Shown here piece by piece: positions 1 to 64,000 of a stretch of 64,000 nucleotides of DNA. Numbering within the stretch: the stretch's first letter is position 1; every line of letters begins with the position of its first letter. A model generated the notes under the pieces. It searched no databases, was not told the DNA's origin, and worked only from the letters and a program-made list of their open reading frames with translations. The stretch comes from Kosakonia radicincitans DSM 16656 (lineage in GTDB: Bacteria > Pseudomonadota > Gammaproteobacteria > Enterobacterales > Enterobacteriaceae): assembly GCF_000280495.2 (NCBI RefSeq), contig NZ_CP018016.1, positions 3,596,001 to 3,660,000 on the forward strand, written 5' to 3'. The position numbers and the translations under genes are program-made.

Positions 1-778
1 TCACCTGCCACTGTTCCGCCAGTCCCAGCAAATTACTGGCGGTCAGCGAACCATTTAACTGATCGTCACCGGTACTTTTCTGCCCGCTGTTATCCAGCGA
101 AACCGAAGCACTTAACGGAAATTCCGGCGTGGCGGTTAAATTCACGCTGGAATAACCCGGTTCACTGTCGGGAACGATATCGATCTGCACCGGTTCGCGC
201 CGCAGACGATTTATTTGTTCCATCCCCTGTTCGATATCCCGCAGATTAAGGATTTTCCCTTCCAGACCGGGGAAAACCATTTTCAGCATGCGCGGCGATT
301 CTCCCTCCAGGCGGATATGACGTAATTTTCCTTCCAGCACGACAATGCGTAATTCGCCGTGCGATAAATCCTGTTCGGTGAGAAAAGCGCGGCTGGTAAT
401 ATATCCCCGGCTGATATACCAGTCGGAAATCGCGGCAGCCAGTTCGGTTATTTTCGCCATATTCAGGCACTGGTTCTGCCAGGGCGCAGTCAGTTTCTGC
501 TGCGCTTTTTCGCTGATAAGCGTCACGCCGGAAAGGGTAATGGTGTGAATATCAAAACAGGGGCCACCGGCCTGCGGGGCAGACGTACTCTGGCCTGAGC
601 GCGGCAGCGTGGTGCTGCGCTCCAGTTCATCACGCTGCTGCTGGCTCTGACGAAGCAGCTGTTCCTGCTGTTGACGGACAGCGTCACGGTCTGCCGGAGA
701 TAATGGCGCCGCCTGTGCCGTAAACGCGAGTAATAAAAAAAGAGCCGAACTACGAATGTAATTCAACGGTGATGTCAT
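1..778 (-). CDS. Two-partner secretion outer-membrane transporter, ShlB/FhaC/HecB family (partial, 3' end off window)
   Basis: The first 259 codons are visible. A signal peptide rich in Leu/Ala ends near the AQAAP stretch (about residue 24). A Gln-rich helix typical of TpsB proteins follows (about 30-60), then two POTRA-like segments (about 70-220) with the motifs FDIHTITLSGV and LRIVVLEGKLRHIRL, then the start of the beta-barrel (SVSLDNSGQKSTG). TpsB proteins export a large TpsA exoprotein through the outer membrane. The partner is not in the window. The ATG at 778 follows GGCAGGG. The family is clear from domain order; the substrate is unknown. Confidence 0.85.
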   Translation of the reverse strand, partial: MTSPLNYIRSSALFLLLAFTAQAAPLSPADRDAVRQQQEQLLRQSQQQRDELERSTTLPRSGQSTSAPQAGGPCFDIHTITLSGVTLISEKAQQKLTAPWQNQCLNMAKITELAAAISDWYISRGYITSRAFLTEQDLSHGELRIVVLEGKLRHIRLEGESPRMLKMVFPGLEGKILNLRDIEQGMEQINRLRREPVQIDIVPDSEPGYSSVNLTATPEFPLSASVSLDNSGQKSTGDDQLNGSLTASNLLGLAEQWQV

Positions 779-1143
779 CCCTGCCATAAAGCAAATTAAT
801 CAATAGGTGTATTTTAATTTTCTTTTTTAAGGATGTTACTAAAGACAAAAAATAACAACAATTAATACACCCGGAAAATAGCCATTACATTTGTGAGTTT
901 GGCTTTGGGTGTGAATTTTATAGTGTGCTTATCCTGGCACGCTGGATCCAATCTTAGCTATTCATGCTATTTTGGCACTAAAATAATTAACCAAAAATAA
1001 AACTTAACGAAAATTTCTTATAAAGATTTTAGTGTTGCTGCCGCTAATGAGATAACGCGACCCGGTGTTGAGAAACCTCGTCGGGCAATTTAATAAGCAA
1101 ACGATTGATGCGCGTTAATTTTAATAATAGAGAAAGGGAAAAC
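779..1143. other. Intergenic region between divergent genes
   Basis: About 365 bp of AT-rich DNA separate the TpsB gene (leftward) from the lipoprotein gene (rightward). It presumably carries both promoters. I see no ORF with a ribosome binding site and no RNA-like structure in it. Confidence 0.5.
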
Positions 1144-1821
1144 ATGAAAATTCAGTTTTTGATTACCGGTGCCTTATCCACCGCATTGTTAGGCGGCTGC
1201 GCAACCAATACGACGTCACATGCAGTGACCGCAAGCAACGGCAGCAAAGTCGATGTCGCTACCATCTTCAGCCCTGCAGAAATGAACAATAATCTCTATC
1301 CTGACGTTAAATTGCGGGAAGTCTCCCCGGCACACTCCGGCACCGGAATGGGGCTTGCGGTTCTGGGTGCCGTACTCGGCGGCGGCATCAGCAGCAATTC
1401 GTTCGATAAAAATGTCTATAAAGGGAACACCATCGATACCCTGCCTGAACCAACCTCCCGCTATTTAGCGCCGAAAGCGGAAGCCAAAATTCACGACTGG
1501 CTGGAAAAAAATGGTGGCGGTTACGCTTACACGCAGCCTCTCTTTATCGCAGCGTCACAGTGGTCACTGATTTATACCGATATGTCGACCAGCAACAGCA
1601 ATTACGATCTCACCTATCGTGTCAAATTTTATAAACGTCCGGAAGGCGGCAATGCATTCAGTCCTTATGTGATTGCTGAATGCGCACCGACGGTGAAAAC
1701 CGCGCCGTTAAGCGACTGGAAAGCCAATAACTACGCGAAAGTGAGCGAAGAGACGCAGAAAATGATGGATGCCTGCGTACTTGAGCTGGAGAACCAGTTG
1801 CCTCGTCTGCTGAAAAAATAA
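1144..1821 (+). CDS. Predicted lipoprotein of unknown function
   Basis: A 225-residue protein begins with a lipoprotein signal peptide and the lipobox LLGGC (lipidated Cys about residue 19), so it should sit in the cell envelope. A Gly-rich hydrophobic stretch (GMGLAVLGAVLGGG, about 73-86) may insert in or contact membrane. Two further Cys lie near residues 180 and 213. The start at 1144 is preferred over an upstream one because it follows GAAAGGGA and gives a proper signal peptide. I do not recognise the family. It is divergent from the TpsB gene, which does not prove a shared job. Confidence 0.75.
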   Translation: MKIQFLITGALSTALLGGCATNTTSHAVTASNGSKVDVATIFSPAEMNNNLYPDVKLREVSPAHSGTGMGLAVLGAVLGGGISSNSFDKNVYKGNTIDTLPEPTSRYLAPKAEAKIHDWLEKNGGGYAYTQPLFIAASQWSLIYTDMSTSNSNYDLTYRVKFYKRPEGGNAFSPYVIAECAPTVKTAPLSDWKANNYAKVSEETQKMMDACVLELENQLPRLLKK

Positions 1822-1832
1822 AGGACCTGGCG

Positions 1833-1858
1833 CAGGATATTTCACAGTTGATATCCTG
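1833..1858. terminator. Stem-loop after the lipoprotein gene
   Basis: CAGGATAT and ATATCCTG form an 8-bp stem with a 10-nt loop just after the stop codon, extendable by flanking GCG/CGC. There is no clear U-tract, so termination is only suggested. Confidence 0.35.
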
Positions 1859-1984
1859 TCGCTCACTGGCAAATCGCGCTGCACATCTGAAATTGAAAGC
1901 ACAGTGCTTTTGCGCGCGCATACATGATGAAGTGATAGCCACTCTCTTCCCGAAATAGTACGTTAAGAAAGACCTTAATCTGAT

Positions 1985-2014
1985 CCGGTGAAAGAAACAG
2001 ATCTCTTTCACCGG
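1985..2014. terminator. Perfect 11-bp stem-loop between convergent genes
   Basis: CCGGTGAAAGA and TCTTTCACCGG pair perfectly across an 8-nt loop, 35 bp downstream of the chemoreceptor stop. There is no strong U-run on either side. The position between convergent genes suggests a terminator or mRNA 3' end stabiliser. Confidence 0.4.
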
Positions 2015-2048
2015 TGAAGATTAATTAACCCGTTAACGTGTTGCGCTA

Positions 2049-3620
2049 TCAGGCATGTTGTGGAATCCGGAATACGCTGACCAGATCTTGCATGACTCTG
2101 GCCTGTTCGTTAAGCATTTCAGAAGCGGCAACCGATTCCTCTACCAGCGCGGCGTTCTGCTGCGTCGTGGTATCGATCTGCCCGATGGCGATATTAATTT
2201 GATGAACACCATCGCTTTGCTCAAGGCTGGCCTGCTCTATTTCCTTCAGAATACTGGTGACGCTATCGACATTTTGCACCAGTTCATCCATTTTTCCGTT
2301 TACCTGCCGCACCATCTCCAGCCCACGGACGCTTTGCTGCGTTGAGTTCTCGATCAGTGTCCTGATCTCCTTCGACGAATTGGCCGTTTTCTGGGCCAGA
2401 TTGCGAACTTCCTGCGCCACGACAGCAAACCCTTTACCATGCTCACCCGCACGCGCCGCTTCAACAGCGGCGTTAAGTGCCAAAATATTGGTCTGGAAGG
2501 CAATGGAATCAATCAGATTAATGATGTCAGACATCTTATCCGCTGAGTTGCTGATGTTCTGGATCTCTTGCGTCAGCGAAGCCATCAATTTTCCGTTATC
2601 CGTCACCGCATTACTCGCTCTCGCCGAAAGTTGTGAAGCATTCGCCGTATTATCGCCAGTATTTTTTACCGTTGCGGAAATCTGTTCCATTGACGATGCA
2701 GTCTGTTCGATAGAACTGGCCTGCTCTTCTGTACGGGCTGATAAATCACGGGTTCCGGCCATAATTTGAGAAGCGCCGGTCGCAATATTTTCGGCTCCGC
2801 CACGTATTTCCGTGACAATTTTTATTAATTCATCCTGCATATGAGAAATAGCGCTGGTCAGTTGCCCGGTTTCATCTTTTGATGTCACCTTTATCTCTTC
2901 CCCAAGGTTGCCTGCGGCGATACGCGTAGCAGCCTCAACCGCATGTTTAATGGGAATAACAATAGCGCGTGAAATAATGATCGCCATGGTGGCGCCAAGA
3001 ATCAGGCAAACTATCGCGATAATGATCATGACCATTTTTGACGTACTGTAATCATGCAAAAAATCAGTATATGACGATTGCATTTCATCTCGCTGAAGAT
3101 TGATAAAGGTGTTAATTTTATCAATGTACTGTAATTCTTTTTCACGCGTATTATTTGTATATTCATCAATTGCTGAAACAGGATCTGATTGAATGTTTTG
3201 TATCACCTTATTACGCGACTGGATATAGAGTTTTCGCATGTCAGTAACATTGGCTAAAATCGCCTGGGACGCTGCATCGTCTGCCGCCGTGTTGAGTTGT
3301 TTATAGAGTTCGTTGATTTTTTCCGATCGTGAAGTCACTTCCTGCATTAACTGGCTTTGCTTTTGCGGATTTTTCTCTATTAATGCATTGAGAAACAGAA
3401 TCGTTGATGTATTAACTTCTCTGATAAGATTATTACCCATTGCCGTGGTGGGATAATCCTCCGTGACAATTTTTGAGATCTTATTTTTAGCTTCATCCAG
3501 TCGATACAGCGCATTTCCGGCAATGAAAGCCAGTAACACGATCAGAATACCGAACGAAAAAATAATCTTATTTCTGATACTTATGCCTGTCGGCTTTACT
3601 ATGGTAGCTTTGTTTTTCAT
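2049..3620 (-). CDS. Methyl-accepting chemotaxis protein
   Basis: A 523-residue chemoreceptor: cytoplasmic N-terminus, TM1 about 17-40, four-helix-bundle-like periplasmic sensor about 41-195, TM2 about 196-217, HAMP about 218-270, then the long signalling coiled coil. The hairpin tip that contacts CheA and CheW is present ([20 protein letters not shown], about 373-392). The C-terminus (VFRIPQHA) lacks the NWETF-type CheR/CheB tether, so it is probably a low-abundance receptor. The ligand cannot be read from the sequence. The start follows AAGGAAAG, and a FliA-type promoter lies upstream. Confidence 0.95.
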
Positions 3621-3680
3621 TATCTTTCCTTAGTGAATTAATAAGCACACCAACTGCGCAATCGCAGATGGCATAGAAAA

Positions 3681-3707
3681 ATATCGGCAGGATAATGATT
3701 TCTCTTA
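3681..3707 (-). promoter_or_regulatory. Candidate sigma-28 (FliA) promoter of the chemoreceptor
   Basis: On the minus strand TAAGAGAA, an 11-nt spacer and GCCGATAT sit about 60 bp upstream of the chemoreceptor start. This resembles the FliA consensus TAAAGTTT-N11-GCCGATAA, with an excellent -10 and a weaker -35. It would place the receptor in the motility regulon. Confidence 0.6.
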
Positions 3708-3944
3708 GGTATTGATCGGAATAAACTTAAAAAAACACTACTACGATAGGTGATAGCTATCAGAAGAGGGACGATCGATCGTTTATTTATTTCTTATCGT
3801 TCGTCAATAAATAATTTAAAAATATCCCCATCAACTTATCCAAAAATATTGATGAATCGGAAGATGCTTTCCGATGTTTTGTAAGTAAAAAAAATAAAGT
3901 GAAATCTATCAGATTGCGTTTTATCTTGATTAAGAAGAATCGTA

Positions 3945-3978
3945 AACCCTGAGAAACTTGATGGTGTTTCTCAGGGTT
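3945..3978. terminator. Perfect 13-bp stem-loop in the 3621-4002 gap
   Basis: AACCCTGAGAAAC and GTTTCTCAGGGTT pair across an 8-nt loop. It lies just beyond the stop of the azoreductase remnant and may have been that gene's terminator, although no U-run follows. Apart from this and the FliA promoter, the 3621-4002 interval is AT-rich and holds nothing else I can identify. Confidence 0.4.
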
Positions 3979-4002
3979 GCGATATGTAAACTATTTATTA
4001 CC

Positions 4003-4341
4003 TCATACTAAATTAAATTTTTGCAAGGTGTCATTAAGAGAAGCAATCGCGCTGGCAATTCCTTGTTGTTTAATCTCTTCACCTTTTGATGCCCCTTCCG
4101 CGCGAATAAACCCGACATCGCTGATTCCCAGAAAGCCAAAAAACGAAGCCAGATAGTTTTCCTGAAAATCCATGCTCTGAAGCGGCGTCTGATGGTAAAA
4201 ACCACCCCGCGCTGATACAACGATAACTTTTTTATCTCCAGCCAGCCCAACAGGGCCAGAAGATGTGTAGTTAAATATTTTTCCCGGTTGCGCTATTCTG
4301 TCCAGCCATGCTTTTAATTGACTGGGAACTGAAGCAGCAAG
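4003..4341 (-). pseudogene. FMN-dependent NADH-azoreductase, C-terminal remnant
   Basis: The minus strand reads SVPSQLKAWLDRIAQPGK followed by FNYTSSGPVGLAGDKKVIVV and SARGGF, then FLGFLGISDVGFIRAEG, matching the C-terminal half of AzoR-type flavodoxin-fold reductases. The flavin-binding N-terminal half is missing. The frame runs without a start codon into sequence of the opposite-strand regulator remnant and stops. The homology ends within the usual MYNFSVPSQ region, so the break lies near 4330-4341. Not expected to be functional. Confidence 0.8.
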
Positions 4342-4342
4342 A

Positions 4343-4762
4343 ATGACAGCAGATATGGCCGTCGCTGACAGCCAGCCACTCTCACAGCATATTTACGCGC
4401 CCGGTGGATTTCTGAATTCGGTGCATCCATTACTTATCAAAGCCGAAAATATTGTTCGTTACCAAAATATCGCTATCTCCGTTGAGCAACTCGCCGCACA
4501 ACTGAATATGTCTTCACGGACGTTGCACCGGAAAATGGGTGAATTGTCACAGGAAACGCCCAAAAGTTTTATCACCCGGGTGCGCATTGAAAACGCAGCC
4601 GTGTTGCTGGAAAAACCGGGCAAAACGTTAGCGCAGATTGCCGGCGAATGCGGTTACAGTGACGAAACGGCCTTTCGACGCGCCTTCATTAGCGTTATGG
4701 GCATGTCACCCGGCAGGTATAAGGAGTGGATTAAACAAAGAAGCGGCTTACAGCAGCCCTGA
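4343..4762 (+). pseudogene. AraC/GlxA-type transcriptional regulator, C-terminal remnant
   Basis: The open frame (139 codons) holds a complete AraC-type double helix-turn-helix: ISVEQLAAQLNMSSRTLHRK, then AQIAGECGYSDETAFRRAF and the closing MSPGRYKEW. GlxA-type regulators are normally about 320 residues with an N-terminal DJ-1/PfpI-like domain, which is absent. The frame begins directly at the junction with the azoreductase remnant. The pair looks like a divergent regulator/target pair that lost both 5' ends in one deletion. A short DNA-binding protein could still be made, but no ribosome binding site is evident. Confidence 0.7.
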
Positions 4763-4909
4763 TACAGGATCTTTCCAGCCGCAGGAAGAACGGGTTTACG
4801 GCAGAAAAGTGAAAATTTCTCGATGGCTGGATATCCCTTTTCATGCTGATGTAAAAGGAAAATGAGCGCGGGGAAGGGAAAATTTCTCAGGCGGGTAGAC
4901 AGGAACCAG

Positions 4910-4940
4910 AAAAACAAAGGGGTTACCTCTCGGTAACCCC
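4910..4940 (-). terminator. Displaced original terminator of the host tRNA-Ser gene
   Basis: GGGGTTACC and GGTAACCCC form a 9-bp stem followed on the minus strand by TTTGTTTTT. It sits immediately beyond the attL copy of the tRNA 3' end, so it is the host's own serT terminator, now separated from the functional tRNA by the prophage. Confidence 0.75.
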
Positions 4941-4942
4941 TC

Positions 4943-5010
4943 GTTTAATCTGGCGGAAGCGCAGAGATTCGAACTCTGGAACCCTTTCGGGTCGCCGGTT
5001 TTCAAGACCG
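4943..5010. repeat. attL: 68-bp direct repeat containing the 3' part of tRNA-Ser
   Basis: These 68 bp are identical to 49023-49090. They run from 8 bp outside the CCA end of the tRNA through the T-arm, variable arm and anticodon stem into the anticodon loop region, then diverge. This leaves a truncated tRNA copy (4951-5010) at the left end of the prophage. Confidence 0.95.
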
Positions 5011-5210
5011 ATAAAAAACGATGTTAAAACAATATGTTGTATCTACAAAAAAGAATACAACTACCTTTTGTTTTCTATTTATATCAGTAGGTTAGAGTAA
5101 GCTGCAATTAAGTTATTCTCCTTGTTTTTTGCATGTTACGTCACCGGGAATCGATCACGTACCGGGTTAGTGCTAAACTCACATTCTTTCGGAATTAACT
5201 GATTCTTATA

Positions 5211-5573
5211 ATGTTAAAGCTATTTAGTCGTTACGTTTCTGTTGGTGTGTTGAACACGGCTATTCATTGGTTATGCTTTGCTGCCATGCTTCACTTTTTT
5301 GATGCCAGCCAGGCAATTGCCAATGTTGTGGCATTCTGCGTTGCGGTGACATTTAGCTTCTTCGCAAATGCCAGATTCACTTTCAACTCTCAGGCTACAA
5401 CCGGTCGTTACATTGCGTTCGTGGCATTTATGGGAGTGATGGCAATGCTCACAGGTTTTATCGCAGATCAATTTAATGCTCCACCACTGGTAACGCTCAT
5501 TGCGTTCTCTGCGTTCAGCCTTGTAGCCGGGTTTATTTACTCAAAACTCATTGTGTTTAGAGATGCGAAATGA
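5211..5573 (+). CDS. gtrA: GtrA-family flippase for bactoprenol-linked glucose
   Basis: A 120-residue protein with four predicted membrane helices and the GtrA signature near the N-terminus ([20 protein letters not shown]) and [10 protein letters not shown] in the middle. GtrA proteins move undecaprenyl-phosphate-glucose from the cytoplasmic to the periplasmic face of the inner membrane. It is the first gene of a gtr operon and its stop overlaps the gtrB start (ATGA). No strong Shine-Dalgarno is visible. Phages use this operon to change the O-antigen and block superinfection at the receptor. Confidence 0.93.
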
Positions 5574-6511
5574 AAATTTCTCTGGTCGTTCCCGTCTTCA
5601 ACGAAGAAGACACAATACCTATTTTTTATAAAACCGTGAGGGAGTTTGACGAGTTAAAAGATTACGAAGTTGAAATACTTTTCATCAATGACGGCAGCAA
5701 AGATGCCACAGAGTCGATTATTCAGGCTCTTGCTGTTAGCGATCCTCTTGTGGTTCCGCTCTCATTTACGCGTAATTTCGGGAAAGAGCCGGCGCTTTTT
5801 GCAGGTCTTGACAATGCAACAGGTGACGCAGTAATTCCGATTGATGTCGATTTACAGGACCCTGTTCAGGTCATTCCTCAGCTTATAGAAAAATGGCAAG
5901 CCGGTGCTGATATGGTTCTGGCAAAAAGGACTGATCGCTCAACTGATGGTCGCCTTAAACGTAAAACTGCTGAATGGTTCTATAAGCTTCACAACAAGAT
6001 CAGCGATCCAAAGATTGAAGAAAACGTCGGAGATTTCCGGCTGATGTCCCGCGAAGTAGTAGAGAATATTAAACGCATGCCAGAACGCAACTTGTTCATG
6101 AAAGGAGTGCTTAGCTGGGTTGGCGGAAAAACTGACGTAGTGGAATATGCGCGATCCGAGCGAGTAGCCGGGACGTCGAAATTTAATGGCTGGAAGCTAT
6201 GGAATCTGGCACTGGAAGGCATAACCAGTTTCTCTACTTTTCCGCTGCGCATGTGGACGTATATCGGTCTTTTTGTCGCCGGGATGGCTTTTCTTTACGG
6301 GGCGTGGATGGTTTTAGATACGCTGGCTTTCGGTAATCAGGTGAGAGGGTATCCGTCACTGCTTGTATCAATACTTTTCCTGGGGGGTATTCAATTGATA
6401 GGGATCGGTGTTCTTGGGGAATATATTGGCAGGATTTATATTGAAACCAAAAGAAGACCTAAATACTTAATAAAAAACAAAATCATAACCACTCAAGGAA
6501 AAATAAAATGA
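5570..6511 (+). CDS. gtrB: GtrB bactoprenol glucosyl transferase
   Basis: A 313-residue GT2 glycosyltransferase: N-terminal catalytic domain with [14 protein letters not shown] and a DVDLQDP acid cluster (about residues 90-96), then two C-terminal membrane helices (about 230-255 and 262-290). It transfers glucose from UDP-glucose to undecaprenyl phosphate on the inner membrane. It is translationally coupled to gtrA and to the following gene by 4-bp overlaps. Length and motifs are standard for the family. Confidence 0.95.
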
Positions 6512-7995
6512 TTACTGGTATTAGGAATGGTAAGTTTACGTTTATTTTATTGCTTGTAATTTCAGCAATTACTCTTTTTTTCTTTTTGTTTGCACACCCA
6601 ACCGTAATTATTTCAGGTGATGACTGGGGCAACCTGATAGTTAGAAGAGGATTATATCCTCAATGGGGTATTACCAACCCAATTAAAGTAATGCCAGAAA
6701 TAGGTTACCCGTTCTTTTCAAGATTATCAATAAAACTAATAATGCCATTTGGTTTTGGTTTTCTTGAATCTTTCTCAATAATCACTGCGATATTTATAAC
6801 AATATTAATGGCGGTGCTTTTCAATCAGCTATATAAATTATTTGCAATAGATTTTGAGTCTGGCTTTTATAGAGCATATCTTCTTGTGGCGATCGAGTAT
6901 TCGCTAATATTTTTATTGTTCAGGAAGAGCGGTAACCACGAAAGCCTTTATATGCTGTGGGAGGTTAACATAACATGCTTTTATCATTACATAGCCCCAG
7001 CGTTAATAAACTCAGCACTTGCAATTTACATAATAAGGAAATGGGATTCTCTTTCAATTGACCATTTTAAAAGAAATGGTATTATTTTTTCTTTATCTTT
7101 AATTTTATTTTCATACATTTCTATTTATTCAAGCTTATTTGCTAACGTAATTCTTGCAGTTGTATGTGGAGTATGTTGCCTGGTCATTTTCATAGATAGC
7201 AGGCTTTCTTTGTTATCAACCTTAAGAAAATGTCCATTGCAGATACTGACACTGTTAATGTGGGTGGTTTCTTTAATATTTGAAGCTAATGGCGGGCGCG
7301 CAAACAGCGTTGCTAATGCAAAACTTGATATCGATGGGTCAATTAAAGTCTTTGGTGACTTGATAAGCCAAATAAACCCAGTATTTATCTATAGCGGTAT
7401 ATTTTTAATTATTTATGGATTATTCATATCAGTTAAAACATTGCTTTCCAGAGCACAAAAAAGAAATGCAATTATCTTCATAATAACATTTATCTCTGCA
7501 TTGATAGTTACGGTAGCGTTATTAATTCTGTGTTCAAAGGCAGGAAGTTATTATGCGGCAAGGCCTGTTGCTATGTGGGGTGTTTTCTTGTTTTCTTCTG
7601 CTTGCGCAATGATGGCACTTGATTATGTTTCAAATAAATATAAAAAGCACGCAAATATAATACTTTCACTTATTGTAATGTTAATGATTTATAAAAACAC
7701 TTCATCAGACTCCACTCTTAAGGAGTCAATAAATCTTAATTTAAGTTATGAAAAGGCTATTAATATAAGTCAGGGAATAATAGATCAGGTAGTAGAGGCA
7801 GATAAGAACAACAAAGGAAGAATGATTTTAATTGTACCAAAAGCAGATAGCGTGAATAACTGGCCATTCCCTATTTACGGTGGAACATTCATTAATGATT
7901 CACTTAAAAAATACAAGTTCATATCTAACAACATGTATATTGAGGTTAAGCCAGATCCAGAAGTTAACGAAAAAATGGGGATACCTTTTAAATAA
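6508..7995 (+). CDS. Serotype-specific O-antigen glucosyltransferase (Gtr type III gene)
   Basis: A 495-residue polytopic membrane protein (about 10-11 hydrophobic helices) with an early periplasmic-loop motif GDDWGNL and a soluble C-terminal tail, as in phage GtrC/GtrX-type enzymes that glucosylate O-antigen repeat units in the periplasm. The third gtr gene is always the most divergent and sets the serotype, so the sugar linkage cannot be predicted. The coding sequence is notably AT-rich compared with gtrA/gtrB, which fits independent transfer. A bidirectional terminator follows. Confidence 0.85.
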
Positions 7996-8022
7996 AAAAG
8001 AGGGTGTAACAAACCCTCTTTA
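7996..8022. terminator. Bidirectional terminator between gtr cassette and tailspike
   Basis: AAAGAGGG and CCCTCTTT form a stem with U-runs on both strands (TTTAAT rightward, CTTTTTTATT leftward). It separates the convergent gtr operon and the phage late operon. Confidence 0.8.
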
Positions 8023-8033
8023 ATAGTAAGACA

Positions 8034-10439
8034 TTAAAAAACTATTGAGGCTCCAGCCGGAGTATAGTTGTTACCACTAACAACTGTACCTCCGGAAATG
8101 GAGCCTCCTTTAGTTCCAAAGATGTTGCTCTGTAGACTGACAAAATGGTTACCACTGCTGGGCGCAGTAGTGACAATATGGATATCTTCAATAAAACCAG
8201 AAACGATATTATCTGAGATAATGCAATTTGTCAGAGCCTGACCAGATCTTGTTGCTTTATAGCTGATGCCGTACTGTGCGGTTGCTGCTGAAAGATGATC
8301 AATCTTATTCCCTGAGATGATAGCGCGTCCACCAAATGACAAATCTCCCACGCTTATAGCGGTGTATGTAAAAGATGAACTCCCGGCGGTAAACAGCAGA
8401 TCATTATCAGAAACGATAAGGCTACGTGTACCATTAGATGTTGACGCGGTGGTAGTGTCAAACCGTACGTTCTCCAGCCTGTTATTGCTGAAACTCAACC
8501 ATGGACAGTTTTCGATTTTAATCCATGTCTGGGCAGTGCCAATAGATTTGAACGTGTTATTCTCAAAATGAACATCCATCAAGTCTGTAACAGGCGTATC
8601 CGTAAAATACACGCCTGCAATGTTATGGTATGGGTCAGTACTCTGAGTAAGGGCAGTATTATCAATAAACCGAATGTTGCGGCTAAGGCCAATAACAGTC
8701 AGACATCCATTCGCGGTAAATCCAGTTGAATTGGATGATGCTGTTGAGTCAATGCAGCCCTCAAAATCAATAGCCACATCTCCACAGTTGATTACGCTAT
8801 TCCCTTTTACTTTAACGCGCTGCCCCATAGAGCCCCAGATACCACCTACGGTGTTCAGAACTGTATTGTCACTAATAACGATGTCATAGCATTTGCGTTC
8901 AGAACTCATGCTATCACCTTCAGCTAGAGCATCACCACCCCACCACTGAACCCCTTCCTTATGGTTTTCAATATAGTTGGCTGATACTACAACGCTTTTG
9001 GCATAAGAAATATAAATACCAGAAACTTTAAACGCGCCTCCAAGAATACCAGTTCCGTCTCCTATGGTGGTATTGTTAATAACCTTAATATTGCGGCTAT
9101 AGTCTGCTTCATCAGTAACCAGTGAATAAACGCCAGTATTATCGTGAGCTACAAATGGATTAGGTGCCTTGGCGGATTTACAGGAAAACAAACCTATATT
9201 TTCTGTTTTACAATCCCGGACAATAACATCCACACAGGAAACACAGTTAACGGCATTTGTCTGGCTGGATGGCCCGGAAAACTTGAAACCAAGTATTTTT
9301 ATGTCAGTAGCGCTAAAAGCATTAAAAATTGAATAACCAAGGGTCGTAGAATAGTGTTTTAACTCTGCACCGTAACCAGAAATTGTTTGCCCGCTGTTGA
9401 GCGTTAATGACCCAGCATCGACTATAGAAGGAATTTCTGAAGGGCGGAAAGTGATCTTCCTTGCACCGGTATTTATTGCAGCCTGGATAGCAGCGGTATC
9501 ATTGGTAACACCATCACTAACTGCTCCAAACATGACCGGGCTGATGACGTCAGCATTGATTCGCAACCATGCCGAACCGCCATGAGTCTTAATGACAGTA
9601 CCATTGTTGTCAGTATAACTTGTTCCATCCAGAACAGCACGGAATTGACCACCACCTAAGCCAGTGTCAGAAGTATGCTGTTTGAGGGTGATGCGCTGGC
9701 CTTCTGTTCCAGGCTCAATGGAACGCAATGTGGCAATGTCAGGACACACACCGATATATGTGAAACCTGTAGGTTTAGCCAGTTCAATCAGCACATCAGC
9801 CGCTGAGCCTGATTCAGGTAGGACCATCAGCGGATTACCAGCATCATCCATCGCAACTAATTTATTTTTGCGCATCTCCACATCGGGTAATGACGTTATT
9901 ACCTCAGGAGTACGAAGCGTGCGGCTAAAATTGTTGCCCGAAAGAGTATCAACATAATTTTTAGTTACTGCGTCATTGGTATTCACAGGATCGGCAAGAT
10001 TAGCAATGCGGTTACCTTCCGCATCATAAAAACTGGCAAACCGATTAGGCTTTTTAAGTGCGAGCGTGTCCCACCATAAAATAGCCCGCTGAATCAGCAT
10101 CGTCAGTTTATCAAGTGCCCGTTCGTGGCTGGCCGCCGGGAACTTTCCAGTATCCTGATAGCTGGTTAATTGAGTTGCATCGGGATCACGAAAAATAAAG
10201 AGTATTTTTCCTGCATGCGCAGTTGCCAGCGTCAACTGACCACCGCTTTCATTTCCTGCACCGGAAAGGTAATAATCCTGATTCAACACCAGCGTTGTTG
10301 GATTATAAGTATCATCAGAAGGGTCATAAATTTGGGCAGCAATATGATCATTCTCAATGAAATAAAACGGTATATCAAAGGGACCAGTACTTGTTGAAAG
10401 TTCATATTCAACAGTAGAAATTTCATTCTCGACCATCAT
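8034..10439 (-). CDS. Tailspike with T7-tail-fibre-like head-binding domain
   Basis: About 801 residues from the ATG at 10439 (upstream GGGG as ribosome binding site). Residues 1-140 resemble the N-terminal virion-binding domain of T7-type tail fibres (VEYELSTSTGPFDIPFYF), followed by a region with NTNDAVTKNYVD. From about 290 onward a right-handed beta-helix is suggested by GAVSDGVTNDTAAIQAAI (pectate-lyase-like entry motif) and many short NNT/SDN turns. Tailspikes bind and usually hydrolyse O-antigen or capsule. The receptor is unknown, but the gtr cassette next door suggests O-antigen. It is the last gene of the late operon. Confidence 0.88.
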   Translation of the reverse strand: MMVENEISTVEYELSTSTGPFDIPFYFIENDHIAAQIYDPSDDTYNPTTLVLNQDYYLSGAGNESGGQLTLATAHAGKILFIFRDPDATQLTSYQDTGKFPAASHERALDKLTMLIQRAILWWDTLALKKPNRFASFYDAEGNRIANLADPVNTNDAVTKNYVDTLSGNNFSRTLRTPEVITSLPDVEMRKNKLVAMDDAGNPLMVLPESGSAADVLIELAKPTGFTYIGVCPDIATLRSIEPGTEGQRITLKQHTSDTGLGGGQFRAVLDGTSYTDNNGTVIKTHGGSAWLRINADVISPVMFGAVSDGVTNDTAAIQAAINTGARKITFRPSEIPSIVDAGSLTLNSGQTISGYGAELKHYSTTLGYSIFNAFSATDIKILGFKFSGPSSQTNAVNCVSCVDVIVRDCKTENIGLFSCKSAKAPNPFVAHDNTGVYSLVTDEADYSRNIKVINNTTIGDGTGILGGAFKVSGIYISYAKSVVVSANYIENHKEGVQWWGGDALAEGDSMSSERKCYDIVISDNTVLNTVGGIWGSMGQRVKVKGNSVINCGDVAIDFEGCIDSTASSNSTGFTANGCLTVIGLSRNIRFIDNTALTQSTDPYHNIAGVYFTDTPVTDLMDVHFENNTFKSIGTAQTWIKIENCPWLSFSNNRLENVRFDTTTASTSNGTRSLIVSDNDLLFTAGSSSFTYTAISVGDLSFGGRAIISGNKIDHLSAATAQYGISYKATRSGQALTNCIISDNIVSGFIEDIHIVTTAPSSGNHFVSLQSNIFGTKGGSISGGTVVSGNNYTPAGASIVF

Positions 10440-10531
10440 GAAGCCCCAAAACAATTCGACATGTCTGGCATTGTCAGAATCGCCCTGGCGCTGGGCAAAA
10501 ATAAGGCCGCTATTTGCGGCCCGTTGAAGGT

Positions 10532-10771
10532 TTACATCACGACCGTTCCGCTTACGCTGGTCGCTGTGGCATCTGGCGCAGCTGCATTTTCTTCCTGCAG
10601 TTGCTTCAGCCGCGCCTGCACAGCGGCTTCAAATTCTGCCTGAGCAGCTTCAGCCTTTGCCTGCGCTTTGGCTTTGAAGTAATCGCGGATTTTTACCCAG
10701 CCACCAGCTATTAAAAACAACGCGCTTGCGGCGGTGGAAAAATACAGCATTACACTTTCGATAAATGTCAT
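10532..10771 (-). CDS. Small phage membrane protein in the lysis cassette
   Basis: A 79-residue protein with one N-terminal membrane helix (about 8-24) and an Ala/Gln/Glu-rich helical tail. It overlaps the Rz stop by 4 bp, so it belongs to the lysis operon. It could be a second holin or antiholin; nothing in the sequence decides this. Confidence 0.7.
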   Translation of the reverse strand: MTFIESVMLYFSTAASALFLIAGGWVKIRDYFKAKAQAKAEAAQAEFEAAVQARLKQLQEENAAAPDATATSVSGTVVM

Positions 10772-11298
10772 TTTGTTTTTCCTTGTCTGAGTTGTTCAGC
10801 CTGTTGAATGGCTGAAAGTTGGTTGTTGGCTTTTTCGATTGCTGCCAGTAGTGGCTGAATCCAAAGAACGGCCTGGCAATATGTCAGTTGCCCGGTGGCA
10901 GAGGTGCCAGCACCGGCTGCGTCAGCGCCGCCGGAAGTGGAGTGCATTGCGCTGGCACGTAGACGGTTCGTGTAGTCGAGCAACCCGTCAGAAACGCCAG
11001 CAGGCACAGGCAGGTCACACGATTTTTCACGCTTGAGAATCGTTCTGTATTCAATGACGGTTTCCTCTGCTTTGGCGTCAACGGTGGTATTGGCGGTCTC
11101 TGTAGTACCGGCAATACCGTTAAAGGCTTGCTGCTGGTCAGCCTGCATCTGAATGACTTTGGCCTGTACAAGGACGTTGGCTTCCGCCGTATCAGCGCGA
11201 TTGCTGTTGCTCTCGTAGCGGATACCGAAGAACAGGCACAGCCCGGCCACCAGCAGGATAATCAGCAATAAGATGGTCGCTTTGATTTCTGCACTCAC
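10768..11298 (-). CDS. Rz-like inner-membrane spanin
   Basis: About 176 residues from a GTG at 11298 that overlaps the endolysin stop (GTGA) and follows GGGGGA; an ATG at 11316 is an alternative. One N-terminal membrane helix (LLLIILLVAGLCLFFG) is followed by a helical periplasmic domain. With Rz1 it forms the spanin complex that fuses inner and outer membranes at the end of lysis. Rz1 is encoded entirely inside it in another frame, as in lambda. Confidence 0.8.
   Translation of the reverse strand: MSAEIKATILLLIILLVAGLCLFFGIRYESNSNRADTAEANVLVQAKVIQMQADQQQAFNGIAGTTETANTTVDAKAEETVIEYRTILKREKSCDLPVPAGVSDGLLDYTNRLRASAMHSTSGGADAAGAGTSATGQLTYCQAVLWIQPLLAAIEKANNQLSAIQQAEQLRQGKTK
10884..11030 (-). 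CDS. Rz1-like outer-membrane spanin lipoprotein, nested in Rz
   Basis: In a different frame of the same strand inside Rz, a short product of about 48 residues has a signal peptide ending in the lipobox LTGC and a Pro-rich mature part (QCTPLPAALTQPVLAPLPPG), the hallmark of Rz1. A GTG at 11030 gives a compact signal peptide; a TTG at 11054 with a better ribosome binding site is the alternative. Confidence 0.8.
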   Translation of the reverse strand: MKNRVTCLCLLAFLTGCSTTRTVYVPAQCTPLPAALTQPVLAPLPPGN

Positions 11299-11825
11299 TT
11301 GTCTATCCCCCAGCACGCCAGCGCACTTTCCTGATCCCGGCGCGCCACCTGGCCGTAACAGTTATTCGAGCGAATGCGGCAGTCGCGGCCACCGTCTTTA
11401 ATCCACCAGCGGATCGCCTCGCAGGCACCTTTACGATCGCCTGCATTAATGCGCTGATAGAACGTTGACGGGAAGCATTTACCGGGGCCGATGTTGTATG
11501 GGCAGAATGACGCAATACCCGCTCGCTGCGGTTCGGTGAGCGTCACCTTGATGTTTCTGTCCACCCATGCCAGGGCCTTATTGCGCTCGATGGCGTTCAC
11601 CTGGTCACATTTCGCCTGTGTCAGCTTCATGCCCTGGATGACGGGTTTTCCATCTATCAGCGTGATGCCGCGGCAGATTGTCCAGATGCCCGAGCCGTCT
11701 TTATAGGCCGTGAGGCTGCTGCCCTCTTTCTCATTCAGAAACTGATCGAGAAGAACCGGAGCCGAAGCCCCGGCGGCAAGCAACCCGAGCATGGCCGCAC
11801 TAAGCTTCGCTCTCGTCGATGCCAT
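11295..11825 (-). CDS. SAR endolysin (R21-type lysozyme)
   Basis: A 176-residue muramidase of glycoside hydrolase family 24. Residues about 9-27 form a weakly hydrophobic Ala/Gly/Leu-rich signal-anchor-release helix, so the enzyme is secreted by Sec and stays inactive until the membrane is depolarised. The catalytic triad E34, D43 and T49 has the R21 spacing (E-8-D-5-T). Several Cys (for example in TICRGIT and RDCRIRSNNCYG) could support disulfide control. The ATG at 11825 is chosen because it follows AGGGGCC and overlaps the holin end by 26 bp. Confidence 0.92.
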   Translation of the reverse strand: MASTRAKLSAAMLGLLAAGASAPVLLDQFLNEKEGSSLTAYKDGSGIWTICRGITLIDGKPVIQGMKLTQAKCDQVNAIERNKALAWVDRNIKVTLTEPQRAGIASFCPYNIGPGKCFPSTFYQRINAGDRKGACEAIRWWIKDGGRDCRIRSNNCYGQVARRDQESALACWGIDK

Positions 11826-12165
11826 GAGATGGCCCCTGTGTCTGAATTTCGGTTTCATCCATCACGCGCTGAACTTTAGCCACAACCTCATCGGCCTGGC
11901 TCAGATCGTGTTTGTCGGATTTGCTCAGGAAATCAACGATAGCTCTGGTGCGCTGGCGGTCTAAATTCAGACGTTCAGCATTAGAGAGGCGCTCAGTTCG
12001 GATTGAACGCCGTTTATCGAGCCAGCTCAGAAAAGTTAAAAGAAAGCCAAGTACAGCAATAACCAGGTAGGCTAACTCCAGCGTCGTGATCCCCAAAAAG
12101 GCCGCCGCTGTCGTTATCGAATTACCTGCCCACGATAACCAGTTTGTTTGTTGGTTCATCCTCAT
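11800..12165 (-). CDS. Phage holin
   Basis: A 121-residue protein starting at 12165 behind GGAGGTGAG. Two N-terminal hydrophobic segments (about 12-24 and 27-44) are followed by a charged cytoplasmic tail with coiled-coil character. It is the first gene of the lysis cassette and overlaps the endolysin. In SAR systems such proteins act as pinholins that depolarise the membrane. A second ATG two codons downstream could give a second form. Confidence 0.8.
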   Translation of the reverse strand: MRMNQQTNWLSWAGNSITTAAAFLGITTLELAYLVIAVLGFLLTFLSWLDKRRSIRTERLSNAERLNLDRQRTRAIVDFLSKSDKHDLSQADEVVAKVQRVMDETEIQTQGPSHGIDESEA

Positions 12166-12260
12166 CGCCTCACCTCCCAGCCGGGATGGAGTAAGTGAAA
12201 TATCAGGCAGGTCTGATTGTGATGAGGGGAAAAGTGCTGGGCAAAAATAAGGGGAGCGAA

Positions 12261-12286
12261 AAGAAAAACCCACCGGGTGGTGGGTT
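12261..12286 (-). terminator. Rho-independent terminator between structural and lysis genes
   Basis: AACCCACC and GGTGGGTT pair around a 4-nt loop and are followed on the minus strand by TTTTTCTT. It lies after the end of the ejection-protein gene and before the holin, so it would dampen late readthrough into lysis unless antiterminated. Confidence 0.75.
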
Positions 12287-12332
12287 GATTCTGTTATATT
12301 CAAAGAATACTTCAGCGGCAATGGTTGACAAA

Positions 12333-12545
12333 ATGAAAAGTGAACACAGTCAAGTAATATACATCGCCATCGGTATCTCTATAGCAATCAGCTTCATTAG
12401 CGTTCTGTGTGGCGGATTTTCACTGTTCAATATTCTGTGTGGGCCTTTTGCAGTAATCGGAATCGTTGCAGGATTATGCATCGCCTGGTATTCCACTATC
12501 GGCATCAATAAAATCCTGCAAAAATTTGGGTTCAGGGATTACTGA
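12333..12545 (+). CDS. Small two-helix membrane protein on the opposite strand of the late operon
   Basis: About 70 residues (start at 12333; 12321 possible) with two long hydrophobic helices (about 9-31 and 33-52) and a basic tail. It ends base-to-base against the ejection-protein gene that converges on it. It is the only plus-strand gene inside the 8-42 kb minus-strand block and has no good ribosome binding site, so it may be a moron-type insertion or non-coding. Function unknown. Confidence 0.45.
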   Translation: MKSEHSQVIYIAIGISIAISFISVLCGGFSLFNILCGPFAVIGIVAGLCIAWYSTIGINKILQKFGFRDY

Positions 12546-15470
12546 TTATCTTCCCAACATAAATTGCGACGGCGGGATAATAAAGTCGTTTCCTTGCTCT
12601 TCCTTCACACGCTGTTGATAGCGTTGCAGCGATCCAGGCGACATCCATTCCCGCATCTGGTTCAGGATCAGGAAGTCCATCACCGGGCGCACAACATGCA
12701 GATTCATGTACGGCGTGTGGCTGATCGCAAAATTGAAGTAATCAGCAGCCCGCGCATCCCCCTGCTTTGTCAGCCCGAACAAATTAATTGCCTGCGCCAG
12801 GTCAGAAGCAAATGGCCCGGCCAGTGACGTTGCCGGGGTGTTCCCGAACCGGTTGTATTCGCCAAACAGGAAATCGCCAAGAATACCCAGGCCGCCGCCC
12901 TGCGCCATTGCCGCCGTCCAAGTGCTGACATTATCCGCCGGGCGCGGCGTCTGACCGCGCAGCATCAGTTTCGTCTGCATGGACAAATAGCCGAATGCCG
13001 TGGCCCAGAGAAACAGCTGAGCAACCCCCATTATCTCGCCGTTGCCATTCCTGAATGCACGCGTCAGCGCATTATTGCGGAAGCTATTATTCTGACTGAG
13101 TGAGCCAAAATCATAACCACGGCCGTACAGCTCGCGCCCAATCGCATTCTGCATAAAACTGGCGGTGAAGGATTTGAACTGCCAGGCAAAGCGCAACATC
13201 TCCCCGTAAGCGGTACCGCGCTGCATGCCCTGTTTCATGATTGACATTGTGCGTGCGTCCGGTTCATTCAGCGCCACACCAACACGATCGAGAATATAGC
13301 CGCGCACTTTGTCAGAAAGCATGTCGCGGGCATACTCGACCGAGCGATCGTTAATTTTCAGCCCCCGGTTAGTGAGGTAATTTTCGATATCCGCGCGCGG
13401 TATATCCGCCACGCCGTCCGGCGTCATGTACGCGTTGCCGTCAGCGGCGTGCAACTTCATTTTGCTGAGCGCCGCCCACTCGTTTTCCTCTATGCCGTGC
13501 ATCGTCAGCACGCGCCGCAGTTCTTCCGGCACATCACTAAATGATTTCCCGGCGTGCGCGCCCAGCCATTCAGAAACCATCATGCCGGTACTGTAACGGC
13601 TGCTGTTTGTCCACCAGCTTTGCAGATTCAGCCGGAAGTAATGCCGCATTGCCCTGTTCACCCGACCCGGCATCGAATTATCGGCGCTGAAGCGGTACAT
13701 CAGTTCATCTTTCATGGCATCCGCATGCAGCCCTATCGATTTCAGCACCTGCTGGCGTTCCGCCCCCTTCCAGCGCGTAAGCTGCACTTTATTGGTGGTT
13801 GCCTCCCATACGGCACCGAGCATGTCACGCCCCTGATAACGCATCTCCATTGCCTGGGTAGCGATATCGTTGAAGGAAGAAATCACTGAGCCGCCCAGCT
13901 TCATCATTGTCTCAATAGCGCGAGCGGTCGCGGCCACGCGCGCCAGTCCGGCGTTACCGGGAATGTTGGTCTGGCCGGTGATTTCCTTTAGCTGGTTGGT
14001 CAAAGAGGTATTCCGCTTTTGCCGGAATTTATTCAGGGCATTGTCATCTTTCGCGGCCTTGTAGCGCTGCTCGATCCGGTCGGCCAGTTCATTGAACATG
14101 TTTTCCGGATTGGTACCCATACGCCGCATCAGTCCGGTAGTTTCAGCCGAATGGATCAGGCCGCTCCCCACGGCTTCACGCAGATTACCCACACCAAATT
14201 TATCGTTGTAGCGGTACCACGATAGCCCGTCTTTAAAATGCAATACGCGCTCCTGACTCGCCCGGCGAGCAACGTTGGTGCTGCCGCCTTTAAATCCGGT
14301 CATCCAGTCAGGGCGATCAGTGCGCAAATGGACGCCGGAAGACAGGCCCACATACACGTTATGCAGAAAATCGTCGATGGCCGCCTGTGATGGCGACAGT
14401 CCGCCCGGCGCTGCCGGATCAAAACGCGGTGTCCGCCCGGCGACGCTCACCCACTCGCCGCCGTCATTACGGAAACCAACGATATCACCAAGGTCGATAT
14501 CCTGCCCGTTAGCCAGCAAATCCCCGTTGCGGAAATTCGCCCGCACCACTTGCCCGTTACCGCGCATGAGATCGACGTTTTCACTGACAACACCTTTGAT
14601 ATAAAAACGGCCGTCAGCGCGCTGCGCCAGCGCCCCCACGTTTTCTGGTTTCAGCGGCTTTGCCGGGCGTGCCCGCCCGTAAATCTGGTCTTCTGTCATC
14701 GCCGCCGCTTTTCGCACGGTTAAGCCGTTCTGCCCGTTTATGTTCAGCCCTTCGAATGTACGCTGATCCAGTTCCGGAAGGATGGCATCACGCCAGGCCT
14801 CAAAGCCTGCGGTGCGAATTTTATGGATATCGTGAGACTGGCGGGCAATATAACCGGGCAGTTTGCCGATCGATGCGCCAGCGCGGTTTGCATCGATGCG
14901 CGCTTTTTCCTGCCACTTCTCCAGCACGCGGGCAATTTTGATTGCGTCTTCCGGGATATGCCCCACATCGAGGTTGTTGCCCAGCCGCCACATAGCATCA
15001 GCAATATTCTGATCCAGTGAGCCATTGGCGAAAACAGGCAAAACGCCCTGCGCTTCAAGGTCATTGGCAAGACCGGAAATGTAGTGATCGCGCAGCTGGC
15101 GCATGTTGTTAAACGCGCTGTCGCGGGAACCGGCCACAGCCTCATTGCGCCCGACCATAATAGCGGACAAAGCGAGATCAGGACGTCCACCGAAGGCATC
15201 AATACGCTGAAGGTTCTCATGCATCAGGCGCATATTGATAACCCGGTTTCGCGCCTCGATGTGCTTCGCCAGCGCATCATCACGCGCCACTTCATCAGCA
15301 GCACGGAGAGCGGCTTCCTCCAGTGACAGCCCCTGATTTTCTGCCCGTATACGTGTGACAGTGGATTCCATGCGGGTAACGAGATCCTGCATTTCATCCT
15401 CGCCAAGCTGGCGTCCGGCCGCCGTGTTTACTGCCTGCTCGCAGGCTGTCAGAAATTCACCCTGTGCCAT
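12546..15470 (-). CDS. Large phage ejection (internal virion) protein
   Basis: A 974-residue, mostly helical protein, the third of three large proteins encoded in a row after the tail-tube genes. This position is typical of DNA-ejection proteins in short-tailed phages (T7 gp16-like, epsilon15 gp17-like). Several amphipathic or hydrophobic segments occur in the last third (about 810-880). I see no enzymatic motif. Start and upstream stop overlap as TAATG, indicating coupling with the preceding gene. Confidence 0.7.
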   Translation of the reverse strand: MAQGEFLTACEQAVNTAAGRQLGEDEMQDLVTRMESTVTRIRAENQGLSLEEAALRAADEVARDDALAKHIEARNRVINMRLMHENLQRIDAFGGRPDLALSAIMVGRNEAVAGSRDSAFNNMRQLRDHYISGLANDLEAQGVLPVFANGSLDQNIADAMWRLGNNLDVGHIPEDAIKIARVLEKWQEKARIDANRAGASIGKLPGYIARQSHDIHKIRTAGFEAWRDAILPELDQRTFEGLNINGQNGLTVRKAAAMTEDQIYGRARPAKPLKPENVGALAQRADGRFYIKGVVSENVDLMRGNGQVVRANFRNGDLLANGQDIDLGDIVGFRNDGGEWVSVAGRTPRFDPAAPGGLSPSQAAIDDFLHNVYVGLSSGVHLRTDRPDWMTGFKGGSTNVARRASQERVLHFKDGLSWYRYNDKFGVGNLREAVGSGLIHSAETTGLMRRMGTNPENMFNELADRIEQRYKAAKDDNALNKFRQKRNTSLTNQLKEITGQTNIPGNAGLARVAATARAIETMMKLGGSVISSFNDIATQAMEMRYQGRDMLGAVWEATTNKVQLTRWKGAERQQVLKSIGLHADAMKDELMYRFSADNSMPGRVNRAMRHYFRLNLQSWWTNSSRYSTGMMVSEWLGAHAGKSFSDVPEELRRVLTMHGIEENEWAALSKMKLHAADGNAYMTPDGVADIPRADIENYLTNRGLKINDRSVEYARDMLSDKVRGYILDRVGVALNEPDARTMSIMKQGMQRGTAYGEMLRFAWQFKSFTASFMQNAIGRELYGRGYDFGSLSQNNSFRNNALTRAFRNGNGEIMGVAQLFLWATAFGYLSMQTKLMLRGQTPRPADNVSTWTAAMAQGGGLGILGDFLFGEYNRFGNTPATSLAGPFASDLAQAINLFGLTKQGDARAADYFNFAISHTPYMNLHVVRPVMDFLILNQMREWMSPGSLQRYQQRVKEEQGNDFIIPPSQFMLGR

Positions 15471-17179
15471 TAGATGGCTCTCCTTAACATACAGGCTGCA
15501 AATGCGCGTGCCGCCTGAGCAAAACTCATATCCCCGGCCCCGGCCTGAATTTCGGCAAGGTGGGCGTTAATTTCCGCCTGGTTCTCAGCGCCTGCAAAAT
15601 GCGCCTGAGCCAGATCCATTTCTGACGCGAGGTCATCCTGCGCGGCGCGCAGCTGGTCATCACCACGTTGCTGAATTGTCCGGTCGGCGTCGATGCTGGC
15701 CGACCGGGCCTGCTCATCAGCACGCACCCGGTTATCTGCCTGAGTCTTCAGCCTGTTCAGCGCGGCGCTTCGTTCCGCCGGATCGGCAAGACGGAAAAAA
15801 TCTTCTACATCAGGATTGTAACCGTCTGCCGCCTGGCGAATCGCGGACCTCAGTGCATTCTGGCGGACAAAAATATTCGCATCGCCGAAACGCTCAGCGG
15901 CGGTTCTTACACCACCAGCCAACGGAGAAACCTGCAACCCTTGTTTAATCTGCCCGGCTCTGGCTTCAATCAGACTTGCCAGATCATCCGGTATTTCCCC
16001 GCGCTCAAGCTGGCGTAATTTACCGCGCGAGATTTCCGCGTCCCTGTTGGCAGAAATTTCTTCGCGTAACCGTGCGGTCGATTCCTCAGTTTGCTGGCGG
16101 ATTTGCTCAATATCTTTTCGCGCGCGTGCTTCCGCCTGTTTGCGGCTCATGCGCTGGCCCTGATACTGTTTTGCCAGGTCACGGAACTGCTGATCTGCCT
16201 GCTGCAACGAGGCTTCATTTTCGGCAATCTGCCGGTTGATGTCGGCGATGCGGGGCGACTGCCCGTCAAGCTGGCCGGAGAGTGAGTCACGATAGGGCTG
16301 AATATTTTCATCCCATGCGCGCCGCCAGGCGTAATCATCGACACCCGTATTAATGGTTCTCGCAAGGTCAGTCTGCGCGTCGGAAAAACTGTCGCGTAGC
16401 GCCGGTGCGTTGTCCGGCGTGAGGCCAGCCACATTCACAGTGTCCGCCTGCCCTGCTGGCGCAGCATCCGCAACAGCCTGTGGGTTGTCCTGCTGCATAC
16501 GCTGCTGGCGCCGCGCGGCAATGGAATCCCTCACCGCGCCGCCAAGAGCATGCAGACCACCGCCGGCGATCGTGTTCATGAAGAAATTTTCCACCGCCTG
16601 CCCTAGGGTGTAATCATCACCCTCTGAAGCGGAAGCGAGTGCGTTGATGGGTTCGGCGATAGCAGACTGAACAGCACCAGCGCTGGCACCCTGAATAAAC
16701 CGCTGGGCAACACGCCCGGCCACGCTGGCCGCACGCACCGCACCCACACCCGGAATAAAACCGAGCGCCACGTTTCCGGGATCTGTCATTGCACCAGCCA
16801 GCCCGGCGGTAAAAATAAGCGGAGTTGCAACGACGCCTGTCGGTGCTGACGCCAGAATAGCTTTTCGTTCCTGGGTAGCATTGTGCGTTTCCGTCAGGTG
16901 ATCGAGATAAGCCTGCGTTAACCCCTGATCCGGTATTCTGATATTTTTGATGCCCATCCCGTCAAGTTTCTGCTGGGCTGTTTGCTGGTCCACCAGCGGC
17001 GAGGTGGGATCGTTCGCATAGGCTTCTGATTCGAGAAAGCGCCCGGTAGCATTAAAGGGACCTGAACGTCTACCCTCAGTAAAGGCCGCGCCCGCAGCCT
17101 GCCCCAGCCCGCTTTCAAAGTTTGTACCGGGTTGTTGCAGGCCCGCGCCAGCATCTGCATCATCAACGTAAATTGGCAT
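15470..17179 (-). CDS. Phage internal virion protein
   Basis: A 569-residue Ala/Gln-rich protein with a Gly/Ala-rich hydrophobic stretch at about 110-155 that could insert in membrane and a long coiled coil at about 305-390 and again near 490-550. It is encoded between two other predicted ejection proteins with a 17-bp overlap upstream and TAATG coupling downstream. This points to the same virion sub-assembly. No enzymatic motif seen. Confidence 0.65.
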   Translation of the reverse strand: MPIYVDDADAGAGLQQPGTNFESGLGQAAGAAFTEGRRSGPFNATGRFLESEAYANDPTSPLVDQQTAQQKLDGMGIKNIRIPDQGLTQAYLDHLTETHNATQERKAILASAPTGVVATPLIFTAGLAGAMTDPGNVALGFIPGVGAVRAASVAGRVAQRFIQGASAGAVQSAIAEPINALASASEGDDYTLGQAVENFFMNTIAGGGLHALGGAVRDSIAARRQQRMQQDNPQAVADAAPAGQADTVNVAGLTPDNAPALRDSFSDAQTDLARTINTGVDDYAWRRAWDENIQPYRDSLSGQLDGQSPRIADINRQIAENEASLQQADQQFRDLAKQYQGQRMSRKQAEARARKDIEQIRQQTEESTARLREEISANRDAEISRGKLRQLERGEIPDDLASLIEARAGQIKQGLQVSPLAGGVRTAAERFGDANIFVRQNALRSAIRQAADGYNPDVEDFFRLADPAERSAALNRLKTQADNRVRADEQARSASIDADRTIQQRGDDQLRAAQDDLASEMDLAQAHFAGAENQAEINAHLAEIQAGAGDMSFAQAARAFAACMLRRAI

Positions 17180-19877
17180 TGGTATTCCTCATTCCTTCGC
17201 TGAATGATGGGCCGCCCTGCTGCTGGCCGCCGAACGTTTCCCGCAGCCCCTGAAGGTTAGCAGCGCGCTCCCCGCGCTGGGTTCCCGGCGTGTATTCTTT
17301 TTCGCTATCCCATGCAGACTTAGCCCGCAGCAAGAGTGATGGATCCGCTTTGGCAAGTTTATCCAGATCGGAAAAACTCACCGTTACAGGGTTGCCGCTG
17401 GCATCGTTCTGCACATTGTTTCCGAGATACAGCACCAGCCCGGTGTCGTCGGCGTTGTTAACCCAATGCGCGTTATTTTTTACTTCGTAGAGTGTTTGCG
17501 ATTTCGCGAATTCATCAGGCGTGTTTTTCCCGAAGTTAAGCGGCTGCAACTGATCGGCTGTCAGTTTTTCTTTGAAGAGGCTGGCGCCGCGGTCAATATA
17601 ATCTGCCTGGTAACCGAGATAGGTCGGTACGCGATAGGTATCGTTCACCGTGTACTGGCTGGTGAACATATCAGCGACAGCCTGTTTGGCCGCATCGCCG
17701 GGACTCATTCCGCGAAGAACATTGATCATCGTGAGGCGTTGCCCCTGCTCATTCAGCGTATTCCAGCTTCCGGCACCGCCCGGCTGCACAAGCATGGTCT
17801 GGCGGAAATCAGCAGACGCATCCGCCCATTCCTGGGCTGTGCTGGTATCGGAGCCTTTGCCATTTTTCGCGATGATGGACTCTTTCAGGCTGGCCGTTGG
17901 TGTGTTTCTCTCCTGCCACAGTGGCACGCTGGCGCGCGGATTACCGGCAGAGAGCGCACCGACGAGCGCGCCATTTTTACTTTGCCCCATTATCTGGCGG
18001 CCAACGATCTCGGAGTAAGGCCCAAAGGCGTTCAGTTGCTGGCGAATGGAATCGACCGTCGTTTCTTTGTTGTTGTTAAAGCTTTCCGCCATGGCATCAG
18101 CCACGGAATCAGGCAGCAATTTTGTGCTGTTGACGCCAAAGCGTGATTTTTCCGACTGAACAGACGCAATAAACGACTGCGCAGACGTGGGATCTGCCGG
18201 ATTCTGCTGCCATGAAGAAAAGGCCTGCTGGACGAGCGGCGAATTTTTGATAAACCACGCGCCCGGATCGCTCTGGCGCTGCTGCTCTGTCTGGTTAAGC
18301 TGCGCAGAGGCTTTCTGGTAAAGCGTCATCTTACGGTCAAAATCTGGATCATTGGCCTGCGGATAGAGCGCCTGCACACTCTGGCGGGCAGAGATCGCCG
18401 GTTGCGTCATGATGGTGTTATAGGTAGGTACCAGCGCTTTCGTCGCTTCGTATTCGTCATACTGGCGGCTGAATTGCTCCAGTTGCTGCGCTGTCGCGCC
18501 CTCCGGCAGGTAGGATAAATATTCCTGCCGTGACACGTCACGCACCGGCATAATACCGTTCTGCATCTGCGCCATATTATTCTGCATCGTATCCTGAAGA
18601 TTCTGCATGCCATAGGCGCGCTGGCGGTTCACTTCGGCGGAAACCTGCCCGATAAACTGACTTTTTTGTTCGGGGCTTGCGTTCTGGTACCAGGGCATTT
18701 TTTGGATCTGAGCAATTTCCGCTTCCGGCGGTAACGACTGCGCGCGGCTGAGAACGCCCATTGTGTAATTGCGCGTCTCGTTAAAAGGGATCCCCGCGAT
18801 AAACTGGTCATTTGAAATTTCACCTTTATTCGGGTCGCCAAGGCGTAACAGCGCCGGATTTTTCCCGGTCTGGTTTGTGCCGTTAATCCAGTCATCAACT
18901 GCGCCCGGCCCGGCGTTATACGCGGCGACCGCCAGCGCCTGATTACCACCATATTTTTTCGTTAAATCCTGATGATAAAGCTGCCCGATACGCATGTTGT
19001 ACCCGGCGTCATTCATGAAGCGCTGCGGATCCCATTCAATTCCGTGTTTCGCTGCCGTCTCCTGTGCGGTCGCAGGCAGCACCTGCGCAATCCCCATGGC
19101 ACCAGCAGGCGATGTGAGCGTCTGCCCGTTGCCGTCAAACTGCCTGCCGCCGGATTCTGACGGGATCATCGCCGAGAAAATTTTGTCGGAGGAAACATTT
19201 CCCGGTGTAAACGTCGCCGGGGAAGTCAGTTGCCGGGTTCGCCAGTCGGCAATGTAGGCCTGCGTGGCGTTCTGCGACATCTGCTGATCCAGTCGCGCCA
19301 CCCGCCCGTTGATTTCGTCAGTTGACCAGCCGTTGGCCTGCCCGAAGGTGTTAATTGCATCAACAGCTTTTGCGCGGCTCAGCGCGTAATTACTGGAATC
19401 GTTCCGGTAATTCTCGGCATCATTTACGGCCATTTGCAGACGCCCGTCGAGCTGCCCACGGCTGTAGTCCTGATACTGCTGGTATTCATGAGCATCAGTT
19501 GAGCTTTGCAGTTGTAGCCGTGTTGCTGCGACCTGTCTTGCCCAGTCATCACGGCGGCCTTCCGGGATACTTTGCCCCAGCGTTCCGGCGGCCTGATCAT
19601 ATTGCTTAAGGGCATCATCAGATGCGCCTATCGCGTTTTGCCCTTCTTTTTGCCGCACCTGATTGAAGAGATTGTATTTGATGGTGTCCAGCTTAAGCGC
19701 ACCATCCTGTAACGCCGTATCAGTCACCTGGCGGTTAATGGATTCCGTTGCCCGCGCGGCAGAATCAGCACCGGCCCCAAGGAGTTGCAGATCGGTAGTG
19801 GTCTCAGGCAGATTGACGGGACCGGCGCCCAGCCCCTGCGTGGTGTTCTGGCGAGTGTAAAAAGGCAAAGTGGCCAT
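17163..19877 (-). CDS. Virion-associated lytic transglycosylase / ejection protein
   Basis: A 904-residue protein with an SLT-type transglycosylase domain at about 230-345: catalytic Glu241 in PSESGG, then AMGIAQVLPATA and AVAAYNAGPGAV. It should cleave peptidoglycan glycan strands while DNA is delivered through the wall. The rest is helical with no recognisable motif. It is first of the three large ejection genes. In T7 the equivalent domain sits at the start of gp16, so domain placement among ejection proteins differs here. Confidence 0.88.
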   Translation of the reverse strand: MATLPFYTRQNTTQGLGAGPVNLPETTTDLQLLGAGADSAARATESINRQVTDTALQDGALKLDTIKYNLFNQVRQKEGQNAIGASDDALKQYDQAAGTLGQSIPEGRRDDWARQVAATRLQLQSSTDAHEYQQYQDYSRGQLDGRLQMAVNDAENYRNDSSNYALSRAKAVDAINTFGQANGWSTDEINGRVARLDQQMSQNATQAYIADWRTRQLTSPATFTPGNVSSDKIFSAMIPSESGGRQFDGNGQTLTSPAGAMGIAQVLPATAQETAAKHGIEWDPQRFMNDAGYNMRIGQLYHQDLTKKYGGNQALAVAAYNAGPGAVDDWINGTNQTGKNPALLRLGDPNKGEISNDQFIAGIPFNETRNYTMGVLSRAQSLPPEAEIAQIQKMPWYQNASPEQKSQFIGQVSAEVNRQRAYGMQNLQDTMQNNMAQMQNGIMPVRDVSRQEYLSYLPEGATAQQLEQFSRQYDEYEATKALVPTYNTIMTQPAISARQSVQALYPQANDPDFDRKMTLYQKASAQLNQTEQQRQSDPGAWFIKNSPLVQQAFSSWQQNPADPTSAQSFIASVQSEKSRFGVNSTKLLPDSVADAMAESFNNNKETTVDSIRQQLNAFGPYSEIVGRQIMGQSKNGALVGALSAGNPRASVPLWQERNTPTASLKESIIAKNGKGSDTSTAQEWADASADFRQTMLVQPGGAGSWNTLNEQGQRLTMINVLRGMSPGDAAKQAVADMFTSQYTVNDTYRVPTYLGYQADYIDRGASLFKEKLTADQLQPLNFGKNTPDEFAKSQTLYEVKNNAHWVNNADDTGLVLYLGNNVQNDASGNPVTVSFSDLDKLAKADPSLLLRAKSAWDSEKEYTPGTQRGERAANLQGLRETFGGQQQGGPSFSEGMRNTNANLR

Positions 19878-20371
19878 TATTTTTTCCCGTACTTAGCAGT
19901 GAGAAATGTCGATCCAACCTGAGTTGCGGCACCAAGATAACCAAGCAAACCGGGCTGAGCAGCTTTCGCCTGTTGCCGCGTGGCGCTGGCCTGATTTTTC
20001 AGTGCATCAGATTGCAGGATCCCGCTGTTAGCCTCTGCATTCGCATCTTCCTGAATATTGAGCGCAGTCTGGCGCCGCAGCAGCGCATTGGTGCCACCAA
20101 ATCCGGTACCGCTGGCCGCAATGCGGGAATCCTGATCCGCCTGGAACTGCGCGCCACGACGGCGGATTAGTGACGATTGCTGACCGGAATTCTGCACCGC
20201 CTGATTGGCCTGATTATCGAGCAATTGCGCATTGGTGTTCAGGTTGGTTGCCTGCTGCCGGGCGCTGCTTAGCGAAGAAAACGCATTCAGTGCAGAGGCT
20301 GATGTTTGCGCAACAGGGACGGCATTTTGTTGAAGGCTGTTGCCCACGGACTGCCAGTTCATAGAATCCAT
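19877..20371 (-). CDS. Small internal virion protein (T7 gp14-like position)
   Basis: A 164-residue, Ala/Gln/Ser/Asn-rich helical protein with a hydrophobic C-terminal segment (PGLLGYLGAATQVGSTFL). Composition and position directly before the transglycosylase ejection protein resemble T7 gp14, which forms a channel in the outer membrane. Assignment rests on context, not on a conserved motif. Confidence 0.55.
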   Translation of the reverse strand: MDSMNWQSVGNSLQQNAVPVAQTSASALNAFSSLSSARQQATNLNTNAQLLDNQANQAVQNSGQQSSLIRRRGAQFQADQDSRIAASGTGFGGTNALLRRQTALNIQEDANAEANSGILQSDALKNQASATRQQAKAAQPGLLGYLGAATQVGSTFLTAKYGKK

Positions 20372-20374
20372 AAA

Positions 20375-20806
20375 TCACCTCGTCAGTGCCCACAGCGAAG
20401 CATCCTCGCCGCGGTGATTAAATTTTTTCAGCCTGCCTTCGCACTGCATGCCAAGCATCGAAAGAAATCGCTCACCCTCAGGGAAAGATGTGCTGGCTTC
20501 AATGCGGTGATAATCCTTCAATGCATTGTGCAGTCCGCGCTTTGTCGCCCTGAAAATCTCGGGCCAGATATTTGGTATTCCTGCGGAGATGATCATCCAT
20601 GCGTGACCAATACCGGCATCAAATACCAACCCGTATTTTTCAGCAGGCACAAAGCCGCCAATAGCAACCGGCTTTCCGTCATGAAGGCAGGTGAATGCCC
20701 CGACCTCTGCAATATTTTCAGCATGCTGCTGTGTCCTGATGCAGCCGATCTGCAACGGCTGCGGCTCAATATCCAGCAGATGCCCAGGCTCAAACAAAAC
20801 GATCAT
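20375..20806 (-). CDS. Phage Gp13-like protein (DUF2833, GNAT-like)
   Basis: A 143-residue protein whose layout (GKPVAIGGFVPAEKYGLVFD, then LKDYHRIEASTSF and FLSMLGMQCEGRLKKF) resembles the T7 gp13/DUF2833 family with an acetyltransferase-like fold, linked to internal virion assembly. Its stop overlaps the next gene. Whether it keeps acetyltransferase activity is unknown. Confidence 0.65.
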   Translation of the reverse strand: MIVLFEPGHLLDIEPQPLQIGCIRTQQHAENIAEVGAFTCLHDGKPVAIGGFVPAEKYGLVFDAGIGHAWMIISAGIPNIWPEIFRATKRGLHNALKDYHRIEASTSFPEGERFLSMLGMQCEGRLKKFNHRGEDASLWALTR

Positions 20807-21087
20807 CAGCCCCCCAGCAGTGTTTTTTGCCCAGAGGAATTAACCGTTGTACCGGATGCCCCGGTAACGTTGCCCTGAGTACCCTGCCGCTGACGGCGGC
20901 GCAGCAAATCATCAGCCTGTGCCTGTGATGTGTCCTGCGTTACTGGCTCGGTTGCCTTTATGGTTGTCCCTTTCTGGTTGGCACTCTGGATAGCAGAGTA
21001 ACCACCCACAGCAGCCGAAAGAACTGCTGCGCCCGCTGTCCATGTTGCCGGATCGGCTTCCAGCGTGAATTTGCGTTTAAAAAGCAT
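20806..21087 (-). CDS. Small phage virion-region protein
   Basis: A 93-residue protein from the ATG at 21087 behind GTGAGGTG. It has a short Ala/Gly-rich hydrophobic stretch (TWTAGAAVLSAAVGGYSAI) and a low-complexity Gln/Thr/Gly tail. Conserved-looking position between tail-tube and ejection genes; function unknown. Confidence 0.65.
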   Translation of the reverse strand: MLFKRKFTLEADPATWTAGAAVLSAAVGGYSAIQSANQKGTTIKATEPVTQDTSQAQADDLLRRRQRQGTQGNVTGASGTTVNSSGQKTLLGG

Positions 21088-21089
21088 GT

Positions 21090-21491
21090 TCACCTCACAA
21101 TACAAAATAATCGGGCGTCACACCCAGGCTGATAATTACGGATGATAGCGTCCTGCTGGTAACTGAGCATTTTTGCGACGCGCGCAGAAAGGTTATCGGT
21201 GCAGACACATTCAACGCGGTGATTTTCCCGCAGGGCAATAGCGGTAAATTGCGCTGCTGCGCGGAAAATGCGGACAGAGAAATCAGCCGCATCAGGATCT
21301 GTTTTTAACCACAGCCGTACGCGACCAGGCGCTATCTGGATTGCGCCACCGGCAGCGAGTGTTTTTTCCCCGCATTCCAGCGCAAACGACGGGAAAGATA
21401 CCAGCGCCGCAATAGTTTCCGGCGGTAGTGGTTCCGGGAATATTTCGTCAAGGTGAAAATCCTCAAGGCGGACAATAACGGCATCAGTCAT
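21090..21491 (-). CDS. Phage protein of unknown function downstream of the tail tube gene
   Basis: A 133-residue protein starting at 21491 inside the end of the previous gene, with GGGGA upstream. No motif recognised. It has a mixed alpha/beta look (IQIAPGRVRLWLKTDP, FRAAAQFTAIAL) that could suit an acyltransferase-like fold, but this is weak. Confidence 0.6.
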   Translation of the reverse strand: MTDAVIVRLEDFHLDEIFPEPLPPETIAALVSFPSFALECGEKTLAAGGAIQIAPGRVRLWLKTDPDAADFSVRIFRAAAQFTAIALRENHRVECVCTDNLSARVAKMLSYQQDAIIRNYQPGCDARLFCIVR

Positions 21492-23721
21492 CTTCAATTT
21501 CCCCTACGGGATCGATGCTGACAAGGGTCATAGGTTGCGGGAGATCCTGTACAATGCGGAGGCATCCGTCTTCGTTGTATCCACCAGGCCACGGCACGGT
21601 CACGACGCCGTTAAACAACGGTGGTGCTTCATCCATGTTGTCGGCATAATCGCGCGCCCGGATCGCATCCAGATTTTGTCCATCCTCATCGCCATACTTC
21701 CCGCCCAGTGTATCGAGAAAACGCAGGCGCGCTTTTGCAAAGCGTTTCTGTCCCCCCTCTAAAGGGAGTGTGATCAACTCTGCGGCGTTGTTGTACCCCA
21801 CGTGCACGACTTTCGAAGCCCAGTCCAGTGAGATTTTCCCGCTGCTGACAGTCCGATTCGGATGTGTGGCTCCGTCTGTCACCACACTGACAGTTTCACC
21901 TTCCAGGTGGCTGAGGCCGGATATTTCTGTCACCGCGTCGCCGTCATAAGTCAACATGCAGTCAGGCACTGTCGCATCCTGCTGGTCCATCTCTGTGCTG
22001 TCGAATTCCTGCGTCATGTACTCGATATAACGCTTCGTGCTGCCGTTGATGGTGCGTTTCACCACCATCCAGACCTCATCACGTCCGCCATTTATATCGG
22101 GAATGCATTTCACACACTCAACTTCACCGCCGACATTGTGCCGGTGCCAGCCGATCACGTTCTGCTCGGTGTTATGGGTAAGTGCCCGCAGTGAACCGTC
22201 AGAAAGGACACACCACAAAATGCGGTTAGGCTCCTGCTGGTATGACATGCTGATAACGCCGGGGGCTGTGATATGCGGTGCGAGAATGGTCGCATCGTTA
22301 GCGCTATAGCTGTCTGACGCAGAATCAAACACAGCACTAAGCACTTTCCGCCCGGCGCGCTGAACGAAAGCGACGTTGTTGCCCATACGTTCAGCCATTA
22401 CCTCATTTGCCCCGAACGAGCTGTTGAGTTCTACTTTGGTGTTACCAGCCCCAAAAGTTGATGTAATGCTCTGCTCGCCATAAGTGAATTCAGCCCCGGC
22501 CGTACCTATGAATATTTTCCCGGAAGACGGGATCATCCATTGCAATGCATCCTGAGTGTCATCAATGCGATCGTTGATCGAATCATCGCTTTCTGCCTCA
22601 AATCCGTTTGTCATCGGGTTGAAGTTTTCAAGATCACCCGCAACGCTTGACCAGATTTTTCGGTTACCAGAGAAAACCAGCCTGCCACGGAAAAAAGCCA
22701 CAAACTGAGGGTAAGTAGCAGCCTCAGACCATTCACCGAATGCCCATGCATAGGTCGGGGATGACATGACAGATGCCGGAAGTTCAAGGAGTATTTTGCC
22801 AACTGCATGTTTTGAGTCTGTTACTGATGTGATGAGGACAGCGCCCCACGTAGCGGCATATCTCCATTTTACTTTTGTTGTTGAGTCGCCAGCGCCGTCG
22901 TAATGCGCGCCAGCCGTCCACGTGGGTTGAACGTTGCCGGTTGTCCCGGCGGTCATAGCTTCATAGAATTTACCGTCAGAAAAGAAGATATAACCCACGG
23001 ACACTGTTTTTCCTGAATACCAGGTATTGGCATCTGAAGAGACACTTTCGATATAAAACAAAGCGCCAACGTGGCCGCTCTCAAAAATATCGGCATTGGC
23101 GGTAATGGTACAAAGTGAACTTGTAGTTGGGGTGCCATCGGGTAAATCTGCACCATCTTCTGACCACGGACGAAACTGATTCGTGGTGACCACGATTGTT
23201 TTATCAGAATTGACGTCCTGGAATGGTCCACCGCTGAAAGTGGCTTCCTCGAAAGTCCAGTTGGTATTAGTGACGCGGGTTAGCTTGTGTACCGGATAAT
23301 TTCCGTTAGTGCAGCATACGTAAATTACGTCGCCGCTTTGTTGCAGGGACAGGCCAAATTTACCGTTATTGGTCAGGTCATCCGCAGTATAGGGCGTTTC
23401 GATTTCCAGAATATTGCTGTCGCCGTCATAAACGACACCATGATCATAAAACAGGCGGATGTAGCCAGGACCAATTTCCATGATAAAGGCTTGCGATGTG
23501 CTGTATTCGAAGCTGGCAAGCCAGACCCGATCTGAGCTGTCTTTCACTTCTGCGACAAAATAAGTCCCGCCCCGCCGCCTGGCTGGTCCCTGCGGCAGCG
23601 GAATAAAATTCATCATGTACTTAACGGCGCTGGCCCACTTATCGAAATCGACCTGCCCGTACATGACAGGCGCCAGCTCCCCCGCGTTAAACGATCGTTT
23701 TGTTGGTTTTATTTTTGCCAT
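21484..23721 (-). CDS. Tail tubular protein B-like tail protein
   Basis: A 745-residue beta-rich protein beginning MAKIKPTKRSFNAGELAPVM, a phrase typical of podovirus tail tubular B/gp12-like proteins and their BPP-1 relatives. It would form the nozzle of the short tail. The start at 23721 is chosen because it directly follows the TGA of the preceding gene (TGATATG). Length fits the family. Confidence 0.8.
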   Translation of the reverse strand: MAKIKPTKRSFNAGELAPVMYGQVDFDKWASAVKYMMNFIPLPQGPARRRGGTYFVAEVKDSSDRVWLASFEYSTSQAFIMEIGPGYIRLFYDHGVVYDGDSNILEIETPYTADDLTNNGKFGLSLQQSGDVIYVCCTNGNYPVHKLTRVTNTNWTFEEATFSGGPFQDVNSDKTIVVTTNQFRPWSEDGADLPDGTPTTSSLCTITANADIFESGHVGALFYIESVSSDANTWYSGKTVSVGYIFFSDGKFYEAMTAGTTGNVQPTWTAGAHYDGAGDSTTKVKWRYAATWGAVLITSVTDSKHAVGKILLELPASVMSSPTYAWAFGEWSEAATYPQFVAFFRGRLVFSGNRKIWSSVAGDLENFNPMTNGFEAESDDSINDRIDDTQDALQWMIPSSGKIFIGTAGAEFTYGEQSITSTFGAGNTKVELNSSFGANEVMAERMGNNVAFVQRAGRKVLSAVFDSASDSYSANDATILAPHITAPGVISMSYQQEPNRILWCVLSDGSLRALTHNTEQNVIGWHRHNVGGEVECVKCIPDINGGRDEVWMVVKRTINGSTKRYIEYMTQEFDSTEMDQQDATVPDCMLTYDGDAVTEISGLSHLEGETVSVVTDGATHPNRTVSSGKISLDWASKVVHVGYNNAAELITLPLEGGQKRFAKARLRFLDTLGGKYGDEDGQNLDAIRARDYADNMDEAPPLFNGVVTVPWPGGYNEDGCLRIVQDLPQPMTLVSIDPVGEIEDD

Positions 23722-23722
23722 A

Positions 23723-24328
23723 TCACAATCTCGCAGCCATCCACGTAGAAGGTGGAAATCTTTCAGAGGGTTTTTCGATAGCATTAGCCCGGACGGCGCC
23801 AGCAATAATCGTCTGGAATTCGTCGCGTAACGAAGTAACCAGCGTGTCTTTTCCCGTCACGGCTTTGCATGACCGGATCGCCAGTTGGCAGGCCAGCGCA
23901 TCAACGAACGTGGAATCGAACTGCGCGGCATCGGTAACCCTGGCACGGTAGCGCAGGCTGAGTGGCGGCGGTAAATTTGTCAGCAGTTCCCGGCCTTCAA
24001 TACGATATTCAGCGATAACAAGTCGGGGATCGTATTCCGTCCAGTTGCCATCGACGTACATATCCCCCACGGAAACGAGCGCCAGCAAATCTACAGGCAA
24101 CTGGTACGTGAATTGGTAATCAATGGTCGGGGTTTTGTTCAGCGGTGTTAACTGGACACTTCGCGCGCAAAAATTCCATGCGTATTCACGCTGAAGCTTT
24201 TCAAGGAGAGGGTTATAAATCAGGTTCATCAGGCGCGAATTTTTATCCTGTGTATTCCTGTCCATGAGATGATCGGAACCCAGGAAAGAAACCAGCGCCA
24301 GATTCATAATATCGGTTTCACCGGTCAT
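23723..24328 (-). CDS. Tail tubular protein A-like adaptor
   Basis: A 201-residue protein with an N-terminal helical region (NLALVSFLGSDHLMD, RLMNLIYNPLLEKLQREYAW) and a C-terminal helical region, as in gp11-type head-to-tail adaptors that join portal and nozzle. The ATG at 24328 follows GAGGT. It is adjacent to its expected partner, the tail tubular B-like protein. Confidence 0.8.
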   Translation of the reverse strand: MTGETDIMNLALVSFLGSDHLMDRNTQDKNSRLMNLIYNPLLEKLQREYAWNFCARSVQLTPLNKTPTIDYQFTYQLPVDLLALVSVGDMYVDGNWTEYDPRLVIAEYRIEGRELLTNLPPPLSLRYRARVTDAAQFDSTFVDALACQLAIRSCKAVTGKDTLVTSLRDEFQTIIAGAVRANAIEKPSERFPPSTWMAARL

Positions 24329-24341
24329 CGTGGTACCTCAT

Positions 24342-24366
24342 AAAAAAGCAGGGGCCGCAGCCCCTG
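24342..24366 (-). terminator. Terminator after the cement protein gene
   Basis: GGGGC and GCCCC pair around CGCA and are followed on the minus strand by GCTTTTTT. It lies between the capsid cement gene and the tail adaptor gene and could give capsid genes a higher transcript level than tail genes. Confidence 0.75.
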
Positions 24367-24385
24367 AAAGCACGTCTCCACCCTG

Positions 24386-25099
24386 TTAAGCGGTAACGGT
24401 GACATTGATTGTCGCCGTGGCCGTACCTTTCGTGATGGTGATAACGGCCGAACCGGCAGCCACGCCAGTAACGGTGACAACACCACCGGAATACGTCGCC
24501 GTCGCGACACCGGTAGCCGAAGAGGAGACTGTCACAGCAGAATCACCCGCCAGCTCAAGCGCGACAGTCACATCGTCGCCAACCGCCACAGAAACGGAAG
24601 TGGAATCAAAGCCGATGCTGTCTTCCACAGAATCACTGAGATTCAGCTCGGCAAACTCCACATTATTGGCGTACGCGCGCCACGTCTGGGCGTCTTTGGT
24701 GATAAAGGCGTCCAGATTGCCAGCAGTAAACGGACCGGTTGCGACCGTGTAATACAGGCTCAGATAGCGCTTGTACTCCGCAGACGGCAGCGCCACAACT
24801 GCGGCAGGTTTGCCAGCAACAAGCGTACTCAGCGCTCTGGCTGTCGTCGTAAAAATAACGGTCGGTGTATCGGACAGATCTTCGTTGGCGTAAGAACGCA
24901 GCTCGATAGTCAGTGTCGCGGCTCCGGCAGCGGTAAATGTCACACCGGGAATAACGACGAGAAAAGTTGGCTCGCCTGCGCCAGCGTCGATCACGGTGTT
25001 GTAATCGAATGCCGGGTTAAAATCGATGATGTTCGTACTGGCCGCAGAGGCAGTGATCGCCTGCGCGTCAGAAAATTCAAGCTGGGCATCTACAAACAT
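24386..25099 (-). CDS. Capsid cement/decoration protein with C-terminal Ig-like domain
   Basis: A 237-residue protein. The first 150 residues (FVDAQLEFSDAQAITASAAS to RAYANNVEFAEL) resemble the Bbp16/epsilon15 gp10 family of capsid cement proteins. The last 75 residues are a bacterial Ig-like (Big_2) domain with VSVAVGDDVTV, GVATATYSGGVVTVTGVAAG and SAVITITKG. It follows the major capsid gene and starts behind AGGAGA. The Ig domain would project from the head surface. Length is greater than the Ig-less relatives I know. Confidence 0.8.
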   Translation of the reverse strand: MFVDAQLEFSDAQAITASAASTNIIDFNPAFDYNTVIDAGAGEPTFLVVIPGVTFTAAGAATLTIELRSYANEDLSDTPTVIFTTTARALSTLVAGKPAAVVALPSAEYKRYLSLYYTVATGPFTAGNLDAFITKDAQTWRAYANNVEFAELNLSDSVEDSIGFDSTSVSVAVGDDVTVALELAGDSAVTVSSSATGVATATYSGGVVTVTGVAAGSAVITITKGTATATINVTVTA

Positions 25100-25138
25100 G
25101 GGTTATCTCCTGAAAAAGTGAACGGGAAAGACGCCCCG

Positions 25139-26134
25139 TTAAGAGGCGACTACCTGAGCTTCCCCGATTTTCAACTGGTCAACGCGGCGGACCGGAACTT
25201 CACCGAAGAACATAACGCGACGACCGCCAGCCATTTCCATGGTCAAAGTGGAGTTTTTCACCACATCCACCAGTTGCAGACGAAGCATTGCGCGCAGCGT
25301 ACGGTTCATGTAATACGCCGGGCTGACACCAACCAGCGACTGAATGCGCTCTTCCGCAATAGCCATCAGCTTGATGAGGTTTGCGCCTGCGTTGGCATTC
25401 GTACGCAGGGCCGTAACGTCAATGTTTGCGATACGCACCACATAACGCCAGTCATGCAACGCCAGGCCTAAATCCCAGGAATACAAATCCATGTATGCGC
25501 GGAAACGGTTCCCCTCATCATCAAAGGCATCACCTTCGCCCAGATCACGATGAGTCAGACCCGCTTTGGAGCCTTTCGGGAATACGCCGTAAACCTTTTC
25601 CGGTGCCCAGCCGACGAGCCAGATTGATGTCAGGTTGTCCCCGGTACCGCCAGCATCAATGATGTTGTCGGCATTAGGTGCGGACAGGTCGCTAAAGCGC
25701 GGCGCCAGCCCCAGAAACGCTTCCGGCTGACCCACCAGCGAGCCATTGAGCAACTGGAACTGTGCTTTCTGGTTCATGGATTCCATGAACGGCTTAGACT
25801 GGTTAAGGCGGAAACCAGCGGTGTTACCGTTAAGATTTGCCACGCGCACATCGACCTGCGAACGGGCTTCAAGCAGACCGCAGGTTTCATCAACCTGAGC
25901 CGTAGTTGCTTTACTTTCCGGAATACCTTTGTTCAGCTTGCGCCAGTACACAGCAGGTAAACCAGTACGGGTTGTAATGCGCGTCCCGGTCGGCAAATTG
26001 CCCTCATAAAACGGGCAGTCCCACAGCATTTCATTGTCCTGATCAAGCAGCTCGGCCACATTCGCAGAGCTACCATCAGGATCGAGAAGTTTCGCTGCGT
26101 CCCAGAGAGTCGGTAAGCCGGTAAGTGTTGGCAT
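25139..26134 (-). CDS. Major capsid protein (epsilon15 gp7-like)
   Basis: A 331-residue protein, the usual size for the epsilon15/BPP-1-type HK97-fold coat protein. It lies after the scaffold gene and before the cement gene and starts behind AAGGAG. Segments such as LPAVYWRKLNKGIPESKAT and FFGEVPVRRVDQL at the C-terminus fit this family. No N-terminal delta domain is apparent. Confidence 0.85.
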   Translation of the reverse strand: MPTLTGLPTLWDAAKLLDPDGSSANVAELLDQDNEMLWDCPFYEGNLPTGTRITTRTGLPAVYWRKLNKGIPESKATTAQVDETCGLLEARSQVDVRVANLNGNTAGFRLNQSKPFMESMNQKAQFQLLNGSLVGQPEAFLGLAPRFSDLSAPNADNIIDAGGTGDNLTSIWLVGWAPEKVYGVFPKGSKAGLTHRDLGEGDAFDDEGNRFRAYMDLYSWDLGLALHDWRYVVRIANIDVTALRTNANAGANLIKLMAIAEERIQSLVGVSPAYYMNRTLRAMLRLQLVDVVKNSTLTMEMAGGRRVMFFGEVPVRRVDQLKIGEAQVVAS

Positions 26135-26144
26135 TTAAAACTCC

Positions 26145-26879
26145 TTATTGCATGTTCGGCCACATGCGGTGAGCAATGTCTTTTTCTGCTGCATTGCCCT
26201 GCGATGAGGTCGTAACGGTTTTGTCTTCACCCAGCGCTTTACCGATCGCCAGGACTGCGTTAACAAGGTCTGGATCATTAAGTAATCCGGCGCTATCGAA
26301 TTTCGCTACCACCGCGTCAGGGAAAAAACGCTGAACTGCGTTCTGTAGGATCGCGGTATTTGCATCCGCATCTTTTCCCCACGACTTAATAACCGCTTCC
26401 CGGTTAGCGGCATTCTGATTAGCGAGATTTTCCTGGGCAATTTTTTGTTGCCCGGCTGCGTATTCGTTGAATTTAGTGATTACCGTTTCGGCCTGTTTTT
26501 TATTAAGTCCGCTTTCATGCATCCAGCCCAGAGCGGTATTTAAAAATTTCCCGTCGCTGCCTTCCGGCGGCTTAATTCCGTAATCTTCAATTTTTTCCGG
26601 TCGGCCGAGTTTCGCGTAAAGATCCTGCCAGCCTTTTGCATCACCTTCGTCAGGCAGTTTTTCGAGGAACGCAGCCTGGCCCTGCTGGTTGGCGGCTTGC
26701 TGCTGCTGGCCCTGCCCGTCCTGTTGCTGCTGAGCGCCCGGATTTAAAAGGTTCTGCTGCTGGGCAGTATCATTGCCCTGCTGCTGGGCGGTGGTATCAG
26801 CAGCACCGCCGCCGCCCTCCCCACCTTCAACAGTTGCATTCATCAGACGGCGCAGGATTAAGCGTTCAAACAGATTCAT
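26145..26879 (-). CDS. Capsid scaffolding protein
   Basis: A 244-residue, Gln/Ala/Glu-rich helical protein with a low-complexity Gln stretch at about 30-70 (TAQQQGNDTAQQQ) and a helical C-terminal half. It sits between portal and major capsid genes, the standard place for a scaffold. Scaffolds direct procapsid assembly and leave before DNA packaging. Confidence 0.75.
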   Translation of the reverse strand: MNLFERLILRRLMNATVEGGEGGGGAADTTAQQQGNDTAQQQNLLNPGAQQQQDGQGQQQQAANQQGQAAFLEKLPDEGDAKGWQDLYAKLGRPEKIEDYGIKPPEGSDGKFLNTALGWMHESGLNKKQAETVITKFNEYAAGQQKIAQENLANQNAANREAVIKSWGKDADANTAILQNAVQRFFPDAVVAKFDSAGLLNDPDLVNAVLAIGKALGEDKTVTTSSQGNAAEKDIAHRMWPNMQ

Positions 26880-27189
26880 TGTTTTCGTCCTCGTTAAGTT
26901 CGTTCATCTCTTTGGCAATCAGCGCAGAAATCTCAGATTGCGACAGGCCCAGATAGTGGTTGATGTGCAAAAAAACCTCGCGCCGCCCCTCGGAAACAAA
27001 GACGGCGTAAGGATCGGTTTGTTGGGTAGTGGGAGAAATTGCGACGCTGGACGAATTGACGTGGCAGAGCTTCGCCAGCAGTCGAATAACAATTTCCTGA
27101 TCCGGCGTCATATTCCCCGGCGTGCCGAAAACATTCTGGAATGCTTTTGCGCGGTTGAATGTCAGCCAGAGGCTTTGTAAGCGGTTCAT
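26866..27189 (-). CDS. Bbp19-like small protein
   Basis: A 107-residue protein with the core DPYAVFVSEGRREVFLHINHYLG seen in phage proteins related to BPP-1 Bbp19. It overlaps the portal stop upstream and the scaffold start downstream, so the three are coupled. The exact role in head assembly is unknown. Confidence 0.65.
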   Translation of the reverse strand: MNRLQSLWLTFNRAKAFQNVFGTPGNMTPDQEIVIRLLAKLCHVNSSSVAISPTTQQTDPYAVFVSEGRREVFLHINHYLGLSQSEISALIAKEMNELNEDENNESV

Positions 27190-28856
27190 TAACCCCCCTG
27201 AAGAGCAGGTGAAGGCGCAGGAGTCTGCGCAATCTGATTGGCCTGGGCGAAATCTTTTGCAGCGGTGGCGGCAACCGGCGCAGCGGCAAGCAACTGCTGA
27301 AGCTGTAACTGCTGTTGATCGGCAGCATCCTGCTCAGCCATTTCATCTTCGGTTTTGATGATCTGCACTGGTGCGCCGCTGGCTTTGGCAATAAAGCGCA
27401 GGGCCGCATCAGGATTCAGCGTTCTTGCCAAATTCTGATCGAACTGGCCGATGGTGCCGGCGGCGTTGATAACGTTCATGATGCCGGTAGCCTCTTCGCT
27501 CATTTGCAGGCGCACCAGCGGGCTGGTGTATTCGATGTCGTATTCGTAATTTGCGCGTACCAGTTGTTCCGGCGGCTCAGGAAGCAGGCCATTCTGATAG
27601 GCAATGTCGATCTCGCGAAGGATGAGCGTCCCCAGAAACTCGGCCTGAATTCGCCCGGCGGTGGGTGCCAGCAACTGGCCTTTTTCCTGCGCGCGCAACA
27701 TCGCTTCGGTGGCGGTCATTTGCGGGTTATCGACGAGGATCTGGAACAGCGTGATGAAAAAGCCATCATTGATGGTCTGGCGTTTCTGCTCTGCCAGTGT
27801 CAGCGCTACGCTGAAATCTGTTGATGTGTTCAGCGGCATCGCCAGTTGTTTGCCATCACGCCCCACGCCGCCAAAATTGAGCGCGCCGGGCATCATTTTG
27901 AACGGCTGCAAAATGCCGTCTTCCGGCAAAAGCATCGGCGGGCGAACAGCCATCTGCGCGCCCTCAATAATGGCCCGGTTGATTTCGTTCAGCAGCTTAA
28001 TATCTGGCAGCACAACCATTGCCGGGGAACGTCCGTAAGTCTCGCCCGGCGCGGTGTAGTAACGGCTGATTGCGTAGGGTTGCGACCAGTAGCCGCCCTC
28101 CTGCACAATTTTCGTGCCCTCAAGACAAATATGCACAGACCGGAACGGCATGCCCTCTTTGTCCTGTCGTGACACGTCACGTTTATCATTTGGCTCGACG
28201 CGATGCAGGAAATTGAATGTCTGTGACGGGTTACTTTTGGCTGCGGTTTTCACCATCGAAGGCAAAGCATCTTCCCCGAACTGCTGAATAGCCTGGCGCG
28301 CGGTCATGCAATATTTCCGGTGGACGATATCGATCATCCCCTGGAAATTCTCGGTGAAGTAGATTTCGCGCAGGTGATAGGTGCAGTAGCGCGGCCCCTT
28401 CCCCGTCACGTTATCAACGAACGTGCAGCCGGTACCGAATGCGCCAGCGGAAATGTAATGCTCGTGGGATTGAGAGGCAAAATTCGCCCAGGGTGCATAG
28501 CGGAGCCGGAAGAGAATATCCCGCACATCCTGAAAATAACGCTGGACCTCTTCATCGTTCACAAACTTCTCGTTGCTCAGCGTGTGCCATTTCTGCGTTC
28601 TGGGTGTGATAACTGATTCAATGGCCGCCCCGAATTTTTGCAGCGCCAGCGCGCCGGTGGCATCGATGGCTTTTTCAGTACGCTTTCCGCCCTTCTGCCG
28701 GGTTCCCTTAAATTCAGCGCTGCGCGGCAATATGCGCTCGGCAATCTCCTGCCAGTGCTGTTCGAACACAGAGCGCTCTGTCTCCATGCTCTTTTGCTCG
28801 CGCAGGATACTGGCGATGCGCTCAGTTTCGCTTTTATCGATCTTCATATCGGACAT
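27189..28856 (-). CDS. Portal (head-to-tail connector) protein
   Basis: A 555-residue podovirus portal of the head-to-tail connector family: ERSVFEQHWQEIAERILPRS near the N-terminus, ALQKFGAAIESVITPRTQKW, and a Gln/Ala-rich C-terminal tail. Twelve copies form the DNA entry channel and terminase dock. Start overlaps the terminase stop (TAATG). Size matches epsilon15 gp4. Confidence 0.92.
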   Translation of the reverse strand: MSDMKIDKSETERIASILREQKSMETERSVFEQHWQEIAERILPRSAEFKGTRQKGGKRTEKAIDATGALALQKFGAAIESVITPRTQKWHTLSNEKFVNDEEVQRYFQDVRDILFRLRYAPWANFASQSHEHYISAGAFGTGCTFVDNVTGKGPRYCTYHLREIYFTENFQGMIDIVHRKYCMTARQAIQQFGEDALPSMVKTAAKSNPSQTFNFLHRVEPNDKRDVSRQDKEGMPFRSVHICLEGTKIVQEGGYWSQPYAISRYYTAPGETYGRSPAMVVLPDIKLLNEINRAIIEGAQMAVRPPMLLPEDGILQPFKMMPGALNFGGVGRDGKQLAMPLNTSTDFSVALTLAEQKRQTINDGFFITLFQILVDNPQMTATEAMLRAQEKGQLLAPTAGRIQAEFLGTLILREIDIAYQNGLLPEPPEQLVRANYEYDIEYTSPLVRLQMSEEATGIMNVINAAGTIGQFDQNLARTLNPDAALRFIAKASGAPVQIIKTEDEMAEQDAADQQQLQLQQLLAAAPVAATAAKDFAQANQIAQTPAPSPALQGG

Positions 28857-30253
28857 TAGTTATCCCCGTACAGATCCCAGGATGACTCAGCGTTAAACTG
28901 CTGGCCGTATCCGGGTGGGTTATATGGATCGTAAGCAGACTGGGCAAATTGCTGTGTGGTGGCGCGGTTTCCGCTGCGCAGCGACTTGCTGCCTACAGCG
29001 CCATAGCGGAATGAATCACTGCCGTGTGACGTCCAGTTGTGTAGCGGCGTTGGCTTGTACATCTTGCGCACTTCGTCCCATTCTTTCTGGTACTGCCCCA
29101 GCGCCTCCAGCCCTTTTTCACATTTGGTTTTGTCGAACCAGCAGGAGCGCAACATCATGCGTACCTCGCTGATCCCGTCATCTACGGAAGATGCAGGAAG
29201 AACTTTGCAGCGGATCCCGAGTTTACCGAGCGTCTCTTCACGCGATGCCCCAGTGCTCAGTTCCCGCGCGCGGACGTCATGCGGGAAGAAATGCCTTTCA
29301 GCGTAGGTATAGGGTTTTTCGCGCAGGTGTTTAACGTAATGCTCAAGGCCGACGCCAGAACTCTCGTAATAATCGATAACCCGAGTTTCTTTGCCGATGA
29401 ACTGATAAAACCAGATTGCGGTTGCGTCACCGATGCCCAGATCCCACGAGGTGTAAACTTCGTATTGTGGATCCCATGGCACATTTCCTATCTGCCCGAG
29501 TTTTTCCAGTTCCACCAGAATTGACGAGTAATATGCGCCGGGAATCGCGGCATTCCAGTCGCACATGTATTCCTGGTTAAAAAGCGCCAGCCCCTCATCT
29601 TCCCCACGCTCTTCCTGCATTTCGCGCAGTTCCTGCGCCAGCGTTTCAGCCGGGATATGCTGCGTAATGTCTGCGCTGAGATGGTCGCAAAGCCAGTTAT
29701 CCGGATCTTTCAGGCCACCCTGAAACATTTTGTAGAAGTGGTTCTTGCCGCGTGGCGTCGAAACGAAAAAAGCCCAGCCGCCGTTATCGGCCAGGATAGG
29801 ACGCAGGAAGGCCCATGCTGCGGGATTACTCAGCGCCCATTCAGAAAACACGATTCCCACATGCCCGGAACCAATCAACGAGGCGTAGTTATCGCTGCCA
29901 ACGGCCTGCCATGTTGAGCCGTTGACGAATTCGATCATCATTTCGTTGTCGAGCGTCTTGCGGCGTATTTCTTTCGGGAAAGCCTCATCAATGCGCAATT
30001 GGCCGGTGCGCGGGTTGATCGCTGTCCAGATAGCCTTGCGAACCTGATTCGCCTGCGGCAGACAATGCGCATAGTTCCCCACACGCTCAAATGCTTTGCA
30101 TGCGGTCATGTGCAGGCTGAAATCATCTTTGCCATAACGGCGCGGCCAGCACAAAGCGGCACGCTTGATATTGCCTTCCTGAATGGCAGACCATGCCCGG
30201 CGCTGGTGTGGGCGTGGTGTCCAGTTGTTCGCGGGTAGGATAATTTCTGCCAT
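28856..30253 (-). CDS. Terminase large subunit
   Basis: A 465-residue packaging motor: ATPase domain with a Walker A-like motif WPRRYGKDD at about 36-44 and a Walker B-like segment VGIVFSEW, then a nuclease domain whose first Asp lies in SWDLGIGDAT (about 260-270). It cuts and pumps DNA into the procapsid. It lies between small terminase and portal. Confidence 0.93.
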   Translation of the reverse strand: MAEIILPANNWTPRPHQRRAWSAIQEGNIKRAALCWPRRYGKDDFSLHMTACKAFERVGNYAHCLPQANQVRKAIWTAINPRTGQLRIDEAFPKEIRRKTLDNEMMIEFVNGSTWQAVGSDNYASLIGSGHVGIVFSEWALSNPAAWAFLRPILADNGGWAFFVSTPRGKNHFYKMFQGGLKDPDNWLCDHLSADITQHIPAETLAQELREMQEERGEDEGLALFNQEYMCDWNAAIPGAYYSSILVELEKLGQIGNVPWDPQYEVYTSWDLGIGDATAIWFYQFIGKETRVIDYYESSGVGLEHYVKHLREKPYTYAERHFFPHDVRARELSTGASREETLGKLGIRCKVLPASSVDDGISEVRMMLRSCWFDKTKCEKGLEALGQYQKEWDEVRKMYKPTPLHNWTSHGSDSFRYGAVGSKSLRSGNRATTQQFAQSAYDPYNPPGYGQQFNAESSWDLYGDN

Positions 30254-30337
30254 CTATTCACGTCCTATTCACTTCAATGGATAAAATGCCGGGATTTTTC
30301 CCACTTCACCGATTAGCCAGGCAATAAAAACGCCTGG

Positions 30338-30790
30338 TTATTCTTTCTCGCGGAAATGTTTTACTTTGACGGTGAGGTCGAGATCGCCTTCGACAGATTT
30401 TTTATCCGTAAGGCCAAGCTCTCTTGCGATGATGTTTGCGTTGAGAAGATCAGCAGCCGCGCCAGAAAATTTCTGTTCGTAAATGAGGTTTTCCACTCGC
30501 GTAGTGACTGGGAGAAAATCTTTTTTCTTGCTGTAGGCTTCCCACGTTTTCCGGTCGATATCGAGGAACAGAAACAGGCCGCCAAGCGTCATGGCGCGCA
30601 TTTTTGGGAGTGTGGCTTTAGTGACGGTGCCCTGAAATGCAAAAGCTTTGGTTTCCCACAGCGGATGTTTTTCCACCCACTCGAAATACTCACAGCATGC
30701 ATCCCATAGTTTTTCCGGGTCAGTAAATTTTGGATTTCTTCCATGCTTGCTACGGGCAAGCCAGAATTTATTTCCTTTTGGCGCGGCCAT
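30338..30790 (-). CDS. Terminase small subunit (Gp3-like packaging protein)
   Basis: A 150-residue protein with [21 protein letters not shown] and a helix-turn-helix-like region ([20 protein letters not shown]), ending in a basic KVKHFREKE tail. This layout is typical of Gp3-type small terminases that recognise the packaging site. An inverted repeat (CCAGGC/GCCTGG near 30317-30342) lies just past its stop. Confidence 0.85.
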
Positions 30791-30796
30791 TTTTCG

Positions 30797-31096
30797 TTAC
30801 TCCGTAGAATTCCGGCGGTTGTATTTCCGTTTTTGAGCCACTTCCACAGCGCTGTTTTTTTCTTGCGGCTCGATTTCGTTGTCGCCATTTTCCGCGTCTA
30901 ATTTTTCAGGCTCGTTTTTCTTCTCGTCATCCGGGTAAAGAGCCAAGAACGCATCGACTGATGCAGACACAATATCTGCTGCGGCGTTTTTGCCGTCTGA
31001 TGCGCCCGGCCATGAGAAATTACGCGCCAGTACATCACCAGCGGCTTTCACAATTTCCACTTGCAGCGACAAATCCAGCTCATGCAGTTTTTTCAT
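30797..31096 (-). CDS. Hypothetical phage protein upstream of small terminase
   Basis: A 99-residue protein: a helical first half (ELDLSLQVEIVKAAGDVL, IVSASVDAFLALYPDD) and an acidic then basic low-complexity tail. The ATG follows GAGAGGAAAA. No known motif; its position in the late operon suggests an accessory packaging or regulatory role. Confidence 0.65.
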   Translation of the reverse strand: MKKLHELDLSLQVEIVKAAGDVLARNFSWPGASDGKNAAADIVSASVDAFLALYPDDEKKNEPEKLDAENGDNEIEPQEKNSAVEVAQKRKYNRRNSTE

Positions 31097-31109
31097 TGTT
31101 GTTTTCCTC

Positions 31110-31313
31110 TCAGGGTAAAAGATCCATTGCTGCCATAACGATCCGTAGCTCTGGCGCGTCGCCGTTTTTTACCGCTTTCAGAATTACGCGGTCAGAATTG
31201 CCATTCATGTAAGCGGCTGCGCCATACATTGCGGTGTTGATGTGGGCTTTCAGAAATCGCTCTTTCATCAGCGCGAGCAGTTTCTTTGCTTCTTCATCGG
31301 TCAGGGTGATCAT
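31110..31313 (-). CDS. Hypothetical phage protein
   Basis: A 67-residue helical protein (LTDEEAKKLLALMKERFLKA) without recognisable motif. It lies in line with late genes 13 bp before the next one. A 7-bp stem-loop (AAGGCCA/TGGCCTT) lies upstream at about 31341-31365, separating it from the Tad2-like gene. Confidence 0.55.
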   Translation of the reverse strand: MITLTDEEAKKLLALMKERFLKAHINTAMYGAAAYMNGNSDRVILKAVKNGDAPELRIVMAAMDLLP

Positions 31314-31373
31314 GAGTTGCTCCGTTCATGTGTTTTCGGTCAAGGCCACCAGCAGTGATGGCCTTTGCAAAAA

Positions 31374-31889
31374 TCACTCGATAATGATCCAGTCATCAGC
31401 CAGAACATCGGTCTGACTCGCCAGCCAGCCGGTGACCGTAGAACCATCAGCAGAACACATGTTGATGTTTGGCAGGCGGGTAAATACATTGCCTTCGTAT
31501 GCATCGAAAAAAGCAGTGCTGACGCCTTGAATGTGTGAAACAGGCGGCTCCCCCGCAAATGCACCACGATTAAGCCACAGATACATTCCCTTCCCGTTCC
31601 ACCCTGAGCGTGCAACGCGTTTGCCGAGCTTTAACGCTTCAATAGCCAGGCCAAAACTCAGGCCGGATACCGGACGATATGCCTTGTCGAAAACGTCTTT
31701 CGGCGACCATGAGATATAACCGTCAAAGCGATCCGTGTTGGGTTTGCCGCCGTCCAGGTACTCAACCAGATAACCTTCATCCTCACCGTTCTCGTCGGCC
31801 GGAAGTTTCCAGCCGCGAAGCTCGTTGTACGCGGTGCGGGTCATCGGATATGCGTTGATTAATTTCATGCCAATAAATTTCTGTGTCAT
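31374..31889 (-). CDS. DUF2829 protein, Tad2-like anti-Thoeris nucleotide sponge (predicted)
   Basis: A 171-residue protein. Residues about 77-171 form a DUF2829 domain: LSFGLAIEALKLGKRVARSG, then WNGKGMYLWLN and the closing TGWLASQTDVLADDWIIIE. This family includes phage Tad2, which binds the cyclic ADP-ribose-type signal made by Thoeris and so blocks the defence. Residues 1-75 form an extra N-terminal region (MKLINAYPMTRTAYNELRGW) often fused to this domain in phages. It is adjacent to an Acb2-like sponge gene. The family call is firm; the ligand is inferred. Confidence 0.78.
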   Translation of the reverse strand: MTQKFIGMKLINAYPMTRTAYNELRGWKLPADENGEDEGYLVEYLDGGKPNTDRFDGYISWSPKDVFDKAYRPVSGLSFGLAIEALKLGKRVARSGWNGKGMYLWLNRGAFAGEPPVSHIQGVSTAFFDAYEGNVFTRLPNINMCSADGSTVTGWLASQTDVLADDWIIIE

Positions 31890-31924
31890 TCAGGCTTCCT
31901 CTTTATGGGGTGAGACATGGTTAT

Positions 31925-32209
31925 TTAACAATCAGCATCCGGACGGGCTACTGCACGACTCGCCCACATACAGGCTTCCTGCATTTTGGTCCGAGCGATT
32001 GCCAGGCAGCGCAATGCTTCTGCGCGTTCTGTTTCAGACTTATGGCCGCGCGCAACAACTTCAGCCACCAGGCATTCGTGCTCGGTATCCAGCAGGCTGC
32101 AAAAATGACGGCTGATGTCTTTGAAGCGGTTCATTCGCTCAATATCGCCCGGGGTTAAAGTGCGGTAGCCCTTAACCGTGGTGCCGTCCTGCGGTTTTGC
32201 TTCATTCAT
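31925..32209 (-). CDS. Acb2/Tad1-family cyclic-nucleotide sponge (predicted anti-CBASS)
   Basis: A 94-residue helical protein with the family pattern: VKGYRTLTPGDIERMN near the N-terminus and LAIARTKMQEACMWASRAVA at the C-terminus, followed by RPDADC. The second block closely matches the conserved end of phage Acb2 (IAKTK..EASMW..RAV). Acb2 hexamers sequester CBASS cyclic di- and trinucleotides, and the related Tad1 binds Thoeris signals. Its start overlaps the stop of a winged-helix gene (ATGA) and it is followed by the Tad2-like gene. Activity is predicted, not shown. Confidence 0.82.
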   Translation of the reverse strand: MNEAKPQDGTTVKGYRTLTPGDIERMNRFKDISRHFCSLLDTEHECLVAEVVARGHKSETERAEALRCLAIARTKMQEACMWASRAVARPDADC

Positions 32210-32562
32210 TGGTTTTCCTCAGTGGGTGGTTGTCGAACACCCCGCAAAAGCTGGGTGATCATGTAGTTTTTGCTGTTGCGTCGGCAGGATTCGAAAAAGT
32301 CCTCACGCTTGCCCATTGGGGCTTTTTTCCCGCCAAATTGTTCAGCCAGTTCTGGCGTTGAGAAATAAATGCGCCGGGAATTTCGGCCTATTTCGTTGTG
32401 CGCGCGGAATATGAGATTTTCTTTCAGCAGGCTATCCAGAACGTAAAATACGGTGCTGCGCGGCATACCGAGGGAATACATCACCTCAGCAGATGTCACG
32501 CCGCCGGAACAGGTGCGAATAAGCTCCAGCACCGCCGATTTTTTCCTGGTTAAACCCGGCAC
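32206..32562 (-). CDS. Winged-helix DNA-binding protein
   Basis: About 118 residues from a GTG at 32562 (AAGG upstream), which overlaps the Ref-like stop. A winged-helix fold is indicated by SAVLELIRTCSGGVTSAEVM and YSLGMPRSTVFYVLDSLLKE followed by a wing (RNSRRIYFS). It overlaps the Acb2-like start by 4 bp. It could be a late regulator or control the anti-defence genes. A longer upstream frame is discounted because it would overlap the nuclease gene throughout. Confidence 0.65.
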   Translation of the reverse strand: MPGLTRKKSAVLELIRTCSGGVTSAEVMYSLGMPRSTVFYVLDSLLKENLIFRAHNEIGRNSRRIYFSTPELAEQFGGKKAPMGKREDFFESCRRNSKNYMITQLLRGVRQPPTEENQ

Positions 32563-32852
32563 AGGCGCAATACCTTCACTTCTGCCACAACCTGATCGAG
32601 CAGTTGCAGCTCGCTGCCATACAATCCTTCCCAATGTTTTTGTCCGGCATGAATGGCTACGCCGTAGCCGCCAGTTCGATGGTGAGCAGGGCAAAGCGGG
32701 AGTGTTTTTTTATGGTCGGCGCGCTGGCCCGCGCCCTGCCCTGTGCGGATGTGGTGAATTTCCGCAGGTGATGCCCCAAAACCCAGATTGCGGCAAACCA
32801 CGCAACCGAGATCCGCAACGTCAGACAGCCAGTCTTTATCGTCTTTTGTCAT
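32550..32852 (-). CDS. Ref-like HNH nuclease
   Basis: A 100-residue protein with a zinc-HNH layout: CVVC (C17, C20), EIHHIRTGQGAGQRADHKKT around H33/H34, and LPLCPAHHRTG (C54, H57/H58). This matches the Ref family of phage P1 and lambdoid relatives (RecA-dependent HNH nucleases that raise recombination frequency). The start at 32852 follows the end of the DUF1367 gene. Confidence 0.82.
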   Translation of the reverse strand: MTKDDKDWLSDVADLGCVVCRNLGFGASPAEIHHIRTGQGAGQRADHKKTLPLCPAHHRTGGYGVAIHAGQKHWEGLYGSELQLLDQVVAEVKVLRLCRV

Positions 32853-32862
32853 GGTTGACGTC

Positions 32863-33459
32863 TCAGGCTGCGTAGCTGAACAGTTGAGAGGCGGCATTTT
32901 CTGCTGCCTGCTGGGTCGGGAAGTTGCGGAACAGGATGAAGTTCCAGAGGACATCGAGAACGGATTTGTAAAGCTGGGCGAATTCAATATCGTCCATTTT
33001 GGCGAACGATATTGATTTGGGTTCTTTGCGGGTGCTGCCGTCTGGCATCCGGTATTCGGTGTAAAAACCAGCCTGGATAGTTACCCATGCCCGGAAAGCT
33101 TCAAACGATTTGACGGCGCTGATATTACCGGCGCGCTTCTCTGCCTCTTCACGCAGGTATTGATCGGCCAGTTCCTCAAGCGTTTCTTCGTGACCGGCAT
33201 AATGGGCGACAAGCTGGACGTAACCCCGGACCAGTTTTTTATCTGCCGGTGAGATTGCGCCGCCGGTGGGTTGCCAGTATTCGAAACCAAGGTTGAGGAG
33301 TGAGAAAAACTTTCTGTGAAATGCTGCGTTGCGAGCCTGTTTAAAATCGGCGTAAAGCACAGCGCCCAAGCGAACTTTTTTTTCGATGAATTCGCGGGCG
33401 TCAGGAGTGGCGGGAACTAATACCCCACCAGCGGATTTGATAAATGAGTACTGCGCCAT
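32863..33459 (-). CDS. DUF1367 family phage protein
   Basis: A 198-residue protein with ARNAAFHRKFFSLLNLGFEYW near residue 45 and KSISFAKMDDIEFAQLYKSV near the C-terminus, the pattern of DUF1367 proteins common in lambdoid nin-like regions beside Ref/NinX genes. A recombination or replication accessory role is suggested by such neighbours; biochemistry is unknown to me. Confidence 0.75.
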   Translation of the reverse strand: MAQYSFIKSAGGVLVPATPDAREFIEKKVRLGAVLYADFKQARNAAFHRKFFSLLNLGFEYWQPTGGAISPADKKLVRGYVQLVAHYAGHEETLEELADQYLREEAEKRAGNISAVKSFEAFRAWVTIQAGFYTEYRMPDGSTRKEPKSISFAKMDDIEFAQLYKSVLDVLWNFILFRNFPTQQAAENAASQLFSYAA

Positions 33460-33526
33460 AGGTTTCCCCTTTAGCGCAGCAATTGCTCAGAAATACAGGT
33501 GCCGGGTGTTCAGGCCGGTACCAGAA

Positions 33527-33718
33527 TTATACCTTAGTTTTGTCTTTTTTCACAACGGCAAACCCAGCTAATTCCGCCAATTCAAACAATGACTTAAGAG
33601 AGGCTATGTGTTCATCGTCGTAAACTGTTCTTATAGCGGAAACCTTGCCATTCTTGCAGGTCAGAAGAACGCGCCCATTATCGGGGAGATGATCTCCCAC
33701 CTCCGATTTTTCAATCAC
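33527..33718 (-). CDS. Small LexA-controlled phage protein of unknown function
   Basis: A 63-residue protein from a GTG at 33718 placed 5 bp after GGGAGG. The frame is open further upstream, but those codons lie inside the promoter and LexA box, so the short form is favoured. It has a beta-rich first half (GRVLLTCKNGKVSAIRTVYD) and a helical, basic C-terminus. No similarity to DinI, SulA or Tum recognised. An SOS-driven gene in a prophage whose repressor lacks a protease domain makes it a candidate antirepressor. Confidence 0.65.
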   Translation of the reverse strand: MIEKSEVGDHLPDNGRVLLTCKNGKVSAIRTVYDDEHIASLKSLFELAELAGFAVVKKDKTKV

Positions 33719-33736
33719 GCCATCCTCCCGTATGAA

Positions 33737-33785
33737 TACTGTTTTTTTATACAGTATATATACCCCCGAGGGATAGGAAGTGCAA
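33737..33785 (-). promoter_or_regulatory. SOS promoter with LexA box
   Basis: On the minus strand TTGCAC (33780-33785), a 17-bp spacer and TATATA (33757-33762) form a good sigma-70 promoter. Immediately downstream of the -10 lies TACTGTATAAAAAAACAGTA (33737-33756), a full LexA box with outer TACTG/CAGTA arms and the CTG-N10-CAG core. Confidence 0.88.
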
Positions 33786-33845
33786 ATTTTAACGCTTAAA
33801 AAAGGTTGTGAATTATAGTTCATTCAAACACTAACCACTTGTTTG

Positions 33846-34013
33846 TTATGTATAAACATCCCTCAGTTTCAGTTCATCGGCTACGGACTCCGGCACCACA
33901 ACGGGCATGGGTACGCGGATCACCATCCGGCGTAACAACGCAATCTCTTTTTGCTGAGATATCAGCTTTGCTTTAAGGCGGCGCAAGCGCCGCTGTTTGA
34001 GTTTGCTCACCAT
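33846..34013 (-). CDS. 55-residue basic coiled-coil peptide
   Basis: MVSKLKQRRLRRLKAKLISQ opens a very basic helix, followed by EIALLRRMVIRVPMPVVVPE. Its ATG overlaps the stop of the preceding 26-residue micro-ORF (ATGGTGA), indicating translational coupling. The basic helix suggests nucleic-acid binding. Function unknown. Confidence 0.6.
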   Translation of the reverse strand: MVSKLKQRRLRRLKAKLISQQKEIALLRRMVIRVPMPVVVPESVADELKLRDVYT

Positions 34014-34087
34014 GGAAACCGCCAAAGCTCATTGAGCACGCCAGCAACAAGCAGGATGAACATCACGGCGTCGAATGGGTTAGGCAT
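34007..34087 (-). CDS. 26-residue membrane micro-protein
   Basis: MPNPFDAVMFILLVAGVLNE followed by LWRFPW: a single short membrane helix. It has a good GGGAGAAG ribosome binding site, its start overlaps the stop of the previous gene, and its stop overlaps the next start. This chain of overlaps supports a real gene despite the size. Confidence 0.55.
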   Translation of the reverse strand: MPNPFDAVMFILLVAGVLNELWRFPW

Positions 34088-34358
34088 CGCGCTTCTCCCG
34101 CAGAATCTGAATGATTAGCCCAGATTCCATTTTGGCTATTATGCTTTCGCCAGGCGCAATTTTATCGGCGTTAAAAGCTTCATATATCGCGTCAATAGCT
34201 ATCATTTTTGCATCCTTGCGGTTCCACCATCGCCAGCCTTTCCGCACTGCAAAATTGACAAGCCATTGACCGGATTTGAACGCCATATAAAACCAAATTA
34301 GCGATAACTGAGCCAGCATCGTCCAGTCAAGAAACCCGTAGTCTTTGAATGCTTCCAC
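34080..34358 (-). CDS. Small phage membrane-associated protein
   Basis: A 92-residue protein from a GTG at 34358 with AGGAGG 5 bp upstream. It has one hydrophobic segment (WTMLAQLSLIWFYMAF) and a Trp/Lys/Arg-rich juxtamembrane region (VRKGWRWWNRKD), then a soluble helical tail. Function unknown. Overlaps the following micro-ORF start. Confidence 0.6.
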   Translation of the reverse strand: MEAFKDYGFLDWTMLAQLSLIWFYMAFKSGQWLVNFAVRKGWRWWNRKDAKMIAIDAIYEAFNADKIAPGESIIAKMESGLIIQILREKRDA

Positions 34359-34359
34359 C

Positions 34360-35493
34360 TCACACCTCCTGCTCTGGCGCTGCCGGGGCTGCTGCGAGCA
34401 TTGTCCGATAGGCAGATGGGTGATATATGCCGTGTGATACCCATGCCGCATTGAGCATTTCTTCGGTCGGCTCAACCGGCACCAGTTTCCACCCATCCGG
34501 CAACGTGTAACCGCCTGATATTGTTGGGATGCTGCTATCAGCGGCTGGAGTAACCACAGCGCGAAGCGTTGCGCTAATTTGCTCCCGTAGCTGCTGGCTC
34601 CCCTGATACTTCACCGCGGTATCACGCAACTGGTTAACGAGTTCGCGGTAAATATGAGGCGGTAACGTGTAAGCCGGAGTTACAGGTTCGGTTTGCATGG
34701 CGGCGCGGCAGGCCTGCCAAGAGTGCCAGGCGCGGTCTATGAACTCGTTATAGTAACCTCCCATCGATGTGCGCTGACCTTCAACATAGGCCTTCGGTTC
34801 GTCGGCGTAGACACACCACCATTGCTCGAATGTTTCACGATTATCAGGCACAGTCGCCGATGATTTGTCTTTAACCCCGTGCTTACTGGTCTTGCTGTAA
34901 AACACATGCGGAGCGCCGCTTTCTGTCGACGGAACGTAACCTAACGCAAGCATCTTGTGGTCATCATCGGGAATAACGGCGATGTAGCTTGACGCCTTCC
35001 CATGCCCGCAGCAGCTTTCGATAGTGGTAATTCCCCGTTGCCACAAACCGATAACCTCGGAGACCAGACAGGCGTCAATATCGACGACCTTTCCGGCAGG
35101 TGTGACTACGGTAATGCAACCATCATACGTGCCAAAACCTGCGCTGGAACAGTCCGGCCATTTATCAGGCACCGCCACCGGCGCTGGCTCATCAAAATCA
35201 GGGTCTGCGTATGGCTCGTTGATGTGTTTAGCCGCTGGCGCTGGCGGTGCGGCGTAGAGATAGTAAACATCATCCGGTAATCGGTGAGCCGCAGACGAAT
35301 AGACCAGCGCGAACTTATTTCCATCAGGTCGCCCGCTTTGTATATCCAGCGTAGCAACCGGCTCGCTGTCCATTCCCGCCAGCGCAACATCAACGAGCGT
35401 CATAATCTCGTCGTCATTAATCGGCGTGATGATTCGTGCGCTGCCAAATTCTTTGATTTCTTCCAGCCGTTCACGGCTCATTTGTGCTGTCAT
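34360..35493 (-). CDS. Mosaic Ead/Eaa-like phage protein
   Basis: A 377-residue protein built of modules common in enterobacterial phage accessory genes: N-terminal LEEIKEFGSARIITPINDDE, a central part with a possible metal site (TTIESCCGHGKASSYIAVIP), an ETFEQWWCVYADEPKAYVEG block, and a C-terminal YTLPDGWKLVPVEPTEEM block. Such proteins vary by module shuffling and have no established role. ATGA overlap with the upstream gene. Confidence 0.7.
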   Translation of the reverse strand: MTAQMSRERLEEIKEFGSARIITPINDDEIMTLVDVALAGMDSEPVATLDIQSGRPDGNKFALVYSSAAHRLPDDVYYLYAAPPAPAAKHINEPYADPDFDEPAPVAVPDKWPDCSSAGFGTYDGCITVVTPAGKVVDIDACLVSEVIGLWQRGITTIESCCGHGKASSYIAVIPDDDHKMLALGYVPSTESGAPHVFYSKTSKHGVKDKSSATVPDNRETFEQWWCVYADEPKAYVEGQRTSMGGYYNEFIDRAWHSWQACRAAMQTEPVTPAYTLPPHIYRELVNQLRDTAVKYQGSQQLREQISATLRAVVTPAADSSIPTISGGYTLPDGWKLVPVEPTEEMLNAAWVSHGIYHPSAYRTMLAAAPAAPEQEV

Positions 35494-35669
35494 ACGGCCT
35501 CCTCGTCGTTGATGTCTACTTCATGAAAGCCGTAGTTGCAGTTATTGAGGAAAATTTCGCGAGCTTCATCCTCAATATCTTTTTCGCTCGCATCATCTTC
35601 GATCTCGAAATATTCAACGATAATCCCGCCAGCAAAAGGCGTTTCAATAATTACCTGGAACTTACGCAT
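35490..35669 (-). CDS. 59-residue acidic phage protein
   Basis: It begins MRKFQVIIETPFAGGIIVEY and ends in a strongly acidic helix with NNCNYGFHEVDINDEEAV. The stop overlaps the next start (GTATGA). A small alpha/beta phage protein family with this outline is common near Ead-type genes. Function unknown. Confidence 0.65.
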   Translation of the reverse strand: MRKFQVIIETPFAGGIIVEYFEIEDDASEKDIEDEAREIFLNNCNYGFHEVDINDEEAV

Positions 35670-35671
35670 AC

Positions 35672-36493
35672 CTACTCCCCCACATCCAGTTTGATGCCAG
35701 CGGCGACGAGAGCATCAATAACTTGTTGTTTATCAAGCACCGCCACCTCTCGACAGTAATCGTCATCATCAAATTCTGTGTACATGGTCTTAGGCAGCTT
35801 CACCGAGCGTGAGTCCGCCACGAACGACACATCGGAAAGAACAAGTTTGACGCCGGCAGCTGCGCAGGCTTTCTGGATTTCAAAAATTGAATACACTGGA
35901 TATCGCTCAGAGCCATCACAGCAACGGTCTTTCTCGCTACGGGAAACTTCGACATCATCCCAGTAATCATCCGGGCCACGTCCAGCCTGAATCCAGATGA
36001 GATGCGCATGAGGCTTCGGCAACTTAACGCTCACCGTCCGCGCTTCTCCGTCGCGATGCATCAGCGCCATCTTTTTCAGGTCATCCTGCGCCCGCTGGAA
36101 CTTCATGCCGTAATCAGTGGCGAGCGCTTCCAGTTCGGTGATGCGATCATGCAAAGCAGCAATTTCCAGCTCAGCAGCGTCGGCGTAATGCACGTTTTCA
36201 TGCTGCTCATCCCAAAGGTCAGACTCAAGACGCTTTATTTTGTCGCGCTGAAGGTCTGCTAGTTCTTCAAGCTCAGCAATCCGCGCGTCTTTGGCGTCAC
36301 GCTCTGCCAGCAGGGCGAGGATGTTGGCTGGATTTGATGCTCCGTTGTGGTAGCTAATTAACGTAAACTCATCCAGAGATAATCCTCGCTCCAAATCCAC
36401 ATCGTCAGGGAGAGATAGGAATTTTTTCCATGCATCCATTGCTACTTCTGCCGCTGCTTTCAGCTTAATCGCCAGCTCGTCGTTGTTAGTCAT
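35672..36493 (-). CDS. Ead/Ea22-like phage protein
   Basis: A 273-residue protein: helical N-terminus (ELAIKLKAAAEVAMDAWKKF), ANILALLAERDAKDARIAEL and a coiled coil at about 60-145, then a C-terminal half with repeated SVKLPK blocks and QQVIDALVAAGIKLDVGE. This matches the Ea22/Ead group of lambdoid accessory proteins. Function unknown. 8-bp overlap with the preceding gene. Confidence 0.72.
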   Translation of the reverse strand: MTNNDELAIKLKAAAEVAMDAWKKFLSLPDDVDLERGLSLDEFTLISYHNGASNPANILALLAERDAKDARIAELEELADLQRDKIKRLESDLWDEQHENVHYADAAELEIAALHDRITELEALATDYGMKFQRAQDDLKKMALMHRDGEARTVSVKLPKPHAHLIWIQAGRGPDDYWDDVEVSRSEKDRCCDGSERYPVYSIFEIQKACAAAGVKLVLSDVSFVADSRSVKLPKTMYTEFDDDDYCREVAVLDKQQVIDALVAAGIKLDVGE

Positions 36494-36680
36494 GCTGCAC
36501 CGCCTGCTTGATAGCTTCGTTTAATGAGTTCAAAACCATGTCTGTGAGCACGCCTTTGCCGTTCACCATGACATGAGCTTCAATTTCTGAACGCGCAGAC
36601 TTTAACAGGCCGACAGTGACAGTCACACGGCGCTGATTTTCAGCATTCAATAGTTTGATGCGTTTAATCGGATCACTCAT
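36486..36680 (-). CDS. Hypothetical phage protein, possible small DNA-binding protein
   Basis: A 64-residue, helical protein (RRVTVTVGLLKSARSEIEAH, LTDMVLNSLNEAIKQAV). Size and layout recall ribbon-helix-helix proteins, but no diagnostic motif is present. Overlaps both neighbours by 8 bp. Confidence 0.6.
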   Translation of the reverse strand: MSDPIKRIKLLNAENQRRVTVTVGLLKSARSEIEAHVMVNGKGVLTDMVLNSLNEAIKQAVQHD

Positions 36681-36897
36681 GGCCTTCTCCTGCGTTGCCT
36701 TTCACCGCCATGTGTTCGCGGATTTGCGAAATTAATTCTTCCGCATCGACTTCGAAGCGTTCAAGCGTTGAACATCCGCCTACCTTGTCACCAGCGACGC
36801 GATAACCAAAATCGTCATTTCCAACGCAAAGTGATAAGCCACCCGATTGATTGCGCGAAATTTCGACATACACGTTACCTGGTTTTAATTCGCTCAT
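36673..36897 (-). CDS. Hypothetical phage protein
   Basis: A 74-residue protein with a beta-rich first half (NVYVEISRNQSGGLSLCVGN) and a helical end. Overlaps neighbours by 4 and 8 bp in the early leftward operon. Not recognised. Confidence 0.6.
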   Translation of the reverse strand: MSELKPGNVYVEISRNQSGGLSLCVGNDDFGYRVAGDKVGGCSTLERFEVDAEELISQIREHMAVKGNAGEGHE

Positions 36898-37388
36898 GAT
36901 TGCACCCCCTTCACCTGCTCAGACTGGCTGGCATCACGGTCAATACGCTCAATTTCTGCGGCAATCAGTGCGCCAGCTTTCACAAGGTCGCGGCGCGGGT
37001 TAGTAGGCTTCCACCATTTCTTATCCCACGGCCAATTACCTGGCTCGGCCTCGGATTGATAAGCGCCAGGGTTTGATTTGAAAATCCATCCGCGCGAATT
37101 TACATGCTTCGCATAACAAGCTGCCGCACCTGCCATTTCTCCGCTGGTATGCATATCGTCATGTTTAGGTGTCCAGCCCTCTGCTGACTGCTGGCGCTGG
37201 CGTTCGGCGATGATGTCGGTGATTGCCGCTGATAACGCCGCATTCTCCGCAGCCAACTGCTTAACCTGCGCCTCAAGCGCTATATGCTCTTTCATTGAGT
37301 ACAGATAAATGCGCTCTTTGATCGTCAGTTCGCCCGCTATTTCAAGTGAAGCGATAAGCTTTTTCACAGATTCTATATTCATTGTCAT
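36894..37388 (-). CDS. Phage protein with conserved GEMA..AACYA motif
   Basis: A 164-residue protein: a helical N-terminus (ALEAQVKQLAAENAALSAAI), then the widely shared phage block IIAERQRQQSAEGWTPKHDD, GEMAGAAACYAKH, WPWDKKWWKPTNPRRDLVKA and GALIAAEIERIDR. The block is frequent in enterobacterial phage accessory genes; biochemical role unknown. Confidence 0.7.
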   Translation of the reverse strand: MTMNIESVKKLIASLEIAGELTIKERIYLYSMKEHIALEAQVKQLAAENAALSAAITDIIAERQRQQSAEGWTPKHDDMHTSGEMAGAAACYAKHVNSRGWIFKSNPGAYQSEAEPGNWPWDKKWWKPTNPRRDLVKAGALIAAEIERIDRDASQSEQVKGVQS

Positions 37389-37507
37389 GCCGCCTTAACC
37401 AGATAATAAAGACCGATGAGGCCACTGATAATCAGTGTCCAGCCACAAAAGTTAATCACCGATTCAAGCATAACCTGCTGAATTTTTGAGTGTTTTTCAT
37501 ATTTCAT
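37385..37507 (-). CDS. 40-residue membrane micro-protein
   Basis: MKYEKHSKIQQVMLESVINF then a membrane helix (CGWTLIISGLIGLYYLV). It overlaps the upstream gene by 4 bp and the downstream start by 4 bp (ATGA), so it sits in the operon chain like the 26-residue membrane peptide at 34007. Unknown role; exclusion or host-membrane effects are possible. Confidence 0.55.
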   Translation of the reverse strand: MKYEKHSKIQQVMLESVINFCGWTLIISGLIGLYYLVKAA

Positions 37508-37749
37508 TTTTCGCCATTCTCTTTCCGTTCGCGCCAGTAATTTAGGCGCTCTCTAAAAAACTCCCGGTACGTTTCCGGCGTCGCATCAAGCTGTTCGGTG
37601 ATAGCCAGACGAGTCATTTTTTTCTCGTAAAGCTGCCGAATCATCGCGGCGGCACGCATGTCGTAATGCTCTTTGAGCTGACATTCCTGCGGCCATAACG
37701 CGCGGTTGTGCGGCAGGCCGGGCGGGAGATAATCCGATTGCCCGGCCAT
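37504..37749 (-). CDS. Hypothetical phage protein
   Basis: An 81-residue protein with a helix-turn-helix-like segment (MIRQLYEKKMTRLAITEQLD, ATPETYREF). It may bind DNA. Immediately downstream of the 228-residue gene in the early operon. Family not recognised. Confidence 0.6.
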   Translation of the reverse strand: MAGQSDYLPPGLPHNRALWPQECQLKEHYDMRAAAMIRQLYEKKMTRLAITEQLDATPETYREFFRERLNYWRERKENGEK

Positions 37750-37752
37750 TGG

Positions 37753-38439
37753 TTACGCCCTGGTATTTTTTTCCGAGTGAACGTAGAAACGTGGATCGAC
37801 GCTGGTAAGCGTGAAATGCGGTACCGGCATATCGTCATGCCGTGTAATACCGACATAGTTCGACTTCATCATGCCGAATACACGTCTCTGAAGTTGCTGG
37901 AGCGACATCTTTACGCTGGGGTGATACTTAGCAATAGCGGCGAGAATGGCCTGATATGACAATGTCTTGCCTTTCATCAGTGCGACAAGTTTCTGTGCTG
38001 AGAGATCTTCACCCTGGGATTCATCAGCAGCTGATTTTTCTGATTTAATCGGTGTGATGGTTTCCAGCAGCATGCGGCAGCGCCCGCGGGTGCCGACGCG
38101 ATGCCCGGTTTTCTTATCGTAGTTTTCCTTGCTACCGGCAGTCCACACGGTCGCAGTTTCGCGAATTTTAACGGTGTGCTCACCATCAGAACGGATCACC
38201 ACCGCTGTGTGGGTTTTGCGGAATCTGGTTGCGCTGGTTTCAGGTGTGGCTTTTTTGGCTTTTGCTGTTGCTTTGGTGGCAACGCGGGGTTTAACAACCT
38301 GAACCGGGCGAGGTGGTGGCACATAAGCTGAGCGGCTACGGGCGCGGGCACCAGCATTCATCTGCCACAAAATAACGGCAGTGTAGTCGCAGCCATCATC
38401 TTCATGTTTGGTGCGATCGGTATAAATAATTTCGGTCAT
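37753..38439 (-). CDS. Hypothetical phage protein after the helicase gene
   Basis: A 228-residue protein with a basic Ala/Lys/Pro-rich linker (about 40-70), a beta-rich central part and a helical C-terminus (MSLQQLQRRVFGMMKSNYVG) that could be winged-helix. The ATG is preceded by the recurrent GAGGAAAGACCA element. Its place in the replication block suggests a replication-linked role; unproven. Confidence 0.65.
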   Translation of the reverse strand: MTEIIYTDRTKHEDDGCDYTAVILWQMNAGARARSRSAYVPPPRPVQVVKPRVATKATAKAKKATPETSATRFRKTHTAVVIRSDGEHTVKIRETATVWTAGSKENYDKKTGHRVGTRGRCRMLLETITPIKSEKSAADESQGEDLSAQKLVALMKGKTLSYQAILAAIAKYHPSVKMSLQQLQRRVFGMMKSNYVGITRHDDMPVPHFTLTSVDPRFYVHSEKNTRA

Positions 38440-38481
38440 TGGTCTTTCCTCTTTGGTTTTAAAAGCGCTGGTCAGGCGCGG

Positions 38482-39873
38482 TTAAAATGCATCGGTTCTG
38501 TACTTCTCTGAATATTTTCTCGCCTGTTTTCGTGGCTTAGTGGCCTCCAGTTGAATGCGCGTTTTTTCTTTGCCGACATGCTGATCCATTGGCAGGAAGT
38601 GGCCGTTTTTAAACTCCTGGTAAATTACGGTACCGGCAGCGGCAAAGCGGCATTTGCCAAGGATGACTTCCGCCACGCCAGCTGCTGGGCTTTCCGGGTT
38701 ATAAACTTCGTCGCGGTACAGGAAAAGAATGCTGTCGGCATCCTGCTCGATAGAGCCGGAATCACGCAGGTCGGACATTACCGGGCGGCGCTGTGCCGCC
38801 GGGCGGGCGTCAACTGCACGTGATAACTGGCTAAGGGCAAACACCGGCGTATGCAGACGCATCGCCATCGTTTTGAGGTTTCGTGATATGTGGGCAATAG
38901 CGAGATCGTTACGTTCAGCTTTGGGCTTTTTAACCAGTCCCATGTAATCGATCGCAATCATCCCCAGATGCGGGTAGCGGCGTTTGTGCGTCTCAGCAAT
39001 AGCGCGAATCTGCTCGATAGTCAGATCTGTAGCATCAACGATCCAGATATCGCGGTCATTCAGCAATGTGAGTGCATTTGTCAGGCGCGCCCAGTCCTCA
39101 TCATCCATATCGCGAGGATTACGCAGACGTGACACGGACATATTCCCGTTCCCTGCAAGTGAACGCTCGACGATCTGCCCGGCCTGCATCTCCATGCTGA
39201 ATATCAGCGCCCCGCTACGCCGTTCTGTAACGCTATGGACGATATTCAGCGTAAATTCTGTTTTACCCATCCCCGGGCGACCGGCCACCACAATTAAATC
39301 GGTGGTGTTTATCCCGCCCATTGCATGATCAAGATCGTCGATGCCAGTAAGCAGATTCCGCACCGATGCATCACCATCCATACGCTTCTGAACCGTGTCC
39401 ATGTACGCTGGCAAAAGTTCAGAAATGTGGACAGGCTGAACGTCGCCAGTATCAGCAGTCATATCCAGCAGCTGCGCGACGGCATTTTCTGTAACCAGAT
39501 CACGCTGTTCCTGATTAATTGCGTTACGGATGCTGTCGGCCCCTTCCTGAAGCAGCTTAGCCATTTCGCGGCTGCGCCAGGCCTTAACCATTTTTCCGGC
39601 GTAGCCTTTGAGGTTTGCCACGGTCGCTGGCTGTTTGCAGATTTCGGCCAGATTGCCCAGCGTCCCTTGGCCGCCCAGCGCTTCACTTACAAACAGCAGA
39701 TCGATCATGCCGTTAGTCAGCGCCTGCTTTTTGATTTCGCTAAATGCGCGGCGGTAAAAGCTCGTGCTGAATGCCACGTCCGGTGTTGTTGCGATAACGT
39801 CGAACGCGTCAGGCGTGGCGCCGCCGTTAATCAGTCCGGCCAGCACGATGGATTCCAGTTGTTGTGGACTCAC
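38482..39873 (-). CDS. Replicative DNA helicase, DnaB family
   Basis: A 463-residue phage DnaB-like helicase. The N-terminal helical domain spans about 1-110; the RecA-like ATPase domain has Walker A GRPGMGKT at 198-205, Walker B MIAIDYMGLV, and SDLRDSGSIEQDADSILFLY. It would unwind the origin after loading by the initiator encoded just upstream. The GTG start overlaps the initiator stop (GTGA) behind GAGGGGG. No frameshift. Confidence 0.92.
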   Translation of the reverse strand: MSPQQLESIVLAGLINGGATPDAFDVIATTPDVAFSTSFYRRAFSEIKKQALTNGMIDLLFVSEALGGQGTLGNLAEICKQPATVANLKGYAGKMVKAWRSREMAKLLQEGADSIRNAINQEQRDLVTENAVAQLLDMTADTGDVQPVHISELLPAYMDTVQKRMDGDASVRNLLTGIDDLDHAMGGINTTDLIVVAGRPGMGKTEFTLNIVHSVTERRSGALIFSMEMQAGQIVERSLAGNGNMSVSRLRNPRDMDDEDWARLTNALTLLNDRDIWIVDATDLTIEQIRAIAETHKRRYPHLGMIAIDYMGLVKKPKAERNDLAIAHISRNLKTMAMRLHTPVFALSQLSRAVDARPAAQRRPVMSDLRDSGSIEQDADSILFLYRDEVYNPESPAAGVAEVILGKCRFAAAGTVIYQEFKNGHFLPMDQHVGKEKTRIQLEATKPRKQARKYSEKYRTDAF

Positions 39874-41246
39874 AATGCCCCCTCGCGAGTTTTGCGAAGT
39901 GTTTCGGGTTTCATCAGGTAGTCAAAATTTGCGCGCCAGCCGTCGTCATGCTCGCCACCAAAATAAAAATCTGATGCTGTTTCGCGGAAGCGCGCGAAAT
40001 ACCCAAGGAATGCCCCGGTCGTTTTATTTTTCATGTGCGCAGCCAGGCGGATGATTGAACGGCGGCGATCGGTGTCCAGTTCAGCAGCAGGCAGAACATC
40101 AGCGAAAATTTCGTTGTAGCCGTTCATAACGGCTTCCGGATCGATCTCAGCTTCCAGAACGGCCCACGCCTCAGCGTCGGCAAGGTAGCCATCAAAGCGG
40201 CATACACGGCAGATATTTGCCGGTTTCGGCAGATTATCGCCACGGCGGCGCCATGTGGCCAGCACCCAGCGAATAACTAACTGAACATCATCCAGCGTAT
40301 AACCGTCGCGAGTAGTCGTGGGGGTCATGAGCATCAGGAACGGTTTCATGTCTCGGCAGTGGGTACCGGTTTGCACGTTGTAAAACTCCAATGCTTTTTT
40401 CGCATCAGCAAGAAGTTGTTCGCGGGAAATATTTTCCACTGAGGAGGTTGCCGGGTGCGCGCCAATAACAGCGATCCCTTCAAATTCGTAGCGCTCTGTA
40501 ATTACGCCATCTCGTACCAGAATAAAACCGTCACTAAGCTGTTTTAGTTTTATTACGGATTTGTCACGCACGTTGATGCGGTCAATTTCAATACCACACT
40601 GTTCGCCATCACTGCTGGTGACAAGTAAATCTACCCGGCCTCTACGGCCATCACCGCGATCCGCTACTGGATATTCGCGCTGGCATTCGAAACCTGCACC
40701 AACAATCACAGCCTCAACAGCATCATGAAGTTCGCCAGCTTTATCAAAATCGAATTTACCTTCGAGGAGCGAGATCAATTGCTCACGCAAAACATGACCG
40801 TCATTTCTCCCAACGGGAGATTTAGAGGGAGCATTACTCTCTGTAGTATTCTCTGTATGAATGTTTGCTGGTTTTCCGCATGCTTGCTTGCTGGTTTTCC
40901 GCATTCCAGTTTGTGGTTTTTCCGCATCCTTGTTTGCAGATACAAGTGCCTGATATAAAACATCATTATCAACTTTGTAGAAAAGTCGTGCAGGTACTCC
41001 CTTTTTTTTCTCAATCAGTACACCAAGTGAACGAAGTTTCTTACGTGCCCCTTCCTGCTCATAACGGGAAAGCCCGGTTTCCTCTTCCCATTCCTCCTGG
41101 GTTTTATATACCCATCCGTCATCATCTGATCGATTTGTCCAGTAGGTCATCTGAGACAGAAAAAGCGCGGCAGCAACGCCAATGTTCAGGCGTATAAAAC
41201 TACGCTGGAAGGCGATCGGCCTGTCGAGTAGTGGCAAGATATTCAT
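39870..41246 (-). CDS. Phage replication initiator (O-like) with internal PD-(D/E)XK-like domain
   Basis: A 458-residue protein. Residues 1-100 form a winged-helix region (GVAAALFLSQMTYWTNRSDD, WEEETGLSRYEQEGARKKLR). Residues 105-145 are a linker encoded by the origin iterons. Residues 150-250 look like a restriction-endonuclease-type fold (GAGFECQREYPVADRGDGRR, RVDLLV with D206, IEID with E220, then K-rich VIKLKQL). From 275 onward comes a conserved phage replication C-terminal domain. The central domain is unusual for an O-like protein. Confidence 0.78.
   Translation of the reverse strand: MNILPLLDRPIAFQRSFIRLNIGVAAALFLSQMTYWTNRSDDDGWVYKTQEEWEEETGLSRYEQEGARKKLRSLGVLIEKKKGVPARLFYKVDNDVLYQALVSANKDAEKPQTGMRKTSKQACGKPANIHTENTTESNAPSKSPVGRNDGHVLREQLISLLEGKFDFDKAGELHDAVEAVIVGAGFECQREYPVADRGDGRRGRVDLLVTSSDGEQCGIEIDRINVRDKSVIKLKQLSDGFILVRDGVITERYEFEGIAVIGAHPATSSVENISREQLLADAKKALEFYNVQTGTHCRDMKPFLMLMTPTTTRDGYTLDDVQLVIRWVLATWRRRGDNLPKPANICRVCRFDGYLADAEAWAVLEAEIDPEAVMNGYNEIFADVLPAAELDTDRRRSIIRLAAHMKNKTTGAFLGYFARFRETASDFYFGGEHDDGWRANFDYLMKPETLRKTREGAL
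40870..40927. repeat. Three 23-bp-spaced iterons: predicted phage replication origin
   Basis: TTTTCCGCAT occurs at 40872-40881, 40895-40904 and 40918-40927, exactly 23 bp apart, within longer similar units (GGTTTTCCGCAT). They lie inside the initiator gene, as in lambda ori, next to AT-rich sequence. The encoded linker is of low conservation, consistent with selection on DNA rather than protein. Confidence 0.75.
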
Positions 41247-41248
41247 CG

Positions 41249-41470
41249 TCAGATCCCCAGCGATTCAGCCAACTGGCGGCAGGCAATTTCGTAATCTTTC
41301 GGAGTGAGAAAAACGCACTCTTCCAACATTTCAGCTTTGCGCTGCTCGTAGGCCTCCCATTTTTTGGCAGAAAGTCGCTCTTCAAAAATGTCCCGCACAT
41401 CGCTAACCGGCACGGGTTCACCGTTCAGGCGAAAGCCGTTCCGCCAGGTGATACGATCTTGAGTTTTCAT
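41249..41470 (-). CDS. Hypothetical small phage protein before the initiator
   Basis: A 73-residue protein (ITWRNGFRLNGEPVPVSDVR, LTPKDYEIACRQLAESLGI). The start follows the recurrent GAGGAAAGACCA element. It could be a small regulatory or replication accessory protein; no family recognised. Confidence 0.6.
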   Translation of the reverse strand: MKTQDRITWRNGFRLNGEPVPVSDVRDIFEERLSAKKWEAYEQRKAEMLEECVFLTPKDYEIACRQLAESLGI

Positions 41471-41488
41471 TGGTCTTTCCTCGCACTT

Positions 41489-41935
41489 TTAAACGCTGGT
41501 CAGCCGCTGTGTTTCCTGCATGGCCTGCAAGGCCCGTGCAACTTGCTGCGGTCTGTCTCTGGCATCGAGCAACAGCGCAATAATCGCGGCCGCGAACTCT
41601 TTAATCGCCATACAGATCAAATACTGGGTAGTCATCCCCAGTCTGGCGTAGCGTTCTGCCGGAAGCGCGGCTTCCATCGCTTTGGCCAGCGCCAGCGTTT
41701 TGTTTCTTGCCGCTTTCGTGTCACCACGCAGCCAGCGAAAAATCTGTTGTCGGTTATTGTTGATGGCGCGCCAGTCGGCCAGGCCGTTGGCATCTTCCAT
41801 CTGATGCAACTTAACGCCGCCAGTGTTACCGCCAAGACGGAACCACATGCGGGTGATCTCGATTGCTACATATTCCTGGCCGTATTCGGCCGCCCAGCTA
41901 AAAATCTCTCTTTTCAGTTCTTCAAGGCTCTCCAC
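41489..41935 (-). CDS. YdaT/CII-like early regulator (tentative)
   Basis: About 148 residues from a GTG at 41935. The start region (ELKREIFSWAAEYGQEYVAI) and the central DWRAINNNRQQIFRWLRGDT resemble YdaT-type proteins found directly after YdaS/Cro-like genes in Rac-type switches. The position corresponds to cII in lambda. Assignment is based mainly on context. Confidence 0.5.
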   Translation of the reverse strand: MESLEELKREIFSWAAEYGQEYVAIEITRMWFRLGGNTGGVKLHQMEDANGLADWRAINNNRQQIFRWLRGDTKAARNKTLALAKAMEAALPAERYARLGMTTQYLICMAIKEFAAAIIALLLDARDRPQQVARALQAMQETQRLTSV

Positions 41936-41961
41936 TTCCCGCGTCTCCTGTCGCTGCAAAC

Positions 41962-41979
41962 CTGATTACGCTTAATCAG
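41962..41979. repeat. 18-bp palindromic element, copy 1
   Basis: CTGATTACGCTTAATCAG: 7-bp arms around 4 bp, between the Cro-like and YdaT-like genes. An exact reverse-complement copy lies at 47446-47463. Confidence 0.7.
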
Positions 41980-41998
41980 ATTTCAAATTCGCATGTTG

Positions 41999-42202
41999 TT
42001 AAGCTGCGTTATCAGTTTTGGAAAGGTCCTGGTACTCGCAAGGGTCATACACGAGGTCACCATTAGTCATAAGAGAAAGGCGAGCAGCCCTTTTTTCCGG
42101 GATATGTTCCCCCCAACGAGAAACAGCCGGTTGGGATACGCCCAAGGCTTTTGCCAGTTTGGCCTTACTGCCAAAGTAATTAACCGCATCTTGAGTTAGC
42201 AC
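41999..42202 (-). CDS. Cro/YdaS-like DNA-binding protein
   Basis: A 67-residue protein with the helix-turn-helix SKAKLAKALGVSQPAVSRWG near residues 13-32, typical of Cro/YdaS proteins. The GTG at 42202 is chosen because GGAGG lies 5 bp before it. It is the first gene of the leftward early operon, divergent from the CI-like gene, and should repress cI and early promoters during lytic growth. Confidence 0.82.
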   Translation of the reverse strand: MLTQDAVNYFGSKAKLAKALGVSQPAVSRWGEHIPEKRAARLSLMTNGDLVYDPCEYQDLSKTDNAA

Positions 42203-42232
42203 AGACACCTCCAGTTATTAACGTTTGTTTGG

Positions 42233-42261
42233 AAACTACAGCTTAACATAAGGTAAGTCAA
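42233..42261 (-). promoter_or_regulatory. Leftward early promoter with CI/Cro operator
   Basis: On the minus strand TTGACT (42256-42261), 17 bp, and TAGTTT (42233-42238). The palindrome CTTAACATAAGGTAAG (42242-42257, plus strand) fills the spacer, so a bound repressor would block RNA polymerase. The CI-like gene starts 20 bp away on the other strand. Confidence 0.75.
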
Positions 42262-42280
42262 ATTAATTTACATTAACTGT

Positions 42281-42682
42281 ATGAAGAACATTGAACTGAA
42301 TGACCGCATAAGGCAGCGAAGAACAGAGCTGGAAATGTCGCAGCAGAAACTTGCAGATGCTGTGAAGGTTTCTCACGTCACTGTTTTTAAATGGGAGAAC
42401 GGGGAAACACAGCCCAGAGGAAAAAACTTATTTACTCTAAGCAAGGCATTGAAGTGTTCCCCCACCTGGTTGCTTTATGGCGATGAAGATCAAACCCCAT
42501 TGCCTCCCGCTGAGATTCCTACAGAACTGGATGATCGGCAGTTAAAACTCCTCGAGCTTTTCGATTCACTACCTGAGTCTGAAAAGGATCGCCAACTAGC
42601 TGAGCTTGAACAAAAAGTTGATGATTTCAACGCACTCTTTGAAGAGTTATTAGCAGCCAGAAAAAAAATATCAAAAAAATAA
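42281..42682 (+). CDS. CI-like prophage repressor lacking a peptidase domain
   Basis: A 133-residue protein: N-terminal HTH_3 domain (DRIRQRRTELEMSQQKLADA, then HVTVFKWENGETQP) at about 7-65, a short linker and a C-terminal acidic/basic coiled coil (about 90-133) for dimerisation. Lambda CI is about 237 residues with a LexA-like autocleavage domain, which is absent here. The repressor should therefore not be inactivated by RecA directly. The start codon has no Shine-Dalgarno, so the message may be nearly leaderless. Confidence 0.88.
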   Translation: MKNIELNDRIRQRRTELEMSQQKLADAVKVSHVTVFKWENGETQPRGKNLFTLSKALKCSPTWLLYGDEDQTPLPPAEIPTELDDRQLKLLELFDSLPESEKDRQLAELEQKVDDFNALFEELLAARKKISKK

Positions 42683-42720
42683 CTAATTTATTCAATTGGT
42701 TATTTTACCATGCCCCAAAG

Positions 42721-42774
42721 CTTAACATTTTTTAAGTAAAAAGCATTGACCTTCAACTTACCTTTAATTAAGCT
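42721..42774 (+). promoter_or_regulatory. Rightward early promoter with two CI/Cro operators
   Basis: TTGACC (42746-42751), 17 bp, and TAAGCT (42769-42774). Operator palindromes CTTAACATTTTTTAAG (42721-42736) and CTTACCTTTAATTAAG (42757-42772) share CTTA-N8-TAAG with the operator in the leftward promoter. The second lies in the spacer and overlaps the -10, exactly as in the leftward promoter. Confidence 0.72.
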
Positions 42775-43028
42775 TCATTCCATCAACGACGCACTAACCA
42801 CGCGGCAGTTGTTCAGAAACAGTTCTGACGGTCTGGAAAGACAGGCAATCGAGGAAAGACCAGCTTCCGGGAGGCGCAGCCAGCGCTGAGGGACGGTTCC
42901 AATACTGACCAGTGGCGGAACGCCGGATAACGTAACCGGCACTAATGCCCGGGGCGCCGGCAGTACGCTGACATGCGGGAAAGACCGCAACAACGCAACA
43001 TGAGAGCGCATTCCATCGTTATCAGTTA
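42775..43028 (+). other. First part of the long rightward leader, no gene seen
   Basis: About 250 bp between the rightward promoter and the tRNA-like RNA. It contains a copy of GAGGAAAGACCA (42851-42862), a relative GCGGGAAAGACCGC (about 42976-42989) able to form a hairpin, and no ORF with a ribosome binding site. A 221-codon minus-strand frame over this region has no start signal or plausible protein composition. Confidence 0.5.
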
Positions 43029-43188
43029 TGGGTCTGGTGGTTAAATGCAAAATGGCGGAGTGCGCTCCCAGTTGCGGTGAACAGGGGTTGAGCTGGTTTC
43101 CCTGCCAGCTTTCCGGTTCGATTCCGGACACCCAACCGAAAATTGCTGTGTGTAGTCTTTGCCCATCTCCCGTGATGGGCCTTTTTTT
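43029..43188 (+). ncRNA. Structured tRNA-like leader RNA with terminator (C4-like candidate)
   Basis: TGGGT (43029-43033) can pair with ACCCA (43130-43134), stacking on a perfect T-arm mimic: TCCGG-TTCGATT-CCGGA (43112-43128). Between them are hairpins GGAG-TGCG-CTCC and AGCTGG/CCAGCT. A strong terminator GCCCATC/GATGGGC with seven Ts follows (43161-43188). Canonical D and anticodon arms are not evident, so this is not a normal tRNA. Phage C4 antisense RNAs occupy similar places in leaders of phage immunity operons; identity is uncertain. Confidence 0.55.
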
Positions 43189-43330
43189 CAACACAGTTAC
43201 GATTTTACTGCCGCGATAGCGTTTCCCGAATGGGTGAGACCTGACCAGCAGTGTGACGCCGGGAAAGACCGGGAGGAAAGACCAACGGGCCTGACCAGCC
43301 CTGACAGCCGGGAACAGACCGGCAGATGTA

Positions 43331-43357
43331 AAAAAACCCACCGAAGTGGGTTCTTTT
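43331..43357. terminator. Second leader terminator, probably bidirectional
   Basis: AACCCAC and GTGGGTT pair around CGAA. TTCTTTT follows on the plus strand and a T-run follows on the minus strand. With the 43161-43188 terminator it means the rightward operon is reached only by antitermination, readthrough or a promoter further downstream. Confidence 0.75.
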
Positions 43358-43423
43358 ACCCGGACTGGTGACCAAACCGCGCCGGAGGTGCACAAGGGAC
43401 CAACCTTGTGCGAGGAAAGACCA

Positions 43424-43447
43424 ATGCCTGACAGAGCCAAACACTGA
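43424..43447 (+). other. Possible 7-codon leader peptide
   Basis: GAGGAAAGACCA (43412-43423) is followed at once by ATG and a 7-codon frame (MPDRAKH, stop). GAGCC/GGCTC in and just after it can form a hairpin. It may be a leader peptide or merely a relic of the recurrent start-site element. Confidence 0.3.
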
Positions 43448-43478
43448 TCGGCTCTGAGTATATCACAGAGGAGTCGCT

Positions 43479-43802
43479 ATGGAAGCGCTTACCATCCCCG
43501 TTACGCTGTACGTTCAGTACCGCCTTGCCCCGTATGCAAAACAAAAAATCGTAGCCAGTACCATCGATTTTTCAAAGACCGATCCTGATGAGTATCTCCT
43601 GCTTGAAACGAAGGAGATTGATCTCTCCATCGCGAATCCTGACACCATCGACATCATTGGTGCGCAGGTGGAAAACCTTCGCCAGCGCAAAGCCAGTATT
43701 TCCGCCAGCGCTGATCGCCAGATAGCTGTTATCGACGATGAGATCCAGCAACTGCTGTGCATCGACCATTCCCCGGAAGACAAACACGAAATTCCTTTTT
43801 AG
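43479..43802 (+). CDS. Hypothetical phage protein, first gene of the rightward operon
   Basis: A 107-residue protein starting behind GAGGAG. The first part looks beta-rich (ALTIPVTLYVQYRLAPYAKQ); the second is a coiled coil (DIIGAQVENLRQRKASISAS). It lies just upstream of the annealase fusion gene and may be an accessory recombination protein. Family not recognised. Confidence 0.65.
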   Translation: MEALTIPVTLYVQYRLAPYAKQKIVASTIDFSKTDPDEYLLLETKEIDLSIANPDTIDIIGAQVENLRQRKASISASADRQIAVIDDEIQQLLCIDHSPEDKHEIPF

Positions 43803-43814
43803 GGAGTATTCACT

Positions 43815-44003
43815 ATGAACGATCTGGGCATTGCCCGTTATACCTGCACTGTTGGCGATCGTCGCGGCGAGTTTGGCGACTGCATGGAGAAAGATAAAAG
43901 CGGTCGTTATGTCCTTTTTAGCCAGCATGATCGGCAAGTGAAACACCTGCAAAAAGAAGTTGAATCACTTCGTAAAAAACTGCGCCTGACCAGCGCTATT
44001 TAA
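43815..44003 (+). CDS. Hypothetical phage protein
   Basis: A 62-residue protein with CTVGDRRGEFGDCMEKDKSG (two Cys) and a C-terminal coiled coil (VKHLQKEVESLRKKLRL). GGGAG precedes the start. Similar short proteins occur in recombination operons of enterobacterial phages; role unknown. Confidence 0.65.
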   Translation: MNDLGIARYTCTVGDRRGEFGDCMEKDKSGRYVLFSQHDRQVKHLQKEVESLRKKLRLTSAI

Positions 44004-44020
44004 ACCAAAGAGGAAAGACC

Positions 44021-46276
44021 ATGCCTGTATATAACGCATTATTTGAACCCAAAAAGGGATCGATAAAAGATGGCGCAGTGCCACTGGCAATCAGTATCGA
44101 AGCCCCAAACAAAAAAGTGGCTGGCAGTATTCTGCTTGGCAAACTTTGGGAATCCTACCCTGCCAGCGGTGACCATTATTTCAACCCAAAAATCTGGGAA
44201 GACGCGCCGGGACAACCGCGTCCGGAGATAGGCCGCTTTGATGAGCAATTTCCGCAGGAAAATACTTTCGACGGTACAAAGTGGGTACCGAACGCAGCCC
44301 CTTCCGTCGAGGAAACTGAATTCCCTGGCCCGGATGAAATTGTGGATCTGATGACTTTGTCACCACGCGAACGTATTGCCGCCGTCGTACTGTTCAGTGA
44401 TGGTGCATTCACAGGGTCTGCGCTTTCTCAGGTTCGTGATTATCTTGACGATCTGGATAACAGCGACGGCAATTCAGATGAATATGATGAGCGCTTTAAC
44501 CGTTATCTGATAAATGCAATGTACGGGCATGAGCCTGTGAAACACATGCATATTGAAGGTCTGGATAATCTCGTGCAGGCGGTCATTACTAAATTTGCCG
44601 ATTCGCAGCCGGGGCGCGCCGCATTATCGCAATTCGTTAAAGCCTGGACAGATAACCCGGGGAAACGCGAAGAACTAATGGCTGCCACCAGCACCAGCAC
44701 CAGCACCAGCACCAGCACCAGCACCAGCACCAGCACCAGCACCAGCACCAGCACCAGCACCAGCAACGGTGAATCAGGTAAATCCGGACCGTCAACGGCT
44801 ACCGGCCAGCGCGGCTACAAACACACTTACGCCACTCTCGATCAGGAAATTGCTCTCGCATTACTTCCGATAGAAGCCGGAGCAATGGTTTCTCCCACCG
44901 CCTTACGCGCGGCTGAGGAAGAAATTATCAACCCTGACCGCGAAGATTTTAAACGCTGGTCTACGGCTCTGCGGACGACTGACAAGATTCTTAATTATGA
45001 CCGGGCATCAATATTCGGCGTAATCCAGCATGTGCCAGCAAAAGACACCTACCATTTCCCGGATTCCCTGCGTCGTTATATCGATTCCTGGCTGGCTGAA
45101 AATGGCCGCTTTGAAACCCAGCCAGAGGAAAAAACAAAGGTCGTCAATCACGGCGATGGAAAATACAGCATCGAAGGGCTGATCGGCACCCCCTCAAATC
45201 AGGGCGAAAAACAGGAAGTGCAACAGCCCGTCGTTACTGAAAGCCAGGCACAGCAGGCGCGCGAAACGCTCAACGAAATGGGTTATGGCATTTATGCGAC
45301 TGCCGGAAATGAAACGACAAACACACCAGCACCAGATGAAAAGCTGAGTGACAAGGCAAAAGTATTACTTGAATCCGTGGGCACTTTGGGCGACCAACTG
45401 GAAAAAGAAGAAGCTGCCCGCGCCCGCGTGGAGGAAGTAGAAAAAAGCCTCGAATCCCGCCCCGACACAGAAAATCTTGCGCTGTGGAAACGCGTCTTTA
45501 AAACCGATGAGCGCTTTACCAAAGCATTTACACAGAACGGCGGCGGAACATCGATCAACGGCACCTATATGACCATGCTGGCAACCAGTCAGTTTGGCCC
45601 TAAAGGGATTGGCTGGGGCGTGGAAATTCTCGAAGAGCGTTTCGACAACGGCGCACCGATCACGCGCAAAGTGAAAGGCGCTGACGGAAACCAGACGTGG
45701 GAACTTATTCCTGATGGCAAAGGTGGCTACCTGACCGAGATCAACCACGTCATCAAAATCAAATTGTGGTACCTGAATGAATTTGGCGAGCGTGGGGAGG
45801 AGCTTTCTTACGGCTGCACTCCTTACCTTTACGATAGTAAATACGGGCCGATTTGCGACGGCGAAGCCACTAAAAAATCTCTGACTGACGCCACCAAAAA
45901 GGCGCTCTCTTCCCTCGGCTTTGCCGCTGATATTTTCATGGGACTGTACGACAACCCGGAATACCGCCAGAAAAACAAGGAAGAATTCGCGATCAAGAAC
46001 GCCAGCGAAAGCGCAGAAAGCGCGGCGCAGCTGCGGCAGGAACTTGACGAGAAACTCTCCCGCATTGCCAACACGCTGGCCACCGGCGTTTCTGAAAATG
46101 AGGTGAATAAGGTCTATTCATCCATTGCCCGCGAAGTGGACACACACCGACAGGCCGCCGAGCAAAAAGGTGATACGCAGCATGCACGCTATCTGAGCGG
46201 ACGTCTGCGCCGACTGACGGACATCAAAGACGGTCGCATTCAGGAACTGAAAAAAGCACAGGAGAAAGCATCGTGA
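44021..46276 (+). CDS. RecE-N-terminal-like / single-strand annealing protein fusion
   Basis: A 751-residue protein. Residues 1-375 resemble the non-catalytic N-terminal part of RecE (exonuclease VIII): EPVKHMHIEGLDNLVQAV, GYKHTYATLDQEIALALL, NYDRASIFGVI. A (Thr-Ser)13 linker lies at 223-248. Residues about 480-650 look like a Rad52/Red-beta-type annealing domain (LWKRVFKTDERFTKAFTQ, FGPKGIGWGVEIL, ATKKALSSLGFAADIFMGLY). A coiled coil ends the protein. The RecE nuclease domain is absent. The ATG follows the GAGGAAAGACCA element. Confidence 0.72.
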   Translation: MPVYNALFEPKKGSIKDGAVPLAISIEAPNKKVAGSILLGKLWESYPASGDHYFNPKIWEDAPGQPRPEIGRFDEQFPQENTFDGTKWVPNAAPSVEETEFPGPDEIVDLMTLSPRERIAAVVLFSDGAFTGSALSQVRDYLDDLDNSDGNSDEYDERFNRYLINAMYGHEPVKHMHIEGLDNLVQAVITKFADSQPGRAALSQFVKAWTDNPGKREELMAATSTSTSTSTSTSTSTSTSTSTSTSTSNGESGKSGPSTATGQRGYKHTYATLDQEIALALLPIEAGAMVSPTALRAAEEEIINPDREDFKRWSTALRTTDKILNYDRASIFGVIQHVPAKDTYHFPDSLRRYIDSWLAENGRFETQPEEKTKVVNHGDGKYSIEGLIGTPSNQGEKQEVQQPVVTESQAQQARETLNEMGYGIYATAGNETTNTPAPDEKLSDKAKVLLESVGTLGDQLEKEEAARARVEEVEKSLESRPDTENLALWKRVFKTDERFTKAFTQNGGGTSINGTYMTMLATSQFGPKGIGWGVEILEERFDNGAPITRKVKGADGNQTWELIPDGKGGYLTEINHVIKIKLWYLNEFGERGEELSYGCTPYLYDSKYGPICDGEATKKSLTDATKKALSSLGFAADIFMGLYDNPEYRQKNKEEFAIKNASESAESAAQLRQELDEKLSRIANTLATGVSENEVNKVYSSIAREVDTHRQAAEQKGDTQHARYLSGRLRRLTDIKDGRIQELKKAQEKAS
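44687..44764 (+). repeat. Thirteen tandem ACCAGC hexamers
   Basis: 78 bp of perfect ACCAGC repeats encode 13 Thr-Ser pairs inside the annealase fusion. As the unit is 6 bp, slippage would change linker length without breaking the frame. Confidence 0.98.
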
Positions 46277-46713
46277 GCAAAAATGGTTGGTACTACCTTC
46301 ACGAAAATGGCGATCTCATTTACAAGCCGTCACCAGATGCAATCGTCGATATCAGGGATTCTGACTTCGCTGTCTGCTCATGGCCTTTAGATGCCAGCAG
46401 CAGAAAAACAGCATGGGAATTTCTTGTAGAGGCGCTGGCTCTTGGTGCCAACAAACAACGGGTCAGCGAACTGGCTGAAAAATGGCATTGCGACGATGCC
46501 GATGCAGAAAAATTTGCTGAGGTCATCGGCATAACCATCAAAAAAGATGGTAACGCATGGTGTGCTCACAAGGCTGACTTTATTGACCTGGAATCATCCC
46601 CTGCCGGTTTCGGTGATAACAAGCTTGAAGCTATGGCTTCACTGGCAAAACAGCTTGGTATTCATGGTGGCCATATGTGGCGTTCAACATTCTCGGATCT
46701 GGTGAAAGCCTAA
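46273..46713 (+). CDS. Hypothetical phage protein in the recombination operon
   Basis: A 146-residue protein beginning MSKNGWYYLHENGDLIYKPS, with a Trp/Asp-rich N-terminal half and a helical C-terminal half (LEAMASLAKQLGIHGGHMW). The start overlaps the annealase stop by 4 bp. Relatives are common beside phage recombination genes; function unknown. Confidence 0.7.
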   Translation: MSKNGWYYLHENGDLIYKPSPDAIVDIRDSDFAVCSWPLDASSRKTAWEFLVEALALGANKQRVSELAEKWHCDDADAEKFAEVIGITIKKDGNAWCAHKADFIDLESSPAGFGDNKLEAMASLAKQLGIHGGHMWRSTFSDLVKA

Positions 46714-46723
46714 GGATTACAAA

Positions 46724-47284
46724 ATGAGCAACGTAACTGCAATCGCATTAGCAAATGACTACTCTAGCCTGTTGAACCTGCTGGAAACCTCAGACGAATT
46801 TACGCCGGAAATGATCGCCGACACGCTGGAGGGCATCGAAGGCCAACTCGGCGACAAGCTGGACGCTGTAATGGTCGTGGCGCGCAATAACCTCGGTAAT
46901 GCAAAAACCTGCGAAGAGGAAATGAAACGCCTGGCTGAGCGCAAGAAGTCTTTCGAGAATAAAGATAAGGCTCTGCGCAAATACATTCTGTCATGCCTGC
47001 TGGAAGCCGGGCTGGATAACCTTAAGACGGTGAAAAACACTTTCACCGCCCGCAAAGGTTCGGTGAGCGTGGTGATCGACAACGAGAAGCTGCTGCCCGA
47101 TGAGGTAGTAGACGTCCAAACCGTGATCACTCCTGACAAAAAAGCCATCAAAGAAGCGATTGAAGCGGCCGAAGCGGCGGCAGCTCAGATCACCGCAGAC
47201 GGCGGCGAAGTCCCGGCAGAATTGCTTAACCCGGTGCCCGGTGCTCATCTTGAAACTGGCGAACGTTCGCTACAGGTACGGTAA
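46724..47284 (+). CDS. Siphovirus Gp157-like protein
   Basis: A 186-residue protein with a central coiled coil (CEEEMKRLAERKKSFENKDK) and the Gp157-type core LDNLKTVKNTFTARKGSVSV, VVIDNEKLLPDEVV. Gp157 proteins travel with single-strand annealing and recombination genes in phages and have been linked to phage-resistance phenotypes in Streptococcus. Here it follows the annealase operon. Confidence 0.82.
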   Translation: MSNVTAIALANDYSSLLNLLETSDEFTPEMIADTLEGIEGQLGDKLDAVMVVARNNLGNAKTCEEEMKRLAERKKSFENKDKALRKYILSCLLEAGLDNLKTVKNTFTARKGSVSVVIDNEKLLPDEVVDVQTVITPDKKAIKEAIEAAEAAAAQITADGGEVPAELLNPVPGAHLETGERSLQVR

Positions 47285-47286
47285 CC

Positions 47287-47469
47287 ATGCTGAAAATCAC
47301 TCTTAAACCCGGCGACGGTCTGCATGTTGTGCTTCCTGATGGTACCAACGGCATAATCGAAGCCCGCAGCCGCAGCGAGATATGGCTGCACATGCCACCA
47401 ACTGTCAAGATGACGCGGCAACCGCGAGCGTTCCATCGAGAAAACCTGATTAAGCGTAATCAGAAATAA
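47287..47469 (+). CDS. Small phage protein with CsrA-like outline
   Basis: A 60-residue protein, nearly the length of CsrA (61). It starts MLKITLKPGDGLHVVLPDGT and has RSEIWLHMPPTVKMTRQPRA, recalling CsrA's ML.LTR..GE.L.I and VRIGV.AP..V.V.RE. The likeness is by eye and weak. It begins 2 bp after the Gp157-like stop. Confidence 0.55.
   Translation: MLKITLKPGDGLHVVLPDGTNGIIEARSRSEIWLHMPPTVKMTRQPRAFHRENLIKRNQK
47446..47463. repeat. 18-bp palindromic element, copy 2
   Basis: CTGATTAAGCGTAATCAG, the exact reverse complement of 41962-41979. Here it falls in the last codons of the CsrA-like gene. Confidence 0.7.
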
Positions 47470-47476
47470 CCATCCA

Positions 47477-47532
47477 CCATCGTTAGCATTGTGGCTCCCT
47501 GAACCACTAAAGGAGCCACAATGCTGCGATGG
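47477..47532 (+). promoter_or_regulatory. Long hairpin enclosing a ribosome binding site
   Basis: An imperfect stem of about 20 bp (outer CCATCG/CGATGG, inner AGCATTGTGGCTCC/GGAGCCACAATGCT) with a 13-nt loop. The right arm contains AAGGAG and the ATG of the 64-codon frame that follows, so folding would hide the start site. Confidence 0.6.
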
Positions 47533-47715
47533 CAACCCGGAGCAGTTTTGCTCTCAGATTTCGATATCAAAATCGGTCGGCTCTCCGCCAGCGCGCGGAA
47601 AAGGACACTGACCATGTCCGATATAGCTGATTCATGCGATGCCGCCGATGACGCAATACGCAGAATGATGAGGAAAGACCATGACCAGAAACAACGATCT
47701 TCTGACCGACGCTGA
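47521..47715 (+). CDS. Possible 64-residue phage protein under hairpin control
   Basis: The ATG at 47521 has a perfect AAGGAG ribosome binding site 6 bp upstream, inside the hairpin. The frame encodes a basic N-terminal part and, from residue 32, SDIADSCDAADDAIRRMM, which recalls the first residues of small DksA/TraR-type proteins, but no zinc finger follows. It overlaps the excisionase start by 35 bp. It may be a truncated remnant. Confidence 0.4.
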   Translation: MLRWQPGAVLLSDFDIKIGRLSASARKRTLTMSDIADSCDAADDAIRRMMRKDHDQKQRSSDRR

Positions 47716-47905
47716 GCTGATCGAATTTACCGGCTATCAGAAACCGTCAAAACAACGGGAAGTATTAGACCGTGGCGGCGTTTCATACATCGAAGACCGC
47801 GAAGGCCGTCCGATGGTGACGTGGACGCACATAAACGCCGTTCTGAACGGGCAGATCACCGCGCAAGCCAGCGAAGAAGAAAAACCCGATTTCGGTGCAA
47901 TTTAA
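47681..47905 (+). CDS. Excisionase-like DUF4224 protein
   Basis: A 74-residue protein with NDLLTDAELIEFTGYQKPSK, VLDRGGVSYIEDREGRP and MVTWTHINAVL, the pattern of DUF4224 proteins (AlpA/Xis-like winged helix) encoded immediately before phage integrases. It probably bends attachment-site DNA for excision. The start follows the GAGGAAAGACCA element; the integrase starts at the next base. Confidence 0.82.
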   Translation: MTRNNDLLTDAELIEFTGYQKPSKQREVLDRGGVSYIEDREGRPMVTWTHINAVLNGQITAQASEEEKPDFGAI

Positions 47906-48925
47906 ATGGGAAGAAGCAGAAAGGATCCGGCTGATAACAGGCTTCCGCCGCGCGTATCAAAGACAAAAACACGTTACTACTACAAACCAACCTCACGCGA
48001 AACGATTACGCTGGGGCCGGTCACCCTAACCATGTCTGCTTTGTGGAAGCGCTACGAGGAAGAACGCCGTAACCACAGCGACATAATGACATTCGAAAAA
48101 CTCTGGGGAATGTTCCTTAAAAGTGCCTATTACACTGAACTGGCGATACGCACCCAGCGGGACTACCTGCAACACCAGAAAAAGCTGCTCGCTGTATTCG
48201 GTAAAGTGAAAGCCGATCTTATCAGGCCTGAAGATGTGCGCCAGTTTATGGATCGTCGTGGGGTGCAAAGCAAGAACCAGGCGAACCAGGAGATGAGCAG
48301 CATGTCTCGCGTGTACCGCTGGGGATATGAACGTGGTTATGTCAAAAGTAACCCAGCCGCTGGCGTCCGCAAATTCTCTCTCAAAGCGCGTGAGCAATAC
48401 ATCACGGACGAGGACTACCTGACAATTTATAAACATGCCGATCACGTCGTTAAAGCTGCAATGGAGATTTCCTACCTGTGCGCGGCGCGGCAAGCTGATG
48501 TTCTGGGACTGGGCTGGATGCAGATTTCTGATAAAGGGATTTTCATTCAGCAGGGCAAGACAGGGAAGAAACAGATCAAGGCCTGGACACCTCGCCTGCG
48601 CGAGGCACTGGAAACGGCACAGGTGGAATGTCCGAAACTGTCCCCTGATGGGCTTGTGATTTACAACAGCGATCGGGGCCAGTTTATCCGCAAGACCTTT
48701 AACAATCGTTGGCTTAAAGCCGTGCGCGCGGCACAAAATGAACTGGGCCGCCAGCTGGACTATACCTTCCACGATATCAAGGCTAAAGCTATTTCAGATT
48801 TTGAGGGAAGCAGCAGAGATAAACAGATTTTCAGCGGGCATAAAACAGAAAGCCAGGTGCTGATCTACGACCGAAAAGTACAAATCAGTCCGACGCTTGA
48901 TCGCCCGGTTATTGGGAAAAAGTGA
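47906..48925 (+). CDS. int: Tyrosine integrase
   Basis: A 339-residue site-specific recombinase: SAM-like core-binding domain at about 62-150, catalytic domain from about 165. Catalytic residues visible: R195 (CAARQAD), K218 (GKTGKK), H289 in FHDIKAK, H312 (SGHKTE) and Y321 (YDRKV). The usual H-x-x-R motif reads H-D-I-K, so Lys292 replaces the second Arg. Located beside attR, transcribed toward the attachment site in tRNA-Ser. Confidence 0.95.
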   Translation: MGRSRKDPADNRLPPRVSKTKTRYYYKPTSRETITLGPVTLTMSALWKRYEEERRNHSDIMTFEKLWGMFLKSAYYTELAIRTQRDYLQHQKKLLAVFGKVKADLIRPEDVRQFMDRRGVQSKNQANQEMSSMSRVYRWGYERGYVKSNPAAGVRKFSLKAREQYITDEDYLTIYKHADHVVKAAMEISYLCAARQADVLGLGWMQISDKGIFIQQGKTGKKQIKAWTPRLREALETAQVECPKLSPDGLVIYNSDRGQFIRKTFNNRWLKAVRAAQNELGRQLDYTFHDIKAKAISDFEGSSRDKQIFSGHKTESQVLIYDRKVQISPTLDRPVIGKK

Positions 48926-48988
48926 ATGATTATGCAAATGTGAGGATGCGATATTCTTCGCGAATATTCTTTTTCAATTCTTCGCCTC

Positions 48989-49020
48989 AAAAACAAAGGG
49001 GCTAGCTTATTGCTAACCCC
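48989..49020 (-). terminator. Phage-borne terminator now serving serT
   Basis: GGGGCTAGC and GCTAACCCC form a 9-bp stem (plus strand) followed on the minus strand by TTTGTTTTT. It differs in sequence from the host terminator at 4910-4940 but has the same layout, so the phage brings both a tRNA 3' end and a terminator. Confidence 0.8.
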
Positions 49021-49022
49021 TT

Positions 49023-49090
49023 GTTTAATCTGGCGGAAGCGCAGAGATTCGAACTCTGGAACCCTTTCGGGTCGCCGGTTTTCAAGACCG
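49023..49090. repeat. attR: 68-bp direct repeat
   Basis: Identical to 4943-5010. It forms the 3' part of the intact tRNA-Ser gene and marks the right prophage boundary. Confidence 0.95.
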
Positions 49091-49118
49091 GTGCCTTCAA
49101 CCGCTCGGCCACACTTCC
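49031..49118 (-). tRNA. serT: tRNA-Ser (UGA)
   Basis: An 88-nt class II tRNA starting GGAAGTGTGGCCGAGCGGTT, with anticodon loop CTTGAAA (anticodon TGA), a long variable arm (GACCCGAAAGGGTT), T-arm GTTCGAATC and encoded CCA. It reads UCA and other UCN serine codons. The 3' part is supplied by the prophage attachment site. It is otherwise identical in layout to Escherichia serT. Confidence 0.98.
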
Positions 49119-49130
49119 GGAATGAGGCGC

Positions 49131-49159
49131 ACTATAAACATCCCCGGGTCGTCTGTAAA
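49131..49159 (-). promoter_or_regulatory. serT promoter
   Basis: On the minus strand TTTACA (49154-49159), a 17-bp spacer and TATAGT (49131-49136), followed by a GC-rich discriminator (GCGCC) typical of stringently controlled tRNA promoters. Confidence 0.8.
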
Positions 49160-49259
49160 GCCTGAGAATGTTTGTTTGCCTGAAAAACAATCAAAAACGT
49201 GTTATTTGTCTGAAATATCAGCGTTATGATCGTTTATTCAGCGCGCCTCCCGGCAAAAC

Positions 49260-50888
49260 TTAGTGTTTCTTGATGTACAAATCTTTTGTCAGATAGACAC
49301 CGAGACTGTCAGGCGCAAAACCTCCCACCCACGGTTTCACCAGATGCGTACGCACGTAATGGTAGACCGGAATGGCCGGAACATCCTGGGCGAGGAGATC
49401 TTCCGCTTGCTGGTAGTATTTCCCGCGTTCGGCAACGTCCTTCGCTTTCGCCGCATTTTGCATCGCTTCGTCATACGCCGGATTGCTGTACTTGCTGGTG
49501 TTTTCGCTGTCGCCGGTTCGGAAGTTATTCAGGAAGGTCGCGGCATCATCATAGTCGGCAATCCATGCATAGCGTACCGCATCAAAATTGCCGGTATGCA
49601 TGGTATCCAGCATGGTTTTCCACTCCTGATTTTGCAGCTTCGCTTCCACGCCGAGGTTTTTCTTCCACATCGAACTGGCGGCAATGGCTATACGCTGATG
49701 CGTCTCCATGGTGTTATAAAGCAGATTGAAGCTCAGCGGATGCGACGCGTTGAACCCGGCTTCGTTAAGCAGTTTTTTCGCTTCGGCTATCCGCTTTTCA
49801 CGCGGCCATGACGCATAATCCGGCGACGCGATTTTCACGCCGCCGATTTGCGGCTGGCTGATAACCCATGCCGGACGCTGCCCCTGCCCCATCACTTTAT
49901 CGGCGATGATGTCCTTATCCAGAGCCATATTCAGCGCGCGGCGTACGCGCGGATCGTTAAACGGCGCTTTGGTGGTATTAAACTCGTAATAATAGGTCGC
50001 CAGTTGCGGTGAGACATGTACCTGATCGCCCAGCGTTTGCTGTAGCTGCGCGAACTGATTCACCGGAATGGTGTAAGTAATATCGATTTCACCCGCCTTG
50101 TAGCGGTTAACATCCGCCGTTTCGGCATTAATGGGCAGATAGGTGACTTTATTAATGACCGTCTGTTTGTTGTTCCAGTAGCGCGCGTTGCGCTCGGCAA
50201 CGATGCGTTCGTTGACCACCCAGTCGGTGACCTTATATGCGCCGCTGGTAACGATATGCTCCGGTTTGGTCCACTTATCGCCAAAGCGATTAATCAGCAC
50301 CGGATCGAGCGGCACCAGCGTCGGGTTCGCCAGCATCGCCAGGAACGCGGCCGTTGGCTGCGTCAGCGTGACTTCCAGCGTTGAATCATCCAGCGCTTTT
50401 ACCCCCAGCGTATCAGGCGATTTCTTGCCTAATGCAATCTCCGCCGCATTCAGAATGTGCATGTTGCCAGGATAGCTGGCGTAAGGTGATGCGGTTTTCG
50501 GATCGACTAAACGCTGCCAGCTCCAGACCACATCTTTCGCGGTGATGGCGGTACCATCTGACCAGGTGATGCCCGGACGCAAATGGAATACCCAGACCGT
50601 GTTGTCCTTGTTCTCCCATTTTTCCGCGAGGCGCGGTTCGATGGAACCGTCGTTCCTGACTGCCACCAGCCCGTCGAAGATATCGCTAATAATATTAAAT
50701 TCGACGTCGCTTTCTACTTTCTGCGGGTCCAGTGAAGAGGGCTCGCTGCCATTGTTGCGTACTAGTTCCTGTTTTTCTGCCAGCACAGTCCCTGCTGGCA
50801 CGGTTGCGGCAAACGCGCCACTGCATGCGCTCAGAATGCCGACAGCCAGGAGGGAAAGTGCAATATGATTACGTGGTTGTGGTTTCAT
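49260..50888 (-). CDS. Periplasmic oligopeptide-binding protein, OppA/MppA family (orphan)
   Basis: A 542-residue solute-binding protein of ABC importers. Signal peptide to about residue 28, then VLAEKQELVRNNGSEPSSLD and TVWVFHLRPGITWSDGTAIT, closely following OppA. Typical OppA motifs follow (SPYASYPGN, VVNERIVAERNARYW, YYYEFNTTKAPFND). No permease or ATPase gene is adjacent, so it probably borrows the Opp or Dpp membrane complex. An LSAC sequence in the signal peptide could also be read as a lipobox. Start follows AAAAGGAC. Confidence 0.9.
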   Translation of the reverse strand: MKPQPRNHIALSLLAVGILSACSGAFAATVPAGTVLAEKQELVRNNGSEPSSLDPQKVESDVEFNIISDIFDGLVAVRNDGSIEPRLAEKWENKDNTVWVFHLRPGITWSDGTAITAKDVVWSWQRLVDPKTASPYASYPGNMHILNAAEIALGKKSPDTLGVKALDDSTLEVTLTQPTAAFLAMLANPTLVPLDPVLINRFGDKWTKPEHIVTSGAYKVTDWVVNERIVAERNARYWNNKQTVINKVTYLPINAETADVNRYKAGEIDITYTIPVNQFAQLQQTLGDQVHVSPQLATYYYEFNTTKAPFNDPRVRRALNMALDKDIIADKVMGQGQRPAWVISQPQIGGVKIASPDYASWPREKRIAEAKKLLNEAGFNASHPLSFNLLYNTMETHQRIAIAASSMWKKNLGVEAKLQNQEWKTMLDTMHTGNFDAVRYAWIADYDDAATFLNNFRTGDSENTSKYSNPAYDEAMQNAAKAKDVAERGKYYQQAEDLLAQDVPAIPVYHYVRTHLVKPWVGGFAPDSLGVYLTKDLYIKKH

Positions 50889-51161
50889 GTCCTTTTCGCC
50901 TTATTCATTTATAGTATGCCGACGCGTTTACACTCTTAGCGCCCAAAGATTTATATAGCAATAGATTTCAGTGACATATAAGACACCGATATGGTTCTGC
51001 TTCACATTAATCCCTTTATTCTGCCTGGAGCTCATTTCGTCGCAGGAAATATTGTGCTGGTACCCTTGCTTTATGAGTAAAGATGGGTAAAACAACTTTG
51101 TTACAAAGCCAGTCTTTTCTAGACTCGGCAGACAATTACATCTGTCATAAGAGAGTGACTC

Positions 51162-51821
51162 ATGGATCGTATTATTACTTCATCGCGTGACCGCAGTTCC
51201 CTGCTCAGCACGCACAAAGTTTTACGCAATACCTATTTTCTGCTTAGCCTGACGCTGGCGTTTTCCGCTATCACCGCCACAGCCAGCACCGTGCTGATGC
51301 TGCCTTCGCCGGGGCTGATCCTGACGCTGGTGGGAATGTACGGTTTGATGTTCCTGACCTATAAACTGGCCAACAAACCGACCGGTATTCTGGCGGCGTT
51401 CGCATTCACCGGTTTCCTGGGTTATATCCTTGGGCCAATCCTGAATGCCTATCTGTCAGCCGGTATGGGTGATGTGATCGGGCTGGCGCTCGGCGGTACT
51501 GCGCTGGTGTTTTTCTGCTGCTCGGCTTACGTGCTGACCACGCGCAAAGATATGTCCTTCCTCGGCGGTATGCTGATGGCGGGCGTAGTGGTTGTGCTGA
51601 TCGGTATGGTGGCGAATATCTTCCTGCAGCTACCGGCACTGCACCTGGCAATTAGCGCCGTGTTTATCCTGATTTCCAGCGGCGCGATTCTGTTTGAAAC
51701 CAGCAACATCATTCATGGCGGCGAAACGAACTATATTCGTGCAACCGTCAGCCTGTATGTCTCGCTGTACAATATTTTTGTCAGCCTGCTGAGTATTCTG
51801 GGCTTCGCCAGCAGAGACTAA
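51162..51821 (+). CDS. yccA: YccA, BAX inhibitor-1 family modulator of FtsH
   Basis: A 219-residue inner-membrane protein with seven hydrophobic helices and a cytosolic N-terminus ([20 protein letters not shown]). In Escherichia coli YccA is a substrate and modulator of the FtsH protease and protects SecY when translocons jam. Order serT-yccA-tusE is conserved apart from the inserted oppA-like gene. A terminator follows. Confidence 0.95.
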
Positions 51822-51839
51822 ACGGCACATCTGTACAAC

Positions 51840-51868
51840 AAGCCCCGCTTATGCGGGGCTTTGTTTTT
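51840..51868 (+). terminator. yccA terminator
   Basis: AGCCCCGC, TTAT loop, GCGGGGCT, then TTGTTTTTT. Confidence 0.88.
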
Positions 51869-51909
51869 TGCTACACTGCCGCCGTTGTTGACTGACGTTG
51901 TGAAAAACT

Positions 51910-52239
51910 ATGTTGATGTTTGAAGGCAAAGAAATTGAAACCGATAGCGAAGGCTATCTGAAAGATACCTCCCACTGGAGCGAAGCTCTGGCAGAGGTTA
52001 TTGCGCAACAAGAAAGCATTACACTCTCCCCGGAACACTGGGAAGTGGTGCGCTTTGTGCGCGAATTCTATCTGGAATTTAATACCTCGCCGGCCATTCG
52101 CATGCTGGTAAAAGCGATGGCGAATAAATTTGGCGAAGAGAAAGGCAACAGCCGCTATCTGTACCGCCTGTTCCCGAAAGGCCCGGCAAAACAGGCGACG
52201 AAAATCGCCGGCCTGCCTAAACCGGTGAAATGTATTTAA
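51910..52239 (+). CDS. tusE: TusE sulfur carrier for tRNA 2-thiolation
   Basis: A 109-residue DsrC-family protein ending KPVKCI, with the conserved penultimate Cys that accepts persulfide sulfur from TusBCD and passes it to MnmA for 2-thiouridine synthesis at the wobble base of tRNA Lys/Glu/Gln. The block [20 protein letters not shown] is family-typical. Length equals the E. coli protein. Its end overlaps convergent yccX by 4 bp. Confidence 0.97.
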
Positions 52240-52517
52240 TAGCGGATGCCAAAGTTCGTCCATTCTCTGCCGGGTTGATGCGGTTCAGTCAGCACTCTGT
52301 CAACCCGGGCGCTGCGCGGCCCCCCCGCTTTCAGCCATGCCACCAGTTTGTCGACATTTTCCGCTTCTCCGCAAGCCACCACCTCGACACTGCCGTCGTC
52401 CAGATTACGTGCATACCCCGTTAGCCCCAGACGCTGAGCTTCATGCTGCGTGCTATAACGAAATCCGACGCCCTGCACCATTCCGTGTACCCAGGCAATT
52501 GTGCAAACTTGTGTCAT
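52236..52517 (-). CDS. yccX: Acylphosphatase
   Basis: A 93-residue protein with the acylphosphatase loop [10 protein letters not shown] (catalytic Arg) and [17 protein letters not shown] (catalytic Asn). It hydrolyses acyl phosphates. The ATG at 52517 behind AAAGGGG gives the usual length; an upstream frame is not used. Convergent with tusE. Confidence 0.95.
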
Positions 52518-52608
52518 CTTGTTCCCCTTTCTGTGCTGGCGCGTTGCATTTGCCCGGCGAACCCGTGACAATAGCGCCCATTTTCTTCAGTCTACAGAAT
52601 AGCCGAAT

Positions 52609-53799
52609 ATGAGCGTACGTTTAGTGTTAGCCAAAGGGCGCGAGAAATCATTGCTGCGCCGTCACCCCTGGGTTTTCTCCGGTGCAGTCGCACGGATGGA
52701 GGGCAAAGCCAGCCTCGGTGAAACCGTTGATATCGTTGATCACCAGGGCAAATGGCTGGCGCGCGGAGCGCTGTCGCCTGCCTCGCAAATTCGCGCTCGC
52801 GTCTGGACGTTCGATAAAGATGAAAGTATTGATATCGCTTTCTTTACGCGTCGCCTGCAACAGGCTCAGCAGTGGCGTGACTGGCTGGCGCAGCGCGACG
52901 GGCTGGACAGCTATCGCCTGATTGCGGGGGAATCCGACGGGCTGCCCGGCGTGACTATCGACCGTTTTGGTAATTTCCTCGTATTGCAGTTGCTGAGCGC
53001 AGGCGCGGAATACCAGCGTCCGGCGCTTCTCTCCGCGCTACAAACCCTCTATCCGCAATGCTCTGTTTACGATCGCAGCGATGTCGCAGTGCGTAAAAAA
53101 GAGGGGCTGGAACTGACGCAGGGCCCTGTACTTGGTGAGTTGCCGCCTGCGTTGCTGCCCATCGAAGAGAACGGCATGAAGTTGTATGTCGATATTCAGG
53201 GCGGCCATAAAACCGGCTACTACCTTGATCAGCGCGACAGTCGCCTGGCGACCCGCCGCTATGTCGCGGATAAGCGCGTTCTGAACTGTTTCTCCTATAC
53301 CGGCGGCTTTGCCGTTTCTGCACTAATGGGCGGCTGCCGCCAGGTTGTCAGCGTGGATACTTCCCAGGAAGCGCTGGATGTGGCAAAGCAGAACGTCACG
53401 CTCAACAAGCTTGATCTGAGTAAAGCCGAGTTTGTCCGCGATGATGTGTTCAAGCTGCTGCGCAAATACCGCGATCGGGGCGAAACCTTCGATGTGATCG
53501 TGATGGATCCGCCGAAGTTCGTTGAAAACAAGAGCCAATTGATGGGCGCATGCCGGGGTTATAAAGATATCAACATGCTGGCGATTCAGTTGCTGAACCC
53601 TGGCGGCATACTGCTGACATTTTCCTGTTCCGGTTTGATGACCACCGATTTATTTCAGAAAATCATCGCCGATGCCGCAATAGATGCAGGCCGTGATGTA
53701 CAATTTATAGAACAGTTCCGTCAGGCCGCCGATCATCCTGTGATCGCTCCCTACCCGGAAGGGCTGTATCTGAAAGGGTTTGCCTGTCGCGTCATGTAA
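52609..53799 (+). CDS. rlmI: 23S rRNA m5C1962 methyltransferase RlmI
   Basis: A 396-residue enzyme: N-terminal PUA domain ([20 protein letters not shown]), a beta-hairpin-rich middle, and a SAM-binding Rossmann domain with [21 protein letters not shown] (motif IV) and LTFSCSG. It methylates C1962 of 23S rRNA. Divergent from yccX, followed by hspQ. Confidence 0.96.
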
Positions 53800-54177
<378 letters not shown>

Positions 54178-54179
54178 AC

Positions 54180-54208
54180 ATACCCCGCCGACTGCGGGGT
54201 ATTTTTTT
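54180..54208. terminator. Bidirectional terminator between hspQ and yccU
   Basis: ATACCCCGC, CGACT loop, GCGGGGTAT, then seven Ts reaching into the last codon of the convergent yccU gene. Confidence 0.85.
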
Positions 54209-54620
54209 ACTTCGCCAGGCCCAACCGGGGTATTTCAATCGCCGGGCAACGATCCATCACCACCCGTAATCCTGCCTCACGCGCCAGCACTGCCGCCTGC
54301 TCGTTAATCACCCCTAACTGCAACCACAGCGTTTTCGCACCAGCAGCAATGGCTTCCTGCGCCACACCCCAGGCCGCTTCCGAGTTGCGGAAGACATCCA
54401 CCATATCGATTTTTTCCGGCACTTCCGCGAGCGTTGCATATCCCTGCTGCCCAAGCAGCGTTTTGCCGGCGACTTTTGGCGAAACGGGGATCACGTGATA
54501 TCCCTGATCCAGCAGGTATTTCATAACGCGATAGCTCGGGCGGTCAGGCTTATCGCTTGCCCCCACCAGCGCAATAGTCTGGGTCGATTGTAAAATATCG
54601 GCGATCTCGGTTTCTTTCAT
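54207..54620 (-). CDS. yccU: CoA-binding domain protein YccU
   Basis: A 137-residue Rossmann-fold protein with [20 protein letters not shown] near the N-terminus and [11 protein letters not shown], as in succinyl-CoA-synthetase-type CoA-binding domains. Cellular role unclear. The start at 54620 follows CGGAGGAAA. Confidence 0.93.
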
Positions 54621-54756
54621 GGTTTCCTCCGGGCGATTTCCCAAAGTGTACGTCAAACAGAGCCTCTCAACCATTTTCAGATTTTTTTATCTACTTCTCT
54701 TGCAGCATCAGGTGCTTCCAGTAATCTGTAGCGAAAATAACTGACGGGAACCGATG

Positions 54757-55215
54757 ATGGAATCAACAACTCGCACCCTACCCGTGCGCAAACATATTGC
54801 ACTGGTGGCACACGATCACTGCAAGCAATCGTTAATGAAGTGGGTAGAGCGGCACCAGCCGGTGCTGGCAAAACATGAACTTTATGCCACCGGCACGACC
54901 GGTAATTTGATTCAGCGTGCGACAGGTCTTGAAGTGAACGCCATGCTGAGCGGCCCCATGGGCGGTGACCAACAGGTAGGCGCGTTGATTTCAGAAGGGA
55001 AAATCGACGTGCTGATTTTCTTCTGGGATCCGCTGAATGCCGTTCCGCACGATCCGGATGTCAAAGCGCTGCTGCGTCTGGCGACGGTCTGGAACATCCC
55101 GGTGGCGACTAACTTATCGACAGCGGACTTTATTATCGCCTCACCGCAATTCAACGACAGCGTCGACATTTTGATCCCGGATTATCAACGCTATCTGGCC
55201 GAACGGCTGAAGTAA
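54757..55215 (+). CDS. mgsA: Methylglyoxal synthase
   Basis: A 152-residue enzyme converting dihydroxyacetone phosphate to methylglyoxal and phosphate. Visible motifs: [31 protein letters not shown] (phosphate-binding), [14 protein letters not shown] with the catalytic Asp, and [20 protein letters not shown]. Two consecutive ATGs (54754, 54757) are possible starts; the second matches the usual length. Convergent with helD. Confidence 0.97.
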
Positions 55216-55218
55216 GCA

Positions 55219-55238
55219 CAGGCGGCAAAAGCCGCCTG
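55219..55238. terminator. Stem-loop between mgsA and helD
   Basis: CAGGCGGC-AAAA-GCCGCCTG, 8-bp GC-rich stem followed by a T-containing stretch; likely terminates mgsA. Confidence 0.65.
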
Positions 55239-55241
55239 TTG

Positions 55242-57296
55242 TCAGGGTTTTCTCGCCTGAGGAACATCCAGCGATTTGAGGATATCGACAAAACGCGACG
55301 GGTTTTCTTTATTAAACAGCAGCCAGACACGCTTACGCGCGCGCGTTAACGCCACGTACAGCAATCGCCGCTCTTCCGCGTCAGGAAACGTTTCTGTCTG
55401 AGGTAGCAGCGCCTGTTCCATAATCGACTCGCGCGCCGGAGCAGGAAAACCGTCCTGCCCCTCATCTAACCCCACCACGATCACATAATCTGCCTGCTGA
55501 CCTTTACTGGCATGGATGGTCATAAAATCGAGCTGCAACTTCGGCCAGCGGGTTGCAGCCTTCGCGAGACTTTCCGGTTTACGGTGATGGTAACGCGCCA
55601 ATACCAGGATGCGATCCTCGGGCGTCGCATAACCGCTGAGTTTATCCAGTAAGGCATCGAGTTGATCCTCAACCATCAGCGTTACCGCGTGTTTATCCCC
55701 AGCGGTCAGGCTGTTAAGCGGCTTCGCCAGTTGCCACGGGTTTTGCTGAATAAAGCGATTTGCTACTTCACCGATGCGTGAATTGAAACGGTAAGTGGTA
55801 TCGAGCGCACAAAGATCGCCCTCGCCAAAGTAGTCATGAAACGCGGTGGTCAGCGAAAGCTGCGCCCCGCTAAACCGGTAGATAGCCTGCCAGTCATCAC
55901 CGACGGCAAACAACGTAGTCTGCGAGTTTTGTTTACGCAAGGCCGCCAGCAGCGCCGCTCGCTGTGGGGAAATATCCTGAAATTCATCCACCAGGATATG
56001 CTTCCATGGACTGATAAAACGCCCTTTCTCCAGCACATTGATGGCCTGATGAATCAGACCTGAGAAATCGACCGCATTTTCCGCCTTCAGCGCTGCTTTC
56101 CAGGCTTTTAATAGCGGAGCCATCAGCTTAATACGTTTACTGAACAGGTCGCGTACCTCTTCTGGCGCGTCGGCAATCATTTCAGCCTGCGCACCGCCAT
56201 GCATTCGCATCAGGCCGATCCAGCGATCGAGGCGTGGCCCTATGCGGCGCTGAAGTTTGTCATTTTCCCAGAAATTGCCTTCCGGCACGTCCCAGGCCAT
56301 CTCCTCCTCAAGCCATTGCCGCCAGCCTTTTGCCTGCGCCTTTTTCTCGCTGCACTGCTGACACCAGGTTTCCGTAAGCAGCGCCATGCGCGCGGCAGTG
56401 TCGTTCTCCAGTTCGCTCAGCGCAGGCACTTTTTTACTGCCCTGCCGGATGATATACAGCGCCAGCGCATGGAAAGTCCGCGCGGTAATCTCTTCGGTAT
56501 GCAGCCGTTCGCGGATGCGCTCATCCATTTCCTGAGCCGCCTTGCGGCCAAAAGCTAATAGTAAAATCTGATCGGGAGCCGCCTCGCCGCGCGTAAGCAA
56601 CCAGCCAGCGCGCGCCACCAATACGGAGGTTTTACCACTGCCGGCTCCGGCCAGCACCAGCAGCGACTGTTCTCCATTCACCACGGCTCGCGCCTGCGAA
56701 GGATTGAGCGGGGAACTTTCTATCTGCTCAAAAAAGGCGGCATATTGCGTGAGCATCGCCTCGGTATAGGCCTTATTATGCTGCGCTCTTCGTTCTTCAA
56801 CATCGTTCAGCCATGCCTGGCACTGCTGCCAGAGCTCGCGGCAGTTCTCAAACTCCGTCAGTCGACTTACGGGCATCGGCAGCGCAGTAAACGCCTGCTG
56901 CAACTGCTGTTGTAGTCCGGTAAGCTGTTTGCGCGTCAACCATTTCGCCTGATCGACACGCCCGGCAATAAGCTCAAGCTGCTCCGATAGCACGCCAGCC
57001 GCTACTTCGCTCATCTCCGCGCCCCATTTACTCCAGCGCTCATTAAGATGGTGATAAAAACGTTGGGTTTCGCTCCACTCCGTGCCGTGAAGACGCACCA
57101 CTTTCTTATCGGCAAGCTGAAACTCCATCTCGCCCCAGACCAGCCCGCGTTTGCACTCAATTGCCAGCAACTGATTAAAAGGAATAAGGTATTCATGCCG
57201 GTCACCCGTGACTTTGATGCCCGCGTTCAGAATTATCGCGCGATCGTACGGGTGCTGGGCTAACCGTTTTCCCAGTGAAGTCGCTTTCAGTTCCAT
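55242..57296 (-). CDS. helD: DNA helicase IV (HelD)
   Basis: A 684-residue UvrD/Rep-like superfamily 1 helicase with an N-terminal extension of about 190 residues characteristic of HelD. Walker A AGAGSGKT is at 216-223, the DEXX motif in HILVDEFQDISPQRAALLAA, then GDDWQAIYRFSGA and, near the end, ERRLLYVALTRARKRVWLLF. A 3'-5' helicase with a minor role in RecF-type recombination. Confidence 0.96.
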   Translation of the reverse strand: MELKATSLGKRLAQHPYDRAIILNAGIKVTGDRHEYLIPFNQLLAIECKRGLVWGEMEFQLADKKVVRLHGTEWSETQRFYHHLNERWSKWGAEMSEVAAGVLSEQLELIAGRVDQAKWLTRKQLTGLQQQLQQAFTALPMPVSRLTEFENCRELWQQCQAWLNDVEERRAQHNKAYTEAMLTQYAAFFEQIESSPLNPSQARAVVNGEQSLLVLAGAGSGKTSVLVARAGWLLTRGEAAPDQILLLAFGRKAAQEMDERIRERLHTEEITARTFHALALYIIRQGSKKVPALSELENDTAARMALLTETWCQQCSEKKAQAKGWRQWLEEEMAWDVPEGNFWENDKLQRRIGPRLDRWIGLMRMHGGAQAEMIADAPEEVRDLFSKRIKLMAPLLKAWKAALKAENAVDFSGLIHQAINVLEKGRFISPWKHILVDEFQDISPQRAALLAALRKQNSQTTLFAVGDDWQAIYRFSGAQLSLTTAFHDYFGEGDLCALDTTYRFNSRIGEVANRFIQQNPWQLAKPLNSLTAGDKHAVTLMVEDQLDALLDKLSGYATPEDRILVLARYHHRKPESLAKAATRWPKLQLDFMTIHASKGQQADYVIVVGLDEGQDGFPAPARESIMEQALLPQTETFPDAEERRLLYVALTRARKRVWLLFNKENPSRFVDILKSLDVPQARKP

Positions 57297-57418
57297 GACT
57301 TATCGTTCTCAGCCTGTGACAATAAAAGCCAGTTTACCTGCCAGAGAATTGGCGCTCCAGTCCAAAAAGTCGTTACAATTGCCGGGATACACCACTCATA
57401 GGGTTGTTCTGAGGTTTT

Positions 57419-57865
57419 ATGCGTACTGTTCTGAATATTCTGAACTTTGTTCTTGGTGGTTTTGCCACCACACTGGGCTGGTTGCTGGCAACCGTGGTCA
57501 GTATCGTGCTGATTGTAACGCTGCCGCTGACGCGTTCCTGCTGGGAAATCACGAAGCTCTCGCTTGTTCCGTGGGGAAATGAAGCGATTCATATAGATGA
57601 ACTGGAACCTGAGCGCCAGAATAGCCTGCTGAACGCGGGGGGAACAGCTCTGAATGTCATCTGGTTTGTGCTGTTTGGCTGGTGGTTATGCGTCATGCAT
57701 ATTGCCGCCGGTATCGCGCAGTGCATCACCATTATCGGCATCCCGGTAGGCGTGGCGAATTTTAAAATTGCGGCGATTGCGCTCTGGCCAGTGGGTCGTC
57801 GTGTGGTTTCCGTCGAAACCGCCCGCGCAGCCCGCGAAGCTAACGCTCGTCGTCGTTTTCAGTAA
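57419..57865 (+). CDS. yccF: YccF inner-membrane protein
   Basis: A 148-residue protein with two YccF domains, each with paired hydrophobic helices (LNILNFVLGGFATTLGWLLA; GTALNVIWFVLFGWWLCVMH) and TRSCWEITKLSLVPWG. It precedes yccS by 17 bp, probably as an operon. Function unknown. Confidence 0.93.
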   Translation: MRTVLNILNFVLGGFATTLGWLLATVVSIVLIVTLPLTRSCWEITKLSLVPWGNEAIHIDELEPERQNSLLNAGGTALNVIWFVLFGWWLCVMHIAAGIAQCITIIGIPVGVANFKIAAIALWPVGRRVVSVETARAAREANARRRFQ

Positions 57866-57882
57866 CCGGACCGAATGCCGCT

Positions 57883-60012
57883 ATGTTAAGCCCTCTGCTT
57901 CGTCGTTACACATGGAATAGCGCCTGGCTGTATAACGTCAGAATTTTTATTGCCCTCTGCGGAACAGCAGCGCTCCCCTGGCTGCTTGGCGAGGTCAAAC
58001 TGACCATCCCCTTAACGCTGGGCGTCGTGGCTGCCGCATTGGCCGATCTGGACGATCGCCTGAGCGGACGGCTGAAGAACCTGATCATCACGTTGATCTC
58101 CTTTTTTATTGCTTCTGCCTCCGTCGAATTGCTGTTCCCGTGGCCGTGGCTGTTTGCTATCGGGCTTGTCAGCTCCACCTGCGGTTTTATCTTGTTAGGC
58201 GGGCTTGGGCAGCGCTACGCCACCATCGCTTTTGGTGCCTTGCTGATTGCGGTTTACACCATGCTGGGGATTTCGCTTTTCGACCAGTGGTATCAGCAAC
58301 CACTGCTGTTGCTGGCAGGCGCAGTCTGGTTCAATTTCCTGACGCTGGTTGGGCACCTTGTTTTCCCCGTTCGCGCTTTGCAGGACAACCTTTCACGCAG
58401 TTACGGACAACTGGCACACTACCTTGAACTGAAATCCCGCCTGTTTGATCCGGATATTGAAGATGAAAGCCAGGCGCCACTTTACGATCTGGCATTGGCG
58501 AATGGTCAGCTCGTCGCTACGCTCAACCAGACCAAAGCAACATTGCTGACGCGCCTGCGTGGCGATCGTGGACAACGAAGCACGCGCCAGTCCCTGCATT
58601 ACTATTTTGCCGCGCAGGATATCCATGAACGCGCCAGCTCATCGCACATTCAATACCAGACGCTGCGCGAACATTTCCGTTACAGCGATGTGATGTTCCG
58701 CTTTCAGCGTCTGCTATCAATGCAATCGCAGGCCTGCGACAGGCTGTCACATGCCATTCTGCTGCGAACGCCCTATCAACATGATTCACGCTTCGAACGT
58801 GCGTTTACTCATCTTGATGCCGCGTTAGATCGCATTCGCGCCAGCGGCGTAACGTCAGCCGATCATCTGAAAGCTCTGGGTTTTCTGCTTGATAACCTGC
58901 GCGCGATTGACGCGCAATTAGCTACGATCGAAACGGAACAGCCGCAGTCCCAGCTTCTGAATGAGACAGAAAACCAGTTAGCGGATGACAGCCTGAATAG
59001 CTTTAGCGATATCTGGTTGCGGCTGCGCAATAATCTGACGCCGGAGTCTGCGCTTTTCCGCCACGCTGTACGTATGTCGCTGGTACTGTGTGTTGGCTAC
59101 GCATTTATTCAGATCACCGGTTTACAGCATGGTTACTGGATCCTGCTGACCAGTCTTTTCGTTTGCCAGCCCAACTATAACGCCACCCGCCATCGTCTGA
59201 CCCTGCGCGTCATCGGCACGCTGGTAGGTGTGGCGATAGGTTTGCCGGTGCTCTATTTCGTTCCTTCCCATGAAGGGCAACTGGTGCTGATCGTGATTAC
59301 CGGCGTACTGTTTTTTGCTTTTCGCACCGTGCAATACGCGCATGCTACGATGTTTATCACCCTGCTGGTGCTGCTCTGCTTTAATCTGCTCGGCGAGGGT
59401 TTTGAAGTAGCGATTCCCCGTATCATTGACACTCTTATAGGCTGCGTGATTGCCTGGGCGGCGGTAAGCTTTATCTGGCCTGACTGGCGTTTTCGCCACC
59501 TGCCACGCGTGACAGAGCAGGCTTTCGATGCCAACTGCCGTTACCTCGACGCTATTCTGGAACAATATCATCAGGGGCGCGACAACCGGCTGGCGTACCG
59601 TATTGCCCGGCGCAATGCTTATAACCGTGATGCTGAGCTGGCGTCGGTCGTATCCAATATGTCTTCAGAACCCGGTGCATCGCCTGAACTCCGCGATGTG
59701 GCATTCCGTTTACTGTGCCTGAACCACACCTTTACCAGCTATATTTCTGCACTTGGTGCGCATCGCGAGCAGCTCACCCATCCCGATATTTTGCGTCTGC
59801 TTGATGACGCCGTCTGTTATGTAGACGACGCCCTGCATCACCTTCCTTCTGATCATGCGCGCGTACAGGAAACGCTAAGTTCCCTGTCGCAGCGCATTAA
59901 ACATTTAGATCCGCGCCCGGATAGCAAAGAGCCGCTGGTCCTTCAACAGATAGGCCTGCTTATCGCATTATTGCCGGAAGTTTGCCGTCTGAAAAGCCAA
60001 CTGGTTCAGTGA
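57883..60012 (+). CDS. yccS: YccS, FUSC-family inner-membrane protein
   Basis: A 709-residue protein with two clusters of membrane helices (about 22-165 and 390-510) and two cytosolic domains, including ALFRHAVRMSLVLCVGYAFI and LTSLFVCQPNYNATRHRLTL, as in the FUSC/aromatic-acid exporter family. Transport substrate is unknown. Its 3' end overlaps the convergent sxy stop by 7 bp. Confidence 0.93.
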   Translation: MLSPLLRRYTWNSAWLYNVRIFIALCGTAALPWLLGEVKLTIPLTLGVVAAALADLDDRLSGRLKNLIITLISFFIASASVELLFPWPWLFAIGLVSSTCGFILLGGLGQRYATIAFGALLIAVYTMLGISLFDQWYQQPLLLLAGAVWFNFLTLVGHLVFPVRALQDNLSRSYGQLAHYLELKSRLFDPDIEDESQAPLYDLALANGQLVATLNQTKATLLTRLRGDRGQRSTRQSLHYYFAAQDIHERASSSHIQYQTLREHFRYSDVMFRFQRLLSMQSQACDRLSHAILLRTPYQHDSRFERAFTHLDAALDRIRASGVTSADHLKALGFLLDNLRAIDAQLATIETEQPQSQLLNETENQLADDSLNSFSDIWLRLRNNLTPESALFRHAVRMSLVLCVGYAFIQITGLQHGYWILLTSLFVCQPNYNATRHRLTLRVIGTLVGVAIGLPVLYFVPSHEGQLVLIVITGVLFFAFRTVQYAHATMFITLLVLLCFNLLGEGFEVAIPRIIDTLIGCVIAWAAVSFIWPDWRFRHLPRVTEQAFDANCRYLDAILEQYHQGRDNRLAYRIARRNAYNRDAELASVVSNMSSEPGASPELRDVAFRLLCLNHTFTSYISALGAHREQLTHPDILRLLDDAVCYVDDALHHLPSDHARVQETLSSLSQRIKHLDPRPDSKEPLVLQQIGLLIALLPEVCRLKSQLVQ

Positions 60013-60626
60013 GGATTGGCCGTTTTCTTCATCACAATAGTGAACCACTCCATCAGTTCCTGGCGCGTCTGCGCCGGGAGCGCCGCTTCGTGCAATCCAG
60101 TAATAGCGCCTTCCAGCGCCAGAAGAATTTTCACCCCCAGATGGCAATTCGCTTTCCGCAACCTGAGCCAACTGGCCTTTGCGCCAAGAAGACGCAACGT
60201 CTGTACATCCATAATTCCGACATCACGAAGCTGCATTTCGAGCTGAAACGTCAGATTAGGGAGATCGCGAAGACGTTTCCGGGCGCTGCGCTGCACTTTT
60301 TCACGCCGTGCAGCATCGAGAGAATATGCCGAAAGTTCCAGCAGCATAGGGCGATCGTTCCATAATGCCTGATCCACAAAGTAGTAATTTAACGAAACCT
60401 CCCGTCCACGTTTGTTGAATACTAAAAGTGGCGCATGGTGCGTTATTGCATATTGAGCGCTTTGTTCACAGGCCCGCAGATAAAGCTCTCCTTCGGCCAC
60501 CATTGCAAAAACCGTGTCATCCACCGACAAGCTATAACCGCCAAAATGCGCACGGTGACGAATTTCGCCAAGCGATGTGAGACATTCACATGATTGATAT
60601 ATACGCTGATAAGAAAGGTCTTCCAT
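60006..60626 (-). CDS. sxy: Sxy/TfoX competence and CRP-S regulator
   Basis: A 206-residue protein with a TfoX N-terminal domain (TVFAMVAEGELYLRACEQSA) and TfoX C-terminal domain (DVGIMDVQTLRLLGAKASWL). Sxy lets CRP activate CRP-S promoters that control DNA uptake genes. The start at 60626 follows AAGGA and gives the usual length. Divergent from sulA. Confidence 0.94.
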   Translation of the reverse strand: MEDLSYQRIYQSCECLTSLGEIRHRAHFGGYSLSVDDTVFAMVAEGELYLRACEQSAQYAITHHAPLLVFNKRGREVSLNYYFVDQALWNDRPMLLELSAYSLDAARREKVQRSARKRLRDLPNLTFQLEMQLRDVGIMDVQTLRLLGAKASWLRLRKANCHLGVKILLALEGAITGLHEAALPAQTRQELMEWFTIVMKKTANPH

Positions 60627-60802
60627 GATTTTTTCCTTATAAATCACACAGTAAAGCCACTACAATGTTAGCTGTTTCGTTAGGCAGGAACATAGGCAAC
60701 TGTGGACGGGACAGCAAGCGAATTTTTCGTTGTGCGGTAAAGACAAAACAAAAATGCGAGATAGTTTCAGAAATTGAGGTTGATCTTTGAACATTCAGGG
60801 GT

Positions 60803-60822
60803 TACTGTATGTTTATACAGTA
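60803..60822 (+). promoter_or_regulatory. LexA box of sulA
   Basis: TACTGTATGTTTATACAGTA, a near-perfect LexA operator, 21 bp upstream of the sulA start codon. Confidence 0.95.
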
Positions 60823-60843
60823 ACTCACAGGGCTGGATTGATT

Positions 60844-61353
60844 ATGTACACTTCAGGCTATGCTAAGCGTTCAACGACATTCGATTCCGCACTCACTACG
60901 TTAAATCATGCTGACTCCTCCCGCGGAGCGTCCGGGCTTATTAGCGAAGTGGTTTATCGCGAAGATCAGCCAGGAATGACACAGCTTCTTTTATTGCCCT
61001 TGTTGCAGCAACTTGGCCAACAGTCCCGCTGGCAGTTATGGCTTACGCCACAGCAGAAACTGAGCCGTGAATGGGTGCAATCCGTTGGTCTGCCACTCAC
61101 CAAGGTGATGCAGGTTAACCAGCTTTCACCTTGCCTGACGCTGGAATCAATGATCCGCGCATTACGCACCGGGAACTATAGCGTCGTAATTGGCTGGCAT
61201 GCGGAAGAATTAACCGAAGATGAGCACCACCGTCTGGTGATGGCAGCAGAAGAAGGCAACGCGATCGGCTTCGTTATGCGTCCAGTACGCCATGATCCCC
61301 TGGCTGCGAGACAGCATTCCGGGATAAAAATTCACTCAAATTTGTATCATTGA
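60844..61353 (+). CDS. sulA: SOS cell-division inhibitor SulA
   Basis: A 169-residue protein that binds FtsZ and stops septation during DNA damage; it is removed by Lon. Motifs: [40 protein letters not shown], and the C-terminal [10 protein letters not shown] needed for Lon recognition. The ATG at 60844 gives the standard length; a longer frame crosses the LexA box and is not used. Confidence 0.97.
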
Positions 61354-61719
61354 GTAAATTTAAGAGTATTCCTGGGATTATTTTTGCCTGAAGGTTGCTT
61401 TTGCATTTTATCCGCAAAATACAGCGACAAAGCCTGCGTGGCGCGCTTTTCAGCTTAATTGCATCGGACAAAATAACAGCGGAATTGTTAAATATTGTGT
61501 ATACAAAGCCTTTTTTTTCATATGCCTGACGGAGTTCACACTTGTAAGTTTCCAACTACGTTGTAGACTTTACATCGCCAGGGGTGCTCGGCATAAGCCA
61601 AAGATATCGGTAAAGATATCTGTTGAATAGTTAGTGAGCAACGCCCCCGGTGAAGGATTTAACCGTGGCATCTCTGAGAGATAACCATGGCGATTTTTGG
61701 ATGATAACGAGGCGCAAAA
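61354..61719 (+). promoter_or_regulatory. sulA-ompA intergenic region with ompA promoter and long leader
   Basis: About 365 bp without a gene. The right half is nearly the same as the E. coli ompA leader (GCCTGACGGAGTTCACACTT, GGTGAAGGATTTAACCGTG, GATGATAACGAGGCGCAAAA), a structured 5' UTR that stabilises the mRNA and is a target of small RNAs such as MicA. The left half is AT-rich with no identifiable element. Confidence 0.7.
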
Positions 61720-62769
61720 ATGAAAAAGACAGCTATCGCGATTGCAGTGGCACTGGCTGGTTTCGCTACCGTAGCGCAGGCCGCTCCGAAAGATAACACC
61801 TGGTATGCAGGTGGCAAACTGGGTTGGTCCCAGTATCATGACAAAGGTGCGGTATGGCAGAACGATGGCCCGACCCACGAAAGCCAACTGGGTGCTGGTG
61901 CGTTCGGTGGCTACCAGGTTAACCCGTACGTTGGTTTCGAACTGGGTTATGACTGGCTGGGCCGTATGCCGTACAAAGGCGACACAGTTAACGGCGCGTT
62001 CAAATCTCAGGGCGTTCAACTGACTGCTAAACTGGGTTACCCGATCACTGACGATCTGGATATCTATACCCGTCTGGGTGGTATGGTATGGCGTGCTGAT
62101 GGTCAGAGCAACCAGGGCTTCAAAGATCACGATACCGGTGTTTCTCCGGTCTTCGCTGGTGGTGTTGAGTATGCACTGACTCGTGATATCGCTACCCGTC
62201 TGGAATACCAGTGGGTTAACAACATCGGTGACGCAAGCACCGTTGGTGCTCGCCCGGATAACGGTATGCTGAGCGTAGGCGTTTCCTACCGTTTCGGTCA
62301 GCAGGAAGATGCAGCTCCGGTAGTTGCAGCTCCGGCACCGGCTCCGGCTCCGGAAGTGCAGACCAAACACTTCACCCTGAAGTCTGACGTTCTGTTCAAC
62401 TTCAACAAAGCAACTCTGAAACCGGAAGGTCAGCAGGCGCTGGATCAGCTGTATGGTCAGCTGAGCAACCTGGATCCGAAAGACGGTTCAGTAGTGGTTC
62501 TGGGCTTCACCGACCGTATCGGTTCTGACGCTTACAACCAGGGCCTGTCCGAGAAACGTGCTCAGTCCGTTGTTGATTACCTGGTCTCCAAAGGTATCCC
62601 GGCGAACAAAATCTCCGCACGTGGTATGGGCAAATCCAACCCGGTTACCGGCAGCACCTGCGACAACGTGAAACCACGCGCAGCGCTGATCGATTGCCTG
62701 GCACCGGATCGTCGCGTAGAGATCGAAGTGAAAGGCAGCAAAGACGTTGTAACTCAGCCGCAGGCTTAA
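61720..62769 (+). CDS. ompA: Outer membrane protein OmpA
   Basis: A 349-residue protein: signal peptide 1-21 (ending AQA), eight-stranded beta-barrel about 22-192, Ala/Pro hinge ([12 protein letters not shown]), and a periplasmic peptidoglycan-binding OmpA domain with [20 protein letters not shown] and a Cys pair (STCDN, LIDCL). Structural outer-membrane protein and phage/colicin receptor. Strong codon bias and long leader fit very high expression. Confidence 0.99.
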
Positions 62770-62784
62770 GTTTACGTCTTAGCA

Positions 62785-62812
62785 AAAACCCCGCCAGAGT
62801 GCGGGGTTTTTT
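62785..62812 (+). terminator. ompA terminator
   Basis: AAAACCCCGC, 6-nt loop, GCGGGGTTTT, then TT. Confidence 0.93.
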
Positions 62813-62846
62813 ATTGCCTGAAATTCTGTCACGTCTTAGGGAAAAC

Positions 62847-63299
62847 TCACTCTTTACCTAACAGCGCCTGCAAATCATGTTTCAGTGTGGACATCTGCGA
62901 AGCATACTTCTCTTTATGTTCCGCGTCCTCAATCAGTTGTACAATCGTTTCAGACAGTGTTTTCCCCCGCCGCTGCGCCAGCCCCGCAAGTCGTTGCCAG
63001 ACGACAAACTCCAGGTCGATTGACTTTTTACGCGTATGCTGGTGCTCCGCGTTAAAATGCCGTTTACGCCTGGCACGGATAGTCTGTTTCATTCGGTTAA
63101 CCAGTGCCGGATTGATATGGAGACCAATCCATTCATTCACCTGTACCGGCTCATTTTCGAGGGTCAACAATACATCGACGGCTTCCTTCGCAGCACTAGC
63201 TTCTATATAACGCGTGATCAGTTCCCCTTCACGGTGCTTTTTAACCAGATACTTCCATTTCCAGCCGCTTTCGAGATTTTCCAGTTGTTGATATTTCAT
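62847..63299 (-). CDS. matP: Macrodomain Ter organiser MatP
   Basis: A 150-residue DNA-binding protein that binds matS sites and condenses the terminus region. Visible: four-helix bundle N-terminus ([20 protein letters not shown]), ribbon-helix-helix ([20 protein letters not shown]) and a C-terminal coiled coil ([18 protein letters not shown]) for tetramers. Conserved position beside ompA and ycbZ. Confidence 0.96.
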
Positions 63300-63481
63300 T
63301 GCTCTCTCAACGTTACCGTGTAACTCAGTTCAGAATATCAGTTTTTTGTCACTCTGCTTAAAAGAAATCATCCGCTGTGAGCTATCATCCAGCTTCGCAT
63401 CGCGAAAGCGCGTAATCCCGGTGTGTTAAAGAAGGGTTTACGGTATAATCTCGCCTTTTACACCAGACCAAAAAAACGACT

Positions 63482-64000
63482 TTGACCATTACAAAACTTG
63501 AATGGAACGACCTGGTTCCTGATACTGAAAGCTATCAGGAAGTTTTTGAATCGTCCGGATCTGCGCACGAAGCGGTCTTCTCGCTGGCCGATACGCAACC
63601 CCGATTACAGTACGCGCTGGAGCAACTGCTCTATCCGCAGGCGACGTCACGCTTTTTACTGGCAAAAGCGCCAGAAGAAGCTGAATACCTGGCACTTATT
63701 GCCAGCGCTACCGGAGAAATGCTCCCTCAGGACCGCCCGCTTGTCGGGGGGCAATACAACATCAACGGCTCATCCGTAAGTTTTGACCCGGCAACCAGTG
63801 CGCAATCTACTTTCACGGGAAGTAAGCCTGTAGCAATTGCTGAGTGGATCGAAGCGGAGCAACTGTTTGGTTGTTTGCGTCAGTTCAATCATGAAATTAC
63901 TTTGCAGCCTGGTCTGGTACATCAGGCAAACGGCGGCGTGCTAATCATTTCCCTGCGCACGTTGCTTGCGCAACCGCTGCTGTGGATGCGTCTGAAAACA
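63482..64000 (+). CDS. ycbZ: Lon-like protease YcbZ/LonH (partial, 3' end off window)
   Basis: The first 173 codons are present, beginning at a TTG (MTITKLEWNDLVPDTESYQE) as in relatives. The visible part is the N-terminal region with LEQLLYPQATSRFLLAKAPE and LRQFNHEITLQPGLVHQANG, then GVLIISLRTLLAQPLLWMRL. The Lon-type Ser-Lys catalytic domain lies beyond the window. Putative ATP-dependent protease. Confidence 0.92.
   Translation, partial: MTITKLEWNDLVPDTESYQEVFESSGSAHEAVFSLADTQPRLQYALEQLLYPQATSRFLLAKAPEEAEYLALIASATGEMLPQDRPLVGGQYNINGSSVSFDPATSAQSTFTGSKPVAIAEWIEAEQLFGCLRQFNHEITLQPGLVHQANGGVLIISLRTLLAQPLLWMRLKT

Follow-up and report, generated by a model that had tools for sequence, protein, structure and literature searches.

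Neighbouring Acb2-like and Tad2-like genes in a Kosakonia prophage, a probable variant of a counter-defence cassette with exchangeable contents

A prophage of Kosakonia radicincitans DSM 16656 carries two small adjacent genes that belong to two families of phage sponges, Acb2 and Tad2. The question is whether these genes act together or share a site by chance. The window, the whole stretch of 64,000 nucleotides analysed here, contains a complete-looking temperate phage according to its gene content. We consider it probable that both genes are expressed together to form one counter-defence cassette, which would trap the signals of both CBASS and Thoeris. In sister phages the corresponding slot is either vacant or occupied by other combinations of Acb2, Acb4 and Tad2 genes, so the cassette is likely exchangeable and the pair one of its settings.

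The integrase gene of the prophage (47906-48925, + strand; phrog_1, 8.6e-46) adjoins a tRNA-Ser(TGA) gene (49031-49118, ARAGORN), and the excisionase gene is located at 47681-47905 (+ strand). Replication genes are found at 38.5-41.2 kb, terminase genes at 28856-30790 (- strand), head and virion genes at 12.5-27 kb, and endolysin and spanin genes at 10.8-11.9 kb. Near the left end of the prophage, GtrA/GtrB-like O-antigen conversion genes (5211-6511, + strand) are present, and an unnamed gene (6508-7995) follows them. The terminase small subunit gene (30338..30790, - strand; PF16677, 9.8e-30, phrog_606) and the NinB/DUF1367 gene (32863..33459, - strand; PF07105, 2.5e-85, phrog_319) serve as backbone markers.

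The acb2-like gene (31925..32209, 94 aa) and the tad2-like gene (31374..31889, 171 aa) lie between a helix-turn-helix (HTH) gene (32206..32694; phrog_4536) and a small phage gene that closes the slot at the other end (31110..31313; phrog_4508), and all four genes are on the - strand. As the earlier note had described, the two are same-strand neighbours, and an upstream regulator gene overlaps the first of them. According to the junction sequence, the HTH stop and the acb2 start overlap by 4 nt (ATGA). The HTH gene, whose true start codon is uncertain, matches the winged-helix family HTH_IclR (8.8e-07). The gap from the acb2 stop to the tad2 start is 35 nt and contains GAGGAAG ahead of the tad2 ATG; the terminator scan of the - strand listed none between the two genes. 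Transcription of both genes from the operon upstream is presumed.

The acb2 product matches PF24729 with 63.1 bits (curated cut-off 27). The C-terminal block IARTKMQEACMWASRAVA, in which a resemblance to Acb2 had been noticed earlier, aligns with IAKTKLKEASMWACRAVF of T4 Vs.4/Acb2. In Vs.4, the cGAMP contacts are Y8, H11, K23, R79 and F82, and the hexamer interface includes L29, F33, A66, A73 and A77, as reported in PMC10097602. In the alignment, Y8, K23 and R79 correspond to Y15, K30 and R85 of the window protein, and the interface residues A66, A73 and A77 correspond to A72, A79 and A83. Y15, K30, A72, A79 and R85 are invariant in 37 of 37 alignment rows, the window included. L29 and F33 are replaced by F and L, respectively, and H11, S74 and F82 by L18, C80 and A88. 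The Acb2 of PaP2, which was solved with 3'3'-cGAMP, likewise has L at the H11 position and A at the F82 position. The window protein thus shares with the Acb2 proteins of PaP2 and T4 (PDB 8h2j, 7uq2) the PF24729 helical hairpin, the pocket residues Y, K and R and the interface alanines, whereas it shows only about 31% identity, differs at T4 positions 11, 74 and 82 (L, C and A here), and is encoded next to tad2. The acb2 product is predicted to form a hexamer which would bind cyclic di- and trinucleotides and so serve as a sponge for CBASS signals.

In its model, the acb2 product folds into a pair of long antiparallel helices after a short N-terminus, with no strand. The PF24729 hairpin is also present in Tad1, but there an N-terminal beta1-beta4 sheet precedes it. 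Tad1 identity is ruled out by the lack of this sheet in the model, a feature that had been missed. Of the earlier label 'Acb2/Tad1-like', the Acb2 part therefore stands and the Tad1 part does not. Acb4 identity was also rejected, as neither window protein matches PF13876, to which Chang et al. (PMC11722364) assign the CBASS sponge Acb4.

The tad2 product matches PF11195 with 79.1 bits (curated cut-off 25; E 3.5e-22 over residues 78-170), and the Tad2 fold is present in its model (pLDDT 92). The proposed membership of the Tad2 family is thus confirmed, and structure comparison, which the earlier note had recommended, matches the two window proteins to the Acb2 and Tad2 folds. The Tad2 domain occupies codons 77-171 (31374..31661, - strand). 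Codons 1-76 (31662..31889, - strand) encode a second, accessory domain that had been overlooked; it has no Pfam name, and phrog_9467 matches residues 3-75. In structure, the protein most closely matches SptTad2, which has been solved in complex with cGG, and HgmTad2/AcrIIA7, for which complexes with cADPR and with cGG exist. The C-terminal 95 residues share the fold and the core motifs with SptTad2, HgmTad2 (AcrIIA7) and SPO1 Tad2 (PDB 8wjd, 8kbi-8kbm, 8sme-8smg), and the motifs GWNGK and SQTDVLA-DW are kept in common with the gcADPR-binding SPO1 Tad2. In contrast to these three proteins, the window Tad2 has its own loop sequence and the extra 76-residue N-terminal domain. It is predicted to form a tetramer that would sequester gcADPR.

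The loop in question is the b2-b5 insertion (codons 103-139; 31473..31583, - strand), the predicted ligand-specificity loop. Among 71 sequences, the window's included, the loop is hypervariable, with 20% mean pairwise identity and a length of 13-49 residues; the Tad2 stretch before it shows 68-73% identity. In the window the insertion comprises 37 residues flanked by conserved blocks, and its sequence is unlike both characterised Tad2 loops. According to a review (PMC12043709), some Tad2 members also bind cyclic dinucleotides, and in some members the site is the b2-b5 insertion. SPO1 Tad2 is described in PMC11722364 as not binding 3'3'-cGAMP. The earlier one-to-one assignment, Tad2 to Thoeris and Acb2 to CBASS, is too narrow in view of these members and of the long hypervariable loop found here.

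At an E-value of 0.01, relatives of residues 1-76 of the window Tad2 were detected in 145 phage records, and nine proteins were viewed more closely for their partners. The N-terminal domain is joined to Tad2 in phage N4 and, by eye, in XG4; to PF13876 in crAss gp41; to PF13876 and PF21825 in Axy13_069; and to PF21825 (crAss001_48) in DT01 and Kc237. It stands nearly alone in MIF8_72 (73 aa), and the relative in NVP1185O_31 has no Pfam partner. In Yersinia phage TG1, a distant relative, which came from a structure-library match, is fused to RyR (PF02026, 3.5e-10; L469:1144-1698, - strand). The matches are weak in the cases of TG1 (E 0.0026, 38% identity), MIF8 (7e-3) and Kc237 (2e-4). Phage RyR proteins (RyDEP) degrade or sequester Thoeris signals according to PMC13232231. 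The TG1 protein resembles the window Tad2 in its N-terminal domain, whereas RyR takes the place of the Tad2 domain, and RyDEP is absent from the window. As the partners are Tad2, PF13876, RyR and PF21825, the domain travels with three signal-binding or signal-cleaving families and one uncharacterised family. We infer that phage proteins which trap signals share it as a general accessory. Fusions of the domain to PF13876 (Acb4) and/or PF21825 are those at L461, L462, L465 and L467.

Twenty backbones were compared at the slot: 17 IMG/VR contigs retrieved by scanning with the HTH protein, plus two GenBank records and the window itself. Phages BUCT708 and BUCT709 have the gene order of the window with the pair absent; compared with the window proteins, five shared genes show 73-90% identity and two show 49-55%. 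The slot is empty in six backbones (L001, L006, L232, L236, L246, L247) and holds acb2 only in five (L234, L235, L237, L238, L240), acb2 with an unnamed 107-aa ORF in one (L239), a PF13876 (acb4) gene only in one (L231), acb4 with tad2 in five (L241-L245), and acb2 with tad2 in two (L233 and the window); as L001/L006 and L241-L243 are near-duplicates, the events are fewer than the rows. PF13876 was tested in L231 (1e-33), L241 (2.6e-15), L244 and L245, and L242 and L243 were taken as identical to L241. The backbone closest to the window is that of L231, with 91-94% DNA identity on both sides. In the empty slot, the phrog_4508-type gene starts right at the HTH stop with the same kind of overlap, at the point where acb2 or acb4 starts otherwise. 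In BUCT708, an ATP-binding protein and RloB-domain pair (L001:2748-4399), possibly a phage-borne defence module, is located just past the shared region.

As PF13876 is Acb4, the slot alternates two unrelated CBASS sponge families; eight of eight Acb4 homologues tested in PMC11722364 bound 3'3'-cGAMP. Acb4 itself is absent from the window. The Tad2 loop varies separately. Loop type A occurs in L233, L241-L243 and L245, and loop type B in the window and L244, and each type is found both with acb2 and with acb4. All four combinations imply that recombination took place between the first gene of the slot and the loop of tad2, unless genes were gained repeatedly. The 107-aa ORF beside acb2 (L239:6773-7096) has no Pfam match and is a candidate counter-defence gene.

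The same exchange is seen in a second phage group, in which the gene downstream of tad2 is of the Acb4 type in L155 and acb2 in L156. These two share 95.6% identity over 6.5 kb before the sponge gene and 97.0% over 5.5 kb after it, and they split just beyond the start codon, after the identical AGAGGAAAGACCAATGAG. The record of L153, of the same group, contains neither PF24729 nor PF13876. In phage N4, gp48 is a PF13876 protein (8.8e-35), and its gene overlaps by one base that of gp49, which consists of the N-terminal domain and Tad2 (L460:1103-1956). According to PMC11722364, SPO1 has both Tad2 and Acb4, and T4 has both Acb1 and Acb2.

Adjacency was then counted in 50 whole IMG/VR records, some of them fragments, from the best 80 of 167 tad2 loci. 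PF24729 was found in six records, PF13876 in 13 and both in none, and 31 of the 50 hold neither CBASS sponge. In 18 of the 19 sponge-holding records, tad2 and the Acb2 or Acb4 domain are separated by 17-351 nt; either gene can come first, and the pairs occupy several genomic contexts. In the exception, L178, the Acb4 match runs off one end of the record and tad2 is at the other end, as in a circular genome, although this layout does not prove one. The control, PF07105, matches nine of the 50 records, in none of them within 400 nt of tad2 (closest 989 nt, gaps by hand). As virus records are interrelated and partly fragments, these counts are not independent events.

These results bear on three other explanations. 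Small accessory genes could pile up by chance at permissive sites of mosaic phages, with no functional link. The six empty slots, the unnamed ORF in L239 and the frequent position of acb2 alone after lysis genes (from annotation and by eye) agree with this. A chance pile-up does not readily account for the second sponge that lies no more than 351 nt from tad2 in nearly all records holding one, or for the exchange between two unrelated CBASS sponges at the start codon, and we regard it as improbable. Much harder still to sustain is a mainly anti-CRISPR role of the Tad2-like protein, with its place beside acb2 due only to morons collecting in the slot. PDB entries 9kzr, 8kbi and 8kbk of the Tad2 family are named AcrIIA7 or 'inhibitor of type II CRISPR-Cas', and relatives are labelled 'anti-CRISPR protein' in some phage records, but a nucleotide-sponge gene adjoins tad2 in 18 of the 50 records and solved complexes with cyclic nucleotides exist for the family.

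The remaining explanation concerns the ligand. The long-loop Tad2 could be a cyclic-dinucleotide sponge with little role against Thoeris, so that the pair would be a double anti-CBASS device. Both top structural matches were solved with cGG, and according to the review, cyclic dinucleotides are bound at the b2-b5 insertion. The core motifs of the gcADPR-binding SPO1 Tad2 are kept, however, and the window loop resembles neither characterised loop; we consider this explanation unlikely, although somewhat less so than the chance pile-up. A joint anti-defence island, as suggested in the earlier note, is supported by sponge genes which recur and swap at the slot and beside tad2 elsewhere.

In the cassette that we favour, the Acb2 protein would trap the cyclic di- and trinucleotides of CBASS, and the Tad2 protein would trap the ADP-ribose signals of Thoeris, perhaps with cyclic dinucleotides too. 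With the signals soaked up, the killing effectors of the host would stay off during phage replication; the anti-defence effect of both products is a prediction. The review (PMC12043709) gives the range of Acb2 as cyclic di- and trinucleotides, that of Tad2 as gcADPR and cyclic dinucleotides, and that of Tad1 alone as gcADPR and cyclic di- and trinucleotides. The ranges of Acb2 and Tad2 together would thus equal that of Tad1, in one protein there and divided between two in the window. The sponge exchanges presumably track the signals used by different hosts.

A wider scheme of combinatorial anti-signalling is put forward tentatively. Acb2 and Acb4 might be swapped at the ribosome-binding site and start codon beside tad2, and the ligand loop separately, retuning the coverage for each host; the N-terminal domain might be a universal module (an extra ligand pocket, an oligomeriser or an effector decoy), and PF21825 an undiscovered sponge or hydrolase family. 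More generally, the findings order separately discovered phage sponges into a system with rules as to neighbours, exchange points and the variable part of Tad2. It is predicted that the b2-b5 loop sets the Tad2 ligand, that the choice of acb2 or acb4 follows the CBASS chemistry of the host, and that uncharacterised slot ORFs such as that of L239, as well as the partner PF21825, are new anti-signalling proteins, for which the slot in sister phages can be mined. Taken singly, the two genes are new members of known families, and the cassette logic is the less expected part. Public annotation of relatives already reads Acb2/Tad1 and Thoeris anti-defence Tad2. A literature search of titles and abstracts found no acb2-tad2 or acb4-tad2 pair, loop exchange or N-terminal domain named; novelty in print is not claimed.

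Among 392 genomes of the host's family, PF24729 is present in 21 and PF11195 in 24; both are present in four and close together in two. PF11195 was found in none of 50 acb2-carrying virus records (50 from 80 loci). These low counts, which weigh against the cassette, indicate that the pairing is a minority state, yet the genes are neighbours in the virus records searched that hold both kinds. The host genome, which has no SMODS, TIR_2 or ThsB_TIR match, and the changes at Vs.4 positions H11, S74 and F82 likewise weigh against the cassette. In the second close case, Raoultella terrigena L070 (5960-7073), acb2 lacks its middle and a short Tad2 is 683 nt away; it looks like a remnant, with apparent traces of spanin genes upstream by eye. 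In other genomes of the family, two Tad2-domain stretches are located near each other (L034/L055 in G145, L039/L053 in G017).
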